Shown here in pieces: positions 1 to 64,000 of a stretch of 64,000 bases of DNA. Location: NCBI RefSeq assembly GCF_037893015.1, contig NC_133660.1, forward strand, positions 162,496,937 to 162,560,936. Direction: 5' to 3'. Source of the DNA: Macrotis lagotis. Taxonomy: Eukaryota > Chordata > Mammalia > Peramelemorphia > Peramelidae. Made by a program: the position numbers and the translations under genes. The notes under the pieces were generated by a model. The model had not been told where the DNA came from. It saw only the letters and a list, made by a program, of their open reading frames with translations, and did no database searches. Each line of letters begins with the position of its first letter. The stretch's first letter is position 1.

Positions 1-125
1 TGCAGCATCTAAAAGATCAGCTGGAACAGCGAACTCGGATGATAGAGGCAAATATTCACCGACAACAAGAAGAACTCAGAAAAATTCAAGAACAACTACA
101 AATGGTCCATGGTCAAGGTTTACAA
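1..125 (+). CDS. CLOCK: CLOCK, internal coding exon (5-prime end outside window): coiled-coil segment
   Basis: CLOCK is the bHLH-PAS partner of BMAL1 that drives E-box circadian transcription in the nucleus. The first two bases finish an ATG codon; 41 codons then read from [20 protein letters not shown] to the end MVHGQGLQ, nearly identical to the human protein as I know it. The Q/E/R-rich heptad-like run fits the coiled coil which, in mouse, is encoded by the exon lost in the Clock-delta19 mutant and binds CIPC. The exon ends in phase 0 at a donor GTAAGT (126-131). The bHLH and PAS domains lie upstream of the window. Recognition is from memory of the family; confidence is high because the next exons continue the protein in order. 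Confidence 0.95.
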
Positions 126-162
126 GTAAGTTACAGCTAAGTTGCCTACCATCATTTGTGAA

Positions 163-164
<2 letters not shown>

Positions 165-212
<48 letters not shown>
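165..212. repeat. (TG)n microsatellite in CLOCK intron
   Basis: About 24 uninterrupted GT units, 40 bases past the exon donor. Confidence 0.97.
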
Positions 213-213
<1 letters not shown>

Positions 214-292
214 TATAAAAGGGACATTCTTGTTATAAAGAGACTTTTTGACCATGAGGTGTAAGTAAAATATTTCATTTTTTAAAGTAAAT

Positions 293-385
293 ACAGCAAG
301 AGCCTACTATATGCTAGTCACTAGAGATATAAACAACAAACAGTTTTGCCGTCCTGGAATGTACATTCTATTGGGGAGACATGTG
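293..385 (+). repeat. Old interspersed repeat fragment
   Basis: The phrase CTACTATATGCTAGTCACTAG followed by a stretch like CATTCTATTGGGGAGAC resembles the common mammalian repeat reading 'tgcctactatgtgccaggcactgtgctaag ... acattctaatggggagac'. The family was not identified. The same repeat recurs in this window near 35,450, 42,520, 47,100 and 52,040. Confidence 0.5.
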
Positions 386-436
386 TATGTGTATGCATGT
401 ATGTGTGTATGTATAAGAATGAGTTTTTATTCCTGT

Positions 437-676
437 TTGGTCATCTCAGTTGTGTCTAACTCTTTATGATCCTGGGGTTTTCTTGACAGGGATACTGGAG
501 TGGTTTCCCATGTCCTTCCTCAGCTCATTTTACACATGAGAAACTGAGGCAAACAAGAATAAGTGATTTGCCCAGAGATGCAAATCTAGTAAGTGTCAGA
601 AGCTGTATTTGAACTCATGAAGATGAATCTTCCTGACTCCAAGTCCAGCACTCTAAACACTGGGCCACCTAGCTTA
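437..676 (-). repeat. CORE-SINE with BovB/RTE-like 3-prime tail
   Basis: Read on the minus strand it starts with the tRNA-like head (AGCTAGGTGGCCC), has the CORE block, and ends in a tail whose complement reads like TGTGTCTAACTCTTTATGA, a decayed form of the BovB 3-prime end. The shared tail implies RTE machinery moved it. It is older than the compact SINEs elsewhere, with many substitutions. Confidence 0.8.
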
Positions 677-1282
677 CCTAAGAATAAATACCAAATAAAA
701 CAATGAGGTAAAAATTAGTAATATTTGCTGAGCTATTGCAGAGGTCTCACTAAAATGGCAAATCAAAATATATTCTCTATTGTTTCAATAAAAACTTTTA
801 AAACTAAGATTGGACAACCCCATTATAGATTAACTTGATGAATCTATCACCTAAGCCTTTCAAATTTAAGACACTGTTAAAGACATTTTAACAAATCAGA
901 ACCATGGACAAGTCCCTGGGACAATATACTGTATAGACAGACCTCCCTCTAAGTCAGATTTTCTTAATCTTTTTAGTGTCATGGATCCTTTGGGTAGTCT
1001 GGTTAAGTCTGTACATTCCTTCTTAGAATGGTTTTTAAATACATAAAAATACATAAGATTACTAAGGAAATGAAAGATTTGGCAAAATAAAGATGTGATT
1101 TATTTCCCATGTAAGTCCATGAACTCCTTGAAACCTATCCATAGATCTCTTTGAGAAGTCTATGGATGCCAAATTAAGACTTACTATGATAGAAACCATT
1201 AGTCATTATACTTTGGATCTTATTCATTTAGCCAAATTTCAGATTTACCTGTCAGCATAGATCATATCTCTCCCTCTTCTAA
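677..1282. other. CLOCK intron, nothing recognised
   Basis: AT-rich unique-looking intron sequence; I see no coding exon, RNA gene or clear repeat. Confidence 0.5.
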
Positions 1283-1447
1283 ATGTTGTTATTCCCATTT
1301 TATAGATGAGCAGTTTAGGCTCAGAGAGGTTCAGTAATATGCCTTTGTACATATGACTTACAGAAAGCATCACAATTGGAATCCAATCCCAGACCTCCTG
1401 AATTCAAGTTCAGAACTTTTCCTTCTACATCATGGCTACCTACCTTC
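1283..1447 (-). repeat. MIR fragment
   Basis: Contains the reversed MIR landmarks: CCATTTTATAGATGAGCAG, a GAGAGGTTCAGTAAT segment and CCCAGACCTCCTGAATTCAAG. Strongly diverged. Confidence 0.7.
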
Positions 1448-1583
1448 ACTTTCCACATACATTTTTGATTCAATTTGAGGTTCCAAACAATTGCTTTAGA
1501 ACGCAGCATTTGAACATACCCTTAAGCTTATAATTAATTAATAAATGATATTGAAACATAAGTGATGTTAATTTTTTTCTTCT

Positions 1584-1686
1584 CCCAAGACTATAAAATT
1601 AGTTTTGCTTAAAGAAATCCAATTTAAGATTTTACAGTCTTTTTCCCAAGACTATAAAATTATTTTTACTTAAAGAAATCCAATTT
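1584..1686. repeat. Two-copy tandem duplication, period about 61 bp
   Basis: The segment beginning CCCAAGACTATAAAATTA and ending TTAAAGAAATCCAATTT occurs at 1584-1626 and again at 1645-1686 with a few differences. Confidence 0.85.
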
Positions 1687-2130
1687 TGAATTAGACCATA
1701 GTTAACAGTAGAAGTGAGATTGCTTAAAAAAAAAGGCGAGATTCCTAAAATGATCCTTAGGATCCTTTAAAGTTGTGACATACTATTGTTGGATTTTTTT
1801 TTTTGCTTTGCAACAGTCTTCCCTCTGCTCTCTTCCATTTTTAAATGTTATATTTTATGGATATCTGTATTTGAATCCATTTATATATGTGTGTATATAA
1901 GAATTGAAATTGTTTTATATCTTTTGTGATATTCTTTGAGGATGCATTTTTAGCATTTAAAAACATTGAGGTCTTATAAGTTAAATAATCTGATAAAACT
2001 TGAGAAGTTGCTTTATGAAACAGAATTTGGGCATAACATTTTAAGGATTCAAAACTGTTCTCATCATTGCATTAGTATGAGTTATTGTTTGAATTACAAA
2101 AAAACAACTTACTTTAGAATATTCTTAAAG

Positions 2131-2340
2131 ATGTTTTTACAGCAGTCATCCCCTGGATTGAATTTTGGTTCTGTTCAACTTTCTTCTGGAAATTCATCAA
2201 ATATGCAACAACTTACACCTATAAACATGCAAGGTCAGGTTGTTCAAACTAATCAGATTCAAGGTGGAATAAATACTGGACATGTTGGTTCTTCTCAGCA
2301 CTTGATGCAACAACAGCCTTTACAAAGTCCAGCAACTCAG
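2131..2340 (+). CDS. CLOCK: CLOCK coding exon
   Basis: Seventy codons in phase 0, from [20 protein letters not shown] to LQSPATQ, matching the serine/glutamine-rich stretch after the coiled coil of vertebrate CLOCK with scattered substitutions. The acceptor is AAAG just before 2131 and the donor is GTAAAG at 2341. An open frame runs upstream to 1966 and downstream to 2382, but the splice sites and the homology fix the exon borders. Confidence 0.95.
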
Positions 2341-2918
2341 GTAAAGTATAAAGATAGACTTTCAAGTCATGAAGATCATTGAATGATTAAACTTATAAAA
2401 TTTCTGAAATAAAATAAAACCTTGTTTATAGAAAGTATAGTTTATATTCTTATGAAATTAAGAAGTCCAGTGGATAATGTAGACCAGTGGTTTTTAAATA
2501 ACTTTATCCAATAACTTTATTTTAGTAGCAAGTATTACTGTTTTGAGTACTAGGATATGTCTGGAAATTTATTAGATATATAACAAGCCTAGTCCATGAT
2601 ATACAAAATATTAACCTTGAGCCATTTCAAACAAGTATCTGTCTCTGTGTGACCTTCATTTTCCAGAATTAACATTTTTGTCTCCCTACTTAAGAGTAAT
2701 TGGTGACTTTAAAGAAGATAAATACCCTTATCTTTAGTAGCCCTTAGTTTCTGTTGTATATAGTGTTCCCCAAAAGTATATTTACAGTTATTAATTCCTA
2801 TATTCTGAGTTTAAATAAGAAACTCCCACTGGCATAAAAAAAAGATAGTAGTGTCCTTTGGATTACATTTTATTTAATTTCTTTTTTTGAGCAGTCTATA
2901 AAATATTATCTTTCCTAG

Positions 2919-3124
2919 CAAACTCAACCAAACATTATCAGTGGCCACAATCAACAAACCTCTCTTTCCAATCAGACTCAAAGCCCGCTAACAGCTCCAC
3001 TGTACAACACTATGGTAATTTCTCAACCAACAACAGGAAATATGGTCCAGATTCCATCTAGCATGCCACAAAACAGTAACCAGAATGCTGCAGGAACTAC
3101 TTTTACCCAGGACAGACAGATAAG
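2919..3124 (+). CDS. CLOCK: CLOCK coding exon
   Basis: 206 bases. It begins [20 protein letters not shown] and passes through [10 protein letters not shown] to FTQDRQIR. The acceptor is CCTAG before 2919; the donor GTAACT starts at 3125. The last arginine codon is split: AG here plus A at the start of the next exon. This is transactivation-region sequence, Q/S/T-rich and with no catalytic residues; in CLOCK the C-terminal half is where activity is modulated. Confidence 0.95.
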
Positions 3125-3812
3125 GTAACTAGAATATATAATTAGCTTAATGTTCCTTTTATGATAGTCTTGAATTTTAACTCATTTGATTTAAACTAAA
3201 TAACTGTGTTGCTATAACTTGGGTTATAATATGACAGTGTTTCTTTTAGAAGATATATTTTGAATTGTGAATGATAATAATAAACTTATAAAGATAGCTT
3301 ATTCATAAATTTGGAATTAACTATTCTAAATTACAAAACCATACTGTCCTTTTTTTTAAAGTATGTGCCCAATGACACTTTTTGTTGACCTAGGACTAAC
3401 TAAGGACTAACCCAGGACTAAGTTCAGAGAGGTGTATCCTCAGGGTAATTAACATTATGGCCATCAACTTGGTAGAAGATTGTGGTCAGCATCAGTGGTG
3501 GGAGCACTCATCATGATGAAATCACATGCTTTTAAAGTAATATTCTAATAAAATAATAGTGGGTGCTTGTATTATAGTAGAACCATATATTTTATTATAA
3601 AATATACGCACACTAGCATCATGATGATATTTTAGTATCGTGCCTATGGAGCTTATACTTGGGTACAGTGACCTGTTCACAGTGTAATTGAATATTCTGC
3701 AAAGTATATTAGGTTTCTTTCAAACTCTTGCCACTAACAACTAAGCAATAAAGATGCTTGACTCCAGAGATTTGAAGGAAAGGTCTATTTTTAAAAGCTA
3801 AGAAAAAATACA

Positions 3813-3967
3813 GGGGCAGGTAGGTGGCATAGTGGATAAAGCACCAGCCCTGGAGTCAGGAGTACCTGGGTTCAAATCCAGTCTCAGACACTTAATAATT
3901 ACCTAGCTGTGTGGCCTTGTTCAAGCCACTTAACCCCATTTGCCTTGCAAAAACCTAAAAAAAAAAA
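3813..3967 (+). repeat. Marsupial CORE-SINE, near full length
   Basis: Runs from the tRNA-like head (GGGGCAGGTAGGTGGCATAG) through GGGTTCAAATCC and CTTAATAATTACCTAGCTG to an A-rich tail. Confidence 0.93.
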
Positions 3968-4315
3968 TAGTTTTTTTTTTAAAGTTGGATTTAAATTTGG
4001 ACAGGTTCCATATTGTGGAGAAAATATCTCAAAATAATCTCTATCCTACAGAAGACTTTAATTTTGAGAATTCAAATATTGTTTATCATAAACTGTCACC
4101 CAGCATAGCGATTTATACCTGTACTTAAATTATTTTACTTGTAATAATTTTTTTGAAAAATGGCACCTTTTTTTTGTCCTGTTGAAAAAGTTATTTCTTT
4201 ATTGTGACTTGGGGGCTTTTTGTGCTTTTTTAGAATCTTTTTATTCTGTAGGGTAAAAGACTTAAAATTTTATAGATTTCAAGTAAGAAACATTTATTTT
4301 AAAAATATGTAATCA

Positions 4316-4468
4316 GGGGTGGCTAGGTGGCGTAGTGGATAAAGCACCGGCCCTGGAGTCAGGAGTACCTGGGTTCAAATCTGGTCTCAGACACTTAATA
4401 ATTCCCTAGCTGTGTGGCCTTAGGCAAGCCACTTAACCCCGTTTGCCTTACAAAAAACAAAAACAAAA
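4316..4468 (+). repeat. Marsupial CORE-SINE
   Basis: Full-length copy flanked by a 13-base direct repeat AAAAATATGTAAT at 4301-4313 and 4469-4481. Confidence 0.95.
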
Positions 4469-4481
4469 AAAAATATGTAAT

Positions 4482-4638
4482 GGGGGCGCAGCTAGGTGGT
4501 ACAGTGGGTAAAGCACTGACCCTGGAGTCAGGAAGACCTGAGTTCAAATGTGACCTCAGACAAGATAATTGCCTAGCTGTGTGACCTTGGGCAAGTCACT
4601 TAACCCCATTACCTTAAAGAAATTTAAAAAAAAATTTT
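4482..4638 (+). repeat. Marsupial CORE-SINE inserted at the same site as its neighbour
   Basis: Starts directly after the second target repeat of the preceding SINE and is followed by a decayed third copy, AAATATGAAAT (4639-4649). Confidence 0.92.
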
Positions 4639-4678
4639 AAATATGAAATAGGCAAATTGTAAAACAGTTACCAACATT

Positions 4679-4935
4679 TTGGGCAACTAGGTAGTGCAAT
4701 GCATAGAATGCCAAGCCTAGCGTTAGGAATACACATCTTCCTGAGTTAGATTCTGACCTCAGACACTTAATAGCTGTTTGGTCCTGGGGAAGTCACTTAA
4801 CCTCATTTACTCAGTTTTCTTGTCTTTGAAATGAGTTGGAGAAGGAAATGGCAAACCACTCCATTATCTTTGCCAAGAAAATCACAAATGTTATTAAAAA
4901 GAATTGGACTTCACTGAAATAACTCAACAACCAAT
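4679..4935 (+). repeat. CORE-SINE with RTE-like tail
   Basis: Diverged tRNA-like head, then CTCAGACACTTAATAGCTG, then the long tail containing GGCAAACCACTCCATTATC and AAAGAATTGGACTTCACTG that resembles the end of BovB. Confidence 0.85.
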
Positions 4936-5220
4936 ATTAAATGTTTATAATTGTATGTATATTTATATATGAAAATATGCACACATATTCAAAATAATAA
5001 CCAACATTTAATATGTTTAATTATAGTATGTTATGCGTAAAATTTGTTTCAAGTATTATAATTTCTTTATATAGTCTTGTTGAAAAGTAACTGTTCCCAT
5101 GGGAATCTTTTTCCCAAAAAGGAAAATTACAATTTAAAAAAAAGAAATTGACCATAGGAACAGAATTATGCTTATTATAGGAAAAAATATAACTCAAGAT
5201 TGTATTTTTCAGTGTTGGAA

Positions 5221-5420
5221 TGTTTGGCAGCATGATACAGTGGCGGGAGTTCATGTTTTGGAGTTGAAGCAGACTTGTTTATAAGTGTTCTATGACAACT
5301 CTATGATCCTGGACAAGTCACTTGACTTGTCTAGACCTCTGTTTCTTAATCATAAAATGAAGATAATAGTATCCATCCTACTTATCTCTTAGAGACCTCT
5401 AAAAGCTCTATATAAATATC
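5221..5420 (+). repeat. MIR element
   Basis: Contains GGACAAGTCACTTGACTTGTC and CATAAAATGAAGATAATAGT, typical of the MIR core and 3-prime half. A shorter MIR head lies at 5694-5755. Confidence 0.8.
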
Positions 5421-5421
5421 A

Positions 5422-5423
<2 letters not shown>

Positions 5424-5473
<50 letters not shown>
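5424..5473. repeat. (ATT)n microsatellite
   Basis: About 16 units, grown from the 3-prime tail of the MIR just before it. Confidence 0.97.
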
Positions 5474-5474
<1 letters not shown>

Positions 5475-6060
5475 ATTGATACATTTTTAACCCTATTTTA
5501 AACCCTAACCCATTTTAAACCCTAATCTTAAGCCTGGAATACCTTTGTATACATAGAGATTGTCTTTTCTTTACTCTAATAAATTCCAGCTTATTCATGG
5601 TTGACAATGAACCAAATGCCATAACAATCTGACTCAGGAAACGAAAGAAAAACTTATTTTTTTTTAATCTGTATGTGTTTTTGTTGTAATAGTGTAGCAT
5701 AGTGGAGAGAGTGATGAATTGAAATCAGGAAAACCTGGGTTTAAATATCTCTGATGTGTCCCATAATAGCCATGAGCCTCATACAGTTTCTAAGACTTTA
5801 CTATTATATTAGGGATGAGATATTGTCTAAGCTAGATCAAGGAAAGCATAGATCCTTGACATTTTTATTGTATGTTAATTTTAAAATTTGTATTTATGTG
5901 TCAAAAATAGAAACTAAGTATATTCACAGAATTGCAGCTTTTTATTTTGCTAAAGTATCAGTAAATACTAATTAAATGAATATCTCTGTTCAGTAAGCTA
6001 GTATTTAAATTGTGGACTTTTTAGGTATTTAACCTTAGGGCTTTTTCTTTCCTTTTGCAG

Positions 6061-6220
6061 ATTTTCACAAGGTCAGCAACTGGTGACAAAATTAGTCACT
6101 GCTCCTGTAGCCTGTGGAGCAGTTATGGTGCCCAGTACCATGTTTATGGGCCAAGTGGTAACGGCTTATCCCACTTTTGCTGCGCAACAGCAACAGCCAC
6201 AGACTTTGTCAATAGCACAA

Positions 6221-6284
<64 letters not shown>

Positions 6285-6397
6285 AACAGCAGCAGCAACA
6301 ACAACAACAACAACAGAGCCAGCAGGAACAGCAGCTAACTACTCTTCAGCAATCATCTCAGGCTCAGCTAACTCAGCCACCACAACAGTTCTTACAG
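6061..6397 (+). CDS. CLOCK: CLOCK coding exon with long polyglutamine tract
   Basis: The first base completes the split arginine; 112 codons follow, beginning [20 protein letters not shown] and continuing [20 protein letters not shown], a block strongly conserved in vertebrate CLOCK. Then come 33 consecutive glutamine codons (6218-6316), [12 protein letters not shown] and [11 protein letters not shown]. The human protein has only about six glutamines here. The acceptor is TTTTGCAG; the donor is a weak GTCTTT (6398-6403), and read-through would add only five residues before a stop at 6413. PolyQ runs also occur in bird CLOCK, where their length varies. Exon order and phase agree with the next exon at 17,443. 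Confidence 0.95.
6218..6316 (+). repeat. CLOCK: Polyglutamine-coding (CAG/CAA)33 tract
   Basis: 33 codons, CAG and CAA only, with blocks of up to nine CAG then alternating CAA runs. The mixed codons reduce slippage compared with a pure CAG tract. In the other frames the tract gives Ala/Thr/Ser runs, which are shadows. Confidence 0.97.
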
Positions 6398-7110
6398 GTC
6401 TTTCCTTCTTTGTAGAATTTTTTCCAATACACATTTAATTTTAGATAACAAATTATTATTGATAAACAAGTTAATTTTTTTTATAAATAAGCTAAAGCTT
6501 CAAAGGGGGGTTCATTATATAACTTTTTATTTTCCAAAAAAAGTTTCTAATGTACCTTAAGGCACTGTGAGCTTATTACTGTTTATCATGGTGATCTTCC
6601 CCCCTTAAATTACTCTTACTAATTTCAAAATATTTAAATGCAGGGTGACCCGCATCTTAGTACAATAGCTTAAAACAGCACTGAGACTTTTGGGACAGCC
6701 AATATATCTTTGGTCAAAGATAGATATAAAGATAGGTAGATTTTGAGTGTGCTTGTGTGTATGTGTGTCTATATACCTCCACATCCAGTGTCTTGGGATC
6801 TCCCACACTGTTTTGTGACCTTTAACCATATAAACATAATTTTCTGCTATCTTTCATCATTCAGATGCTATTGACTCACTCAAAAAATCCTAAGTTTTTC
6901 TAGTAATAGTGATAGTTTGGTATCGATAGACATTTCTAACTGGAATTTTTCCTTTTGAGCAAGGGCTCCCTGATTGCTAAAATGGCTGTCCAGAATCTGT
7001 GGTCCAGGAATGACCAACGACAACTAGTTTATTCCAAAATAAAAATCACAGCACTGGCTGCAATATCATGGTACTTTCGACTTAGACAAGCAGATGTATT
7101 TGTTTAAGGT
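6398..7110. other. CLOCK intron before the LINE nest
   Basis: AT-rich sequence with no recognised repeat or exon. Confidence 0.55.
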
Positions 7111-7404
7111 GGAACATCCATTTGTTGATTCATTCAGTCATGTCTGATTCTTTCTGGCTCCATGGACCTTAGCATGCCAGTCTCTTCTATCCACTCTATT
7201 TTGCAAAGTCTGTCCAAGCTCATGTTCATTGCTTCCTTAATACTATCCATCACATCGTCTGCTGACCCCTTTTCCTTTTGCCTTCAATCTTTCCCAACAC
7301 CAGGGTCTTTCTCAATGATTCCCGTCTTCACATTATATAACCACAGTATTTAAGCTTCAACATCAGTATTGATCATGGAGGGAATAGTTTGAGTTAATTT
7401 CTTT

Positions 7405-7892
7405 AAGCATTGATAATATTTGTCCTTCATTCTTGAAGAGGACCAAGACACCAGGGAGGTGATGCTGTGACAAGCACATGAATTGGATTTGAGTGAGGGG
7501 GTACTGTACTAAGTCACCAGTCTTACTTTCTCTTACAGAGCCATCTGGATGACCAGATAGGAATCAAGACTACTGGAGATGGCCCTGGATGCAAGGCATT
7601 CAGGGTTAAGTGACTTGTCTAAGGTCACACAGCTAGTAAGAGTCAATTGTCTGGGGCGGCTAGGTGGCGTAGTGGATAAAGCACCGGCCCTGGAGTCAGG
7701 AGTACCTGGGTTCAAATCCGGTCTCAGACACTTAATAATTACCTAGCTGTGTGTCCTTGGGCAAGCCACTTAACCCTGTTTGCCTTACCAAAACCAAAAA
7801 AAAAAAAAAGTCAATTGTCTGAAGTCATATTCAAACTGCTATCCTGACTTCAAGGCTAGTGCTCTGTCTACTGCCCCCACTCTCAAAAGGCT
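7405..7892 (-). repeat. CORE-SINE with RTE tail, inside the BovB
   Basis: Minus-strand copy: the tail CCTTCATTCTTGAAGAGGAC is on the left, the CORE in the middle, the head on the right. It is interrupted by the SINE at 7653-7808 and sits inside the BovB 3-prime region. Confidence 0.8.
7653..7808 (+). repeat. Young CORE-SINE inserted into an older SINE
   Basis: Full-length, flanked by the perfect 12-base repeat AGTCAATTGTCT at 7641-7652 and 7809-7820. Its sequence is close to the copies at 4316 and 34,751. Confidence 0.96.
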
Positions 7893-9337
7893 TCTCTAAC
7901 ACCACAATTCAAAAGCATCAGTTCTACAGAGCTCACTTTACCTTAAAATCTTAACTCTCATAGCCATATATTGCTACTGGAAAAACCATAGCTTTAACCA
8001 TATGGACCTTTGTTAGCAAGCTGATATTTTCTGCTTTTTAGTATGCTGTCAACTTTGCCAGAGCTTTCCTTCCAAGGAGCTGAGCATCTTTTGATTTCAT
8101 GGCTACAATGATTTTTGAAGCCCAAGCAAATAAATTTGACACTGCTTCCATTTCTTTTATCTTTGCCAGAAAGTGATGGAACCAGTTACCAGGATCTTAG
8201 TTGGATTGTTTTTTTAATCTTAGTTTAGCTATTATACTCTCTTTCCCCCTCATCAAGAGACTTCCTAAGTCTTATTCATTTTCTGCCATCAGAGTGATAT
8301 CATCTACATATCTGAGATTGTTGATACTTCTCTTGGAAATCTTAATTCCAGTTTTTGATTTGTCCAGCCTGGCATTGTGCATGAAGTCCTCTGCATGTTA
8401 GTAAATAAAGAAGGTGACAACATGCAGGTTTGTCATACTCCTTTCCCAATCTTAAACCACTCAGTTGTTCCATGTTCAGTTCTAACTTTTGCTTCTTGAC
8501 CTGCTACAAGTTCCTAGGGAGGCAAGTAAGATGATCTAGTACTCCATCCCTTTGAGGACTTGCCACATTTTGTTCTGATCCATATGATCAAAAGCTTTAC
8601 TCTTAGTCAGTGAAGCAGATGTTTTTCTGGAACTCTCTTACTTTCTCCATAATCCAGCAAATATTGGCAACTTGACATCTAGTTCTTCTGCCTGTTTGAA
8701 AACCAGTTCTGCTTTTTTGGTTCTAGCTAATAGTCTTAAGAATAATCTTAAAGGCATGTGAAATGAGTGCAAATGTTGAGTAATTTAAACATTCTTTGGC
8801 ATTCCTCTTTTTAGGATTGGGATATAAACTAATCTCTTCTAATCTAGAGGCCACTGTTGAGTTTTCCAAATCTGTTAGCATATTGAGTGAAGCACATGTC
8901 CACAAACTTCATTGTTAGCAAAGCCCTAAGTTTCATTTGACTTTATTCTCCAGGATGTCTATCTCTAAATCAATAACCTGACTATTGTGATTATCAGTGA
9001 TGTTAAGATTGTTTTGTTCAGTTCTTCTGTATATTCTTGCCCCCTCTTCTTGATTTCTTCTACTTCTGTTAAATCCCTACCATTTTTGTCTTTTATCATG
9101 TCCATTTTTACATAAAACATTCCCTTGATATCTATACTTTTCTTTCTTTTTTCTGTTGTATTTATTTTATATTATTATAATAATCTTATTGTGAAAGTAA
9201 ACATAACCCACCCTCAAAAAAGATAAAGAAACCTTAAGAATAGTGAGAGAAAAAAAAATTTTACTTCACTCTGTGTTCAGATTCCAATGGCCCTGTCTCT
9301 GGCATGAGTTACCTTCTTTATCATAAGTCTACCAGAG

Positions 9338-9494
9338 TGGAGCAGCTAGGTGGTGCAGTTGAGTGAGCACTGGCCCTGGAGTCAGGAGGACCAGAGTTCA
9401 AATCTGGCCTCATATACTTAATATACTTAATAATTCCTAGCTGTGTGACCTTGGGCAAGTCATAACCCCATTTCCATAAATAAAAATTAAAAAA
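9338..9494 (+). repeat. CORE-SINE in HAL1 copy A
   Basis: Flanked by TCTACCAGAG (9328-9337) and TCCACCAGAG (9495-9504). Confidence 0.92.
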
Positions 9495-10182
9495 TCCACC
9501 AGAGAACTTTCTTCTGTATCTTCCCACAGCCACTATTACTAGCTACATTTCCCTCTATTCCATTCCTCCCTAGTCTCATTTATTTTGTTCTCTTTCTCCT
9601 TTCACCTCCTCAGATGTGTGTTGTATTTGATTGCCCTCTCCCATGATCTTCCCTTTCTTCTATCACCTACTTCTCTCCTCCCCTGTCCCCCATTATCCCA
9701 TCCCTTTACTATCATTTTTCTCTAGGGTAACATAGATTTCTATGCCTTATTAGGTGTGAATGCTATTTCTTCTTCGAGTCATTTCTGATGAGAAGGAAGG
9801 CTCACTCATTCCCCCTCACCTTCCCCCTTTCCACTCCAGTGCAAAAGCTTTCTCTTGACTCTTTTATGTGAATATCTTAGTCCCTTCTTCATCTCCTTTC
9901 CCTTCCTCCTAGTACTTTCCTTTAGCATCCATTGACTTCATCTGTATACTATATTATACAGTTATATTCACTTCCCTCCTGGGCCTTATATATGATATGC
10001 TCTTTCGAACCTCTCTTATGAATGAGAAAGCTCATATGAGTTATCAGTATCTCCTTCCCATGCAGGAATGCAAACAGTTCAACATCATTAAGTTCCTCAT
10101 AATTAATCCGTCTCATTCACCCCCTCTATGCTTCACCTGAGTCCTGTACTTGGAGATCAAATTTTCTGTTCAGCTTGTCATT

Positions 10183-10479
10183 TCAAGTCCATCTTTTCCC
10201 CTGAAAAAGGATGTTCATTTTTGCTGGGTCATTGATCCTCATTTGTAATCCAAGCTCTTTTGCCTTCTGGAATGTCATATTCCAAGCCTCACAAGCCCTT
10301 AATGGAGATGCTGCCAAATCCTGTGTAATCCTGACTATAGAGCCATGGTAGTTGAATTGTGTCTGGCAGCTTTTTAGTATTTTCTCTTTGACTTGGGAGT
10401 TTGGGAATTTGGCTATACTATTCCTGGGAGGTTTTCTTTTAGGAATCTCTTTCAGGAGGTAATCGGTAGATACCCTCAA
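10183..10479 (-). pseudogene. HAL1/L1 ORF1p C-terminal domain remnant
   Basis: 98 residues remain open. Pieces such as KRKPPRNSIAKFPNSQVKEK, IVRITQDLAASPLRA and GLQMRINDPAKMNILFQGK follow the L1 ORF1p C-terminal domain (human: PRHIIVRF...MKEKMLRAAREK, ...PIRLTADLSAETLQARREW, ...FQPRISYPAKLSFISEGE). This domain binds RNA with the RRM. The N-terminal coiled-coil part (about 10,480-11,400) is decayed. Confidence 0.82.
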
Positions 10480-10552
10480 TTTCTATTTTATCCTTTGCTT
10501 CTAGGATATCAGGGCAATTTTACTGCATTTTTTCTTGAAAAATGAAGTCTAG

Positions 10553-10707
10553 GGGCGTCTAGGTTGTGCAGTGGATAGAGCACTGACCCTGGATTCAGGA
10601 GTACCTGAGTTCAAATCCAGCCTCAGACACTTAATAATTACCTAGTTGTATGGACTTGGGCAAGCCACTTAATCCCATTTGCCTTGCAAAAACCTCAAAA
10701 AAAAAAA
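10553..10707 (+). repeat. CORE-SINE in HAL1 copy A ORF1
   Basis: Target repeats GAAAAATGAAGTCTAG (10,537-10,552) and GAAAAATGAAGTTTAG (10,708-10,723), one mismatch. Confidence 0.95.
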
Positions 10708-10992
10708 GAAAAATGAAGTTTAGGCTCTTCCTGTTAAGACTTTCAGATAGCCCAATAATTTTTAAGTTATCTCTCCTGAATCTGTTTTATAGATCAGTTG
10801 TTTTGCCAATGAGATATTTCACATTTTTTTTAAATTTTTCGTTCTTTTGATAATGTTTATTGTTTCTTGATTTCTTGCAAAGCCATCAACTTCCTTTAGT
10901 TACATTTTACATTTAAAGGAATTATATTCTTCAGAGAGCTTTTTGAATTTACTTTTAAGTTTTTTGGGGTTTTTTTTGTTTTTTTTTTTTGT

Positions 10993-11145
10993 GTGTGTGT
11001 TTTTTTTTGGCAAGACAATGGGGTTAAGTGGCTTGCCCAAGGCCACATAGCTTAGGTAATTATTAAGTGTCTGAAGCCAGAATTGAACTCAGGTTCTCCT
11101 GACTCCAGGGCCAGTGCTCTATCCACTGTGCCACCTAGCTACCTC
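10993..11145 (-). repeat. CORE-SINE, minus strand, in HAL1 copy A
   Basis: Poly-T then CAAGACAATGGGGTTAAGTG and on to CCACCTAGCTACC. Confidence 0.93.
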
Positions 11146-12042
11146 TCTAAACTGGTTTTTAACATGTTATTTTCTTCAGTATGTTTCTGTATTTCTTTCA
11201 GCAAGTTGCTGTCTTGGTTCTCATGATTTATCTGCATCTCATTTCTCTTCCCACTTTTTCCTCTACTTCCTTTACTTGTTTTTCAAAGTCTTTTTTTGAG
11301 CTCTTCTGTCGCCTGAGCCTATTTCCTATTTCTCTTGGAGGCTTTGGACACAGAAGTTTTGACTTTGTCATTTTCTGAGTTTGTATTTTGATTTTCCATG
11401 GGACCAAAGTAATTTTCTGAGGTCAGATTATTCTTTTCTTGTTTGCTTCATTTCCTCAACCCATGACTGATTTACCGCACTTTCAAGGATTTGGGGTTTT
11501 TTTTGGGACACCCCACAGGGATCTTAATTCCTCCAGGGTCTTATGAGAGGCTCTGACTGCTCTCTTGCCTGTTCTCTGTTATGTGGATGACCACAAGCCC
11601 TCCCCTCTGCTCTGGAGATTTGAGGAGGGTCCTGCTCCACACTGGTAGTATGGGGGCTAAGACTGCAACTTGAATCTGAGGGTGGGCAAACAACAGAGTC
11701 CTGCCCCAAGGATAGCAGAGAGACCTCTGCAGTCTCCCCTGACCCCCTTACCATCTAGGCTGGCTCCTGTGGAAGTGCTGGGTGGCTCCACAAGTTCCCA
11801 CCACAGGGCTGCTCCAAAACCTGTGCTGACACTCTCTCTAGTGCCACAGAGTTCTCTCACAGCCTTTTTTTTTTAATGAGAAGTATATTTTATTTTTGTA
11901 TAAATGATTTTTTATACATTACTAAAATATTCTTGCTTGAGTAAACATAATACCCCCTCCCTCCCCCCAAATATAGACCCTCATGAGGAATAAAGGAGAA
12001 TAAAAAGCTAAAATTAAAATTACAAATAATAATAATAACAAT

Positions 12043-12190
12043 AGGGGCAGCTAGGTGGTGCAGTGAATGGAGCACTGGCCCTGGAGTCAGGAGTACCCAA
12101 GCCCAAATCCAGCCCCAGACACCCAACAATCACCCAGCTGTGTGGCCATGGGCAAGCCACCCCAACCCCATTACCCTGAAAAAACCAAAA
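12043..12190 (+). repeat. CORE-SINE with T-to-C excess (1 of 3)
   Basis: Recognisable SINE, but the usual CTTAATAATTACCTAGCTG reads CCCAACAATCACCCAGCTG, with about eleven T-to-C differences by eye from neighbouring copies. Confidence 0.88.
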
Positions 12191-12193
12191 TAA

Positions 12194-12194
<1 letters not shown>

Positions 12195-12228
<34 letters not shown>
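12195..12228. repeat. (AAT)n microsatellite
   Basis: Tail expansion of the SINE before it. Confidence 0.95.
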
Positions 12229-12382
12229 GGGTGGCCAGGTGGTGTAGCGGACAGAGCACTGGCCCTAGAGCCAGGAGCACCTGGGTTCAAATCCAACCCC
12301 AGACACCCAACAATCACCCAGCTGTACAGCACTGGGAAAGCCACCTAATCCCATTTGCCCTGCAACCCCCCCACTCCAAAAT
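12229..12382 (+). repeat. CORE-SINE with T-to-C excess (2 of 3)
   Basis: About fourteen T-to-C differences by eye, including the same CCCAACAATCACCCAGCTG block as the copy at 12,043. Confidence 0.88.
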
Positions 12383-12383
12383 A

Positions 12384-12430
<47 letters not shown>
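12383..12430. repeat. (AAT)n microsatellite
   Basis: About 16 units at the SINE tail. Confidence 0.96.
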
Positions 12431-12432
<2 letters not shown>

Positions 12433-12636
12433 GTGCTTCAGTCTGTGTTCCAATACCACCAGCTCTTTTGTAGGTAAATCACATTCTTTAGGATAAATCC
12501 ATCACAAAAGCTACTTCCATATTTTTCCACCGTTGCCATTGCTGATCACAACTCCCTCCATTCGTACTTCCCCACTATTATACACTATATGTTTTCTCTC
12601 TCCTTTCACTCTGTCCCTCTTCTTAAATGTGCTGTA

Positions 12637-12787
12637 GGGTAGCTGAGTGGTGCAGCAGACTGATCCCTGGCCCTGGGACCAAGAGACCCTGAGCCCACAT
12701 ACCACCCCTTAGGCCCAGCATCCACCCAGCCCTATGGTCCCAGACAGGCCATCCAATCCCAGTCCCTTGCAAGAAGTAAAAAAGAAA
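12637..12787 (+). repeat. Diverged CORE-SINE with T-to-C excess (3 of 3)
   Basis: Head GGGTAGCTGAGTGGTGCAG is clear; the body is C-rich (CCCAGCATCCACCCAGCCC) where normal copies have T. Confidence 0.75.
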
Positions 12788-15700
12788 ATGTGTTATATCT
12801 GACCACTCTCCCCCATGGTCCATCCTTTCCTCCATCACTCACATTCCCACCCCTTCCCCCTGCTCCCCCCCTCCTTCTTACTCCAGATGTCTATGCCCCA
12901 TTGAGTATATATGCAGTTTCCTCTCCTAGCCACCTCTGATGAGAGCAAAGATTCCCTCATCCCCCCTTACTTTCCCCCTTCCATATCATTGCAACATCTC
13001 ATTGTAATAAAAAAAGCTTTTTATATGAAATATCTTAGCCTATTCCACCTCTCCTTTCTCTTACTCCCATTACATTTCCCTTTTAGCCATTGACTCCATT
13101 TTTACAATACATTATATCTTCAAATTCAGCTCTCTCCTGTGCTTCATCTATAAAAGCTCCTTCTATCTGCTCTGTTAAATAAGTTTCTTATGAGTATTAT
13201 CAAGTATCATTTTTCTATGTAGGAATACATGTAGTTCATCATCATTAAGTCCCTCATATTTTCCCCTTCTCCACTCTCTATGCTTCACTTGAATCCTGTA
13301 TTTGAAGATCAAACTTTCTGTTCAACTCTGGCCATTTTAACAGTAATGTTTGAAATTCCCCTGGTTCCCTTGGAAGAGGATGTTCAGTTTTGCTGGGTAG
13401 TTGATTCTCAGTTGCATTCCAAGCTCTTTTGCCTTCTGGAATATTATATTCCAAGCCCTACAAGCCTTTAATGTAATTGCTGCTAAGTCCTGTGTGATCC
13501 TGACTGCAGCTCCATGATATTTGAACTGTGTCCTTCTGGCTGCTTCTAATATTTTCTCTTTGACTTGGGAGTTCTGGAACTTGGCTATAATATTCCTGGG
13601 GGGTTGTTTCTTTTGGATCTCTTTCAGGGGGAGATCGGTGGATTCTCTCAGTTTCTATTTTGCCCTCTGCTTCTAGGATATCAGGGCAATTTTCCTGTAG
13701 GAATTCTTTAAAAATGAGGTCAAGACTCTTTTCCTGATCATGACTTTCAGGTATCCCAATAATTTTTCAGTTATCTTTCCTGAATGTTTTCCATATCAGT
13801 TGTTTTATCATTGAGATGTTTCACATTTTCTTCTAATTTTTCCATTCTTTTGGTTTTTAAAGTTTTGTTTCTTGACTTCTTGTAAAGTCATCAGCTTCCT
13901 TTGGTTACATTCTACATCTGAAGGATTTGTTCTCCTCAGAGAGTTTTCTTATCTCCTTTTCCATCTGGCCAATTCTGCTTTTTAAAGCATTCTTCTCCTC
14001 CATAACTTTTTGAACTGTTTTATCCATTTGACCTATGCTGTTTTTTAACCTGTTATTTTATTCAGCATTTTTTTGGATCTCCCTGACTAAGCCGCTGACT
14101 TCTTTTTCATGTTTTTTCCTGCATCTCTCTCATTTTTTCCCCAATTTTTCTTCTGTCTCCCTTACTTGATTTTCAAAATCTTTTTTGAGCTCTGTCATAA
14201 CCTGAGCCTAATTTCCATTTTTCTTGGAGTCTTTCGATGCAGGACTTTAGATGCTTGTACTTCCTCATCTTCAGATTGAGTATTTTGATCCTTCTTGGGA
14301 TCATAGACAATGTATTTCTCAATGGTGTTCCTATTTTTTCTGTTTACTCATTTCCCCAGCCTGTGTCTGGTTTTGGAGTGTTTCCTGAGCTTTTGAATAT
14401 TATTGGGACATCCCCCCCAAGGATCTTCGTGTGTGAGGCTTTGTCTTCCCTCCTGGTCTGTGAATGACCACAAGCGCCCCCCTCTGCCACGGGACTGAGG
14501 TGGGAGGGGGGGCTGCTGTTCTATAGGAGGCCTAGACTGTGATCAGGATCTGAATGGTCAGAGCCCCAGAGTCCTGTTCCAGGGACAGAGGACAAATCTT
14601 GGAAGTCTCTCTCCACTCCCCTCCCTTTGGTAAGCTCAAAGCTCAGTTGCTTGGGGGCTCCTGATTAGTAGCTGCCCTGGCCATTGCTGAGGGCTGGGCT
14701 TCATGAGCTCGCTCTGGACCTTGCTGATCTTCCAAGTTGTGCCCGTGGCTCCCCCGGGGTGTATGTCAGGAAACTGCCCCTTGTGCTGTGAGCAGCAGCT
14801 CCCAGGAACCCTGGGGCTGCCTCCAAGAGGCTGAAGTTCCTTCACTCTGGCAGGCCACCCCCTAACCCTGTGAAGCGGAGCCTTTCCACTGTTTTCCAGG
14901 TTACCTTGGGCTGGAGAACTGCCTCACTGGATCCCTCTGTGAGTTCTGTGTCTGGAAAATTTAGAGTCATTATTTTATAAGTTTTGAAATATTATAGAGA
15001 GCACTTAAGAGAGGCTTTTCTCTTGTCACCATATTGGCAATGCCCCCCTCTCACAGCCTCTTCAAACTGTCCCTGGTGATCCCTGAGCGAAGAGGATTGC
15101 AAACCACCCCCTCTGCCAGGGACCCTGGCAGCCCACACCCTGTTCCTTGAAGATTAGAGCAGGGTTTCTTTCCAGCTCCAAGTCCCCATGAAACAGACCT
15201 TTCCTGTGGGTCTTCTAAGTTGTCTTGGATTGGAAAATTGTATCATTCAGTCTTTCTGTGGGTTCTGCCCCTCTAAATTTTGGCTGGAGTCCTAATTTGA
15301 CAATTTTTGGAGTTTTTTGAGGAACGAGTTTCCAGAAATTCCTGCCCTCATGTTGCCATCTTGGCTCTGTCCCAATATTTATAATTTTCTTGAGTCTTTC
15401 CCAGTCAGTTGTTTTCTTTGCATTGCTCATTTAATACAACCTTCCCATCTTTCCTTGCTACTCTCTGGAATTCTGTATTCAGTTGAGTATATCTTTCCCT
15501 TTCTCTTTTGTATTCCTTCTTTCCTCAGCTATTTGCAAGGACTTATCTGACAACCATTTTGCTTTCTTACTCTTCTTTTTTTGGGGGGATGATTTTTATT
15601 GCTGCCTCCTGTACAATATTTTGAACCCCTGTCCAGAGTTCTTCAGACACCTAGTTTACCAGATTTAATCCCTTAAATCTGTCCATCACTTCATATTCAT

Positions 15701-16548
15701 TAGGAATGTTATTTAACTCATACCTTTTTCCCTTATATAAGTTCTTCAACTTAAGTCTGAATTTTGCAATAAGAAGGTCATGATCTCAACCAATTCCAAG
15801 TCTTATTATAATTGACTGGATAGAATTTCTCCATCTTGGGTTGCAGAGTATATAATCATTCTGATTTCTATATTGACCATCTAGGTGATATTAATTGTAG
15901 AGTCAACTTTTGAACAAAAGTTTTTGTTATGACCAGCAAGTTATCTTGACAAAACTCTATTAAACTTGAAAAGAAATGCTGTCATCTTTGAGATTATTCT
16001 ACAGTAAGACTTTTATTGACTGTTAGGGCTACTAAATTTCTTGTAAAGGATTCTTATTCACAGTGGTATGTTTAATGAACCCCCTGTATCAAATTCACCC
16101 ATTTCCATCTATTTGTGTTCACTGTCTCCTAAGGTTTTTTTTGTTTAATCTTCCCATTTCCTGTTTGATCACGTCCAGCTTACCTTGGTTCATAGATCTT
16201 ATATTTCAGCTTCCTCATTGGACTTTCCTTTTGTCACCAGACACATCCACAGCTGAAATTCATTTCAGCTTTGGCCCAACTACTTCATTCTTTCTGGAGC
16301 TACTTGTCCTTTGCTTCTTCCCAGTTATGTTTGGATATCTTTGAACTTAGGGGTTCCTCTTCTGGTGCCAATTATTTTATCATCTTAATGCTGTCCATGG
16401 GGTTTTTTTCCTTGGCAAGATACTGGAGTAGTTTGCCATTTCCTTCTTTGGTGGACACTTTTTGCCAGAATTCTCCACTATGACCTTTCTGTCTTAGGTA
16501 AACCTACACCGCATAGGTCATAGTTTCACTGAGATGGTTTGTCTGCAG

Positions 16549-16570
16549 CTTCCTTGCTGCAGCAAGGAAG
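16549..16570. repeat. 22-bp perfect palindrome near BovB 5-prime end
   Basis: Two perfect 11-base arms, CTTCCTTGCTG and its complement, with no spacer; 13 bases inside the right BovB boundary. Confidence 0.85.
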
Positions 16571-16583
16571 TGATTGAGGCTGG

Positions 16584-17442
16584 GGAACATCCAGGGCCAA
16601 AAAAATTATTTGAACCAATACAAAAATACCTAAATTTTATTTTCTTTTTAAGACATGTTCATGGTGTACTTATTTCTCATAAAATAGAGCAGTTTATAGA
16701 TAGACTCAAGGAAAAGATTTTTGTTTTCAGCCAGATGCCAGGAATATCAGGAAATTTCTTCATCATTTTAACTTTAAGATTGCTGAAGAACTAAATGTCA
16801 TATTGTACTTGAGGAGAAATAGGCCTTTTTCTCAACACATGAATGGTTAAAAAATTAGCAAAGATGATATAGGTATTAATAATCTGAGCCAAGTCTTCAT
16901 ATAGTAGAAAATGAACTGACTTTGGAGACAGAAAATATGGGCTCATAGAACAGTTTTCCCACTTAGCACTGGTGTGACCTTGATGATCTGTAAAATGATA
17001 GAATTTTGCTTGATACTCTCTATGGTCTTTTCCAACTTTTTATTTTATAGTCCTTATGTAAAGTGAATTGAAGCCAGATGTGGTAGTTGAAAAAATATGC
17101 CAATGTGGTTTCTCTCCTTCAGTTCTTTCTAAAAGCCTATTCCTTCCTGCTAGCCAGCTATGGCCATGCTGCATATGATCCCTGGGACTGGGAGCTCACA
17201 CTGAAGGCAAGCCAATGCCAGTCAGTCCCTTCCCCACCATGGGAGTAAGGGGGTGCCTTGGGAGCCCCTTGGCTGCCATCAGCCAAGGCAGAGTGACCTG
17301 GAGCTCCCAGGTGGATCAGTGCTGGAAGCCAGCTGGAAAGAACTGTTGCGCCCCTGTCTGGGGAGGAGCGGGAAGAAAAAAGGTATCCTTAAGTTTCCCA
17401 TTGAAGGAGGGGGACTAATTAATGTTCCTTGTTTGTTTTTAG
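16584..17442. other. End of the last CLOCK intron
   Basis: Apart from an old MIR at about 16,905-17,050 (GTGACCTTGATGATCTGTAAAATGATAG), nothing is recognised. It ends in the acceptor TTGTTTTTAG at 17,442. Confidence 0.7.
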
Positions 17443-17619
17443 ACTTCCAGGCTGCTTCATGGAAATCCTTCAACTCAGCTCATCCTCTCTGCTGCTTTTC
17501 CACTCCAACAGGGCCCTCTGACCCAGGCCCATCACCAGCAGCACCAGACTCAGCAACAGCAGCTTCCCCGGCATAGAACCGATGGTTTGTCTGATCCTTC
17601 CAAAGTCCAGCCTCAATAG
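17443..17619 (+). CDS. CLOCK: CLOCK last coding exon
   Basis: 58 codons plus stop TAG (17,617-17,619). Begins [20 protein letters not shown] and ends [16 protein letters not shown], the hallmark C-terminus of vertebrate CLOCK (human ends ...[12 protein letters not shown]). A second Q/H-rich stretch, [14 protein letters not shown], precedes it. The middle reads GPLTQA where human has STFPQS. Phase 0 joins it to the exon ending at 6397 across an 11-kb intron. Confidence 0.97.
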
Positions 17620-20600
17620 TGCGTTTGCCCCTTTTCTGACACTGGGGGGAGAGAGTGGCTGTTTCATAGAGTTGCACTGATGACCCAATGATGGTAGGAA
17701 AAATGGAGACTCGATGAGATGCAGTATTGAAAATGTGTCGAGAGTGCTCTCTGGAAGTACACATGGAGCACTGGCCAGCAGGAAGAGGATCACAGGGTGT
17801 GGCCTATTTGGAAGGTGTTTTAGTTGCCCAGACTTTTTTTTTTAAATAAATAAGAGAAGAGCATCATGCCAAATCTTAATTTGCCCAATGGAGCCTGATT
17901 TAAAGTGAACCAAAAGGGCACTAACAATGTTTATTTCTAGTAGTTCTGTGCATTTTATCAAATGTTACAGTGGACATGCTATTGCCACACCAGTGGTTTG
18001 AATTTTGCTAAAAAATGCCATGAAGACAGTCCAGAAGATGTTGTTCTTTGTCAGTGATTATGGGACAGTCAGTGTTTTCAGAATGTTGTGTGGAATCAAA
18101 TTCTCTGTTGTACAGATGCTGTAAAATATTGTGTATATGTCTGGATAAAGAGAGTGCACAAAATATTTTATATGCTGCATGGAAGCATATTCTCTTCTTT
18201 GTAGGTTTGAATACATTTCCTTAAATTCTTACACCACATTCAGACTAATACATCCCTCTTTTCCCTTTTGTTTACAACACGATACATCGTTCTTTTCACT
18301 CTTTTCTGGGGCACAAGTCTATTTGTATTTTATCTGTGATGTCACAGTTTGTTCAATGAGGTATGATGTGCTGCTGGGAGTGGATTTTTTTCAGGTTAAA
18401 TTATTGATGCAATTGTTGGAACTGATGGTCGTGCAACAGGGTTTTCAGGATGTTCAGAAATATCCCTTGTTTCATAATTATTCAATTATGTTTGAAAATA
18501 GGATTTGCACTGTTTTATGTATGTAGATGGTTGGGAATTTTATTCCCTGAAGTGATCACATCTTTTGATATAGTTAATAGTTGGAAATATTTATGTAAAA
18601 GTTTTAAAAATAATTTCAAAAATATTTCAACTATAGGAGTAATTTGCACAAAATGTATTTACATTTTAGGCACTTTTTAACTTTCTCTGTGGTGGGAATT
18701 GTAATTTGTTAAAAAAAATGTGTTGGAAATCTTTTTATTGTCTTTTACAACTTCAATGTTTCTTTTAGTCAGAAATGATTCAGGGTTGTTTAAAAAAAAG
18801 CCCCTTAGTGCCTTGATTTTGATTCAGGTGATAATGCTGACCATTGTTTGAACCATGTTGTCTTGATTCTGTAGCAATATTTCAATTTTGAAGTCTTAGT
18901 ACAGTTTTAACAAAATTAGAGCATTGACTAATATTATTTTTCTCCCAAGGAAGACTACTTTTTTTCAACTGGAGATCATGCATAATCTGAAAAAAAAGTG
19001 ACACCAGTTTTCTGATATGATCCAGAAATTTAAAGCTTTCTTAAATGCAGGCTTGGCAGCTTTTAAGCCAAAATATTTATTTAAGAATTAAGTTGCAAAT
19101 TGACTAGATAGTCATGTAATTTAATAGAAAAAGCAAGGAGGCAGGATTTAGATTAGTTTAGATACTCAAAAATTAGAATAATGTGTTCAGCATGGTTTCT
19201 AACAAGAACTGAGACTTAAGAAGGCAACTTCATGTTACAAAGATAATAAAAAATTCCAACAGAAAAAATATACTTTAAAAAATCCTTTATCAAAGAGGTT
19301 TTTTATGGTACTTGTAATTAAGTCCACATCTACAGAGAAAAAAAATAATGCAGAGGAAGTCTTATTAGGATATTTGAAATTGCCCCACCCCCATCCCACA
19401 GAATGTTATACACAGCAGTTTTTGGTAAATAGTCATGAAAATAATAAAACATGGAATATTAGATAACTAAAAATCAAATTGAACCCTAAGGCTTTTTAAG
19501 ATCTACCATGGCTGAAACATTATTAATATTCTTAAGGTTATTCTTTTAGCTTTTCCTTGATTTGCATCCATCCAGCAATTAGTACTTAAAAACCACAATG
19601 AAAAAGGAAAATAGAAATGAAAAATAACCAAAGAAAGGTAAGCCCTGCCTCTGTAAAAAAAGCAGGACTAGTTACCACTATTTAACATATCAAGAATCCC
19701 TTTTCAAGCTGTGTAATCTTTCAGATGAGATTTGTCATTTCCATGAATGAAAACTAGTTTTCACCCTGGTGTCTCTAATATAAATAAGCAAAACTGGTGG
19801 TTTAGAATGTTCAGAATGAGGTTTTTATTTCCTCCTCACCTCCAATTGCCTTGTTAAAACTGTTATACTATTCTACAAACATGTTTCTGAAATCAGGTTT
19901 CATCTTTTACAGGTCTGTACTAATAAAAATGAGTTAAATGTGTAGACCTATTTAAGGCACACCTGGTAACTCTAAACAAGCACCATAATTAAAGGAAAGA
20001 CAGGATGACCTCAGAGTCTGTCAGACTCAGGTTGATACAACCAAAATGAAGCAGGAAATTCAATTTATTTAAGGAGTAGATCAGTAAATCTAAGTACTAG
20101 ATTTATTCATGTTCTCCATTACCTTGTCTTAAATAATTCCCACCCAATACATATTTTAAGTACAAAATCTTAAGAAATTATTTCAATAAATAATTCTTGT
20201 TCCCCTCTTCCAAGCTCTCTTGCTTTAGAAATGTAATACCTAGCTGCTTTCCATTGACCAGAGTATATGAAAGGTAGTTTTCATCCAGCTGCCAACTTCC
20301 TCTTGCCCTCTTCCCCCTTTCTCTCTCTCTGTCTCCTTCCTATCTCCCCAGGTCTAGGTTGGCAAGTTTCTAAAGTACTTCCAACTTCATGAAGGGTGAA
20401 GGGTATCAGGTGTAGCAGCTACCTAGTGTTCTTAAACTCAATCTATCCCTTAAAAGGAAAGCTCATAAATTAAAATGCCACATTTGGAATCCAGAAAAAC
20501 CTTTCTTCCACCAAATATTATGCCTCAGACATGTGAAAGAAGCTTTTTGACACTAAGCAGCATTTTTAAGGAAGAGAGGATGAAAGGAAAATGTTAGGAG

Positions 20601-23600
20601 ATTTAGGTTTTGGGAGTTTTTTTGTGCACATGAGAAGAGAATTTCAGAGAATACTCGACATTGTAGAGAATGACCCATTGGAACCCCAAAGACTTATTCT
20701 CCTGTTTTTAATGCCAAAAATATGAAAATAAATGAGATCATGTAGTCTAGTCATAGTCTGACCCCATAAGATGATTTCAGATTCTCTACCATCTCATCTG
20801 ATGAAACCTGATGTGTACAAGAATGTACTAGTATTAATAGGAAACCATGGCAATCTACTGGTTTTACATAAAGAAACTTGGAGCAGAATGTATTAAAAAT
20901 GATACTTGGATCTCTTTTGATATTATAGGCATTGCCTTAAAAGGAATCTGTTGTCCTGTGAGCTATTATTGAATTAGCTGCGTTCTAAAGGCCCTGTGAT
21001 TCAGAGAGGTCTTAAATAAAAAGCCTTAGGGAAGAGCACTTAAAATGGAATTGTTTCCCCTGATAATTACTTATGGAGAAAGATTCCATGAAACTGGAAA
21101 CTTATTTTAAGACATTTAGAACACGTCTGCCATATCTAGGCAAACTTTTTGTAAAGACTAGAAAGCATATAGCATTCTGACACCAGTTTCTACTTTTTTT
21201 TGTCCTACACTTTCATTAGTGACTTTGAATGTATGGGTAAGCATGTTGCTTGTGTCAAACTCATTCAAGTATATAGCCTCTCCAATGTCTATGACCCTGC
21301 TTACCAGTCCCTTGGGAGTAATAATGTTGGAAGGTACAAACACTGGATATTAATGTTGCTGCAGTGAGTCTGACAAGGAAGCTAGATTACTAGAAGAGTT
21401 GTGGAAAGGAAATTGCACAAAAGCACTTAATCCATTTTAAGGGAGATTAGATGAAGATGTGCATTTTGTGGGGTTTGTTTGAACTGGGTAAGAACTTTCT
21501 GAACTGAGCTCCTAAAGTTGTTGCAAAAGAAAAGAAAGAGAAATATTTTTATAGTATATTTAATATATATATTTGTATATAACTGTCAAAGTATAGTAGG
21601 AGCCCTTCACATGCCTTCCATTTTAATCTAGTTTACTTTTGCCATAGCATTTAGTGTTTTTCCATCTGTATATGTAATGTGCCTACTGTCAGCTTACCAA
21701 AAGATAGTATTGCTGCTTTCTGGGACAGGTGAGAATCAATTTCTCATGCCTGGGGATCCTTTTACATGGGGAATAATGACAAACTCTTTAAGAATTCAAA
21801 GTTTAATTCTGTTTAAAAACATCATCTGGATACGTCATGAGCACTTTATTGCAATTACTCATTTTGACAAACAGTTTATCAGTACAGATCTTATTCCCAA
21901 AGGGCCCCAACATCACCATTTGAATAATAAAGTGAAGCATTTCTAATCTAACCATTTAGACCCAATGAACCTTAGGTTTATGGGAGTGATTTTAAAGTGT
22001 CAAAAACCACTTGACTGTTGTTTTTTTAAATGTTGAAGGAATTGTTTGTAGGTGAATGGTTCCATATAGCAATTTTCTTAACTCTTGTCTAGCCCTTTGT
22101 GTGGCCACCAAAAAGAAAAGGAAAAAAAAAAAGACCAATGAGCCTGCTTATAGGTCTAGAAAAATTTGCTTCTGAGTAGGGATATTGACCTAATATTCAA
22201 TAAATTGTTAGTAGCAAATCCTGGAATTTAAGTTTTAGGAAGCAAACCAAATTATTTTAAATATTTTAAATGTTGTATCCTACAGTATTGGGAGGCCATT
22301 TTCACGTCTCATTTAAATTGTGCTTGAAACCATTCTGTACTAGAAAAGCTGGGGAAATGGCTGCTTTGGACAAGATTGAGAAAAATCTGCCATTCAGTCT
22401 TATGTTAATTGTGTCTCTTGGAAAAACTGGAGACAACTGAAATGTATGAAAATGGTTTATTAATGCAGGGATGTTAGAAACTGAATATTGACTAATTCAG
22501 AAGAAATGAATCAAATTTGGACATTAAAAAAAAATTTTAAACAGCTTGTCCATATAGAAATCTTGGAAGTTTCTTCATGTCCTAACTTAACACTACATTC
22601 CTTATTTTTCTTAAATAAAATAGTAATTTAAAAGTTTTGTGATGTTTTCAGTGCTTTATGCTTTGTTAGTTCCCTGGGTTTTTCCCAGCCTGATGCTCCT
22701 TAATGAAATTATTTGTAAAGAAAATATTACATAAGAAACCCTTACCCACCAGCAAACACTGAGAGGTGCTGCACTGAGACAATCAAAATAGTATTTATAA
22801 ATAATTTAGAAAATGGTTTTCAAGAAAGCACTTATGTGACTTTATTAAAAGACAAAGTATTTATTTTAAAATATATGAATGTTAAATTTCTTATTAAAGT
22901 GATTTCTGTATCATTTTGTTTGCTTTTGGATTGGCATCAAGAAATTCTTTCATTTTGGGTCCCCTGCTCCTTATCACTTTCATGGGTATCTGTGGCTTTC
23001 CTTAGGTAGATCAGCAGTAAAGGAACTATAATCCTGCATCTAAAATATAGCAAAAATATCTAATTAACCTACTGCTCTTAACTGTTTTAAAAGAATAAAG
23101 GTAACTCCTTCAAAAAACATTTCACTTGTTGCCTTTTCTATTCTGTAGGGTTTACTTGTTCCAGGTTTTACATTTTTGTCTAAGTATAAAAGGCACTTTA
23201 TCTGTAATTCTTTCCCTAGTGCAGTCAGAGAGTATACAGAACCTATGGCACATTTTGCCTACTAGTCTGTTTACTTTTTGAACTCTTGAGAAAATGACCT
23301 GTATCTTTTAATGTGTCACCACTACTCTACATCAGGAGGCACAGCAGAAGGGATGCAATCTCTTCTGCATGTATAGCATGCCTTTATAAGTTACTTACTA
23401 TTGGTCAGTCCTCCTGAACTCAGACATCCTCCATCCAACATCTCTCATTATTTTCTGTCTCCATTCTTAGCATAATCTGATGAAGTCTTATTTGGAGAAT
23501 TGAAGCAGGAAAGTGTTTTGATAATTATTGTTTCAGGTGGATGTAAAATTTATAGATTAGCCATGCCAGAGGAGTCTCCCGAGTTCTGGATGCCAAATAA

Positions 23601-24985
23601 GGCACGCTGACTTTTGGTCATGTAAAAAATTGTCTCTGCCTTGATGGGTGATAAACAGACTTTTATATTTTCTAAGCAAACAAACTGTGACATCACTTGA
23701 AGGGTGACATTGTTTGAATGTTCTCTGTCTGTGCTTGAGTTATAAGGTTGCTGGTGCAGGTCCATTGCAGGCAATGTTTGCACCAAAATCCCTGGCACTA
23801 AAGAGCTATTTTAGGAGAAGCTCTGTAAAATAGGTTATCTTGAAATCCTTGTCCCCACCCAACAGTGTTACTGTGTTAACTAGACAATCATTTTTTAAAC
23901 AAAACTGTCAGAAAAGATCTATTCCCCCCCGCAAGCAACAGAAGTCAACCCAAACAGGTATCATTTGAATTAACTGCTAGAACTATTTTCAAATGCATTT
24001 TACTGTAGTATACATTTGAAAAGGGCCTCGACAGCAAGGAAATTAATTCCATGTTCACTCTATAAAAATTAAACCCAAAGACAAATTAAGTTGTTGCTCT
24101 TCTGGATACAAATTTAAGATAAATAAAGTTTATTTATGTAAATTCCTAATTAACATCTGCTGGTGTTGCAACAAGAATAAGAATTTTCTGAAGTTCTGTG
24201 TATTTTTTTAGCATGTCTATGTTCTATTATTCCTGTTCCTCTTGATTTTTTATCTGAATTAGATAAAAATATGCCTCAGCTTTACAGGGGTTAATCACCA
24301 AATTAAATATGACAAAATTTACAAAATCTACTCTCAAAAGGGCCTACTGAATGAATCTTTACTCTAAAACGATTAATATAATGGTCCTTATTTTTGCTAT
24401 TTAATGTGTTCTGCCAAAATCCTGCACTGTGCTGAAGTCTGAGGGCTAATGAACGGTTTCAGTGGTGCTGTGTTAGGATCTCTGTGTGGCTGCAGAGCCA
24501 GTAGCATTATTCTACTTAAATCAAATGCTAACTTTCAAAAGAATCCTACTGCCTCAGCTATCAAATTAAGGGGATATATAGTACACGAGGCACACACTGT
24601 TTTAATTTTGTTCCATGAAATTTTGTCAATTGTGTTGCCTTTTGTGCTTTAGTATTACAGCTGGTTATGCTTGTTTTTTGGCAACACTCCTATATGTAAC
24701 TGTTTGAAAAGGCAAGTTAGCAGCTTACTGTCTTTTGTTATATGGCCAAAAAAGCCCTATAGTCTACACTACTGTTTTGCCAAGTTATCCTTAGGAATTT
24801 GTGTAAAGCTTTAAAAACAAACGAACTTGTAACTATTAACAATGCATTTTCCCTTAGAATACTGTACTCAGCATTTTAGCAAAAGAGCCAAACAGTAGCA
24901 TGTTTTTCTCTTGATGTTAAAAAACAAACGTTTTGTTTCTTTTATTCAATTTTGAAAATAAAAACAATACCTCAATGCTAATGTT
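17620..24985 (+). other. CLOCK: CLOCK 3-prime UTR (inferred)
   Basis: After the stop codon about 7.3 kb runs without any SINE, LINE or MIR that I can see, unlike both flanks. The human CLOCK transcript also has a very long 3-prime UTR of similar size. AATAAA occurs at 17,845, 22,614, 24,122 and 24,957, so shorter mRNA forms are possible. Many T-rich and ATTTA-like stretches are present. The exact end is inferred from the last strong signal. Confidence 0.7.
24957..24962 (+). terminator. CLOCK: Likely distal poly(A) signal of CLOCK
   Basis: AATAAA followed at about 20-60 bases by a T-rich stretch (AATGTTTTTAATGTC). Chosen because it lies last before the opposing TMEM165 end and gives a UTR length like the human one. 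Confidence 0.6.
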
Positions 24986-25414
24986 TTTAATGTCACCTAT
25001 ATTTGATATAAATTACTGTGTTTATGTGGCACAGAACTAGACAAATTAAATATTTTCAGAATTACTGACAGTGACCTCTCCCTTTATTTATAATTCATCT
25101 AAGTTGAATTGCATGCATGCTTTATTACCTTATCCTTGAGATGGAATACTAGTGTTACTGTGGTAGGAAAATTAGGGGGAAATTATAATACCATAGCTTT
25201 CTGCTAATGTTAAACATTTCTATAAGCAAGCCAAGGTTATGAGCAGGAGGAAGGCTAGCTTATAGTTACTATGTAAGCAATCTTTTTCCCTTCCTAGGAG
25301 ATATCTCTGCTAAGAGCTGGTAATTATAGGCACTTTGCCTAATAAGTATCCCCTATTGTATTGCTCATTACTCTTTTATAAACCTCTACAATTTAATTTA
25401 CACACAAAAAAAGC
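24986..25414. other. Short gap between convergent gene ends
   Basis: About 430 bases, AT-rich, with no recognised repeat or RNA gene. Confidence 0.5.
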
Positions 25415-26199
25415 ACCAATGTTTACAACTATTTTTATTTACATCATTTCCATAATACATTTAATATTTGCTATAGAGAAAAATATAAATACACTATTTT
25501 ACTTTTTAATTTGGTAATTCGGCATTGTCAAATATTGACCATTACTGTATATTGTGAGTTTCCAACCCAATTTTTTAAAAAGTGGGCCAGGAAAACAAAA
25601 GTCCTATGAAGTGCTTATTGTTAAAACAGCAGTGAAATCAGCCTTTCTAATGTTTCATCCAAAAAAGTCTTAATTTCTAAAAAAAATTGCTGGCTTGGGG
25701 TAACAAAGATGTAAGTATTTAGGAAATATTTTTCAAATATTTTCCTGAGTCATACACATTCAGGTATGTCCTATCATTAATACTTGGCCAATCTTCAGAC
25801 AATCTGAATTGTGAGCACACTCAAAAATGAAGCTATTCAGTTTACCAGATGGTAATCAAAAGGAAGGAAGAAGTTCTAAAGACTATCAGTGAGTTAGTAC
25901 CAGATGCCAAAATACTGGTTCTAGGTACAGGGATGGAGGGATGGAAGGAAGGGGTGGGATGGGGGTGGGGAATACCACCATATTTATCAAAGGGACCATC
26001 TAAAAAAAAACTACATTGCAGATAGAATCACTGGTTATCCTTTTTCATGTAAAACTGCCATCATATAGTGGGCTAAACTCACAAATCAATGCTATAAAAT
26101 AAAATACAGCATATTTCATAGTTGCTATTAATATACACTATGTACAAAAAGATAAACAATACCCTATTTTATATTCTAAATACAAATGGATAGGATGCA
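25415..26199 (-). other. TMEM165: TMEM165 3-prime UTR (inferred)
   Basis: From the TAA at 26,200 to just past the poly(A) signal at 25,434. No transposon is seen inside. A G-rich segment on the plus strand, GGGGTGGGATGGGGGTGGGG (25,953-25,972), lies within it, so the mRNA is C-rich there. Confidence 0.65.
25434..25439 (-). terminator. TMEM165: Likely poly(A) signal of TMEM165
   Basis: TTTATT on the plus strand is AATAAA for this gene, in the context GTAAATAAAAATAG. Cleavage would fall near 25,415-25,420. Confidence 0.6.
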
Positions 26200-26276
26200 T
26201 TAAAAACCATAGTCAGGACTTATAAATAATGCAGAGAAGGCAAAGGCCAGGAAGACGATTCCTCCTATGATTGTAA
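26200..26276 (-). CDS. TMEM165: TMEM165 exon 6 (last coding)
   Basis: Completes a split valine, then encodes TIIGGIVFLAFAFSALFISP and DYGF with stop TAA (26,200-26,202). This is the last membrane helix. The human protein ends SPDSGF. The acceptor on the minus strand is TCTTCCAG. Confidence 0.96.
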
Positions 26277-27270
26277 CTGGAAGAGAAAATGGGAAATTGG
26301 TTATTAGAGTTCTCGCCCTTGTCTTACTGTGGAAAAACAATTTACAAAATGATGACTCAGCTGTGTTCACCTATGGTTTCATTCCCTTCAAAATGCCCCA
26401 TCCATAATTAAAAAAGAAAAATCCAGAACTCATAAAGAGATCCTGGTTAAAATCACAACTCCCGATGAAAGTGCTCAGTTGTAATAATGCTTTGAAAAAC
26501 TAATGTAATATTTGACTTGAAAGTTACTGAAAGTCACTTGGATTTTATGGCACTTTGGAGTTTTCAAAATGCTTCTTTTGTTTGGTCCATGCAATGTGGC
26601 CTTGAGAGGTGGAGGTGGAGCTCTATTGAGGTAGAGTAGAACAAATGATGACTTCCCCATTTTATAAATGAGGAAATGAAGACCCAGTCAAGGTCTACAA
26701 ACCAAGCTGGGACTGGATCACTCCCTACTGGAGTAGTATTGTTGAAAGGGCATAGGAAACCTTAAAGTACACCCTAAATGTGAATTTTTTATTTAACTTT
26801 ATCATTATGGTAACCCAGCCTGCTTTATAGAAGGCAATGTACAGTCCCATGTATTATGTGGGGAGAGTAGAGGTCAACCAGAAGATATTATTTAGCAATA
26901 ATAAGCAGTTTTAGGGAATTTAGTATGATAAGCTTAGAAAATAAAATCAGCTGATAAGACACTGACAAATTCAAAAATGAGAAACAAACTATAAATAGGA
27001 AAATTAACTTGCCAAAAGCAAATGCTGAAATTAACCAATGAAGCTCAATATTCCTAACTTGAAGGACCAAATCTATTAAGGGGTGACTCCTCTGAAAATG
27101 TTTTGTTCCTTTAAGCGCTACTCTCAGAACCAGGTACCCGCTATGCTTAATAGGTCAGTTAACTTTGCTCCCTATTATATAGTTCCTCCCCAGTCTTAAA
27201 ATAAAGACAAACAATGCCTAGCTTCAGCTTTGTGGTATCAAATAGATCCATAAACCAATTAGAGACTCAC
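26277..27270. other. TMEM165 intron 5
   Basis: Contains a diverged minus-strand MIR at about 26,540-26,750 (CCCCATTTTATAAATGAGG); otherwise unremarkable. Confidence 0.7.
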
Positions 27271-27376
27271 CAGTCCTAACAGATATTTTTTGTGCTATCA
27301 TTCTTCCTCCAATCACTGCCAATCCAGTGCATAAGCAATGTCCTACTGTTCCACCTACTGCCACACCATAAGGATC
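27271..27376 (-). CDS. TMEM165: TMEM165 exon 5
   Basis: 35 codons plus one base, starting DPYGVAVGGTVGHCLCTGLA and continuing VIGGRMIAQKISVRT. It carries a glycine-rich membrane helix of the second repeat half. Acceptor TTTTCAG, donor GTGAGT. Confidence 0.96.
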
Positions 27377-27502
27377 CTGAAAAGCAACAGTGTTAATTTA
27401 TAAAAATAAGGATGCAATAACTTATGAGGAAAGATTGCTAGTAAGTCTTAAAAAATTAAGTCAAAAAAAAAGGCAAAAAGATTTCTAGGAATGAAGACTG
27501 TT

Positions 27503-27715
27503 GTTTTAGTCAGCTATCTGATTCTGTGACCCTAATTGATTAGGATTTTCTTGGTAAAGACGCTAAAGAGGCTTGCCATTCCCTTCAGGTCATTTTACAG
27601 ATGGAAAATGGCGGCAGAGTTAAGTAACTTGCCCAGGGTCACTCACTGCCTGAGGAAGAATTCAAAAAACAGGTTTTCCTGACTCCAGGCCTGGTACTCT
27701 AATCCAGCTTATCAC
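27503..27715 (-). repeat. CORE-SINE with RTE tail
   Basis: Tail GATTCTGTGACCCTAATTG, then CATTTTACAGATGGAAAATG and GACTCCAGGCCTGGTACTCT. Confidence 0.8.
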
Positions 27716-30154
27716 ATAATTGCCCAAAGGCAAATAATGTAAATATTAATATTATTTATGAAAAGTATCACAGATGCTAGAATGAAGTGGGTAGTGGTTA
27801 CACAGCCTGGAGCCAGAAATTATAATTCCCAAAAAGCTAAGAGACATGCTTTCTTGTTTGAGATCAACACCAATAACTTAGTAGGAACTCTAATCTCTAG
27901 GGGAGACAATGTTCTACAGTAGATGTAAAGCACAAAGCAGATAAAAGGTAAATTTGTGGGGGAAAGCTAAGAAAGGCCTTAGGGCAGTCCCAGGCCCTTG
28001 GGATACTAAGAGGTGGAGGGGAGAAGAGGCAGCATTCTAGGCAAAAGCATCCTGTGGGAGGTGCCCAGAAAGGTCTACATGGCTGAGTCAGGAGTAAGGA
28101 AGTTGGGAAGGTAAAAACGGAGGTGGGATGTGAAGAGCCCCCCAACTGTCAAACAGAGGAGTGTCTTGTATAATCCCACATGTATGAGGATTTATTGAGA
28201 GGGGACTGGGGGTGGGAGGAGACAGCACTGTCACCGTAGTTTGCCCAGGTAAGAGATGCTAAAGAGATAAAGGCAAAATCTGGTCACTTATTTAATGACA
28301 ACTTTTTCAGGTTAGGAGAAGTGTGGGCATATTTGCAAGGCATCAAAGAAATAGGGAGAGAGTGAAGATGAGAGAAAATAAGAGATGATCAGGGGTCAGT
28401 CTGCTGGCTCTCACTAATTTGTATGATCAGGAGTAGGGAAATTTTTGGACCTCATTTTCTATCTGATCAATGAGGGATTTAAGACTTGGATGATCTCTTC
28501 AGTGCAAGTCAGATCTTTGACTATTACCTCAAGGAATCTTCAAATTAGGTAAAATGTAATGTAGCGGGTTATTCAGGAATGTAAAATATTTAGTCTCAAG
28601 ACTTTTCAGGGCATTCAGGTGTTCATATTTTAGAAAGGGAAAACAGCACCAAAATGAAAGTGATTCTGCAGACCTTGGGGATGATCTCATTGCAAGAGAC
28701 CTCAGAGGCTTTCTCACAAATATTTTATTAACTAATCCTTTTTCCAATATCCCTAGACAAATAGTCCTCTAGCCTTTGCTTGAAGGCCTTTTGCAGTGCT
28801 GTATCAATTATCTTCAAGACTGATCAGTCTTGACCATTTTTGGATGGTTCCAATTGTTATCTGGTCTAAAATTCAGGTTTTGCCCAGGGTTACTTTGTTT
28901 GCCCTCTGGGGCCAAGCAACAGAACAAGTTGAGTTTCACTACAGCTATTCACACTCTTGAAGACAGCTTTCATGTGTCCTCTCCCAACCGAAATTCTTCA
29001 ATCAGACACTTCTACTCATGAAATTGTATGATTTTCTTTTTAAAAAAATGAATCTTGGATTTAAATCAATCAGAAAACCTAGGCTTTACACCCAATCTCT
29101 CTACTATTACCTAGCTGACTTTAGACAGCTATAAATACTAACTATAATTAGATGCCATGAACCTCCTGAACAGTTCTAAATTCTATCAACTCCATATCTT
29201 TGGTGATAAAAGTAAGAAAAGGTATTTTAATCAAAAGTTATTTGAGTTCTCTGATGAAATTTTTTTTCAGTTATATTATTTTTTTATAATGAAGACTCAC
29301 ACGTTTAATTCAGGAATTGTAGCTCCAGTAAAATTTTGGAAACTTTTAAGTCTTCTTACTATTTCTACAGTATGTTTAAATTTTCAGCTTAAAGATTTTT
29401 ACTGCTTTAGCATGGACTTAAAATAAAAACCAAAACCATGTTGAACATACTACCCACTCCTGAGTGTCATCCCAAATAGATTAAAATGTAATTTGGAAAC
29501 ACTATTAAAAATAAAAACTTAAGTCAATATGCAGCCCACAGGAATTCTTATGTAAGGTTTGGTGGCCTCATTTCTATTTGAGTTTGACATCTTTGACCTA
29601 AATCTCAGAGGTTAACAAATTTGACAGAGGTGAGGGCCAAGGAATTATATTTGGAACTATAAATTCAAAAGTACCAAACTTTCTCCAATTTCTATACACA
29701 AAGTGTCCTAAATACAAAATGACAGTCACAATATTCAATATCCTTCAAAATTAAGTAAGGATAATCAACTTACTCTCATTTTGTTCTGTACTTCAAGGAA
29801 ACACTTTTCTTACTGATGACATGGAAACAAAGTCTTAATGGGACATGGAATATAAACATGTACTAACAATCTCATTTAATGTATAAATTTTCTTATATAT
29901 CACATCTATTTTACATAAAATTTTTTTCCAATTGCATATAAAAATAATTTTTGACACTTGTTTTTAAATTTCTAAATTCCAAATTTTCTCCCTCTCCTCC
30001 CTGATACAGGTATAGCAATTTGACATAAATTACCCATGTACAACCATGTAAAATATTTCCATATCAGTCATATCACAAACATATACATTTGCCTACTTAG
30101 GAATCTAAGGTCCAAAGAGGTTGGCTACTTGTCAGTTGGGCCACAAAGTGGCAG

Positions 30155-30370
30155 AGGCTTGGTTCAGTTATGTCCAACTCTTCATGACCCCAGTTAGAAT
30201 TTTCTTAGTAAGAAAAATGGAATGGTTTCCCATTTCCTTCCCTGCTCATTTTACAGATGAGAAAACTGAGGCAAATAGGGTTAAGAGAGACTTGTCTAGG
30301 ATCATAGCTAGAATGTCTGAGGCTGGATTTGAATTCTGGTCTTCTGATACCAGGTCTGGTAGCAAGGCAG
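30155..30370 (-). repeat. CORE-SINE with RTE tail
   Basis: Tail GGTTCAGTTATGTCCAACTC on the left; CORE with CATTTTACAGATGAGAAAAC and TCTGAGGCTGGATTTGAATT. Confidence 0.88.
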
Positions 30371-31224
30371 ATGCATGATCTGAATACAAATCATTCAGTT
30401 ACACTAGACTGCCTTCACCTTGGCATATTGAGCAGCTTCCTAAATTCTAGTTCCTTTGAACTTGCAGATGACTTCCTATCAATGACTTTACCAGTAAATA
30501 TGAAAGGGCCCATAACACTCGTGTATTGTTGGACTTGGTCCAATCATTCTGGAAAGTAATTTAGAACTACACAGTTTCTAAACTGAACATTCCCTTCAAC
30601 TCAACTCTGCCTGTAAGAAGCCTATGTTTCAAAGAGATTTTTAAAAAGGGGAAAAGGAAACAGGTATAAAAAAACAAGATGAAGCTGTTTTCAGAGTAGT
30701 CCCAAACAGAAAATTAAGGGAAAGCCCACCACAGCAGTGGTATATGTCTATAAAATATTACTGTTCCACCTACAAGGAACAAATGGACAATAAGAAAACT
30801 GGGAAGATTTTTATGATCTGATACATGCAGTAAAATAGCCAAAAATAGGAAAATAATTTATATAAAGTATTATGGAGAAAAACAACTTTGAAAATCTTTA
30901 GAATTCTGAATTTGGGTCAATGTGGGAATTTGTTTTACTATTTTATTTTACTTGTGCATTTATTATGAGAGGTTTTTTGGCTATTATTTGGAGGGGGTGT
31001 GGGAGGTTGGGGGTAGGAGTGGGAATGGAGACAAATTAAAAAAAAGAAAATAAAGGGGCTCAGAGCTATAGGACATTAAATAGGAAAAAAATTCATTGCA
31101 CTGTTAAGAGAAACTACCAACTTCTCTATCAATTAATGGTACCAAATATTCCTCTTTAAACGTGGAAGGAATAAAATTACCATTAATGGGACATTCTGGA
31201 AGCAAGGTATGAATTTTGTCGAGT

Positions 31225-31405
31225 TTAAATCTGGTGAGCTTTGCTGTATAAATCTGGTCAAGTCACTCAACCCTGTCTTGCCTTAGTTTCCTCATCTGTT
31301 AATTAAATGAACAGAGAAGGAAATGGCATACCACTCTATTGCCTTTGCCAAGAAAATCCCAAATGGGATCACAAAGAGTTATACATGACTAAAACAACTG
31401 AACAG
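31225..31405 (+). repeat. CORE-SINE with RTE tail, 5-prime truncated or decayed
   Basis: GGTCAAGTCACTCAACCCTG, then GGAAATGGCATACCACTCTA and GGGATCACAAAGAGTTATAC. Confidence 0.82.
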
Positions 31406-32127
31406 CAATGGGGCATTCAAAGAAGCTAACATTTAATATGACTATAGAAGGTTATATTATTTAACTATAGCCTTTTGAAAGAAGTGTTAACTTAGCCTAT
31501 ACAACAATATTACCCACCTCAAAGTGGGGCAGCCCTAGTCCAAGGCTGATTCAATCTGATCTGAACACCAAAACTGACATCTCCATTTCTGTCTAAAGTT
31601 GCAAAAATAGATCATCACTCTTTACATCTCAACAACTGCATTTTGCTGCATCTTTACTTCTTCCTTTGCTATTCCCTTTAACTATAATATGAAACTAAAT
31701 GAGTTATCATAATTATTTAAGTAATTGAAGAATTTCACATTCCAAGTTCTCAATCTTAAAAAGAAAAAACATCAAAAAAGCAATATTCCTAAATTAAGTT
31801 GCTTTTTCTTATATGGAACTTTCAAATCTATAGTCCTTAACAAGATATTCTTCAGTCTGATATGAAACTATCAAAATCTTAAAGTAGCCAAATAAGCTGA
31901 ATGTTATAAGAGCTGTCAAACACAGCCCAGTCAGCAAGCAAAATTCCAACACTAGGAATATAGGAACTAGATTAAAATGTAATTGGCAAATATTAACAAA
32001 ATAATTAAAAATGAAGTAGAACATAATGTTAACTTGTGTTCTAAGTCCATATGTGCCCTCATGGCACATATGTTCAGTTTAATGGTCCCATTTCTATTTG
32101 AGTTTGACAACACTGCTCCAGTTGTGC

Positions 32128-32132
<5 letters not shown>

Positions 32133-32201
<69 letters not shown>

Positions 32202-32254
32202 TATATATACACGTATATATATATATGTATATATACATATATACACACACACAG
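32133..32254. repeat. (AT)n microsatellite with AC end
   Basis: Over 60 bases of pure AT, then imperfect AT/AC. The matching 78-residue Ile/Tyr-rich frame is an artefact. Confidence 0.97.
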
Positions 32255-32887
32255 AGTAGTGAAAAGACATTATATAAATAAACAACTTCTACACAAACAT
32301 CTTGATTCACTTTTTTATTAATTTTAAGTCATTTTGTTTTGTTTGTTACTGTAAATACCGAGCTTAAGTGTAAAAGTTTGTTAAAAGCATTTTTTTCAGG
32401 TTTAATTTAGAAAGCCTTTCTATAAGTTAGGGCAACAGAGATTTCTGAAAGGTCAGATGTTCCCAAGCACATAGAACAATATGAAATAAAATATCAAACT
32501 GAGAGATGTTTGGTGACTAAGGTGAAGAGAAATGACCAGGGAAATAAAGCGAGCCTGCTTTTCTGAAGTTTCCACACATTTTCTAATGGGATAATAAACT
32601 AAAAAGGCTCTTAAATCACAGGGTAAGAAATTGGCTTCATAAACCAAGGATAATTTTGAGACAGAAAGTGATTAAATTAGAGAATCCTCCAAAGAGGAAA
32701 ACTATAATAGCATTTTAGAAAAACCGGCAATATAATCAGTTAAAAAGACAACAAATGTAGTCATTCCTAAAAACACTTTAATGAATAATGTGACTGGAGG
32801 AACTAAGGAGTATAGTGGGCTATTAAACCTAAAAGGAGATATCATATAAGCCAAACAAAAGCAATAGGTACTTCAAAGATCACTGAC

Positions 32888-33070
32888 CTCTCTTGCTGCC
32901 AAAACAATTGTAGTTAGTTGAGAACGATCACCCCATTCTGCTAAGAATGTTAAAGTAAGAGCTTGAACAAAAATAGGAGAAATAAAATGCAGCCATTTTT
33001 TCTGAGGTATGGTTGTGCTTGTACCAGTCTCAATATCTCCTGGACCATTTAGAAGTTTGGTTCTTTGAAG
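32888..33070 (-). CDS. TMEM165: TMEM165 exon 4
   Basis: 61 codons, phase 0 at both ends: LQRTKLLNGPGDIETGTSTT, then IPQKKWLHFISPIFVQALTL and TFLAEWGDRSQLTTIVLAAR. It holds the second family signature, EWGDRS (residues 249-254 of the assembled protein), whose acidic residues are thought to bind the transported cation. The first residue is Leu where human has Phe. Minus-strand acceptor TTTTTTAAG, donor GTCAGT. Confidence 0.97.
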
Positions 33071-33901
33071 CTTAAAAAAGGAAAAAAAAATATCATGATA
33101 TAGAGACTCAAAAAATTCCAAAAGTTAAGTAGCAAATTATTTAAAAAGCCATTATGAAGAAATATTTCTATTTACTGTCAGAAATGCCACAATCTTTCTT
33201 TAGCATTAAAATTATCTGCATTTTTTTTAAAGCTAGTCATGCTAAGGAGTATTTGTGTTCCACAAGACATTAAAAATAATATTACATCTTAACAAATGGC
33301 CAGTGAATTAAACAATCAACATATTTTTAAAAATTTAAATTAGAGCAGGAAGGAAAGTATTCAAATTTTAAGGAAAATGATAAAGTGAAATAAGTTATAT
33401 AAGTTAAAGTCATTCAATTTATAACTACAATTCTAATCACTTTGCTTTTTTTACAAATTTGCTGGGTACCTGCAATTTCAAAGACACTATGCTTGATACT
33501 ACAGATAAAAATGAGGATAAGAAAGGCTTCCATTCTAGAAACCTGCAATCTAAGGATTATAATTTTATAATTTTGTTTGAATATCAACAAAGCACTTCTC
33601 ACCTCACACAGAAGTTCCTTTGGGTTCATACATTCTGAACTAGAAACCCATAGGTTTTTAAAACACATTCTGACCCAGCATCAACCCTTATTACAGTTCT
33701 TGAAACAGTAACCAGGAAAAGAAAAAGCTTTTTCTATGTAAATGTATATGTGTATGTATATAACACACACACACACACATATATCTGTGTATTTACAAGT
33801 ACATGTGTGTACAGTGCTAAAATCTGGATCACAGCTAAGACTCAGGATTGTGTTTTTAGTTTAGCATCTTACTGACCAAAATATTAAATACTGTGACTTA
33901 C
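33071..33901. other. TMEM165 intron 3
   Basis: AT-rich; a short (CA)n lies near 33,763-33,780. No large repeat was recognised. Confidence 0.6.
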
Positions 33902-34077
33902 TTCTTCATCTTTTTTCTTTATTTCTGCTTGAACTTCTTCCAGTTCTTCCTGACCCTCATCTGGACTCATCTTCAAGCCTTCCCTAAGCATTCTGATACC
34001 AAAAATTGCAAATAATGCAGTTGACACATAATATGTGTATACTCTGGGAATAACCGTGGTGGCATAGCCAAACAAAA
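33902..34077 (-). CDS. TMEM165: TMEM165 exon 3
   Basis: Completes a split valine, then LFGYATTVIPRVYTYYVSTA, LFAIFGIRMLREGLKMSPDE and GQEELEEVQAEIKKKDEE. It covers the third membrane helix and the charged central cytosolic loop. Only a few residues differ from human. Donor GTAAGT, acceptor CTTTCAG on the minus strand. Confidence 0.97.
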
Positions 34078-34215
34078 CTGAAAGAAAATAAAATCGTTTT
34101 GTATTTTACAGCACTGAAAAAAAATACTACCTTCTCTTCCTGCTTATAAAATATTCCAATGAAAGAACATAATAAAAATTAGTTTGACTTTTTATCAATT
34201 GATTTTACAGATTTA

Positions 34216-34359
34216 CTTTTTTTTGCAAGACAATAGGGTTAAGTGGCTTGCCCAAGGCCACACAGCTAGGTAATTAGTAAGTGTCTGAGGCCAGATTTGA
34301 ACCCAGGTACTCCTGACTCCAGGGCCAGTGCTCTATCCACTGCACCACCTAGCTTCCCC
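34216..34359 (-). repeat. CORE-SINE
   Basis: TTTTTTTGCAAGACAATAGG to CACCACCTAGCTTCCCC, complete in reverse. Confidence 0.94.
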
Positions 34360-34750
34360 TAAATCTTAAAAGCTTTTAAGGGGTACTGGTCACTTGTCAT
34401 TCTTTACAGAGGTATTGCTTCTCTCTTAAAGATTATATATAGTGTGATAACAAACACATTTCTGAGGCACTGGTCAAATATTCTTTAGCAGGGGTGCAGT
34501 TTTAAATTCTGAAAAAAGCTTTCTATGTAATTAGCACAAGGAGATACACATCTTTAATCATGCAACACAAATCAGTAATTTAAATTTGCTAACAGGAAGT
34601 AAATATAAATGCAAATTTATATACTTACATGTGTAAATTTTTTCACACTGACTTCTATTATAAAATTTTAAAGTAAAAAAAAATCACAAACATGAAACAA
34701 ACTTATGAAAATCACAGAGTCAGCTTTCATTTGTTAAAGGTAATGAGAAG

Positions 34751-34904
34751 GGGTGGCTAGGTAGCATAGTGGATAAAACACTGGCCCTGGAGTCAGGAGT
34801 ACCTGGGTTCAAATCCGGTCTCAGACACAATAATTACCTAGCTGTGTGGCCTTGGGCAAGCCACTTAACCCCGTTTGCCCTGCAAAAAAAAAAAACCTAA
34901 AAAA
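34751..34904 (+). repeat. CORE-SINE, young
   Basis: Perfect 15-base target repeat AAAGGTAATGAGAAG at 34,736-34,750 and 34,905-34,919. Confidence 0.97.
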
Positions 34905-35018
34905 AAAGGTAATGAGAAGCAAAATGTCTTTGTATTGAGGAATACCTACAGTCCTTGGCTAATTATCTGTTCAGGAAGAAGTTCTTTCTATTTGAGTTCA
35001 TACCTGTTCTTTAATTAC

Positions 35019-35172
35019 TTTTTTTTTTTACGTTTTTGCAAGGCAAACGGGGTTAAGTGGCTTGTCCAAGGCCACACAGCTAGGTAATTATTAAGTGTCT
35101 GAGACCGGATTTGAACCCAGGTACTCCTGACTCCAGGGCCAGTCCTTTATCCACTACACCACCTAGCTACCC
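35019..35172 (-). repeat. CORE-SINE, young
   Basis: Perfect 10-base target repeat CTTTAATTAC at 35,009-35,018 and 35,173-35,182. Confidence 0.96.
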
Positions 35173-35204
35173 CTTTAATTACATTTTCTTACTATTTCTG
35201 CTTT

Positions 35205-35408
35205 TCTTGTTCAGTCATTTCAGTTCCAACTCTTGGTGACCCCATTTAGAGTTTTCCTGGCAAAGAAACTAGAATGACTTGTCATTTCCTTCTCCAACTC
35301 ATTTTACAGACAAGGAAATTGAAATAAACGGAGTTTAAGTAACTTAATATGGTCACATAGCTAGTAAGCATCTGAGGTTATTTGAACTCAGAACACAAGT
35401 GAACTATG
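35205..35408 (-). repeat. CORE-SINE with RTE tail
   Basis: TTGTTCAGTCATTTCAGTTC then ACTCTTGGTGACCCCATTTA; CORE follows. The tail matches the BovB 3-prime end at 7121-7170 in type. Confidence 0.88.
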
Positions 35409-36902
35409 GATTACTTAATCTTTTTTTTTATATACAGCTTCATCCTATCAATCAATCAACCAACCAAGCATTTATTAAGGGTCTCAATATCGGGCATTGT
35501 GCTAAATAAGATGTTTAAGAAAAAAGAAAACTGGTTCCTTCCCTCCAGAAGCTTATGTTTTAATGGAAGGGAACAGAAGAGAAACCCATATATCTAACTA
35601 CTGTCCCTACTGTGAGAAATGGAACTGACAGCAGTTATGTTCAAAGGAGTTCAGAGCAAAGTTACCAACAAAGTCAGAGCTATTCTATTTAAGTGCTTCT
35701 CCCCCAGCCTGGTAAATTCTCAAGGCTGTCTGGCCCACATTCCCTGAATAGGAGAAATGACCATAGCACGGACTAGGGATCAAGAAGCAAGGTCTGACCC
35801 AGTCCAATCACTAACTGGAAGGCTTGGGTCAAGCTATTCCATCTTTCTGACCCTCAGCTTTTCTTGTAGTAAAACAAAAGAGTTTTCTATCATTCACCTT
35901 TGTAGTCCTCCAGCATATCTAAAATTCTGATTCTATTTAAATGTCAGTACAAAAACTTTTTTCCAAATAAATGGCTTTGGAATTACTTACTATTTGGGAT
36001 TATCTACATTTCTTTTTTTAACTAATCAAGTTACTTTTTTTTGAGAACAAATTTTAAAATTATGACTAACTCAAAATAAGCTCTTGTCATATTTTTAAAA
36101 CATCTGAACAGTGTATTATTGGTAGGGGTACTTACTGTATCAATGCAGATCCACAGCTTCTTATAAGGAGCTCAGAGTTGCCAGAAGGATGGAGTAAAGC
36201 CTGACTTGCTTCTGCTCATAAAGCCAGTATATGTTAGGGGCAGGCAAGTACAAGTCTTTCTGATTCCAAGGCTCAAAATGTTAAAGTATTTTGAAAAAAG
36301 GCCAATCCTCTTTATTTTGGCATAATCAATTATGTCTGAACAACAGGGAATGGATTTGTGATTTTACCAGTAGAGGACATTCCTGGAGGAACAATTCCCC
36401 TGGACCAATGTAAATCAGCACCTTCTTAGTAAGCTGCCCAAGTGTATGGCCTAGGTTGCTCCTGAGGGCAGAGCGGGTCAGATTAAAATCTAACTGGTTA
36501 ATGTTTAACCAAATAAAGATACAAAAAACCCAAAGATAATATTGCACTTTAAAATAACTGTCAATATGGCCCATGGGGACAGGTGTCATACCCAGGATCA
36601 CATAGTTAGAAATAAATGTCAGAGCTAAAGCTGGAACCCAGGCCTTCCTGACTCTGAAATCAATTTGTTTTAAACCTCTCTATCAGTGCCTCTTTCTGAG
36701 AGGAAAAAACGCTGAATAAAAAAAGCTAGTTTAGCAGGGAAATTATTTACCAGAAATTTGATGGGTTTTAAACCTCCCCAGTACAAAAACTGATGACTTA
36801 GGGGGACAAGATTCTGAAATACATTTTATATCAAAAGTTAAAGGTTCTATTATTGTGTGTTTTATATGAAAATGTAGTTAAACAGAACACACTATTTCTT
36901 TT

Positions 36903-37023
36903 CTTTTTTTGAAAGGCAACAGAATAAAGTGACTTGTCCAAGGTCACACAAGTTCTAGGGATTAAGTGTCTGAGATCTGACTCTAGGGTGGATGCTCTAT
37001 CCAGTGCACCACCTAGCTGCCCC
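36903..37023 (-). repeat. CORE-SINE, internally shortened
   Basis: Runs from GAAAGGCAACAGAATAAAGT to CACCTAGCTGCCCC, missing part of the middle. Confidence 0.88.
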
Positions 37024-37039
37024 AGAAAACTCTATTTCT

Positions 37040-37441
37040 TTTTTTCTTATTAAAGATTCTATTTATTTTGAGTATTACAATTTTCCCCCCAATCTTACTT
37101 CCCTCCCCCACCCCCCACAGAAAGCAATTTGTTAGTCTTTACATTGTTTTCATGTTGTACATTGATCCAAATTGAGTGTAATGAGAAATCATATACTTAA
37201 GGAAGAAACATAAAGTATAAGAGACAACAAGATCAGACAATAAGATGTCATTTTTTCCCCTAAAGTAAAGAGAATAGTCCTTGAACTTTATTCAAACTCT
37301 ACGGTTTTTTTTATCTGGATACAGATGGTATTTTCCACTGCAGACAGCCCCAAACTGTGCCTGATGGTTGCACTGATGGAATGAGAAAGACATCAAGGTT
37401 GATCATCACCCCCATGTTGCTGTTAGGGTGTACAGTGGAAA
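37040..37441 (-). mobile_element. L1 3-prime end, 5-prime truncated
   Basis: Minus-strand L1 3-prime UTR: AAAGCAATTTGTTAGTCTTTA, TTGATCCAAATTGAGTGTAA and CCCCATGTTGCTGTTAGGG on the plus strand. Same family as 40,260-40,833 and 62,600-63,000. Confidence 0.85.
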
Positions 37442-37474
37442 CTATTTTTTTTTAGTTTTGTTTTTAGTTTAGTT

Positions 37475-37618
37475 TTTTTTTTTGCAAGGCAATGGAGTTA
37501 AGTGGCTTGTCCAAGGCCACACAGCTAGGTAATTATTAAGTGTCTGAGGCCGGATTTGAACTCAGGTACTCCTGACTCCAGGGCTGGTGCTTTATCCACT
37601 ACGCCACCTAGCCGCCCC
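37475..37618 (-). repeat. CORE-SINE
   Basis: TTTTTGCAAGGCAATGGAG to CCACCTAGCCGCCCC. Confidence 0.95.
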
Positions 37619-37951
37619 AAGAATTTTTTTCCCAATAACTTAGCAAAAAACAAAGAATTTAGAGTCATTGACTTCTTAGCTAGAAATCCATTTTGTCCCA
37701 AATGTCATTCAACAGGAAATATGCAATTCTCTTTTGTGGAAGCTGCTGGAGTTTAGAAATTAAATATATCCAGTATTGAAAGGAAGAAAAGCAGGAGTAT
37801 AGCAAAAATAGTTCAGTAAGTTAACAAACAGGTTAGTGACTCAAATGACTGAATTAGGAAAGCAGAAAATTATGCAAAATCAGTTGTCAGGTAGTACATA
37901 ATAAGTTCCCTTATTAAATTCCAACTACAAATTTCTGAGTATAATTTGGGG

Positions 37952-38095
37952 GGGGGGGGTTGCTAGGCAAACAGGGCTAAGTGGCTTGCCCAAGGCCACA
38001 CAGCTAGGTAATTATTAAGTGTCTGAGCCCGGATTTGAACCAGGTACTCCTGACTTCAGGGCCAGTGCTTTATCCACTATGCCACCTAACCACCC
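37952..38095 (-). repeat. CORE-SINE
   Basis: Begins at a G-run (GGGGGGGGGGTTGCTAGGC) in place of the usual poly-T; the body is complete to GCCACCTAACCACCCC. Confidence 0.92.
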
Positions 38096-38190
38096 CTCTG
38101 AGTATAATTTTATTAAAAACCTCCAACTTCAGTCTGTTTGTAAGATTTAAATATAAACAATTTAACCATTGGTTTGACTTTCCAGTAAAT

Positions 38191-38193
38191 ACA

Positions 38194-38248
<55 letters not shown>

Positions 38249-38256
38249 GCGCGCGC
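38191..38256. repeat. (CA)n(CG)n microsatellite
   Basis: About 28 CA units ending in GCGCGCGCGC, 29 bases beyond the exon 2 donor. Confidence 0.97.
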
Positions 38257-38284
38257 TAATAAACTTGAATTCCTAAGTACTTAC

Positions 38285-38510
38285 CAGATAAACAAGTCAT
38301 TAGGCCCAAGGCCAGCATAGCACCTGCTAGCACAGTCAATCGGTTATATCGCATTGCCATGATGGCAGCTATGAAGAATGTCTTATCTCCTAATTCAGAA
38401 ACAATGATAACTGAGATGGCAGCCACAAATGCATGGATAAATCCCAAATTAGTCTGGCCAGCAGGATCTTCATTATTAATATGAATTGGGGAAGCTGGTA
38501 TAGGTCCTTT
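38285..38510 (-). CDS. TMEM165: TMEM165 exon 2
   Basis: 75 codons plus one base: KGPIPASPIHINNEDPAGQT, NLGFIHAFVAAISVIIVSEL, GDKTFFIAAIMAMRYNRLTV, then LAGAMLALGLMTCLS. It holds the first family signature, ELGDKT (residues 109-114), and the tyrosine sorting motif YNRL (125-128). The 30 residues after NLGF are almost unchanged from human. Acceptor CTGTTACAG, donor GTAAGT. Confidence 0.98.
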
Positions 38511-38949
38511 CTGTAACAGAAAAACAAAATTTGATTTTTTTCCAAACCCAAATACAACAAATGCAGAAAAAACCTTCAATGAAATAAAACTTTCACCTAT
38601 ATTGGAAAAATCCCACAAAAAACACCCAAAGTGATTTGAAATGGGAAATATAAGTTTTCCTTAAAAATACTGGAGTGCCCATCTGATACATACAGAGTAG
38701 ATGAAAGTAATCTGAAAGAAGAAAGCATTGGTGTCAGAGGAATGGGGAAAGGTCTCCTGCAGGAAGCAGAATTTGAGGTGAGGCTTGAAGGAAGCCAGGA
38801 AAATTTTGCAAATGTTGTACTTGGTTTTTGTGAACTGTTTTATCCTCTATTTTCCCCTCTATTTTGAGAAATGGTGAAGGATTCCTATTATGAGGATATG
38901 GAGGCTACATAAAAAAAAAATTATCAAAAACAAGTTTATAAAGAAAAGT

Positions 38950-39690
38950 CAATCAATGGCACAGACTAGATTAAGGAAGAATCATCAATCTATTTAAGAA
39001 ACTCAGTATATAATAAACTTAAGACTATGCATTATTCAGGGAAAAACTCCATGTTTAAAAAGAACAGTTGGGAAAATCATAATGCTGTTTGGCAGAAAAT
39101 AGGTAAATAATTTCTCTATTTTAGATAAACTTCTTACTCCATATGCTGTAATAAGCCCAAAATGGATAATTGATCTGAATACTGAAGCTTACTTACACCT
39201 AAACAAAATTAGAAAATAATCTGATCAGGTATCTTTTATAACAATGGGTATTTAGAGAGAATTTTTAACCAAAGGATGGAAGACATTGCAAAAGACAATT
39301 TTGGTCACATCAAATGGTCAAGTTTTTATTTTAGCTACAAAATAGTTTACATTAAATCTCTCTGATAAACAAAATAAATGGGGGGGGGGCAGATAGGTGG
39401 CACAGTGGATAGAGCACTGGCCCTAGAGTGACGAGTACCCGAGTTCAAATCCGATCTCAAACACTTAATAATTACCTAGCTCTGTGGCCTTGGGCAAGCC
39501 ACTTAACCCCATTGCCTTGCAAAAAACCTAAAAAAAAAAAGATAAATGTGTGTGTATATATATATTTTATATATAATTATAGACATATACACTACACATA
39601 CATAAAAATGAAACTAACAAAAATATAAGACCAAGAACTCAATTCTTCAACAAATAAATGGTGAAAGAATATGCACCCATTGACCATCAA
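38950..39690 (+). mobile_element. L1 ORF2 C-terminal-region fragment
   Basis: Phrases such as AAAATGGATAATTGATCTG, GGAAGACATTGCAAAAGAC and CACATCAAATGGTCAAG resemble the late ORF2 part of marsupial L1. It is decayed, with a SINE inserted at 39,381-39,541. Confidence 0.65.
39381..39541 (+). repeat. CORE-SINE
   Basis: Complete body; a G-run precedes the head and an A-rich tail follows. Confidence 0.94.
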
Positions 39691-39942
39691 CTGCTCTATT
39701 TGATTCTGACTTCCTAGAACATTCTCCCCCCCCCAAAGCCTTCCTTTTCAGAGGGCTCTGAATTTGCCAAGTAACTTTCCATTATCCATCAGTGGCTCTG
39801 CTCTGCCTCTGCATCAGGTATTCCATGGTGGGAACAAAGAATAAAAGGAAGCAAGAATATCTGTTTTCTGAAGAATGCTATCCAGACATTTTTAAAGCAT
39901 GACTTTCAGGTAGTCCAATAATTCTTAAATTATCTCTCCTGG

Positions 39943-40833
39943 GGAAATTTGGAACTACACCCAAAGGGCAACAAAAATGTGCATACCCTTTGAGCCAGCA
40001 ATACCACTACAGGGTCTATACCCTGAAGAGATGATGAAAAAGGGTAAAAACATCACTTGTACAAAAATATTCATTAGCAGCCTGTTTGTGGTGGCAAAGA
40101 ATTGTAAATGAAGTAAATATCCTTCAATGGGGAATAGCTTAGCAAACTGTGGTATATGTATGTCATGGAACACTACTGTTCTATTAGAAACCAGGAGGGA
40201 TGGGAATTCAGGGAAGCCTGGAGGGATTTGTATGAACTGATGCTGAGTGAGATGAACAGAACCAGAAGAACAATGTACACCCTAACAGCAACATGGGGGC
40301 GATGATCAACCTTGATGGACTTGCTCATTCCATCAGTGCAACAATCAGGGACAATTTGAGGCTCTCTGCAATGGAGAATAACATCGGTATCCAGATAAAG
40401 AAGCTTGGAGTTTGAACAAATTTCAAGGACTATTCCCTTTAATTTAGAAAAAAAACTGATATCTTATTGTCTGGTCTTTTTTTTTTTTTTGGTTTTTTTG
40501 CAAGGCAAATGGGGTTAAGTGGCTTGCCCAAGGCCACACAGCTAGGTAATTATTGAGTACCTGAGACCGGATTTGAACCCAGGTACTCCTGACTTCAAGG
40601 CCGGTGCTTTATCCACTATGCCACCTAGCCACCCCTTTATTGTCTGATCTTGCTATCACTTACTTTATGTTTCTTCCTTAAGGATATGATTTCTCTCTCA
40701 TCACACTCAATTTGGATCAATGTACAACATGGAAACAATGTAAAGACTGACAAATTGCTTTCTGTGGGGGAGATGGGGGAAGAATTGTAAAACTCAAAAT
40801 AAATACAATCTTTAATTAAAAAAAGAAAAAAAA
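39943..40833 (+). mobile_element. L1 3-prime end inserted into HAL1 copy C
   Basis: Flanked by the perfect 12-base repeat TATCTCTCCTGG at 39,931-39,942 and 40,834-40,845. Begins in the end of ORF2 (WYMYVMEHYCSIRNQ in one frame, like the L1 C-terminus WY..MEYYAAIK) and runs through the 3-prime UTR to AATACAATCTTTAATTAAAA. Confidence 0.88.
40478..40636 (-). repeat. CORE-SINE in L1 3-prime UTR
   Basis: Target repeats TTATTGTCTGGTCT (40,464-40,477) and TTATTGTCTGATCT (40,637-40,650). Confidence 0.96.
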
Positions 40834-43591
40834 TATCTCTCCTGGATCTATTTTTCAGTCAGTTGTTTTACTAATGAGGTATTTTACATTTTCTTCTATT
40901 TTTCATTTTTTTGATTTTGTTTAACTGAATCTTGATGCCTTACGGGATCATTAGCTTCCACTAGTCCCAATCTATTCAGTTAGCGTTTGCCTCTCCTTTT
41001 CCATTTGGTTAATTCTATTTTTAAAGGAGCTGTTACCTTTTTCCACTTGCTCAATTATATTTTCTTAGTTTTTTTAATTATATTTTTGAAGGATTTATTT
41101 TCCTCTGTCACTTTAATGATGTGAGATATTAATTTTCTCTTGCATTTCTTTCCCCAATTTTTCCATTTGATTTTTTAAAAATCCTTTTTGAGCTCTTCCA
41201 AAAAATCTTTCTGGACTAGAGACCAATTCATTATTCTCCTCCAAAGCTTCCCATGTACTATCATTTCTGCCCTTCTTTTCTAAACTAGTGTTTTTGCCCA
41301 TCCTTATCTCCCAGGTAACTTTCAATAGACTCCATTTTTCTGACTTTTCTTATTCATTTTGGAATTTGTTATTGGGCTCTATCCCAAGGTTCTTGTGTTG
41401 AAAGACTTGCTTGCAGACCTTCGGTGTTGAGAATCCTACAGGCTTGCTTATTGGGCCTGGGGTCTTCTATGTTAGGGACTCTGGGGGATCCTTCAGTGGT
41501 AGAACAGGTGAGGAATGCCAGAGGCTCTCTCTGTGAACCATTTGCACTAGGGATATTAGCAACCCACTCCCTGGACCACTGGAAATAGAAGGGATACCTG
41601 AGGCTGTCTCTGGGCTGCCTACTCCAGAAAGCCAGCAGCCCAGTCACTGGGCTGAGGCCTATATATTAGGAACACTAGGGGCTCACCATCTGGGTTGGGC
41701 TGTCCAGTCCAGCTGTACCAGATGAAATGGGCATGGACACTGGAGCTATCCACCAAGTCTAAACTTTGAAAAGCCTCTGTAGATTTCTCCCATAGCCAAG
41801 GATCTCAGGTTTAGGCTCCACCTTGTTCTACCACTGGTACAATGGGTCTCTGTTCTCTGTCCTGGGTACACCACACTTCCCCCATGATAGACTGTACTCC
41901 TTCTAGGAATCCTTGCTTGATCTTAATCAATGTTGTCCATCTATTTTTCCTCACTCCTGTGTGAAATACTCCCTTTTTATACCCCCCATTACATATTTCT
42001 TCACTATACCTTATAGTACTTTATAAATGTAGTCATCACTGGACATATGTTGCAGCCTAATTATTCTTAACTAGGTCTCCATTGCTCTTAAGATCACTCA
42101 CACAACCCTCTGTTGAAACAAAAAAAAAAAAGAGGGCTGTTTTCAGCTTGAAAATTATTTCAGAAAACTTCTTTAAGACTTAAATGCATCTATTTTAGCA
42201 ATATATATATATATAACTTTGCACTGTTATTTTAACTTTCACATATTTCACATATTAAAATCCTATTAGGGAGAAAGCATTTTGAATATAGCAGTAGCTA
42301 AAATAGTTTTTACAAAAGCTTTGTTAACTTTATGAGATTAAAAATTTTAACTATCAAATTTTTTAAAATCTCAATTCAGAAAAATTAAATCCTTAATTTT
42401 CCCTAAAGAACTGACTGTTGATCAAAAGTCATTTCTTTATCTAATACAAACTAAATTTAAGCATGAATTAAATATTTATATGTGGAAATTTATCACATTC
42501 ACATTAATCTGATAATGTGATTCAGTAAACACTTATTAAAAACCTACTATGTGCATTCTGTGAGGTGCTAAGGAAATGGGAAACAAAAAAAACTCCCTGA
42601 AACGACAGACTTTAGAGTTGAAAGGGATTTTTAATAGCATCGAGTCCATCCCATACCTGAAAGGAGAATCTACTACATAGCATACCTAACAGGTGATCAT
42701 TGAGCCTTTGCCTGAAGACTTCCAAGGAGGGGGAACATACTACTTTTACAAGGCAGACAGACCATTAGTTATCTCATGGCTTGCTATCATCTGAAATGAG
42801 TTAAGCACACCATCTCTAGTTTAATCAAAATCATGGATAAGAAATGTTTAAAGAAAGAAGAGGGCCAAGTCCAGATCCATTGGTCCCAGCCCTTAAGGAA
42901 CTCTCATTTTCTAAGGAAATGTTATTTTCAATAACTATAACAAGATGAAATTTATATAGCACTCAAATTTGCAAAGCATTTCATATATATATATAAATAT
43001 ATATATATAAATATATATTATATATATACATATATATGTATATATATGATCTCCTATGATGGTCAGAACAATGGTGTGAGGTTGATGCTACAAGTATTGT
43101 TACCCATTTTATTTATCCAACAGGATCCCAAGTCCATGACAACAAATCAGTCAGCTCACATTTGCATGGTACTTCAAGATTTGTGAAACACTTTACATAC
43201 ATATCTCATTAGATCTTTACAATCCAGGAGGTGAAGTCAAATAATATCCCTATTTTATATATAAGGAGAGAGGTTCAATAACTTGCCCCAGACAGACAGC
43301 TAGTCAAAATCAAGGTGGGAGATGCATCCTCCAGAATTCCGGGCCAGGGCTCTTATGCAATATTCCCTTTTCAAGTTAATTTGAGGAGAGAGGAGGAAAT
43401 GAATGACTGGGACAATAAGGGAAACCTTTATAGAAGGAGTGAACACCTGAGCTGGATCTTGAAGAAGGTTGAGATTTTAACAAATGAAAGTATTCAAGGT
43501 AGGGGAGACAGCATATGAATACAGAGACAAGCAATGGCATGTCAAATTTAGAGCACACCTCATAGTCCAGTTTAGTTAGAATGACAGGTTG

Positions 43592-43740
43592 AGGGCAGCT
43601 AGGTGGCCCCGTGGATAGAGCACCAGCCCTGGAGTCAGGAGTACCTGAGTTCAAATCCAGCTTCAGACACTTAATAATGACCTAGCTGTGTGGCCTTGGG
43701 CAAGCCATTTAACCCCATTGCCTAGCCAAAAAAAAAAAAA
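43592..43740 (+). repeat. CORE-SINE
   Basis: Complete copy; flanks ATGACAGGTTGA and ATGAAAGGTTGG (after the GAAA tract) look like target repeats. Confidence 0.93.
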
Positions 43741-43751
43741 GAAAGAGAAAG

Positions 43752-43806
<55 letters not shown>

Positions 43807-43815
43807 AAAAGAAAA
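43741..43815. repeat. (GAAA)n microsatellite
   Basis: Expanded from the SINE poly-A tail. Confidence 0.97.
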
Positions 43816-44129
43816 AACCTTAAAAAAAAAAAGAATGAAAGGTTGGACCATACTATAGGGGGTCTTAATTGCAAGGCTTTGTATATGTATCATATACTAA
43901 AGAGAAAAAGGAGCCATGGAAATTTCCAAGAACAGTAAGACCTATATCTCAAAAAGATTATTTTGGGAGGTTGGCAGATATATGAAAATGAAGAAGAGAG
44001 ACTGAAAGTAGGGAGAACCATTTGAAAGTCAAGCTTAACAGGTGATCAAGGCCTGGAATAGGGTAGTGGTTTAGTAAGAGAAAACAAAGGAAAAAGAATT
44101 GACAGGATTTGTGGGGAGAGGGAGGGGGG

Positions 44130-44133
<4 letters not shown>

Positions 44134-44162
<29 letters not shown>
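44134..44162. repeat. (GA)n microsatellite
   Basis: About 14 pure units after a G-rich lead. Confidence 0.95.
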
Positions 44163-44164
<2 letters not shown>

Positions 44165-44179
44165 GACTCAAGTCATAAA

Positions 44180-44368
44180 TTGTTGAAATTCAGTCACATC
44201 CAACTCTTCATGACTGATTGAGATTTTCTTGGCCAAGGATCCTGCAATCAGGGTTTAAGTAATTTGCTCAGGGTCACACAGCTAACAAGTATTTGAGGCT
44301 GAATCTGATCATGTCTTCCTGACTCCAGGCCTGGCACTCTATCCAAGGTATCATTTAACTGCTCCACT
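44180..44368 (-). repeat. CORE-SINE with RTE tail
   Basis: Tail AATTCAGTCACATCCAACTC, then GGTCACACAGCTAACAAGTA and CTGACTCCAGGCCTGGCACT. Confidence 0.85.
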
Positions 44369-44869
44369 GGACCCAAAAGATCTGTGTTCAGACATTTTCT
44401 CTGATTTTTACTGTGACCGTTCAGAAGTCCACTTATCCTCCTGGGCTTCAATTTTCTCCTCTGTAAAAGAGGAAGGCTGGAAAAGATGAAATGTAAATTC
44501 TCCTCTGATTTACTCTTAACTCTCAATGATACAGGAAACATGTGAAATATGTGAAATAAGAGTCCAAGACAAATTTAAGTGCCTAGGATGGCAGCACCTT
44601 CGGCAAAAACAGGAAGATATTTGCCTTAAATTAAAACCAAAGTGGTCTGCATAAATAATGCATACTCTGTCAAGATTTTAAAGAAGCATCTTTGTATCTA
44701 CCAGGAGTCTGACTTTTTATACTAAACAAAGCACAGAAGCAAAAAACACTGGGCAAGGACAGTCAAGTTGGCTCACTGGATCCTATCATGTAGCCCAGGC
44801 CTACCCAAGTCACAGCTCACAGGATTCACAGATCCCTGTAGGGAAGGGTGCTTTAAAATCATCTAGTTC

Positions 44870-45003
44870 ATCAAAGTACAACATGGAAACAAAGCAAAGA
44901 CTGACAGATTGCTTTCCGTGGGGTGGGGGGGTGGGGGGAGTAAGATTGGGAGGAAAATTGTAAAACCAAAATAATACCTTTAATAAAAATAAATTAAAAA
45001 AAT
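44870..45003 (+). mobile_element. Short 5-prime-truncated L1 insertion
   Basis: 134 bases of L1 3-prime end with A-rich tail, between perfect 15-base repeats AAAATCATCTAGTTC at 44,855-44,869 and 45,004-45,018. Confidence 0.93.
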
Positions 45004-45018
45004 AAAATCATCTAGTTC

Positions 45019-45045
45019 TGGGGCAGCTAGGCGGTACAATGGATA
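45019..45045 (+). repeat. SINE head stub
   Basis: Only the first 25 or so bases of a SINE (GGGGCAGCTAGGCGGTACAA) remain, followed by a third AAAATCATCTAG. Confidence 0.75.
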
Positions 45046-45430
45046 AAATCATCTAGGTTTACTTAACTCATTTTGAGGATGGAGAAATCAGACTAAAGAG
45101 ATGAAATGACTTATTCAATGTCACACAGATAAAAAGCAGCAGAGCTCAGTTGGCCTCTTCTCCCTGCTCCCTCCTCCTCAATGAGTCAGACTTCTCCATC
45201 CCAACCCAACCAGAAATAAAGCTGGACTTTCATTAAGCTTTTCATTAAACTAGCTAGACATTCAAAGGCATTCACTGGGAAAATATGGGGAAAGGAAACA
45301 ATTCTATATAAATTACAAAGTAACAGACTTACCCAATGTCTGGTTACAAATTGTTCTAACACTAAACCTTGACTATTCCATCATACAAGTTAGAATTTCC
45401 ACTCAAGTCCTCCTCCAATGCCTAAACCTA

Positions 45431-45506
45431 GGCCAAAATTGACCCTGGTTTCTTGAAAGCGATGTCCAGGCCAAAATTGACCCTGGTTTCTTGAAAGCGA
45501 TGTCCA
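45431..45506. repeat. Perfect 38-bp tandem duplication
   Basis: The 38 bases at 45,431-45,468, starting GGCCAAAATTGACCCTGG, repeat exactly at 45,469-45,506. Confidence 0.97.
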
Positions 45507-45970
45507 ACAAAGCCTAAGAACTGGCTTCAAGGTGATAAATTTTTTGACAAAGACCTCTAAAGATCATCTATTAAACTGTAGATGGGTTGTAATTTTCATC
45601 AAAACTCTCACCAGCAAAATCACTTAATCTTAAAGGCATAAATATCTTTAGATACTAAAATAGATGTAAAAGTAACTACCAAGGGCTTTTTAGCATAGAA
45701 ACCCAATTTCAACTTTGGTAAGGAAAAGTTTATCTAAACTGATATACTATGCACTGTTTGCAAGCAAATTTTCAAGCTCAAGTCACTTTCAGAAACTTCA
45801 AAATATATGCAATAGGCCATTAAGTATTTAATCACATTAACATTTTTTTACATTCTAAGTGAAAACAAGCAGATGATACTTTCAGGATACAAAACACAAC
45901 ACATCTGATATTAACAGGAGAGAAAAATGTGAGACTGATGATAGTAATATTATTGTAAGAAATTTAATTA

Positions 45971-46105
45971 GGGGCGGCTAGGTGGGGAAGTGGATAGAGC
46001 ACCGGCCCTGGAGTCAGTACCTGAATTCAAATCTGACCTCAGACACTTAATTACCTAGTTGTGTGGGCCTTAGGCAGGTCAGTTAACCCCATTGCCTTGC
46101 AAAAG
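45971..46105 (+). repeat. CORE-SINE, shortened
   Basis: Perfect 14-base target repeat AAGAAATTTAATTA at 45,957-45,970 and 46,106-46,119. Confidence 0.96.
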
Positions 46106-46329
46106 AAGAAATTTAATTAGTAGTAAATTAACAAGCAATTTAAAATAGAAGTGTAATTAAAAATAGAGAAATTAGGACTAAATTTCTATATAAAAATATT
46201 GGGGAAAACCTACCAAATTCTCAAAAATGAGACACACCTCTCCCTTTTCAATTTTAAAAAAGAAAAAAAAAGTCTTATCCTTAAAATAATTTCTATAAGA
46301 GACAGGACACCTAGAATGTGGTTTCAGTT

Positions 46330-46560
46330 TTATTAATGTGATTTAAAGCTATGCAAATTATTTTCATATATAAATGTACATATATAAAGATATATAAAGA
46401 TGACTGTTTATCCTTCTTATTTTGGTTCCAAATCCTTTCCTGTCCTCCATCTCCCCTTCCCTCATTAAGAAGGAAAGCAATTTGATATAGATTTATATAT
46501 GTGCAGTCATGGAAAACATATTTCAATTGAGTCATGTCGCACATCATTCTCTAATCAACC
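46330..46560 (-). mobile_element. Old L1 3-prime fragment
   Basis: Plus-strand text TTCCTGTCCTCCATCTCCCC, GAAAGCAATTTGATATAG and TTTCAATTGAGTCATGTC resembles reversed marsupial L1 3-prime UTR of an older subfamily. Confidence 0.55.
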
Positions 46561-47901
46561 ACATTACAACTGACCCTACCTCTACCTCAAGAAATATCAA
46601 AGTAAATATTATATGGAAGATACTTGAAAAGTTTCAAAAAAGGAAGTATTGCTATTATTTCAAAATTTTTAAGACCTACTAGGTAAACTTAAACCAAACA
46701 ACTAATATCACACAGAGGACCAATAACTTAAGGGACCTAAGCACTTTAGTTCTGAATGTGAACTATGAAAAGTATTTCAAAAAGGCTCTAATTCTGCAAG
46801 TTTCCTAGTCCTCAAAAACTGGAAGGCCAGAGTTTAGAAGGCAGAAAAGTGCAAAGTGCTGATATGGAGGGGAATACAACCACTCTTTTCAAATTAAGTT
46901 TCCTTTAGCTATTTTTGGTAAGAAAATATTCTGCTATCCTTATAGTAACCTAACTGCAACCAAATCAGTGAAGTTTTTTGAGGTGAAATGAGATGAAATT
47001 TTCTTCTTGTTGGTTAAATGTGCTGGTTAAAATTTTTAAAATCTGGGCCATGGAATGCATCACATTATTTCTCTGATCCTTCATTTTTAAACTTAATTCA
47101 ATGACTATTTATTAGGTGGTCACTATGTACCATGTATTGATGGAAAAGAGTTTTTACTTTCAAGAAGTTTATATTTGGGTGAGAGGACACATACAAAATA
47201 AATTAATAAATGGGGGGGGCTATAAAAGTTCTTCTGTAGGAGGTATTTTGAGTTGAGCCTTAAAGAGAATCAGGAATTTTAAGGGACAGAAGTGAGAGGA
47301 AGGCATTTCAAGGACGGGATGTGGGAAGGGGAGGCTGGGAAGAGGCCCAGAGGCAGATCATGGAATGATGTGTGTGTGGGGAGGAGCAAGGAAGGTGTTT
47401 TCTCTCCCACTTCCAAGAAAGAACTTATAATGGATTCTGAAGTAAAGGATTGAAAAGAGCCTCGGGTTATGCCAAACAGGAAAAGGGAGAACATAAAGGA
47501 AAAAGGAGTCAAGAATCAAATGCAACAAAGAACTAGTTCTATTAATTACTTTACTGGCAACTTTCACAAGGTCATTTTCAGGCAAGCAAAGAAGAGAGAC
47601 CAGATTTGAAAGAGCTGAAGAATTACTACCAGCTGTTAATAAAGTGGAACTAGTATGACAGCAAAGTTTGAGACACTGAACAGAGAGAAAGGATGACATG
47701 TTTAACTGATCAAAAAGGTTGTAGTTTTGTCTTGTTTTAAACACAAGAGATAGAGCATGTTTGTAGACCAAAGAAAAGGAGAAAACTGAGGAAAGATACA
47801 AAGAGACTTGCAGTAAGATTGAAGGGAGGTAGAAAGAGCCGCTGGTCATGGTATGGGTCCATTTCTTCTAAGACAGGAAAGGATAAGATTGAAATAAAAG
47901 T

Positions 47902-47972
47902 ACTTAGCGGTGTGGCCTTAGGCAAGCCACTTAACCTCAATGCCTTGCTAATAATAATAATAATAATAAATA
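47902..47972 (+). repeat. 5-prime-truncated CORE-SINE
   Basis: Starts in the CORE (TAGCGGTGTGGCCTTAGGC) and ends in an (AAT)n tail. Confidence 0.88.
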
Positions 47973-47979
47973 GATCAGT

Positions 47980-48134
47980 GGGCGCAGCTAAGTGGCACAG
48001 TGGATAGAGCACAAGCCCCGGAGTCAGGAGTACCTGAGTTCAAATGAGTTTCAGACACTTAATAATGACCTAGCTGTGTGGCCCTGGGCAAGCCACTTAA
48101 CCCTCTTGTCTTGCAAAAACTTTAAAAAAAAAAA
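47980..48134 (+). repeat. CORE-SINE
   Basis: Complete copy following directly on the truncated one. Confidence 0.93.
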
Positions 48135-48375
48135 GACTGAAATAAGAGAAAATTTCTTAGGTGTGTAAGAGTAGAGTTTGAAGGAGCTCATATTGTATAG
48201 CTTTGACTCTGTCCATAAAGAATGATAAACGAAGCATAAACCTGGGTTCTATCTATCTAGTGCTACTAACTAGCTGAATGACTAAATGATTTAGCCCGAT
48301 CTCAACTATTGGGGGGGAGGCAGTGGCAGATGTGGGAAGCTTGAGCAGTCTTCTGGGTTTAAAGAGACAACTTCA

Positions 48376-48487
48376 GGGGCGGCTAGGTGGTGTAATGGAG
48401 GCAGGCGTCCCTGGGTTCAAATCCGGCCTCAGACACTTTCCAAAAGCCACTTAACCCCACTGCCTGGCAAAAACCTAAAAAAAAAAA
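48376..48487 (+). repeat. CORE-SINE with internal deletions
   Basis: Head and tail are present; a part before GGCAGGCGTCCCTG and the TTAATAATTACC block are missing. Confidence 0.9.
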
Positions 48488-48500
48488 GTTACATTGCTCT

Positions 48501-48600
48501 GGGCGGCTAGGTGGCACCGGCCCTGGAGTCAGGAGTCCCTGAGTTCAAATCCGACTTCAGACGCGTAGTAATGACCTAGTGGGCAAGCCACTTAACTTCC
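48501..48600 (+). repeat. CORE-SINE with internal deletions
   Basis: Head GGGCGGCTAGGTGGCACCGG skips about 20 bases; it has lost CTGTGTGGCC and the poly-A. Confidence 0.9.
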
Positions 48601-49094
48601 CAGAAAAGGGCATTTGCATATGCCCCAGTCAACTTGCCTGAAGCTCCCAAACACAAAAAGAGGCAAAAAGCTCACAATCCGAAGAAAGATGGGAAGATGT
48701 GGGAAAGGGGGCACCGTGGGCGCACGAGGCGGAAGGCTTAGGTCGGGCACAAGCGCCCGCTTCGGGGCCGGCGGCGGCGCGGGGCTCCCGGGCGCGGCGC
48801 CCCCTTGGCAGGCGCGTCAGGCCGCGGTCACAATGGGCCCCGGGGCGCGCGGGGCCCCGGCCCCCCGGGCCCGGCTTCTGCCCCCCGGCCCCCCACGCCG
48901 CGGTCGTGCCGCCCTCTTCGCCGCCTCCCCTTGCCCCCGCCGAGCCGCCCGCGAGCCCGGCCCCCGCCGCCCCGCCGGCCCGGCCCGGCGGCCCGCGGGG
49001 GTCCGGGGGGCTCCCGGGCGCCCCCGCCGCTAGGCCGCAGCGGCGCGCCTCCACGCTCCCCGGCCGGGCGCCGGCGCGGCCCCGCAGCCCTCAC

Positions 49095-49304
49095 CTCGGC
49101 GCGGGCCGCCTCCAGCTCCTGAGCCTCCGCCGGCTGCGGCTGGAGCCGCTGCGGGGCCGCCGGTTCCTGGTCTCGGCCGCCGACCTCTTCCTCGGGCGCG
49201 GCCCCCAGCCCGAGCGGGAGCAGCAGCAGCAGCAGCAGCAGCGGCAGCGGCGGCAGCGGCAGCGGCGGCGGCGGCGAGGCTCGTCGGCCCCCCAGCGCCG
49301 CCAT
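49095..49304 (-). CDS. TMEM165: TMEM165 exon 1: start codon, signal peptide
   Basis: TMEM165 is the Golgi cation/proton exchanger of the UPF0016/GDT1 family, needed for Mn2+ supply to glycosyltransferases; human loss causes CDG-IIk. This exon gives residues 1-70: MAALGGRRAS, a hydrophobic signal sequence with eight leucines in a row (about 11-34), then the Glu/Gln/Pro-rich lumenal N-terminus ending EAARAE. ATG at 49,304-49,302, donor GTGAGG. The six exons together (978 bases) encode 325 residues against 324 in human, with both E-x-G-D-(K/R)-(S/T) signatures intact, so the gene looks functional. Confidence 0.93.
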
Positions 49305-49670
49305 CCCGCCGGCCGAGCGTGCCGACGCGCCGGGAGGCCCGGGCGGAGGAGGAAGTGGGGCCGGAAGGCGGCGGCTCGGGCGGCCCGCGCCGCGCCGCGC
49401 GCCCCGCCTCCCCGCGCCGCCGCACTGCGCAGGCGCGCCCGCCGCGAGGCCGCGCGCCCGGAGGGGGCCCGAGCCGGAGGCGCGGCGGGGGAGGGGACGG
49501 GGAGCCCGGCCGACCTGGGCCCGCGCGAGGACTAGCGGCGACCCCCGCCCGGCGGCCCATTGGCCGGCGCGCTGACGTCGGCGCGGCGGGGGCGGGCGCG
49601 GCCCGAGCCGCCCTCCAATCGGCCTCGCCCGCTCTTGTCACGGCGCACAGAGCCCTCCGATTGGCCCTGC
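49305..49670 (-). promoter_or_regulatory. TMEM165: TMEM165 5-prime UTR and core promoter region
   Basis: No TATA box is seen. Three CCAAT boxes lie upstream: 49,559-49,563 and 49,660-49,664 (minus strand) and 49,615-49,619 (plus strand). There is a GC box at 49,588-49,597 (GGGGGCGGGC) and a CRE-like TGACGTC at 49,573-49,579. This is a typical housekeeping CpG promoter; the start site probably lies between 49,350 and 49,560 but cannot be fixed from sequence. Confidence 0.65.
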
Positions 49671-49770
49671 CGCGCCGGAGCCCCCTGACCCCTAGTCCGG
49701 AACCGTGTCGTGGGGACGCGGGAGAAGCGCTGCCGCCCTCCCGGCCCGAGCTCGGATGAATGGACTCCTC

Positions 49771-50395
49771 GGGCCGGCCGGGCCTAGCACCCGGGACAGG
49801 AGACAGGACACCGGCCGTGGAGCCATGACACAGGACAACGGGCAGCATCCCCGCCGCGCGGGGGTCCGGGCGACCACTGTGGACGGCCCAAAAAGGGGAA
49901 AGACCTCGCTCGGGACATCCCTGCAGTGTTTCTGAGCACCTCGGGCGCCGTTATTTCATTACTTCATTAATAAAGGGGAGATGAGGACAAGGAGATGCAT
50001 CGAATGTTATGTATTTGTAGTTAAACTTAAGCTAGATGCATAACTATGTAAAATGTCTATATATATGCCAAAATACACCTGTTGTATATATATATAAACA
50101 ACCATTTGCAAACTTTAAAGCACTCTTATAAATCACTATTATCATTATTTATGGTAGTGTTTACCTTAAGGTTTCAACTGATAAACATGAGAACTGAGGA
50201 CCGTTCATACACGAGGAGCAAAAGCCAGTGAACTTAGATCAGGAGACTGGAAAATTAAACTGGATCAATATTTATTACTCCTTGACTAACTCTACAAGGA
50301 GAGTGAAAAACAAGGTCTGTACATGCTTGACAAGGCTCTTTATTTTTGTAATGTTAGTGGGGAAATTCTTCATACTAGATAGAGATTGTTTTTTG
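49771..50395. other. Upstream flank of TMEM165, no gene seen
   Basis: GC falls quickly from about 49,950; then AT-rich unique sequence. Confidence 0.5.
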
Positions 50396-50409
50396 GAACA
50401 ATGTAATTT

Positions 50410-50534
50410 TTTTTTAGGTTTTTGCAAGGCAATGACTTGCCCAAGGCCACACCGCTAAATAACTATTAAGTGTCTGAGGTCAGATTTGAACCCAGGGACT
50501 CCTGAGTCCAGGGCCAGTGCCACCTAGCCACCCA
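50410..50534 (-). repeat. CORE-SINE, first of two at one target site
   Basis: Lies between copies 1 and 2 of GAACAATGTAATTT (50,396-50,409; 50,535-50,548). Internally deleted. Confidence 0.93.
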
Positions 50535-50548
50535 GAACAATGTAATTT

Positions 50549-50708
50549 TTGATTTTTAGGTTTTTGCAAGGCAGGCAAATAGGGTTAAGTGGCTTGCCCA
50601 AAGGTAGGCAATTATTAAGTAAGTGAGGTCGGATTTGAATGCAGATACTCCTGACTCCAGGGCCTGCGCTGTATCCACTGTACCACCTAGCTGCCCCCCC
50701 CCCCCCCA
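50549..50708 (-). repeat. CORE-SINE, second of two at one target site
   Basis: Lies between copies 2 and 3 of the same repeat (third at 50,709-50,722). A run of C marks its head end. Confidence 0.93.
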
Positions 50709-50814
50709 GAACAATGTAATTTCAATGCTAATTTACTTCAATCCCATTTGAATAAGTATACGTTATTCTGGTTAAATATTCACTTTCCCTACCCTCTGAT
50801 AGGACCCATCACAG

Positions 50815-51030
50815 ACACTGTGGTGCAATGGAAACAACATTGAATTCAGAGTCAGAAAACTGGACATTCAGTTCTGGTTTTGATACTTGCTGTTTCACCT
50901 TGAGCAAATCACTTTACCTCAATTTCTTCATCTATAAAATGGGTATATCTGCTCTAACTCACATGGTTATTGAGAGGATTAGTGAAAATATGGATATGAA
51001 AGCATTTGGTAATTATAAAATGATCATTTC
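50815..51030 (+). repeat. MIR, near full length
   Basis: GTGGTGCAATGGAAACAACA head, TTGAGCAAATCACTTTACCTC core, CATCTATAAAATGGGTATAT tail. Confidence 0.88.
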
Positions 51031-52039
51031 ATGACTTTATGAAATAAGTTGCAGGCTACATTTCAGCTTTTTTATCATTATTACTTAGTATGAATTAAAC
51101 ACTCACAGGACCATCCACATATCCTATCATTGCCCTCAGTCCACTTAAGAGGGCAGCACTGAAAGCAGAATTAGCTAAAGTCCCAACTGTCCTGAATTCT
51201 TGTCCAGAACATAAATTTCATCAATTGATGAGCCCACACTTGTATGGCAGAAAGATTCATAGCTAAAATCTAAAGTTATTCCAATCGGGCTGTACCCAGA
51301 AAATAGGCTAATCACAGGGTGTGAAAGGCTGTGGGTGTTTGGGAGGACATCCAATCTCTCAAATTTATTTCCTTTAAGAACTTCACCCCATTTCATGCAG
51401 GTCCCAATAGGGAGTTGGCTATGATGTGAATTCTTCTTTATGGATCCATATGGGAATAACTCCCTATCTCAACCACTTTAAAAGGGACGGAGGGCTGTCC
51501 CCAGCCAGAGGTTTTAGTCAATTTACCTGAATAGAAACAAAAGTCCTCAGAGAACCTCCCAACCTATGGCCCTCTCCTGTGGAAACCATCTCAGCCCTGC
51601 CTCCTTTAGATCATACCCTCAGGAGCCACTGCTCTGCTGACTCATCAGATATCTGTTTGAACTTCTCTTGCAACCCCTCCAGTTCCTTGGTGAAGAAGAC
51701 CTGCCCAGCCCCTGCTCCCATAGGGAAGGGAATCACCTTCCTGCTGGAAGCAGCTATATGAAAATTCTGGGGAATTTCTGCCACCATGGAAATTCCTAAG
51801 TGTCTCCTTCGTATTCATTACCCCTTTCTCATAGCTTCAGTCTCATTGGAACTGTAATCTCTGGAAACAACCTCGGGGTCAACAATTACATGGTAAATTC
51901 CAGTCCCATTAGGAAAGCATCCCTGCATTTACATGGACAGTAGCTCCATTTTCCTCCCTCTTGGCTTTCATTGCCCAGTCCCTAAAGACTGAAACCTCTC
52001 TCAAACTGTTGAAATGAATGAACCAGTTCCCTTTCTTTC
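51031..52039. other. Intergenic, nothing recognised
   Basis: About 1 kb of moderate GC with no clear repeat or exon. Confidence 0.45.
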
Positions 52040-52438
52040 AGACAGTCAGTGAACAAACTATCTTCTGTGTGCAGATACTGTGCTAAACCTCGGGTCCTTA
52101 CTCTCAAGGATCTCTCAATCACCAAACAACACATAAACACTTTTTACAGAAGATATATACCTGTACCAGACAGATTTGGTGGAAACCAACTGAGGGAAGG
52201 AGGGGTTGAAAAAGGCTCTTTGTAGAAGATGGAATTTTATCTGGAATGTGAAGAAAGTCGGAATTTGGGAAATGGAGATGAAGAGGGAGAGAATTCCAGG
52301 TATGAAGAACAGCCTGTGAAAATGCTCCTGGTCAATCAGATTGCAGAGTATGCTGAAGGTGAAAGGTTTAGAAAGACGGGAAAAGTAGGAGAGGGCAGTG
52401 TTGAAGAGCTTTGAAGATCAAATAGGATTTATTAGTTA
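52040..52438 (+). repeat. Old unclassified mammalian repeat
   Basis: GCAGATACTGTGCTAAACC, then AGATGGAATTTTATCTGGAA and GAACAGCCTGTGAAAATGCT. The same series of phrases recurs at 38,750, 43,430, 47,150-47,290, 58,800-59,350, 59,930-60,097 and 62,168-62,530. It looks like a long ancient interspersed repeat. Confidence 0.55.
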
Positions 52439-52439
52439 T

Positions 52440-52757
52440 GGGCAGCTAGGTGGTGGGGTGGATAAGGAACCAGCCCTGAAATCAGGAGGGCCTGAGTTCA
52501 AATCCAACCTCAGATACTTGACTTACTAGCTGTGAGATTCTGAGCAAGTCACTTAACCCTGATTGCCCTGCATCCAGTCATCTCCAGTTGTCCTGATTCC
52601 TATCTGGCCATTGGACCCAGATGGCTCTAGAGGAGAAAATGAGGCTGGTGACTTAGCCCAGCCCTACCCTGCCTCACTCAAATCCAATTAGTGTGTTTGT
52701 CATGACATCACCTCCCTGATATCATGATCTTCTTTAAGAACAAAGAACAAACAACAT
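52440..52757 (+). repeat. Full-length CORE-SINE with long RTE tail
   Basis: tRNA-like head, CORE, then about 180 bases of tail ending CATCACCTCCCTGATATCAT and AAGAACAAAGAACAAACAAC. Best reference copy in the window for the long-tailed type. Confidence 0.92.
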
Positions 52758-52874
52758 AATCATTAAAGAGGAGGATGACATAGAGGCTTGTCTTTTAGGA
52801 AGTTCAGTCTTATTATTCTGTCAGACCACCTTTAATTGATTTTTCTTTCTCATGACTTTTCTCCTTTGTACTTT

Positions 52875-53355
52875 TATTTTTTAAAATTAATATTTTATTT
52901 GTCCAAATACAGGTTATGAAAATTTTTTCAACATTCATCCATGTGTATATGTATATTTTTAAGTTACAAAATTTCCTTTTTACCCTCCCTTCCCCCTCCC
53001 TCCCCTCCATGGTGAACAGTCAAATTAACTTTGCACATGCATATTTTTGATGAACATGTTTAGAGATTAGTCACTTTTGGTATGAGGAATTAGGATTAAG
53101 GGAAAGAGATACATAAGAGATTATTTTTATAAAGTGTTAATCATATTCTGAAGAGGTTTTTTTTGTTTTGTTTTGTTTTGTTTTTCTTCCTCTGGATGGG
53201 GATAACATTGTCCATAGCCGGTCTAATACAGTTGTCCTAGCTCTCTGAACTGCTGAAAGGAGCTGCTTCCATCAAGGTTGATCATCTCACAATATTATTG
53301 TTATTGTCAGACTATCTTCTGTAAGATGATTGACAACAACTAGAGAATGCTGGTC
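52875..53355 (-). mobile_element. L1-like 3-prime end, older subfamily
   Basis: Plus-strand text CCCTCCCCTCCATGGTGAAC, then TTCCTCTGGATGGGGATAAC and GTTGATCATCTCACAATATT resembles reversed L1 3-prime UTR. Confidence 0.6.
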
Positions 53356-53689
53356 TTAGAGCTTTCTTTACTGTCCTTCCTCTAATCACCCAGCACCCTC
53401 AGTGCTAATTGCCCAGGGTGAGATGGAGACTGTTCCCTGTCCCATTGAGAGGCCTCCCATATGTGAGCAGAAGGGCTCTTGTGCCTCGGTTCCCTACGTA
53501 TCTGGTCACCTGGCTATCTGGACCTTGTGCCCTCAAACAGGAGGGGAGCCACAAGGCCATCTCATCTCAGCCATGACGAGGCCCTAATGCCAACACCCTC
53601 GAAGTTCGTTTTCACCCAAGACAGTTAACAACAGAAGGTTTAACAAATGTGGATGTACAATACTCACTTGATTGTTCACCACTGAAGGG
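53356..53689. other. Intergenic, nothing recognised
   Basis: Moderate GC; contains a 61-residue frame without any familiar motif. Confidence 0.4.
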
Positions 53690-53795
53690 AGGGCGGAAGG
53701 AAATTTTTTAACTTAAAAATATGCATACTCATGTGGATGAATGTTGAAAAACTTTCATAACATGTAATTGGAAAAATAAAACATCAATTCAAAAA
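53690..53795 (+). mobile_element. L1-like 3-prime terminus
   Basis: AACTTAAAAATATGCATACT, TTGGAAAAATAAAACATC and an A-rich end; opposite orientation to the fragment just before and of similar type. Confidence 0.6.
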
Positions 53796-54369
53796 AAAAT
53801 AGAAGGTTTATTTGTCTGAAACAGTGAGGCTATTGCATCAAGGATATGGTATTTCTCTCCCATAGATTTTCTTTCTCTATGGAAATATATTTGAGGTGGA
53901 GTAAATCCTGTGGTCTTCTGACATCTAGAGTGACCTTAACTCCACGTAGGTGGGACTTTAAAATTTAAGTGACCAAGGAGTCCAATGGGGGGGAGTCATG
54001 GGACAGTTGTTTCTTTTTAGGGAAAACTAATTCCTGTTTCAGAAAAGAATGGACACTCTACTCCCATTTAAGGTGTTACTCTATTACTGAAGTACCACTG
54101 CAATGTCCACAGGGGCTGGAGTGCAATAATATTCACTATTCCATACCCAGGTGTGCTTGACTGAGTCAAAACCAAGATCTCACCACTTTTCTCTCCAGAA
54201 AGTCACAGCTAGCAAAGCCATGCTAGAAGTTTGGGTGTTTTTTTTTTAAACAGCAGCACCCAACCTCTTTGCCTCTGTTACCTCTGTCACAAGGGAATAA
54301 CCAAAGGACCACTCAGGATTTACCGTGACACTAAAGTACAAGACTTTTCTTGGGTCCCATATTGCCAGA

Positions 54370-54800
54370 AGCAGCAAATGTGTCATCCTTATATAAACTG
54401 ATGCAAAGTGAAATGAGCAGAACCATGAGGACCCTGTACCCAGTAGCAGCAATATTGTATGATGATCAACTGTGAATGATTTAGTTATTGTCAGCAATAT
54501 GATTCAATTCATAGGATTCAAGACAGTTTCAAAGACCTCATGATGAAAAATGCTATCCACCTCCAAAGACAGAACTGATGGGGTCTGAATGCAAATCAAA
54601 GCGTATTTTTTTTTTACTCATCATTTTTCTTCTTTTTTTGTCTCTTTTCTTTTACAACCTAATATGGTTTTGCATCACATGTACAATCTATTTCAAATTG
54701 TTTGCCCTCTCAATGGAGGAGGAGAGGGAAAGACTTTTAACTTGAAATTTAAAGTTAAATATTAGTTTTTACGTGGAAATGGAAAAATAAAATGTTAAAT
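54370..54800 (+). mobile_element. L1-like 3-prime end
   Basis: AACTGATGCAAAGTGAAATG, GAGCAGAACCATGAGGACCC, then ACGTGGAAATGGAAAAATAA and an A-rich tail. Confidence 0.72.
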
Positions 54801-54937
54801 AAATACTTTTTTAAAAAAGCTTGTCATCCCCCAAAGGTCATTGGAGTCAATTCAAGTTCCCTGCATTATATTTAAGTTCTAATTCATTAATATTAGCAAT
54901 GATATTAATATTAACAATTAATATTAACAATATGCTA

Positions 54938-55082
54938 AGTGGCATAGTCGATAGAGCACCAGCCCTGGAGTCAGGAGGACCTGAGTTCAAATCTGATATC
55001 AGATACTTAATAATTAACCTAGCTGTGTGACCTTGGGCAAGTCACTTAACCCCATTGCCTTTCCAAAACAAACAAAAATAAA
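54938..55082 (+). repeat. CORE-SINE
   Basis: Complete body from GCTAAGTGGCATAGTCGATA to an A-rich tail. Confidence 0.92.
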
Positions 55083-55505
55083 ACAAAAATAAAGCAAGTA
55101 CAAAAACAATGATTAAAGGACTTTGGCAAGTGAGGAATTGTGCAGAACATCTACTATACCTGAGCCTATACCTTCTCTGAGGGGAAGAAACCGGTCTCTG
55201 GATTATTGTACAATGAGCCTAATGCATTGAGAAGAATTCAGTGAATATTATTTAGCATTTTGGAGCTAAAACATTATTTTACATTACCCATTATACTTTG
55301 AAGATGTCTTCTTAAAAGAACAGAAAATATACTGGGAATTATTGAATATTCAACTGAGTAATCTGGTTGAAACAGAAAGACAGAATCTTACTTGCCTCTT
55401 GAAAGTTTGCAGAAGGTCATGTTCTGATATATGGAATAATTCTGATGTTTCTCATATTAGATGGAACAGTTGACTTTTGTGCAGATTTTGAATATTTGAA
55501 TTTCT

Positions 55506-55663
55506 TTTAGGGTTTATTTTTATTTTGCAAGGCAAATGGGGTTAAGTGGCTTGCCCAAGGCCACACAGCTAGGTAATTATTAAGTGTCTGAGATCTGATT
55601 TGAACTCAGGTCCTCCTGACTCCAGGGCCAGTGTTCTATCCACTGCACCACCTAGCTGCCCCA
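55506..55663 (-). repeat. CORE-SINE, young
   Basis: Perfect 15-base target repeat AATATTTGAATTTCT at 55,491-55,505 and 55,664-55,678. Confidence 0.97.
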
Positions 55664-55914
55664 AATATTTGAATTTCTATAAGTACAATGTAGAATATGA
55701 TAACCTTAATGTGCTCTGTGCCATTCAGATCAAATCTGGAATGTTGTATTCAATCCTAGATGAGTAACATTTACATTACAATACAAACTAAAGCATATCC
55801 AGAAGGGCCTTCCAGGATAGAAAGATATGTAAAACCACATCATATGGAGAATGGTTATTTGGATTGGAGAAGAAATTTAGGGGGGGACATGACCAGTGAC
55901 TTCATATATGTCTG

Positions 55915-55915
<1 letters not shown>

Positions 55916-55960
<45 letters not shown>

Positions 55961-55961
55961 C
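55916..55961. repeat. (TATC)n microsatellite
   Basis: About 11 tetranucleotide units. Confidence 0.96.
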
Positions 55962-56234
55962 ATCTATATATGTATGTGTATATAGTGAGATAAGGATAGG
56001 CAGGGATTATGTTTATTCTGCTTGACTCTTGTTTAATGAGTAAAAGTTTCAGGGGGATATTTCAGTTCAGGCTATCAAAGAATTTCCTAAAATATAGTGC
56101 CATCTGAAAATAGAACTGGGTCAACTCATGAAGTGGTCTTAGAGTCCCATCACTAAAGATGTCCAAGCCAAGTTTTGACAACCATTTGTCCTAAATGTTG
56201 TAAAAGGTACAGGGTTGAATTAGATGAACCTTCC

Positions 56235-56375
56235 ATTCTATTATTGCTTCTTGTCCCTCATTCTTGAAAAGGACCAATGACTTCACAAGCATGATGTCTT
56301 GACTTTCAAGTGAGTTGGCTTAAGATTCATCACCCTTGTTCTCTCCTTCAGAGTCCAGTGGCAAGACAAAGGTCA
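56235..56375 (-). repeat. RTE-like tail of a long CORE-SINE
   Basis: CCCTCATTCTTGAAAAGGACC and CTCCTTCAGAGTCCAGTGG match the tail type at 7405. Confidence 0.7.
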
Positions 56376-57149
56376 AGATGATAATTTTATGATTATATGC
56401 AAAAGAAGTACTAATCTAATTCCAAGTCTTTGTGAGGTATCAAGAGTTCAGTGTGAAATGGGAAGCAGTGTAATATTGAATAATCTAAGACTGCTTTAAG
56501 GTTATGGAAAAAATTAACTAGATCCATCTCTTTCCTCCTACCTATTCCCCCTTTCTCATTTCTTCTAATTGCCTGACTTTATAGATCATAGATGAGAGAC
56601 TATGAAAGAGATTTCTTCTATAAGATATAAGATCATGAGTATTTATTTTCCTTATTCTTTATAGTCTGAACCAAAGTGAGTTAGCAGGTTCTATTTTGAA
56701 CTGAAATGCTATGAGTCACATGATTAGAAAAAGCAAATTCTGTCAGGGAATGTAGGAGTAGAAAATACTAAAAGCAGACAGCATAATCCATCTGAATCTA
56801 AATTATTATGATCTTTTATTAAAGACTTAGATCAGGAAAATATTGCCTTATCATGTGGTACAGTTAGCAGCTTCTCTCACTGCAATTTGATTTTTGTTTT
56901 TGGTTTCAGATAAAGTTTGGAGTTTCATAAGGAGGAAGTCAAGGATAGGGAAAACTCTGAGTCATGAAGTAGGAGATGCTGACTTGGACATTTTAGGCTA
57001 GTTACCACAAGTACTTTGCTTTAGGGTTTGCCACTCCTTTACCAACCAGTTTTTAATATGGAACCAAATGCCAAAATAATTTCTGATCTTATCAATAAAC
57101 CAGCATTTTGTTATTAAGGAAAATTTGGCAACATGCATATTGAGGAAGA
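56376..57149. other. Intergenic, nothing recognised
   Basis: AT-rich; no repeat or exon that I can name. Confidence 0.45.
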
Positions 57150-57300
57150 AGGGAATGTGCCTTTATATGGGACCTACCTTATACCAGGAACTATATTGCA
57201 AATATTAACTCATTTGACCCTCACCCTGACCCTATGAGGTAGGTACTGTTATTATCCTTGAAGAAACTGAGACAAACAGATGAAATGACCTAATCTGGCC
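57150..57300 (-). repeat. MIR-family fragment
   Basis: CTCATTTGACCCTCACCCTG, CTATGAGGTAGGTACTGTTA, then GAAACTGAGACAAACAG. Confidence 0.75.
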
Positions 57301-57304
57301 TATT

Positions 57305-57830
57305 GATTTCACCTTTGCTACATCTCTCCACATACCCCTTTTCTTCCCTAACACTGCCACCACTCTAGTATAGACCCTGATCACCTCACAACTGGACTAT
57401 TATAAAAGCTTACTGAATGGACTACCTGGTTCAGTCTCTCTCTTCCCCAATCCAATCCAGCTTGCAATCACTGGAGTGATTTTCCTAAAGCATATTACCC
57501 CAGTACTCAAATTCTAATGGCTCCCTACTATCGTCTCTAGGATCAAATACAAAAAATACTTTAGCATTCAAATCCTTCATAACTTAGCCCCAACTGATGA
57601 CTTTGGTTTCCTTATACCCCATCATCTGACTCTTCAATGAAGATAATCCATCTCTAGACTCCAAATATTTTCTCTGATTGATCCCCATACTGGAACATTC
57701 TCCCTCTTCCATTCTTATCTACTGCCCTCTCTGCCTTCCCATAACTCTCATCTAAAATCCCTTCTCTTTTCTGAAGATTCATTCAGCCTCCTCCTTATTA
57801 CTATATCCTAGGACTTGGTACTCTTAAGAT
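57305..57830 (+). mobile_element. L2 LINE fragment
   Basis: TGGCTCCCTACTATCGTCTC, AGGATCAAATACAAAAAAT, TTCATAACTTAGCCCCAACT and TGGAACATTCTCCCTCTTCC follow the end of L2 ORF2 in order. Old and heavily mutated. An MIR piece (minus) follows at 57,985-58,110. Confidence 0.8.
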
Positions 57831-58189
57831 ATATATCCTCACCCTTCCATAAGCACAAAATTGAAAGAATGCTATATCAGAGGGAGAAAATAAGGTTCAT
57901 TTCTCTAGCTTTACAGATTATAGGGCTTCTGTGATAGGATTTATCTAGTTTTTTTTAATTGGAAAATAGCAATAAAGTTCTACTCATTTGTAAAATTAGG
58001 AGAATTGAGGTTCAGTAACATTAAACGACTAGCCTAAGATCACATGGGTAACAAATAGCAGAGCCTTAGGATTTCTAATTATGAATCCAGTACTCTGGAA
58101 CTTGGAAATAATTCCCCTTTCAAATCAACAATTAGCAATCGAGTGACTACTGTATATGAGGCATTCTGGTTTGTGCCAAGTAAGATGAA

Positions 58190-58480
58190 CTCGCTTAACT
58201 ACATGGGTGGTCAAGGATTGAAGAATGACTAAACAAATTGTGGTACAGGAATATTATTGTACTGTAAGAAATTATAGTATGGAGACTTCAGAAACATGGG
58301 AAGATTTATCTGATTTGAGAGTGAAATTAAACAGAACTAGGAAAACAAAAATGTAAATTGAAAGAACAGTGAAAACTGTGAGTATAATTACCAAGATTAG
58401 AAGAAAGTTAAGAAAATGCACCTTCTTCCCTTAGAGCTATGGAAAGATTACTGCATATACTGTCAGAAGAAGTCAGTGAA
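58190..58480 (+). mobile_element. L1-like 3-prime fragment
   Basis: ACTAAACAAATTGTGGTACA, ATTATTGTACTGTAAGAAAT and AAACAGAACTAGGAAAACAA resemble the L1 ORF2 end and 3-prime UTR. Confidence 0.6.
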
Positions 58481-58799
58481 TGGTTAGTTTTGCTGAACTG
58501 TTTTTGTTTTTTTTATTCTTTTCATCTTTACGACAAAAGAAAATTTACTGGGAAGAGGTAGGGAAAAGGATTAAATTCATAAATATAATGGTAGAGCAAA
58601 AGTCATCAATTTTTAAAAATGAAAAAAAGTACAGCCCTTGCTCTCTTATCTTTTCCAATAAGGCAAGGTACAAATAATTGAACAGAATGTTAAAATCATA
58701 AGAGAAGTACATAGTTTTAAGGATATTCCAAAGTGGGAGGTCCCACACCTTCAATCAGGAAAATCTTCATGAAGGGAAGATTCAAGGAAACACAAGATA

Positions 58800-59345
58800 T
58801 GTTTAGAGGATAATAAATAGCCCATTCAGACTGGAATACTGAGCACATTAGAAAATAATGGAAAGCAATAATAGAAAGGTAAGTTGCAGCCATATTGTTG
58901 AGGAATTTTGAATGTAAGGAGTTTGGGAATAGTAGGCACTTAATTATTTGCTGAATTATTTAGCAGGCTATGATGAGCCACTGAAACTTCTTGAGCAAGG
59001 GTCTCATATGATAAAGGCTGCAATTTAAGTTTGGTCTAGCAAGTATATTTTAGGAGACAGAATAGCTAGATGAAGGCCTGAATGAAGCTAGTGGTGATAA
59101 AATGGAATTATAGTAGCTAGAAGCTGTGGGGCTTGATAGTGGATTGGAACGGGGTAGGAGGGCAGGCAGGAAGAAGTTAAAAAATGACTCCAAGGTTTGA
59201 GACTTGAGAAACAAGAACAGGTTTCAAAACAGAAAAAGGGAAGGAATGAAGTTTGGTTTCAAAAGTGAAAATGGAGTTTGGTTTTAGATGCTTTGAGTAT
59301 AAAATGTTATTAAAGCATCCAAATGGAGATATTAACAAGCAATTA
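58800..59345 (+). repeat. Old unclassified mammalian repeat
   Basis: ATGATGAGCCACTGAAACTT, CTCATATGATAAAGGC and TGACTCCAAGGTTTGAG belong to the same long ancient repeat as at 52,040. Confidence 0.5.
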
Positions 59346-59359
59346 GAAATGTGGATCCT

Positions 59360-59418
59360 TGTAGCTATGTGGCCTTGGGCAACCACTTAACTACATTTGC
59401 CTTGCAAAAACCTAAAAA
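59360..59418 (+). repeat. 5-prime-truncated CORE-SINE (59 bp)
   Basis: Perfect 13-base target repeat AAATGTGGATCCT at 59,347-59,359 and 59,419-59,431 around only the 3-prime end of the SINE. Confidence 0.95.
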
Positions 59419-61015
59419 AAATGTGGATCCTGTTGACTGATATGAAGAAAAGTTTAGACCAGAGATGTAGATATGAGAACCATCTAGTAATATCTGAAGT
59501 CATGTTCACTAAAGAAGAGACTATATAGACTAGAAAAGACCCACAGACGGAACATAAATGGGCATAGGTATGGGGAAGGAACAAGAAAAGCAAGCAGTGA
59601 ATGACAGACTCCAAAGGCAGTCTTAAAATCTTTGAAGTGTGTCATCTTGGAAGGAAGTCATGCTCTAACACAAAATGCCCCTTGCTGCCAAGGGGAATGA
59701 GACCAAGTTGGACAATGAAGATGGGATACTCTTCCTATTACTTTGGTTTTTTTTGCTTGTAAATCAATTACTGTGAGCCTGGTTATATAATACTAAATTC
59801 TAGAGTAGGATGAATTGCTAATAGACTTGAGAAACAAAATCATGAGAAGAAAGGAATATAGATACCCTAGTTGATGAGGAAGATAACTTGTCTATACAAT
59901 TTGACTACTAAATTTAGAATCCAGACATAGGAAGGAACAGCTAGTGAAAATGCTCAGAGCTGGGAGATGAAAGTCTTGTGGCTAGGGACAGCAGGGAGGT
60001 CAGTATCACTAGATTGTGGACTGACTATATCAAATTGTAAGAAGATTGTGAACATAAAAGGGGCCAGGTTATGAAAGGCTTTAAAAGTCAAACAGGGAGT
60101 CCACACGTGCAGGCAGCATCATGCCCAAGTCCAAACTTGACAAGAAAGTTTCCTTAACAAAGACCGCCAAGAAGGGCGTAGAACTCAAACAAAACCTGAT
60201 AGAAGAGCTTCGAAAATGTGTGGACATCTACAAATACATTTTCATTTTCTCAGTGGCAAACATGAGGAACAGCAAACTGAAGGATATCAGGAGTGCCTGG
60301 AAGCACAGCCGGATTTTCTTTGGCAAGAACAAAGTTATGATGGTGGCTTTGGGTCGAGGGCCTTCTGATGAATATAGGGACAATCTGCACCAGGTCAGCA
60401 AGAAGCTGAGGGGTGAGGTCGGTCTCTTGTTTACCAACAGAACAAAGAAGGAAGTAAATGAGTGGTTCAATAAGTATTCAGAGATGGATTATGCCCGGGC
60501 TGGTAACAAAGCGACTTTCAACGTCAGTCTGGATGCGGGACCCCTGGAGCAGTTCCCCCCACTCAATGGAGCCTCAGGTGAGGCAGCTTGGTCTGCCCAC
60601 TGCTCTCAAGAAAGGTGTGGTGAACTTGATCTCGGACTATCAAGTGTGTAAAGAGGGCGACGTGCTGACCCCTGAGCAGGCCCGAGTCCCGAAGCTGTTT
60701 GGGTTCGAAATGGCAGAGTTTAGGGTTAACATCAAATACCTGTGGCAAGCGGAGTCAGGGAAGTTTGAGCATCTTGGGGAGGACACAGAGGAGGACAAGG
60801 ATGACGATGGTGACAATAGCTCCTCAAAGGAATCTGAAGACTCAGAGGATGATGACTGACTGGGGACAGCCTGGCCAGGAGCCCTGCAAGGTGCAGGGCT
60901 TCACCCAGGCGAGCCTCTCAGAGCAGCTGCCTCCCTTCTCCAAGGAAAGAGACTTTTTGTGCAAGACTCTCAGAAGGGAGAGGTGCAGACCACATGGGAC
61001 TATGTTTTTATATAG

Positions 61016-61021
61016 AATAAA
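61016..61021 (+). terminator. Internal poly(A) signal in the MRTO4 retrocopy
   Basis: AATAAA (TAGAATAAAGCATT), bypassed in the mRNA that gave rise to the retrocopy, whose tail lies 1.1 kb further on after a second AATAAA near 62,126. Confidence 0.75.
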
Positions 61022-61539
61022 GCATTATCTGTGGAGTGGGTGCACCTGGGCTCTCCCTGGGGACAGTGGGAAGAACGTGGCTCCTTGCTGCCAGGGCTAG
61101 CGGAGACCCTAACTATCTGCCCACTTCTCTCTAACTTCAAGCCTGGAGGTTCCAGAGTAACAGAGGTTAGTTACGGTCCTTGTGCTTCTCTATGTCACTC
61201 ACTTTCTCCTGCTCCATCTTCCTCCATGATAGCAAATGGCAAAGTTGGGATTTTAGATGATGCAACCTCTAGAGAAAGCCCCTAGTACCTCTGTAGTGAA
61301 GTGGTCAGACTCAGGGAGGACAAAGGGGTGGAGTGCTAGGGTCCTGAGAGAGGGGCCAGTGCTCCATGGTTCAGGGTGAGACAACCTGGATTGGGCTGCG
61401 TATAAGGTAGAGGCAAGGAGCTCCAGGCTTGGCTATGTGCTATGACAGGGACCATGGCTCCATTTTGGCTGCCTCCCACAATGCTAATTATTCATAGAGC
61501 AATTTTTGAAGGTTTACAGAATATTCTCCTCCAGGCATC

Positions 61540-61690
61540 CCTCTGACGTGGGTGCAATGAGTGTTGTCCCCGTTTCACAGATGAGGAAACTGAAATTGAC
61601 TTGCCTATGTCCATGACGGGGAGGATTCAAACCTAAGTCTTAACTCCAAAATCCAGTGTTCGTCCATTGTGCCATGCTCTTTCTTACAAC
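61540..61690 (-). repeat. MIR inside the retrocopy 3-prime UTR
   Basis: CCCCGTTTCACAGATGAGGA and CATTGTGCCATGCTC. It was probably carried along from the parent gene. Confidence 0.75.
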
Positions 61691-62167
61691 TCCAGAGGCA
61701 TAACACCTGGTAGCTTCTTGGTACCAGCAATGACAGGGCACCAGATGACCTGCTGGGGATACAGTCCCTGGGCTCAGTATTATCTAGGGGGTCTTCCCTA
61801 TTTCTGTGACCGCTTAGGCTGTGTCCAGTGAAGACCACAGACCCTTTCTCAGAATATTTTTCAATGTTTAAAATTGCCAACATCACAAAGGAAACCAACC
61901 GGACAGAAATAGTTATCTATTTTTAGACAGGTTAGGAACCTCCAGTCTAGGCATAGGTTGTCCCTTTTTCCTTTCTCAGTCCCCCTTTAATGCCTCCCCT
62001 CCTGACCCGGTCTTGTTCCTACACTGTTGATCGCATAATTTACCCCCTTAGACTGGGAGCTCCTTGAGGGCAAGACTTTTGCCTTTCTACCCTCTACCCC
62101 TATTACCTGCACATAGTTGGAGCTTAATAAATGCTTGTTGGCTGTCAAAAAAAAAAGTCAAACAGGG

Positions 62168-62540
62168 TTTTCTATTTTTTTTCTAGAGGTAATATAGAGC
62201 TGCCAGAGTTTATTGACAGCTGAGTGGAAGAAGAATTATAGAGAGGGAAGACTTGAGGTGGAGAGACCAATCAGAAGCTGTTGGAGTAATGAAGCCTGAA
62301 GTGATGAGGGCCTATATTGGTGTGGCAGTTGTGTCTGTCTCTCTAAGAGGATGCTATAAGCGTCTTTTTGAAGATAGAATTGACAGGACTTGGCAACAAA
62401 TTGAATATGTACAAGATGAGAGTGAAGAACTGAAGATGAAGTCCAGGTAACTGGGAGAATGGTGGTGCCCTTGACAGCAATAGGAATGTTCAGAAGAGAT
62501 GATAGTTTGGGGGGAAGGTAGGAGTTCAAATAGCGATGGC
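62168..62540 (+). repeat. Old unclassified repeat, continuation past the retrocopy
   Basis: The repeat from 59,930-60,097 (GGGGCCAGGTTATGAAAGGC) resumes here (TAGAGCTGCCAGAGTTTATT, AAGACTTGAGGTGGAGAGAC), so the MRTO4 copy landed inside it. Confidence 0.55.
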
Positions 62541-62599
62541 ATGCTTTGGGCTTCTGAAGTTGGGATATATAAAACTACTAGAGAGGCGAGTTGTTTATT

Positions 62600-63000
62600 T
62601 ACTTTTTTTAAAGGTTTTATTTGAGTTTTACAATTTTTTCCCTAATCTTACTTCCCTCCCCCCACCCCCCACAGAAGGCAATTTGCCAGTCTTTACATTG
62701 TTTACATGATATACATTGATCCAAATTGAATGTGATGAGAGAGAAATCATATCCTTAAGGAGGAAACATGAAGTATAAGAGATAGCAAGATCAGACAATA
62801 TATTTTTTTTTTCTAAATTAAAGGTAATAGTCCTAGGTCTTTGTTCAAACTCCACAGTTCTTTCTCTGGATACAGATGGTATTCTCCATAGCAGACAGCC
62901 CCAAATTGTCCCTGATTGGAATGAGCAAGTCCATCAAGGTTGATCATCACCCCCATGTTGCTGTTAGGGTGTACAGTGTTTTTCTGGTTCTGCTCATCTC
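62600..63000 (-). mobile_element. L1 3-prime end, 5-prime truncated
   Basis: Plus-strand AGAAGGCAATTTGCCAGTC, TTGATCCAAATTGAATGTGA and CCCCATGTTGCTGTTAGGG, a close relative of 37,040-37,441. Confidence 0.87.
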
Positions 63001-64000
63001 ATGAGTTGTTTATTTTCAGACTTCATATGAAGAAAAGAACTGTTCAGTTAACTTTGTGATTCTCATCTTTAAGCACAACAGTTTTCTACCAAGGAGACTA
63101 AAAAAATTCTTCAATTTGACAAAGCTTTTTATGCTTTCAAAGCTCTACATAGCCAGTGGTTAGAAAGCTGATCTGTCAGGAAACTGGGTCTGAGTCCTCA
63201 TACATGCTGGCTGGCACTAGCCTTAATTCTCTTAAGGCTATGTTAGAGAAGGCACAGATCTGAACCTGTTTGGAGTTTCCTCATATTATAAACAGGATGC
63301 ATATACATATGTGTGTATGTATATGCATATAGGAATAACAGGTTCAGTCCCTATTCCCATCCATATAACAAAGCAATTTGTTGCCTGAGCAAAAGGCAGG
63401 AGACACATAACGATTCTGGCCCCAAGGCCTTGAGACAAAGGAGGTGGTCCAACATTGGGGCTCCATTCCAAAGAAACCATTATCTTTATTTAGTTAATAT
63501 CAAGTTTGGGTTTTAGAATCATATATCTTACTCCTTATTTATGAAGAAACTGAGGCACAGATAGTTAAGTGACTTGCAAGGTCACATAAGTAACAAAGAG
63601 CTGAATTAAGATTCAAAGTTAGACCTCCTCCTGTTTTTAACTCCACTCTTTCTTCAGTACTGTGCTATCTTCCCTAAGGAAAAACCTTGCAAGGCAACAT
63701 ATGACAGACACTGTGTGTGGATTTTGAATTCATATTTCTGGAATGAATATAATTTTTAATAATTATTCTTCTGGAAGGCAGAGAAGATGATCACTGAGAA
63801 GATAATTGGGCAAGGTTCTGAAAGTGGCAGGAAAAAAATGGTAAGAAGAGGCAGATAGCTTAGCTTTTGATTAAAAAAAGACTTTTTTCCCCCTACAGAG
63901 ATGTTTTTGAGGTGGAGAAAGAATGACACCCAAGATTTTATGGAATTCACATGCCAAAAAGTCAAGGTCAAAGTCAGGAGTCTTAAGAGATTAGGTTCAA
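63001..64000. other. Intergenic end of window
   Basis: Contains an MIR (minus) at 63,530-63,660 (GAAGAAACTGAGGCACAGAT) and possible old repeat text at 63,780-63,990; no gene seen. Confidence 0.55.

What the first reader, a model, noticed from the sequence alone, without database searches (positions are those of the whole stretch)
6218..6316. 33-glutamine run in CLOCK
The sequence shows 33 consecutive Gln codons in the CLOCK transactivation region. Human CLOCK has about six here, and the bird CLOCK polyQ alleles I know of are shorter than this. PolyQ length in CLOCK-type proteins is linked in other animals to activation strength and timing traits. The CAG/CAA mixture suggests a settled expansion, but the nine-CAG block could still vary in length.
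Basis: partly seen in the sequence, partly recalled or inferred. Interest (0 to 1): 0.75.

Follow-up and report, generated by a model that had tools for sequence, protein, structure and literature searches.

The report
Very long glutamine run in CLOCK
The body-clock gene CLOCK of this marsupial (most likely the greater bilby) really carries an unbroken run of 33 glutamines, long for a mammal but of a well-known variable kind and shorter than a published lizard example, so it is a lead for population study rather than a surprise.

Summary
Window 6218-6316 (+) holds 33 uninterrupted Gln codons (16 CAG, 17 CAA) in a coding exon of CLOCK that splices in frame. The longest pure CAG block is ten, not nine. 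The genome fits the greater bilby (Macrotis lagotis) assembly in size, scaffold number and chromosome 1 length.

The run lies in CLOCK's known length-variable polyQ tract. It exceeds the longest CLOCK repeat in a published survey of 68 mammals (26 units) and the bird ranges seen (4-15). It is not a vertebrate record: green anole CLOCK has a published tract of 47.

Most likely it is an extreme-length allele grown by replication slippage in a Gln-rich activation region, with a mild, untested effect. Published links between CLOCK polyQ length and timing are inconsistent. No other marsupial CLOCK was compared, so whether the length belongs to the individual, the species or marsupials is open. Verdict: real, ordinary in kind, extreme for mammals.

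The parts
6218..6316 (+). 33 consecutive Gln codons, (CAA)2(CAG)10(CAA)4(CAG)2(CAA)5(CAG)3(CAA)6(CAG)1
6061..6397 (+). CLOCK coding exon that holds the polyQ tract (337 bp, AG/GT borders, begins in the third codon position)
6224..6253 (+). longest pure CAG block, ten codons, the stretch most likely to vary in length
   Evidence: variability is inference
1..125 (+). 3' part of the CLOCK exon encoding the coiled coil (begins upstream of the window); GT donor follows
   Evidence: only PDB match 5vji, CLOCK
2131..2340 (+). CLOCK coding exon ([15 protein letters not shown]...)
2919..3124 (+). CLOCK coding exon ([15 protein letters not shown]...QDRQI)
17443..17619 (+). last CLOCK coding exon with TAG stop; its own short Gln run (TQQQQL) is not expanded

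Best explanation
This is the ordinary length-variable polyglutamine tract of the circadian transcription factor CLOCK, here in an unusually long form (33 Gln). Shown: the tract is in the assembly, in frame, in an exon with proper splice borders, in a CLOCK gene whose part inside the window reads open to the stop. Inferred: it grew by replication slippage of CAG and CAA blocks (the two codons are clustered in blocks), it lengthens the disordered Gln-rich part of the C-terminal activation region, and it changes co-activator recruitment and activation of E-box genes by BMAL1-CLOCK only in degree. The codon interruptions probably keep most of the tract stable, with the ten-CAG block the likeliest to vary. 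Constraint on length may be loose in a burrowing, nocturnal, rain- and food-driven breeder, but that is a guess.
For: Tract and codon order. Codon clustering: 8 blocks from 16 CAG and 17 CAA, P(8 or fewer blocks) 0.00063 in 100,000 permutations. In-frame exon chain, 4 of 4 acceptors AG and 4 of 4 donors GT inside the window. CLOCK identity: 17 forward-strand tblastn rows in order along C3 with a recalled human CLOCK query (rows of the other strand were dropped uncounted), Pfam HLH and PAS_11/PAS_3, best PDB hits named CLOCK for the PAS-B peptide (8osj, 1.5e-90) and only PDB hit named CLOCK for the coiled coil (5vji, 1.2e-23). One genomic match at E up to 0.001 to the first 55 of the exon's 112 residues. 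The only gap in this exon against the recalled human protein is 27 residues in the tract. [quoted passage not shown] Fly Clock's validated C-terminal activation domain contains a polyQ repeat (passages). Bilby biology: burrowing, nocturnal, breeding driven by food and rainfall (passages).
Against: No functional or population data; one assembly, one sequence. Two short stretches of fetched CLOCK DNA upstream of the window read N, and a 37-residue PAS-A piece gave no Pfam match, so full integrity of the gene was not shown. Distinction from the paralogue NPAS2 rests on identity to a recalled human CLOCK and on PDB names; no NPAS2 chain appears among the 60 of 62 PDB rows shown. Whether selection or drift set the length cannot be told.
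Confidence: 0.85

Rival explanations
1. The long tract is typical of a wider marsupial or bandicoot-bilby lineage and is old, not a bilby novelty.
For: CAA blocks between CAG blocks suggest some age; long CLOCK tracts occur in unrelated vertebrates.
Against: None direct: no other marsupial CLOCK sequence was compared. The sequence collections offered are of prokaryotes, viruses, phages, plasmids and metagenomes, and I did not search them for CLOCK. Paper searches (12 of 30 hits listed) showed no title or abstract start on marsupial CLOCK polyQ; most listed papers were not opened.
Confidence: 0.4
2. It is a rare or captive-line allele of the sequenced female, while the usual bilby tract is shorter.
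For: CLOCK polyQ is often polymorphic within species; the reference is one female.
Against: Only ten CAG codons are pure, so large jumps are less likely (inference); the assembly holds no second copy to compare.
Confidence: 0.25
3. The length is an adaptive setting of the clock, for example for non-photoperiodic breeding or burrow life.
For: Prentice et al. suggest that long repeats may arise where photoperiod matters less; bilbies burrow, are nocturnal and breed with rain and food; storm-petrels show a latitudinal cline in CLOCK polyQ.
Against: Prentice et al. call the idea largely unsupported; trait associations do not replicate across bird species.
Confidence: 0.1
4. The length is an assembly or polishing error.
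For: The published assembly was polished with short reads, which can disturb repeats.
Against: It rests on PacBio HiFi long reads, which span 99 bp easily; the tract is a multiple of three and the frame stays open.
Confidence: 0.03

Closest known systems
CLOCK polyQ tract of birds and mammals (ClkpolyQ)
   Same: Same gene and same tract in a C-terminal exon; CAG/CAA coded; length variable between and often within species.
   Different: 33 Gln here against 4-15 in the bird passages seen and at most 26 units in a survey of 68 mammals. That survey counts repeat units with some impurity, so it is not strictly like for like.
Green anole (Anolis carolinensis) CLOCK polyQ
   Same: Extreme uninterrupted Gln tract in the same protein.
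   Different: 47 Gln in the anole, 33 here; unrelated lineage; the section read says that any effect on function remains to be investigated.
Drosophila Clock Gln-rich activation domain
   Same: C-terminal activation domain containing a polyQ repeat, validated by luciferase assay (passages).
   Different: Not aligned here; distant orthologue.
Disease-type CAG expansions (huntingtin kind)
   Same: Long polyQ coded partly by CAG.
   Different: 33 is under the threshold of about 40 discussed; only ten consecutive CAG.

Membership tests
CLOCK (bHLH-PAS circadian activator) | bHLH domain | tested here: met
   Pfam HLH 9.9e-12; C3:162466112-162466255
CLOCK (bHLH-PAS circadian activator) | PAS-B domain closest to CLOCK | tested here: met
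   PAS_11 5.2e-24; best PDB hits 8osj and 4f3l, named CLOCK; no NPAS2 chain among the 60 of 62 rows shown, so CLOCK against NPAS2 was not tested by this call
CLOCK (bHLH-PAS circadian activator) | PAS-A domain complete | tested here: inconclusive
   Exons of this part found by tblastn, but two short stretches read N and a 37-residue piece had no Pfam match
CLOCK (bHLH-PAS circadian activator) | CLOCK coiled coil (mouse exon 19, label recalled) | tested here: met
   only PDB match 5vji, named CLOCK, 1.2e-23
CLOCK (bHLH-PAS circadian activator) | C-terminal exon with polyQ tract and conserved terminal exon to the stop | tested here: met
CLOCK (bHLH-PAS circadian activator) | pairs with BMAL1 and activates E-box genes | not testable with these tools
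   needs an experiment
ClkpolyQ length polymorphism | length differs between individuals of the species | not testable with these tools
   one assembly, one copy
Disease-type polyQ expansion | at least about 40 Gln and long pure CAG | tested here: not met
   33 Gln, longest pure CAG ten; threshold

The most novel reading that the evidence does not exclude
CLOCK polyQ length is released or tuned upward in mammals whose breeding ignores day length, and the bilby's 33-Gln tract, beside naked mole rat and hamster, is a marsupial case of it with a measurable effect on clock amplitude.
Probability: 0.08. Interest if true: 0.6.

Novelty: new member of a known kind. Interest (0 to 1): 0.25.

Why it matters
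CLOCK polyQ is a widely used candidate marker for timing traits in birds and fish, with mixed results. A mammal with a tract more than twice the longest bird allele seen here (15) extends the natural range and gives a simple test of whether length changes CLOCK activity. For a managed threatened species the tract would also be a cheap coding marker. It does not reveal a new kind of system.

Tried and rejected
Assembly error was considered and rated unlikely (HiFi assembly, open frame). A second or processed copy was not found: one genomic match at E up to 0.001 to the first 55 residues of the exon, and the gene has introns. The PDB search with the polyQ exon itself gave low-complexity Gln-rich matches (14 distinct sequences up to E = 1, none named CLOCK), so identity rests on other exons. 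RNA folding of the tract gave -10.2 kcal/mol, z -2.84, 3 of 200 shuffles at least as stable, with one hairpin in the ten-CAG block, a second short one, and a wholly unpaired centroid; I draw nothing from it. Literature: the main text of the 68-mammal survey had no hit for marsupial, opossum, Sarcophilus, Monodelphis or Spalax; its supplement was not readable here. The search with 'Tasmanian devil' gave one paper, on histones. A bovine polyQ survey has no occurrence of 'clock' as a whole word. Of what searches listed I used the fly activation-domain paper, the Junco paper and the Notch repeat paper. Avivi 2001 and O'Malley 2008 are not held and were not read. No structure was predicted: a lone polyQ model would be uninformative.

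Full report
What is there. At 6218-6316 on the + strand there are exactly 33 consecutive Gln codons, CAA2 CAG10 CAA4 CAG2 CAA5 CAG3 CAA6 CAG1. The run is far beyond chance for this sequence: in 200 order-1 Markov resamplings of the window (+ strand) the longest CAG/CAA run was 4 codons. How many such runs the whole genome holds was not determined.

Which gene. The exon (6061-6397) reads [53 protein letters not shown]33[27 protein letters not shown]. With a human CLOCK sequence recalled from memory as query, tblastn (E up to 0.1) on the fetched region gave 17 forward-strand rows in collinear order, from the start-codon exon about 33 kb upstream of the window to the last coding exon, whose TAG stop is at 17617-17619; rows on the other strand were dropped uncounted. 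Independent of that recalled query's name, the PAS-B peptide has CLOCK as its best solved structure (8osj, 1.5e-90), the coiled-coil exon has CLOCK as its only one (5vji, 1.2e-23), and Pfam finds HLH and PAS_11. A 37-residue PAS-A piece had no Pfam match, and no NPAS2 chain is among the 60 of 62 PDB rows shown, so the PDB does not by itself separate CLOCK from NPAS2. The five coding exons that reach into the window have AG at 4 of 4 acceptors and GT at 4 of 4 donors and join in one frame ending in a single stop. The first 55 residues of the polyQ exon have one match at E up to 0.001 in the 3.66 Gb genome. Two short upstream stretches read N, so those residues were not checked. On the other strand, ORFs at 38259-38660 and 32876-33124 match GDT1, as expected of TMEM165, which I recall as CLOCK's neighbour.

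Which animal. The genome has 3,655,600,598 bases in 607 contigs, with contig C1 of 934,355,481 bases. The published greater bilby assembly has 3.66 Gb, 609 scaffolds and a chromosome 1 of 934,426,298 bases (passages). I take the species to be Macrotis lagotis, in a slightly different version of that assembly; this is an inference.

How the tract is built. CAG and CAA are clustered in 8 blocks; random order of the same 33 codons gives 8 or fewer blocks in 0.063% of 100,000 permutations. This fits growth by slippage or small duplications of short blocks. The longest pure block is 10 of 33 codons. The expansion is confined to this tract: the preceding QQQQ is unchanged and the Gln run near the stop is one residue shorter than in the recalled human protein.

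How it compares. Bird CLOCK tracts in the passages seen: 5-9 in five Tachycineta species, 6-13 and 9-15 in storm-petrels, an allele table spanning Q8-Q15 in stonechats, and 6-13 in migrants and 4-14 in non-migrants for region R1 in a multi-species bird survey (its abstract, cut in the listing, speaks of 70; the R1 regressions have 23 degrees of freedom). Mammals: in a survey of 68 species the longest CLOCK repeat was 26 units (Chinese hamster), and the naked mole rat had 22 (passages); two flying squirrel species have nine CLOCK alleles between them, six in both (section read). That survey counts repeat units with some impurity, so 26 is not strictly comparable with 33 Gln. Reptiles: green anole CLOCK has an uninterrupted tract of 47 Gln, with the remark that other vertebrates mostly have fewer than ten (section read). 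So the bilby tract is the longest mammalian one that I met, and not the longest vertebrate one. Paper searches (12 of 30 hits listed) listed no paper evidently on marsupial CLOCK polyQ; of their hits I looked into three by passages. They cover only open-licence PMC papers. The bilby genome paper's main text has no occurrence of 'clock' or 'circadian'.

How it most likely works. In flies the C-terminal activation domain of Clock contains a polyQ repeat and drives a luciferase reporter (passages). Passages in the bird papers cite mouse and fly truncations, the blind mole rat and an amphibian as evidence that the region sets activation strength (the cited originals were not read). Prentice et al. 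cite a mouse study as changing the polyQ repeat itself; as I recall, the mouse mutant concerned skips another exon, so I give that no weight. By inference the 33-Gln tract enlarges a disordered Gln-rich activation surface and shifts co-activator binding in degree. At 33 Gln it stays under the roughly 40-Gln threshold discussed for polyQ proteins (passages). Claims about timing should be modest: length-trait links did not appear in Tachycineta and are population-specific in stonechats; storm-petrels show a latitudinal cline but no difference in mean length between seasonal populations. The bilby is burrowing, nocturnal and breeds with food and rain (passages), which fits the suggestion of relaxed constraint where photoperiod matters little, an idea that its authors call largely unsupported (section read).

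Verdict. It is an extreme member of a well-known variable tract. What would raise its interest is comparative and population data, not available here.

Noticed in passing
32876-33124 and 38259-38660 (-): ORFs matching Pfam GDT1, presumably exons of TMEM165 lying tail to tail with CLOCK (gene name and neighbourhood recalled).
   Followed up: partly
45430-45506: A perfect 38-bp tandem duplication, two identical copies head to tail.
   Followed up: no
12025-12415: About two copies of a 184-bp unit (80% matches) with AAT microsatellites at 12189-12228 and 12384-12430, looking like a doubled SINE with AAT tails; similar repeat-like ORFs appear at several places in the first 12 kb.
   Followed up: no
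48855-49276: Tandem repeats with GC-rich and AGC/GCG units, including seven CAR codons at 49221-49241, perhaps a CpG island and first exon of the minus-strand gene.
   Followed up: no
5423-5473: A perfect (TTA)17 microsatellite in the intron about 0.6 kb before the polyQ exon, a possible linked marker.
   Followed up: no
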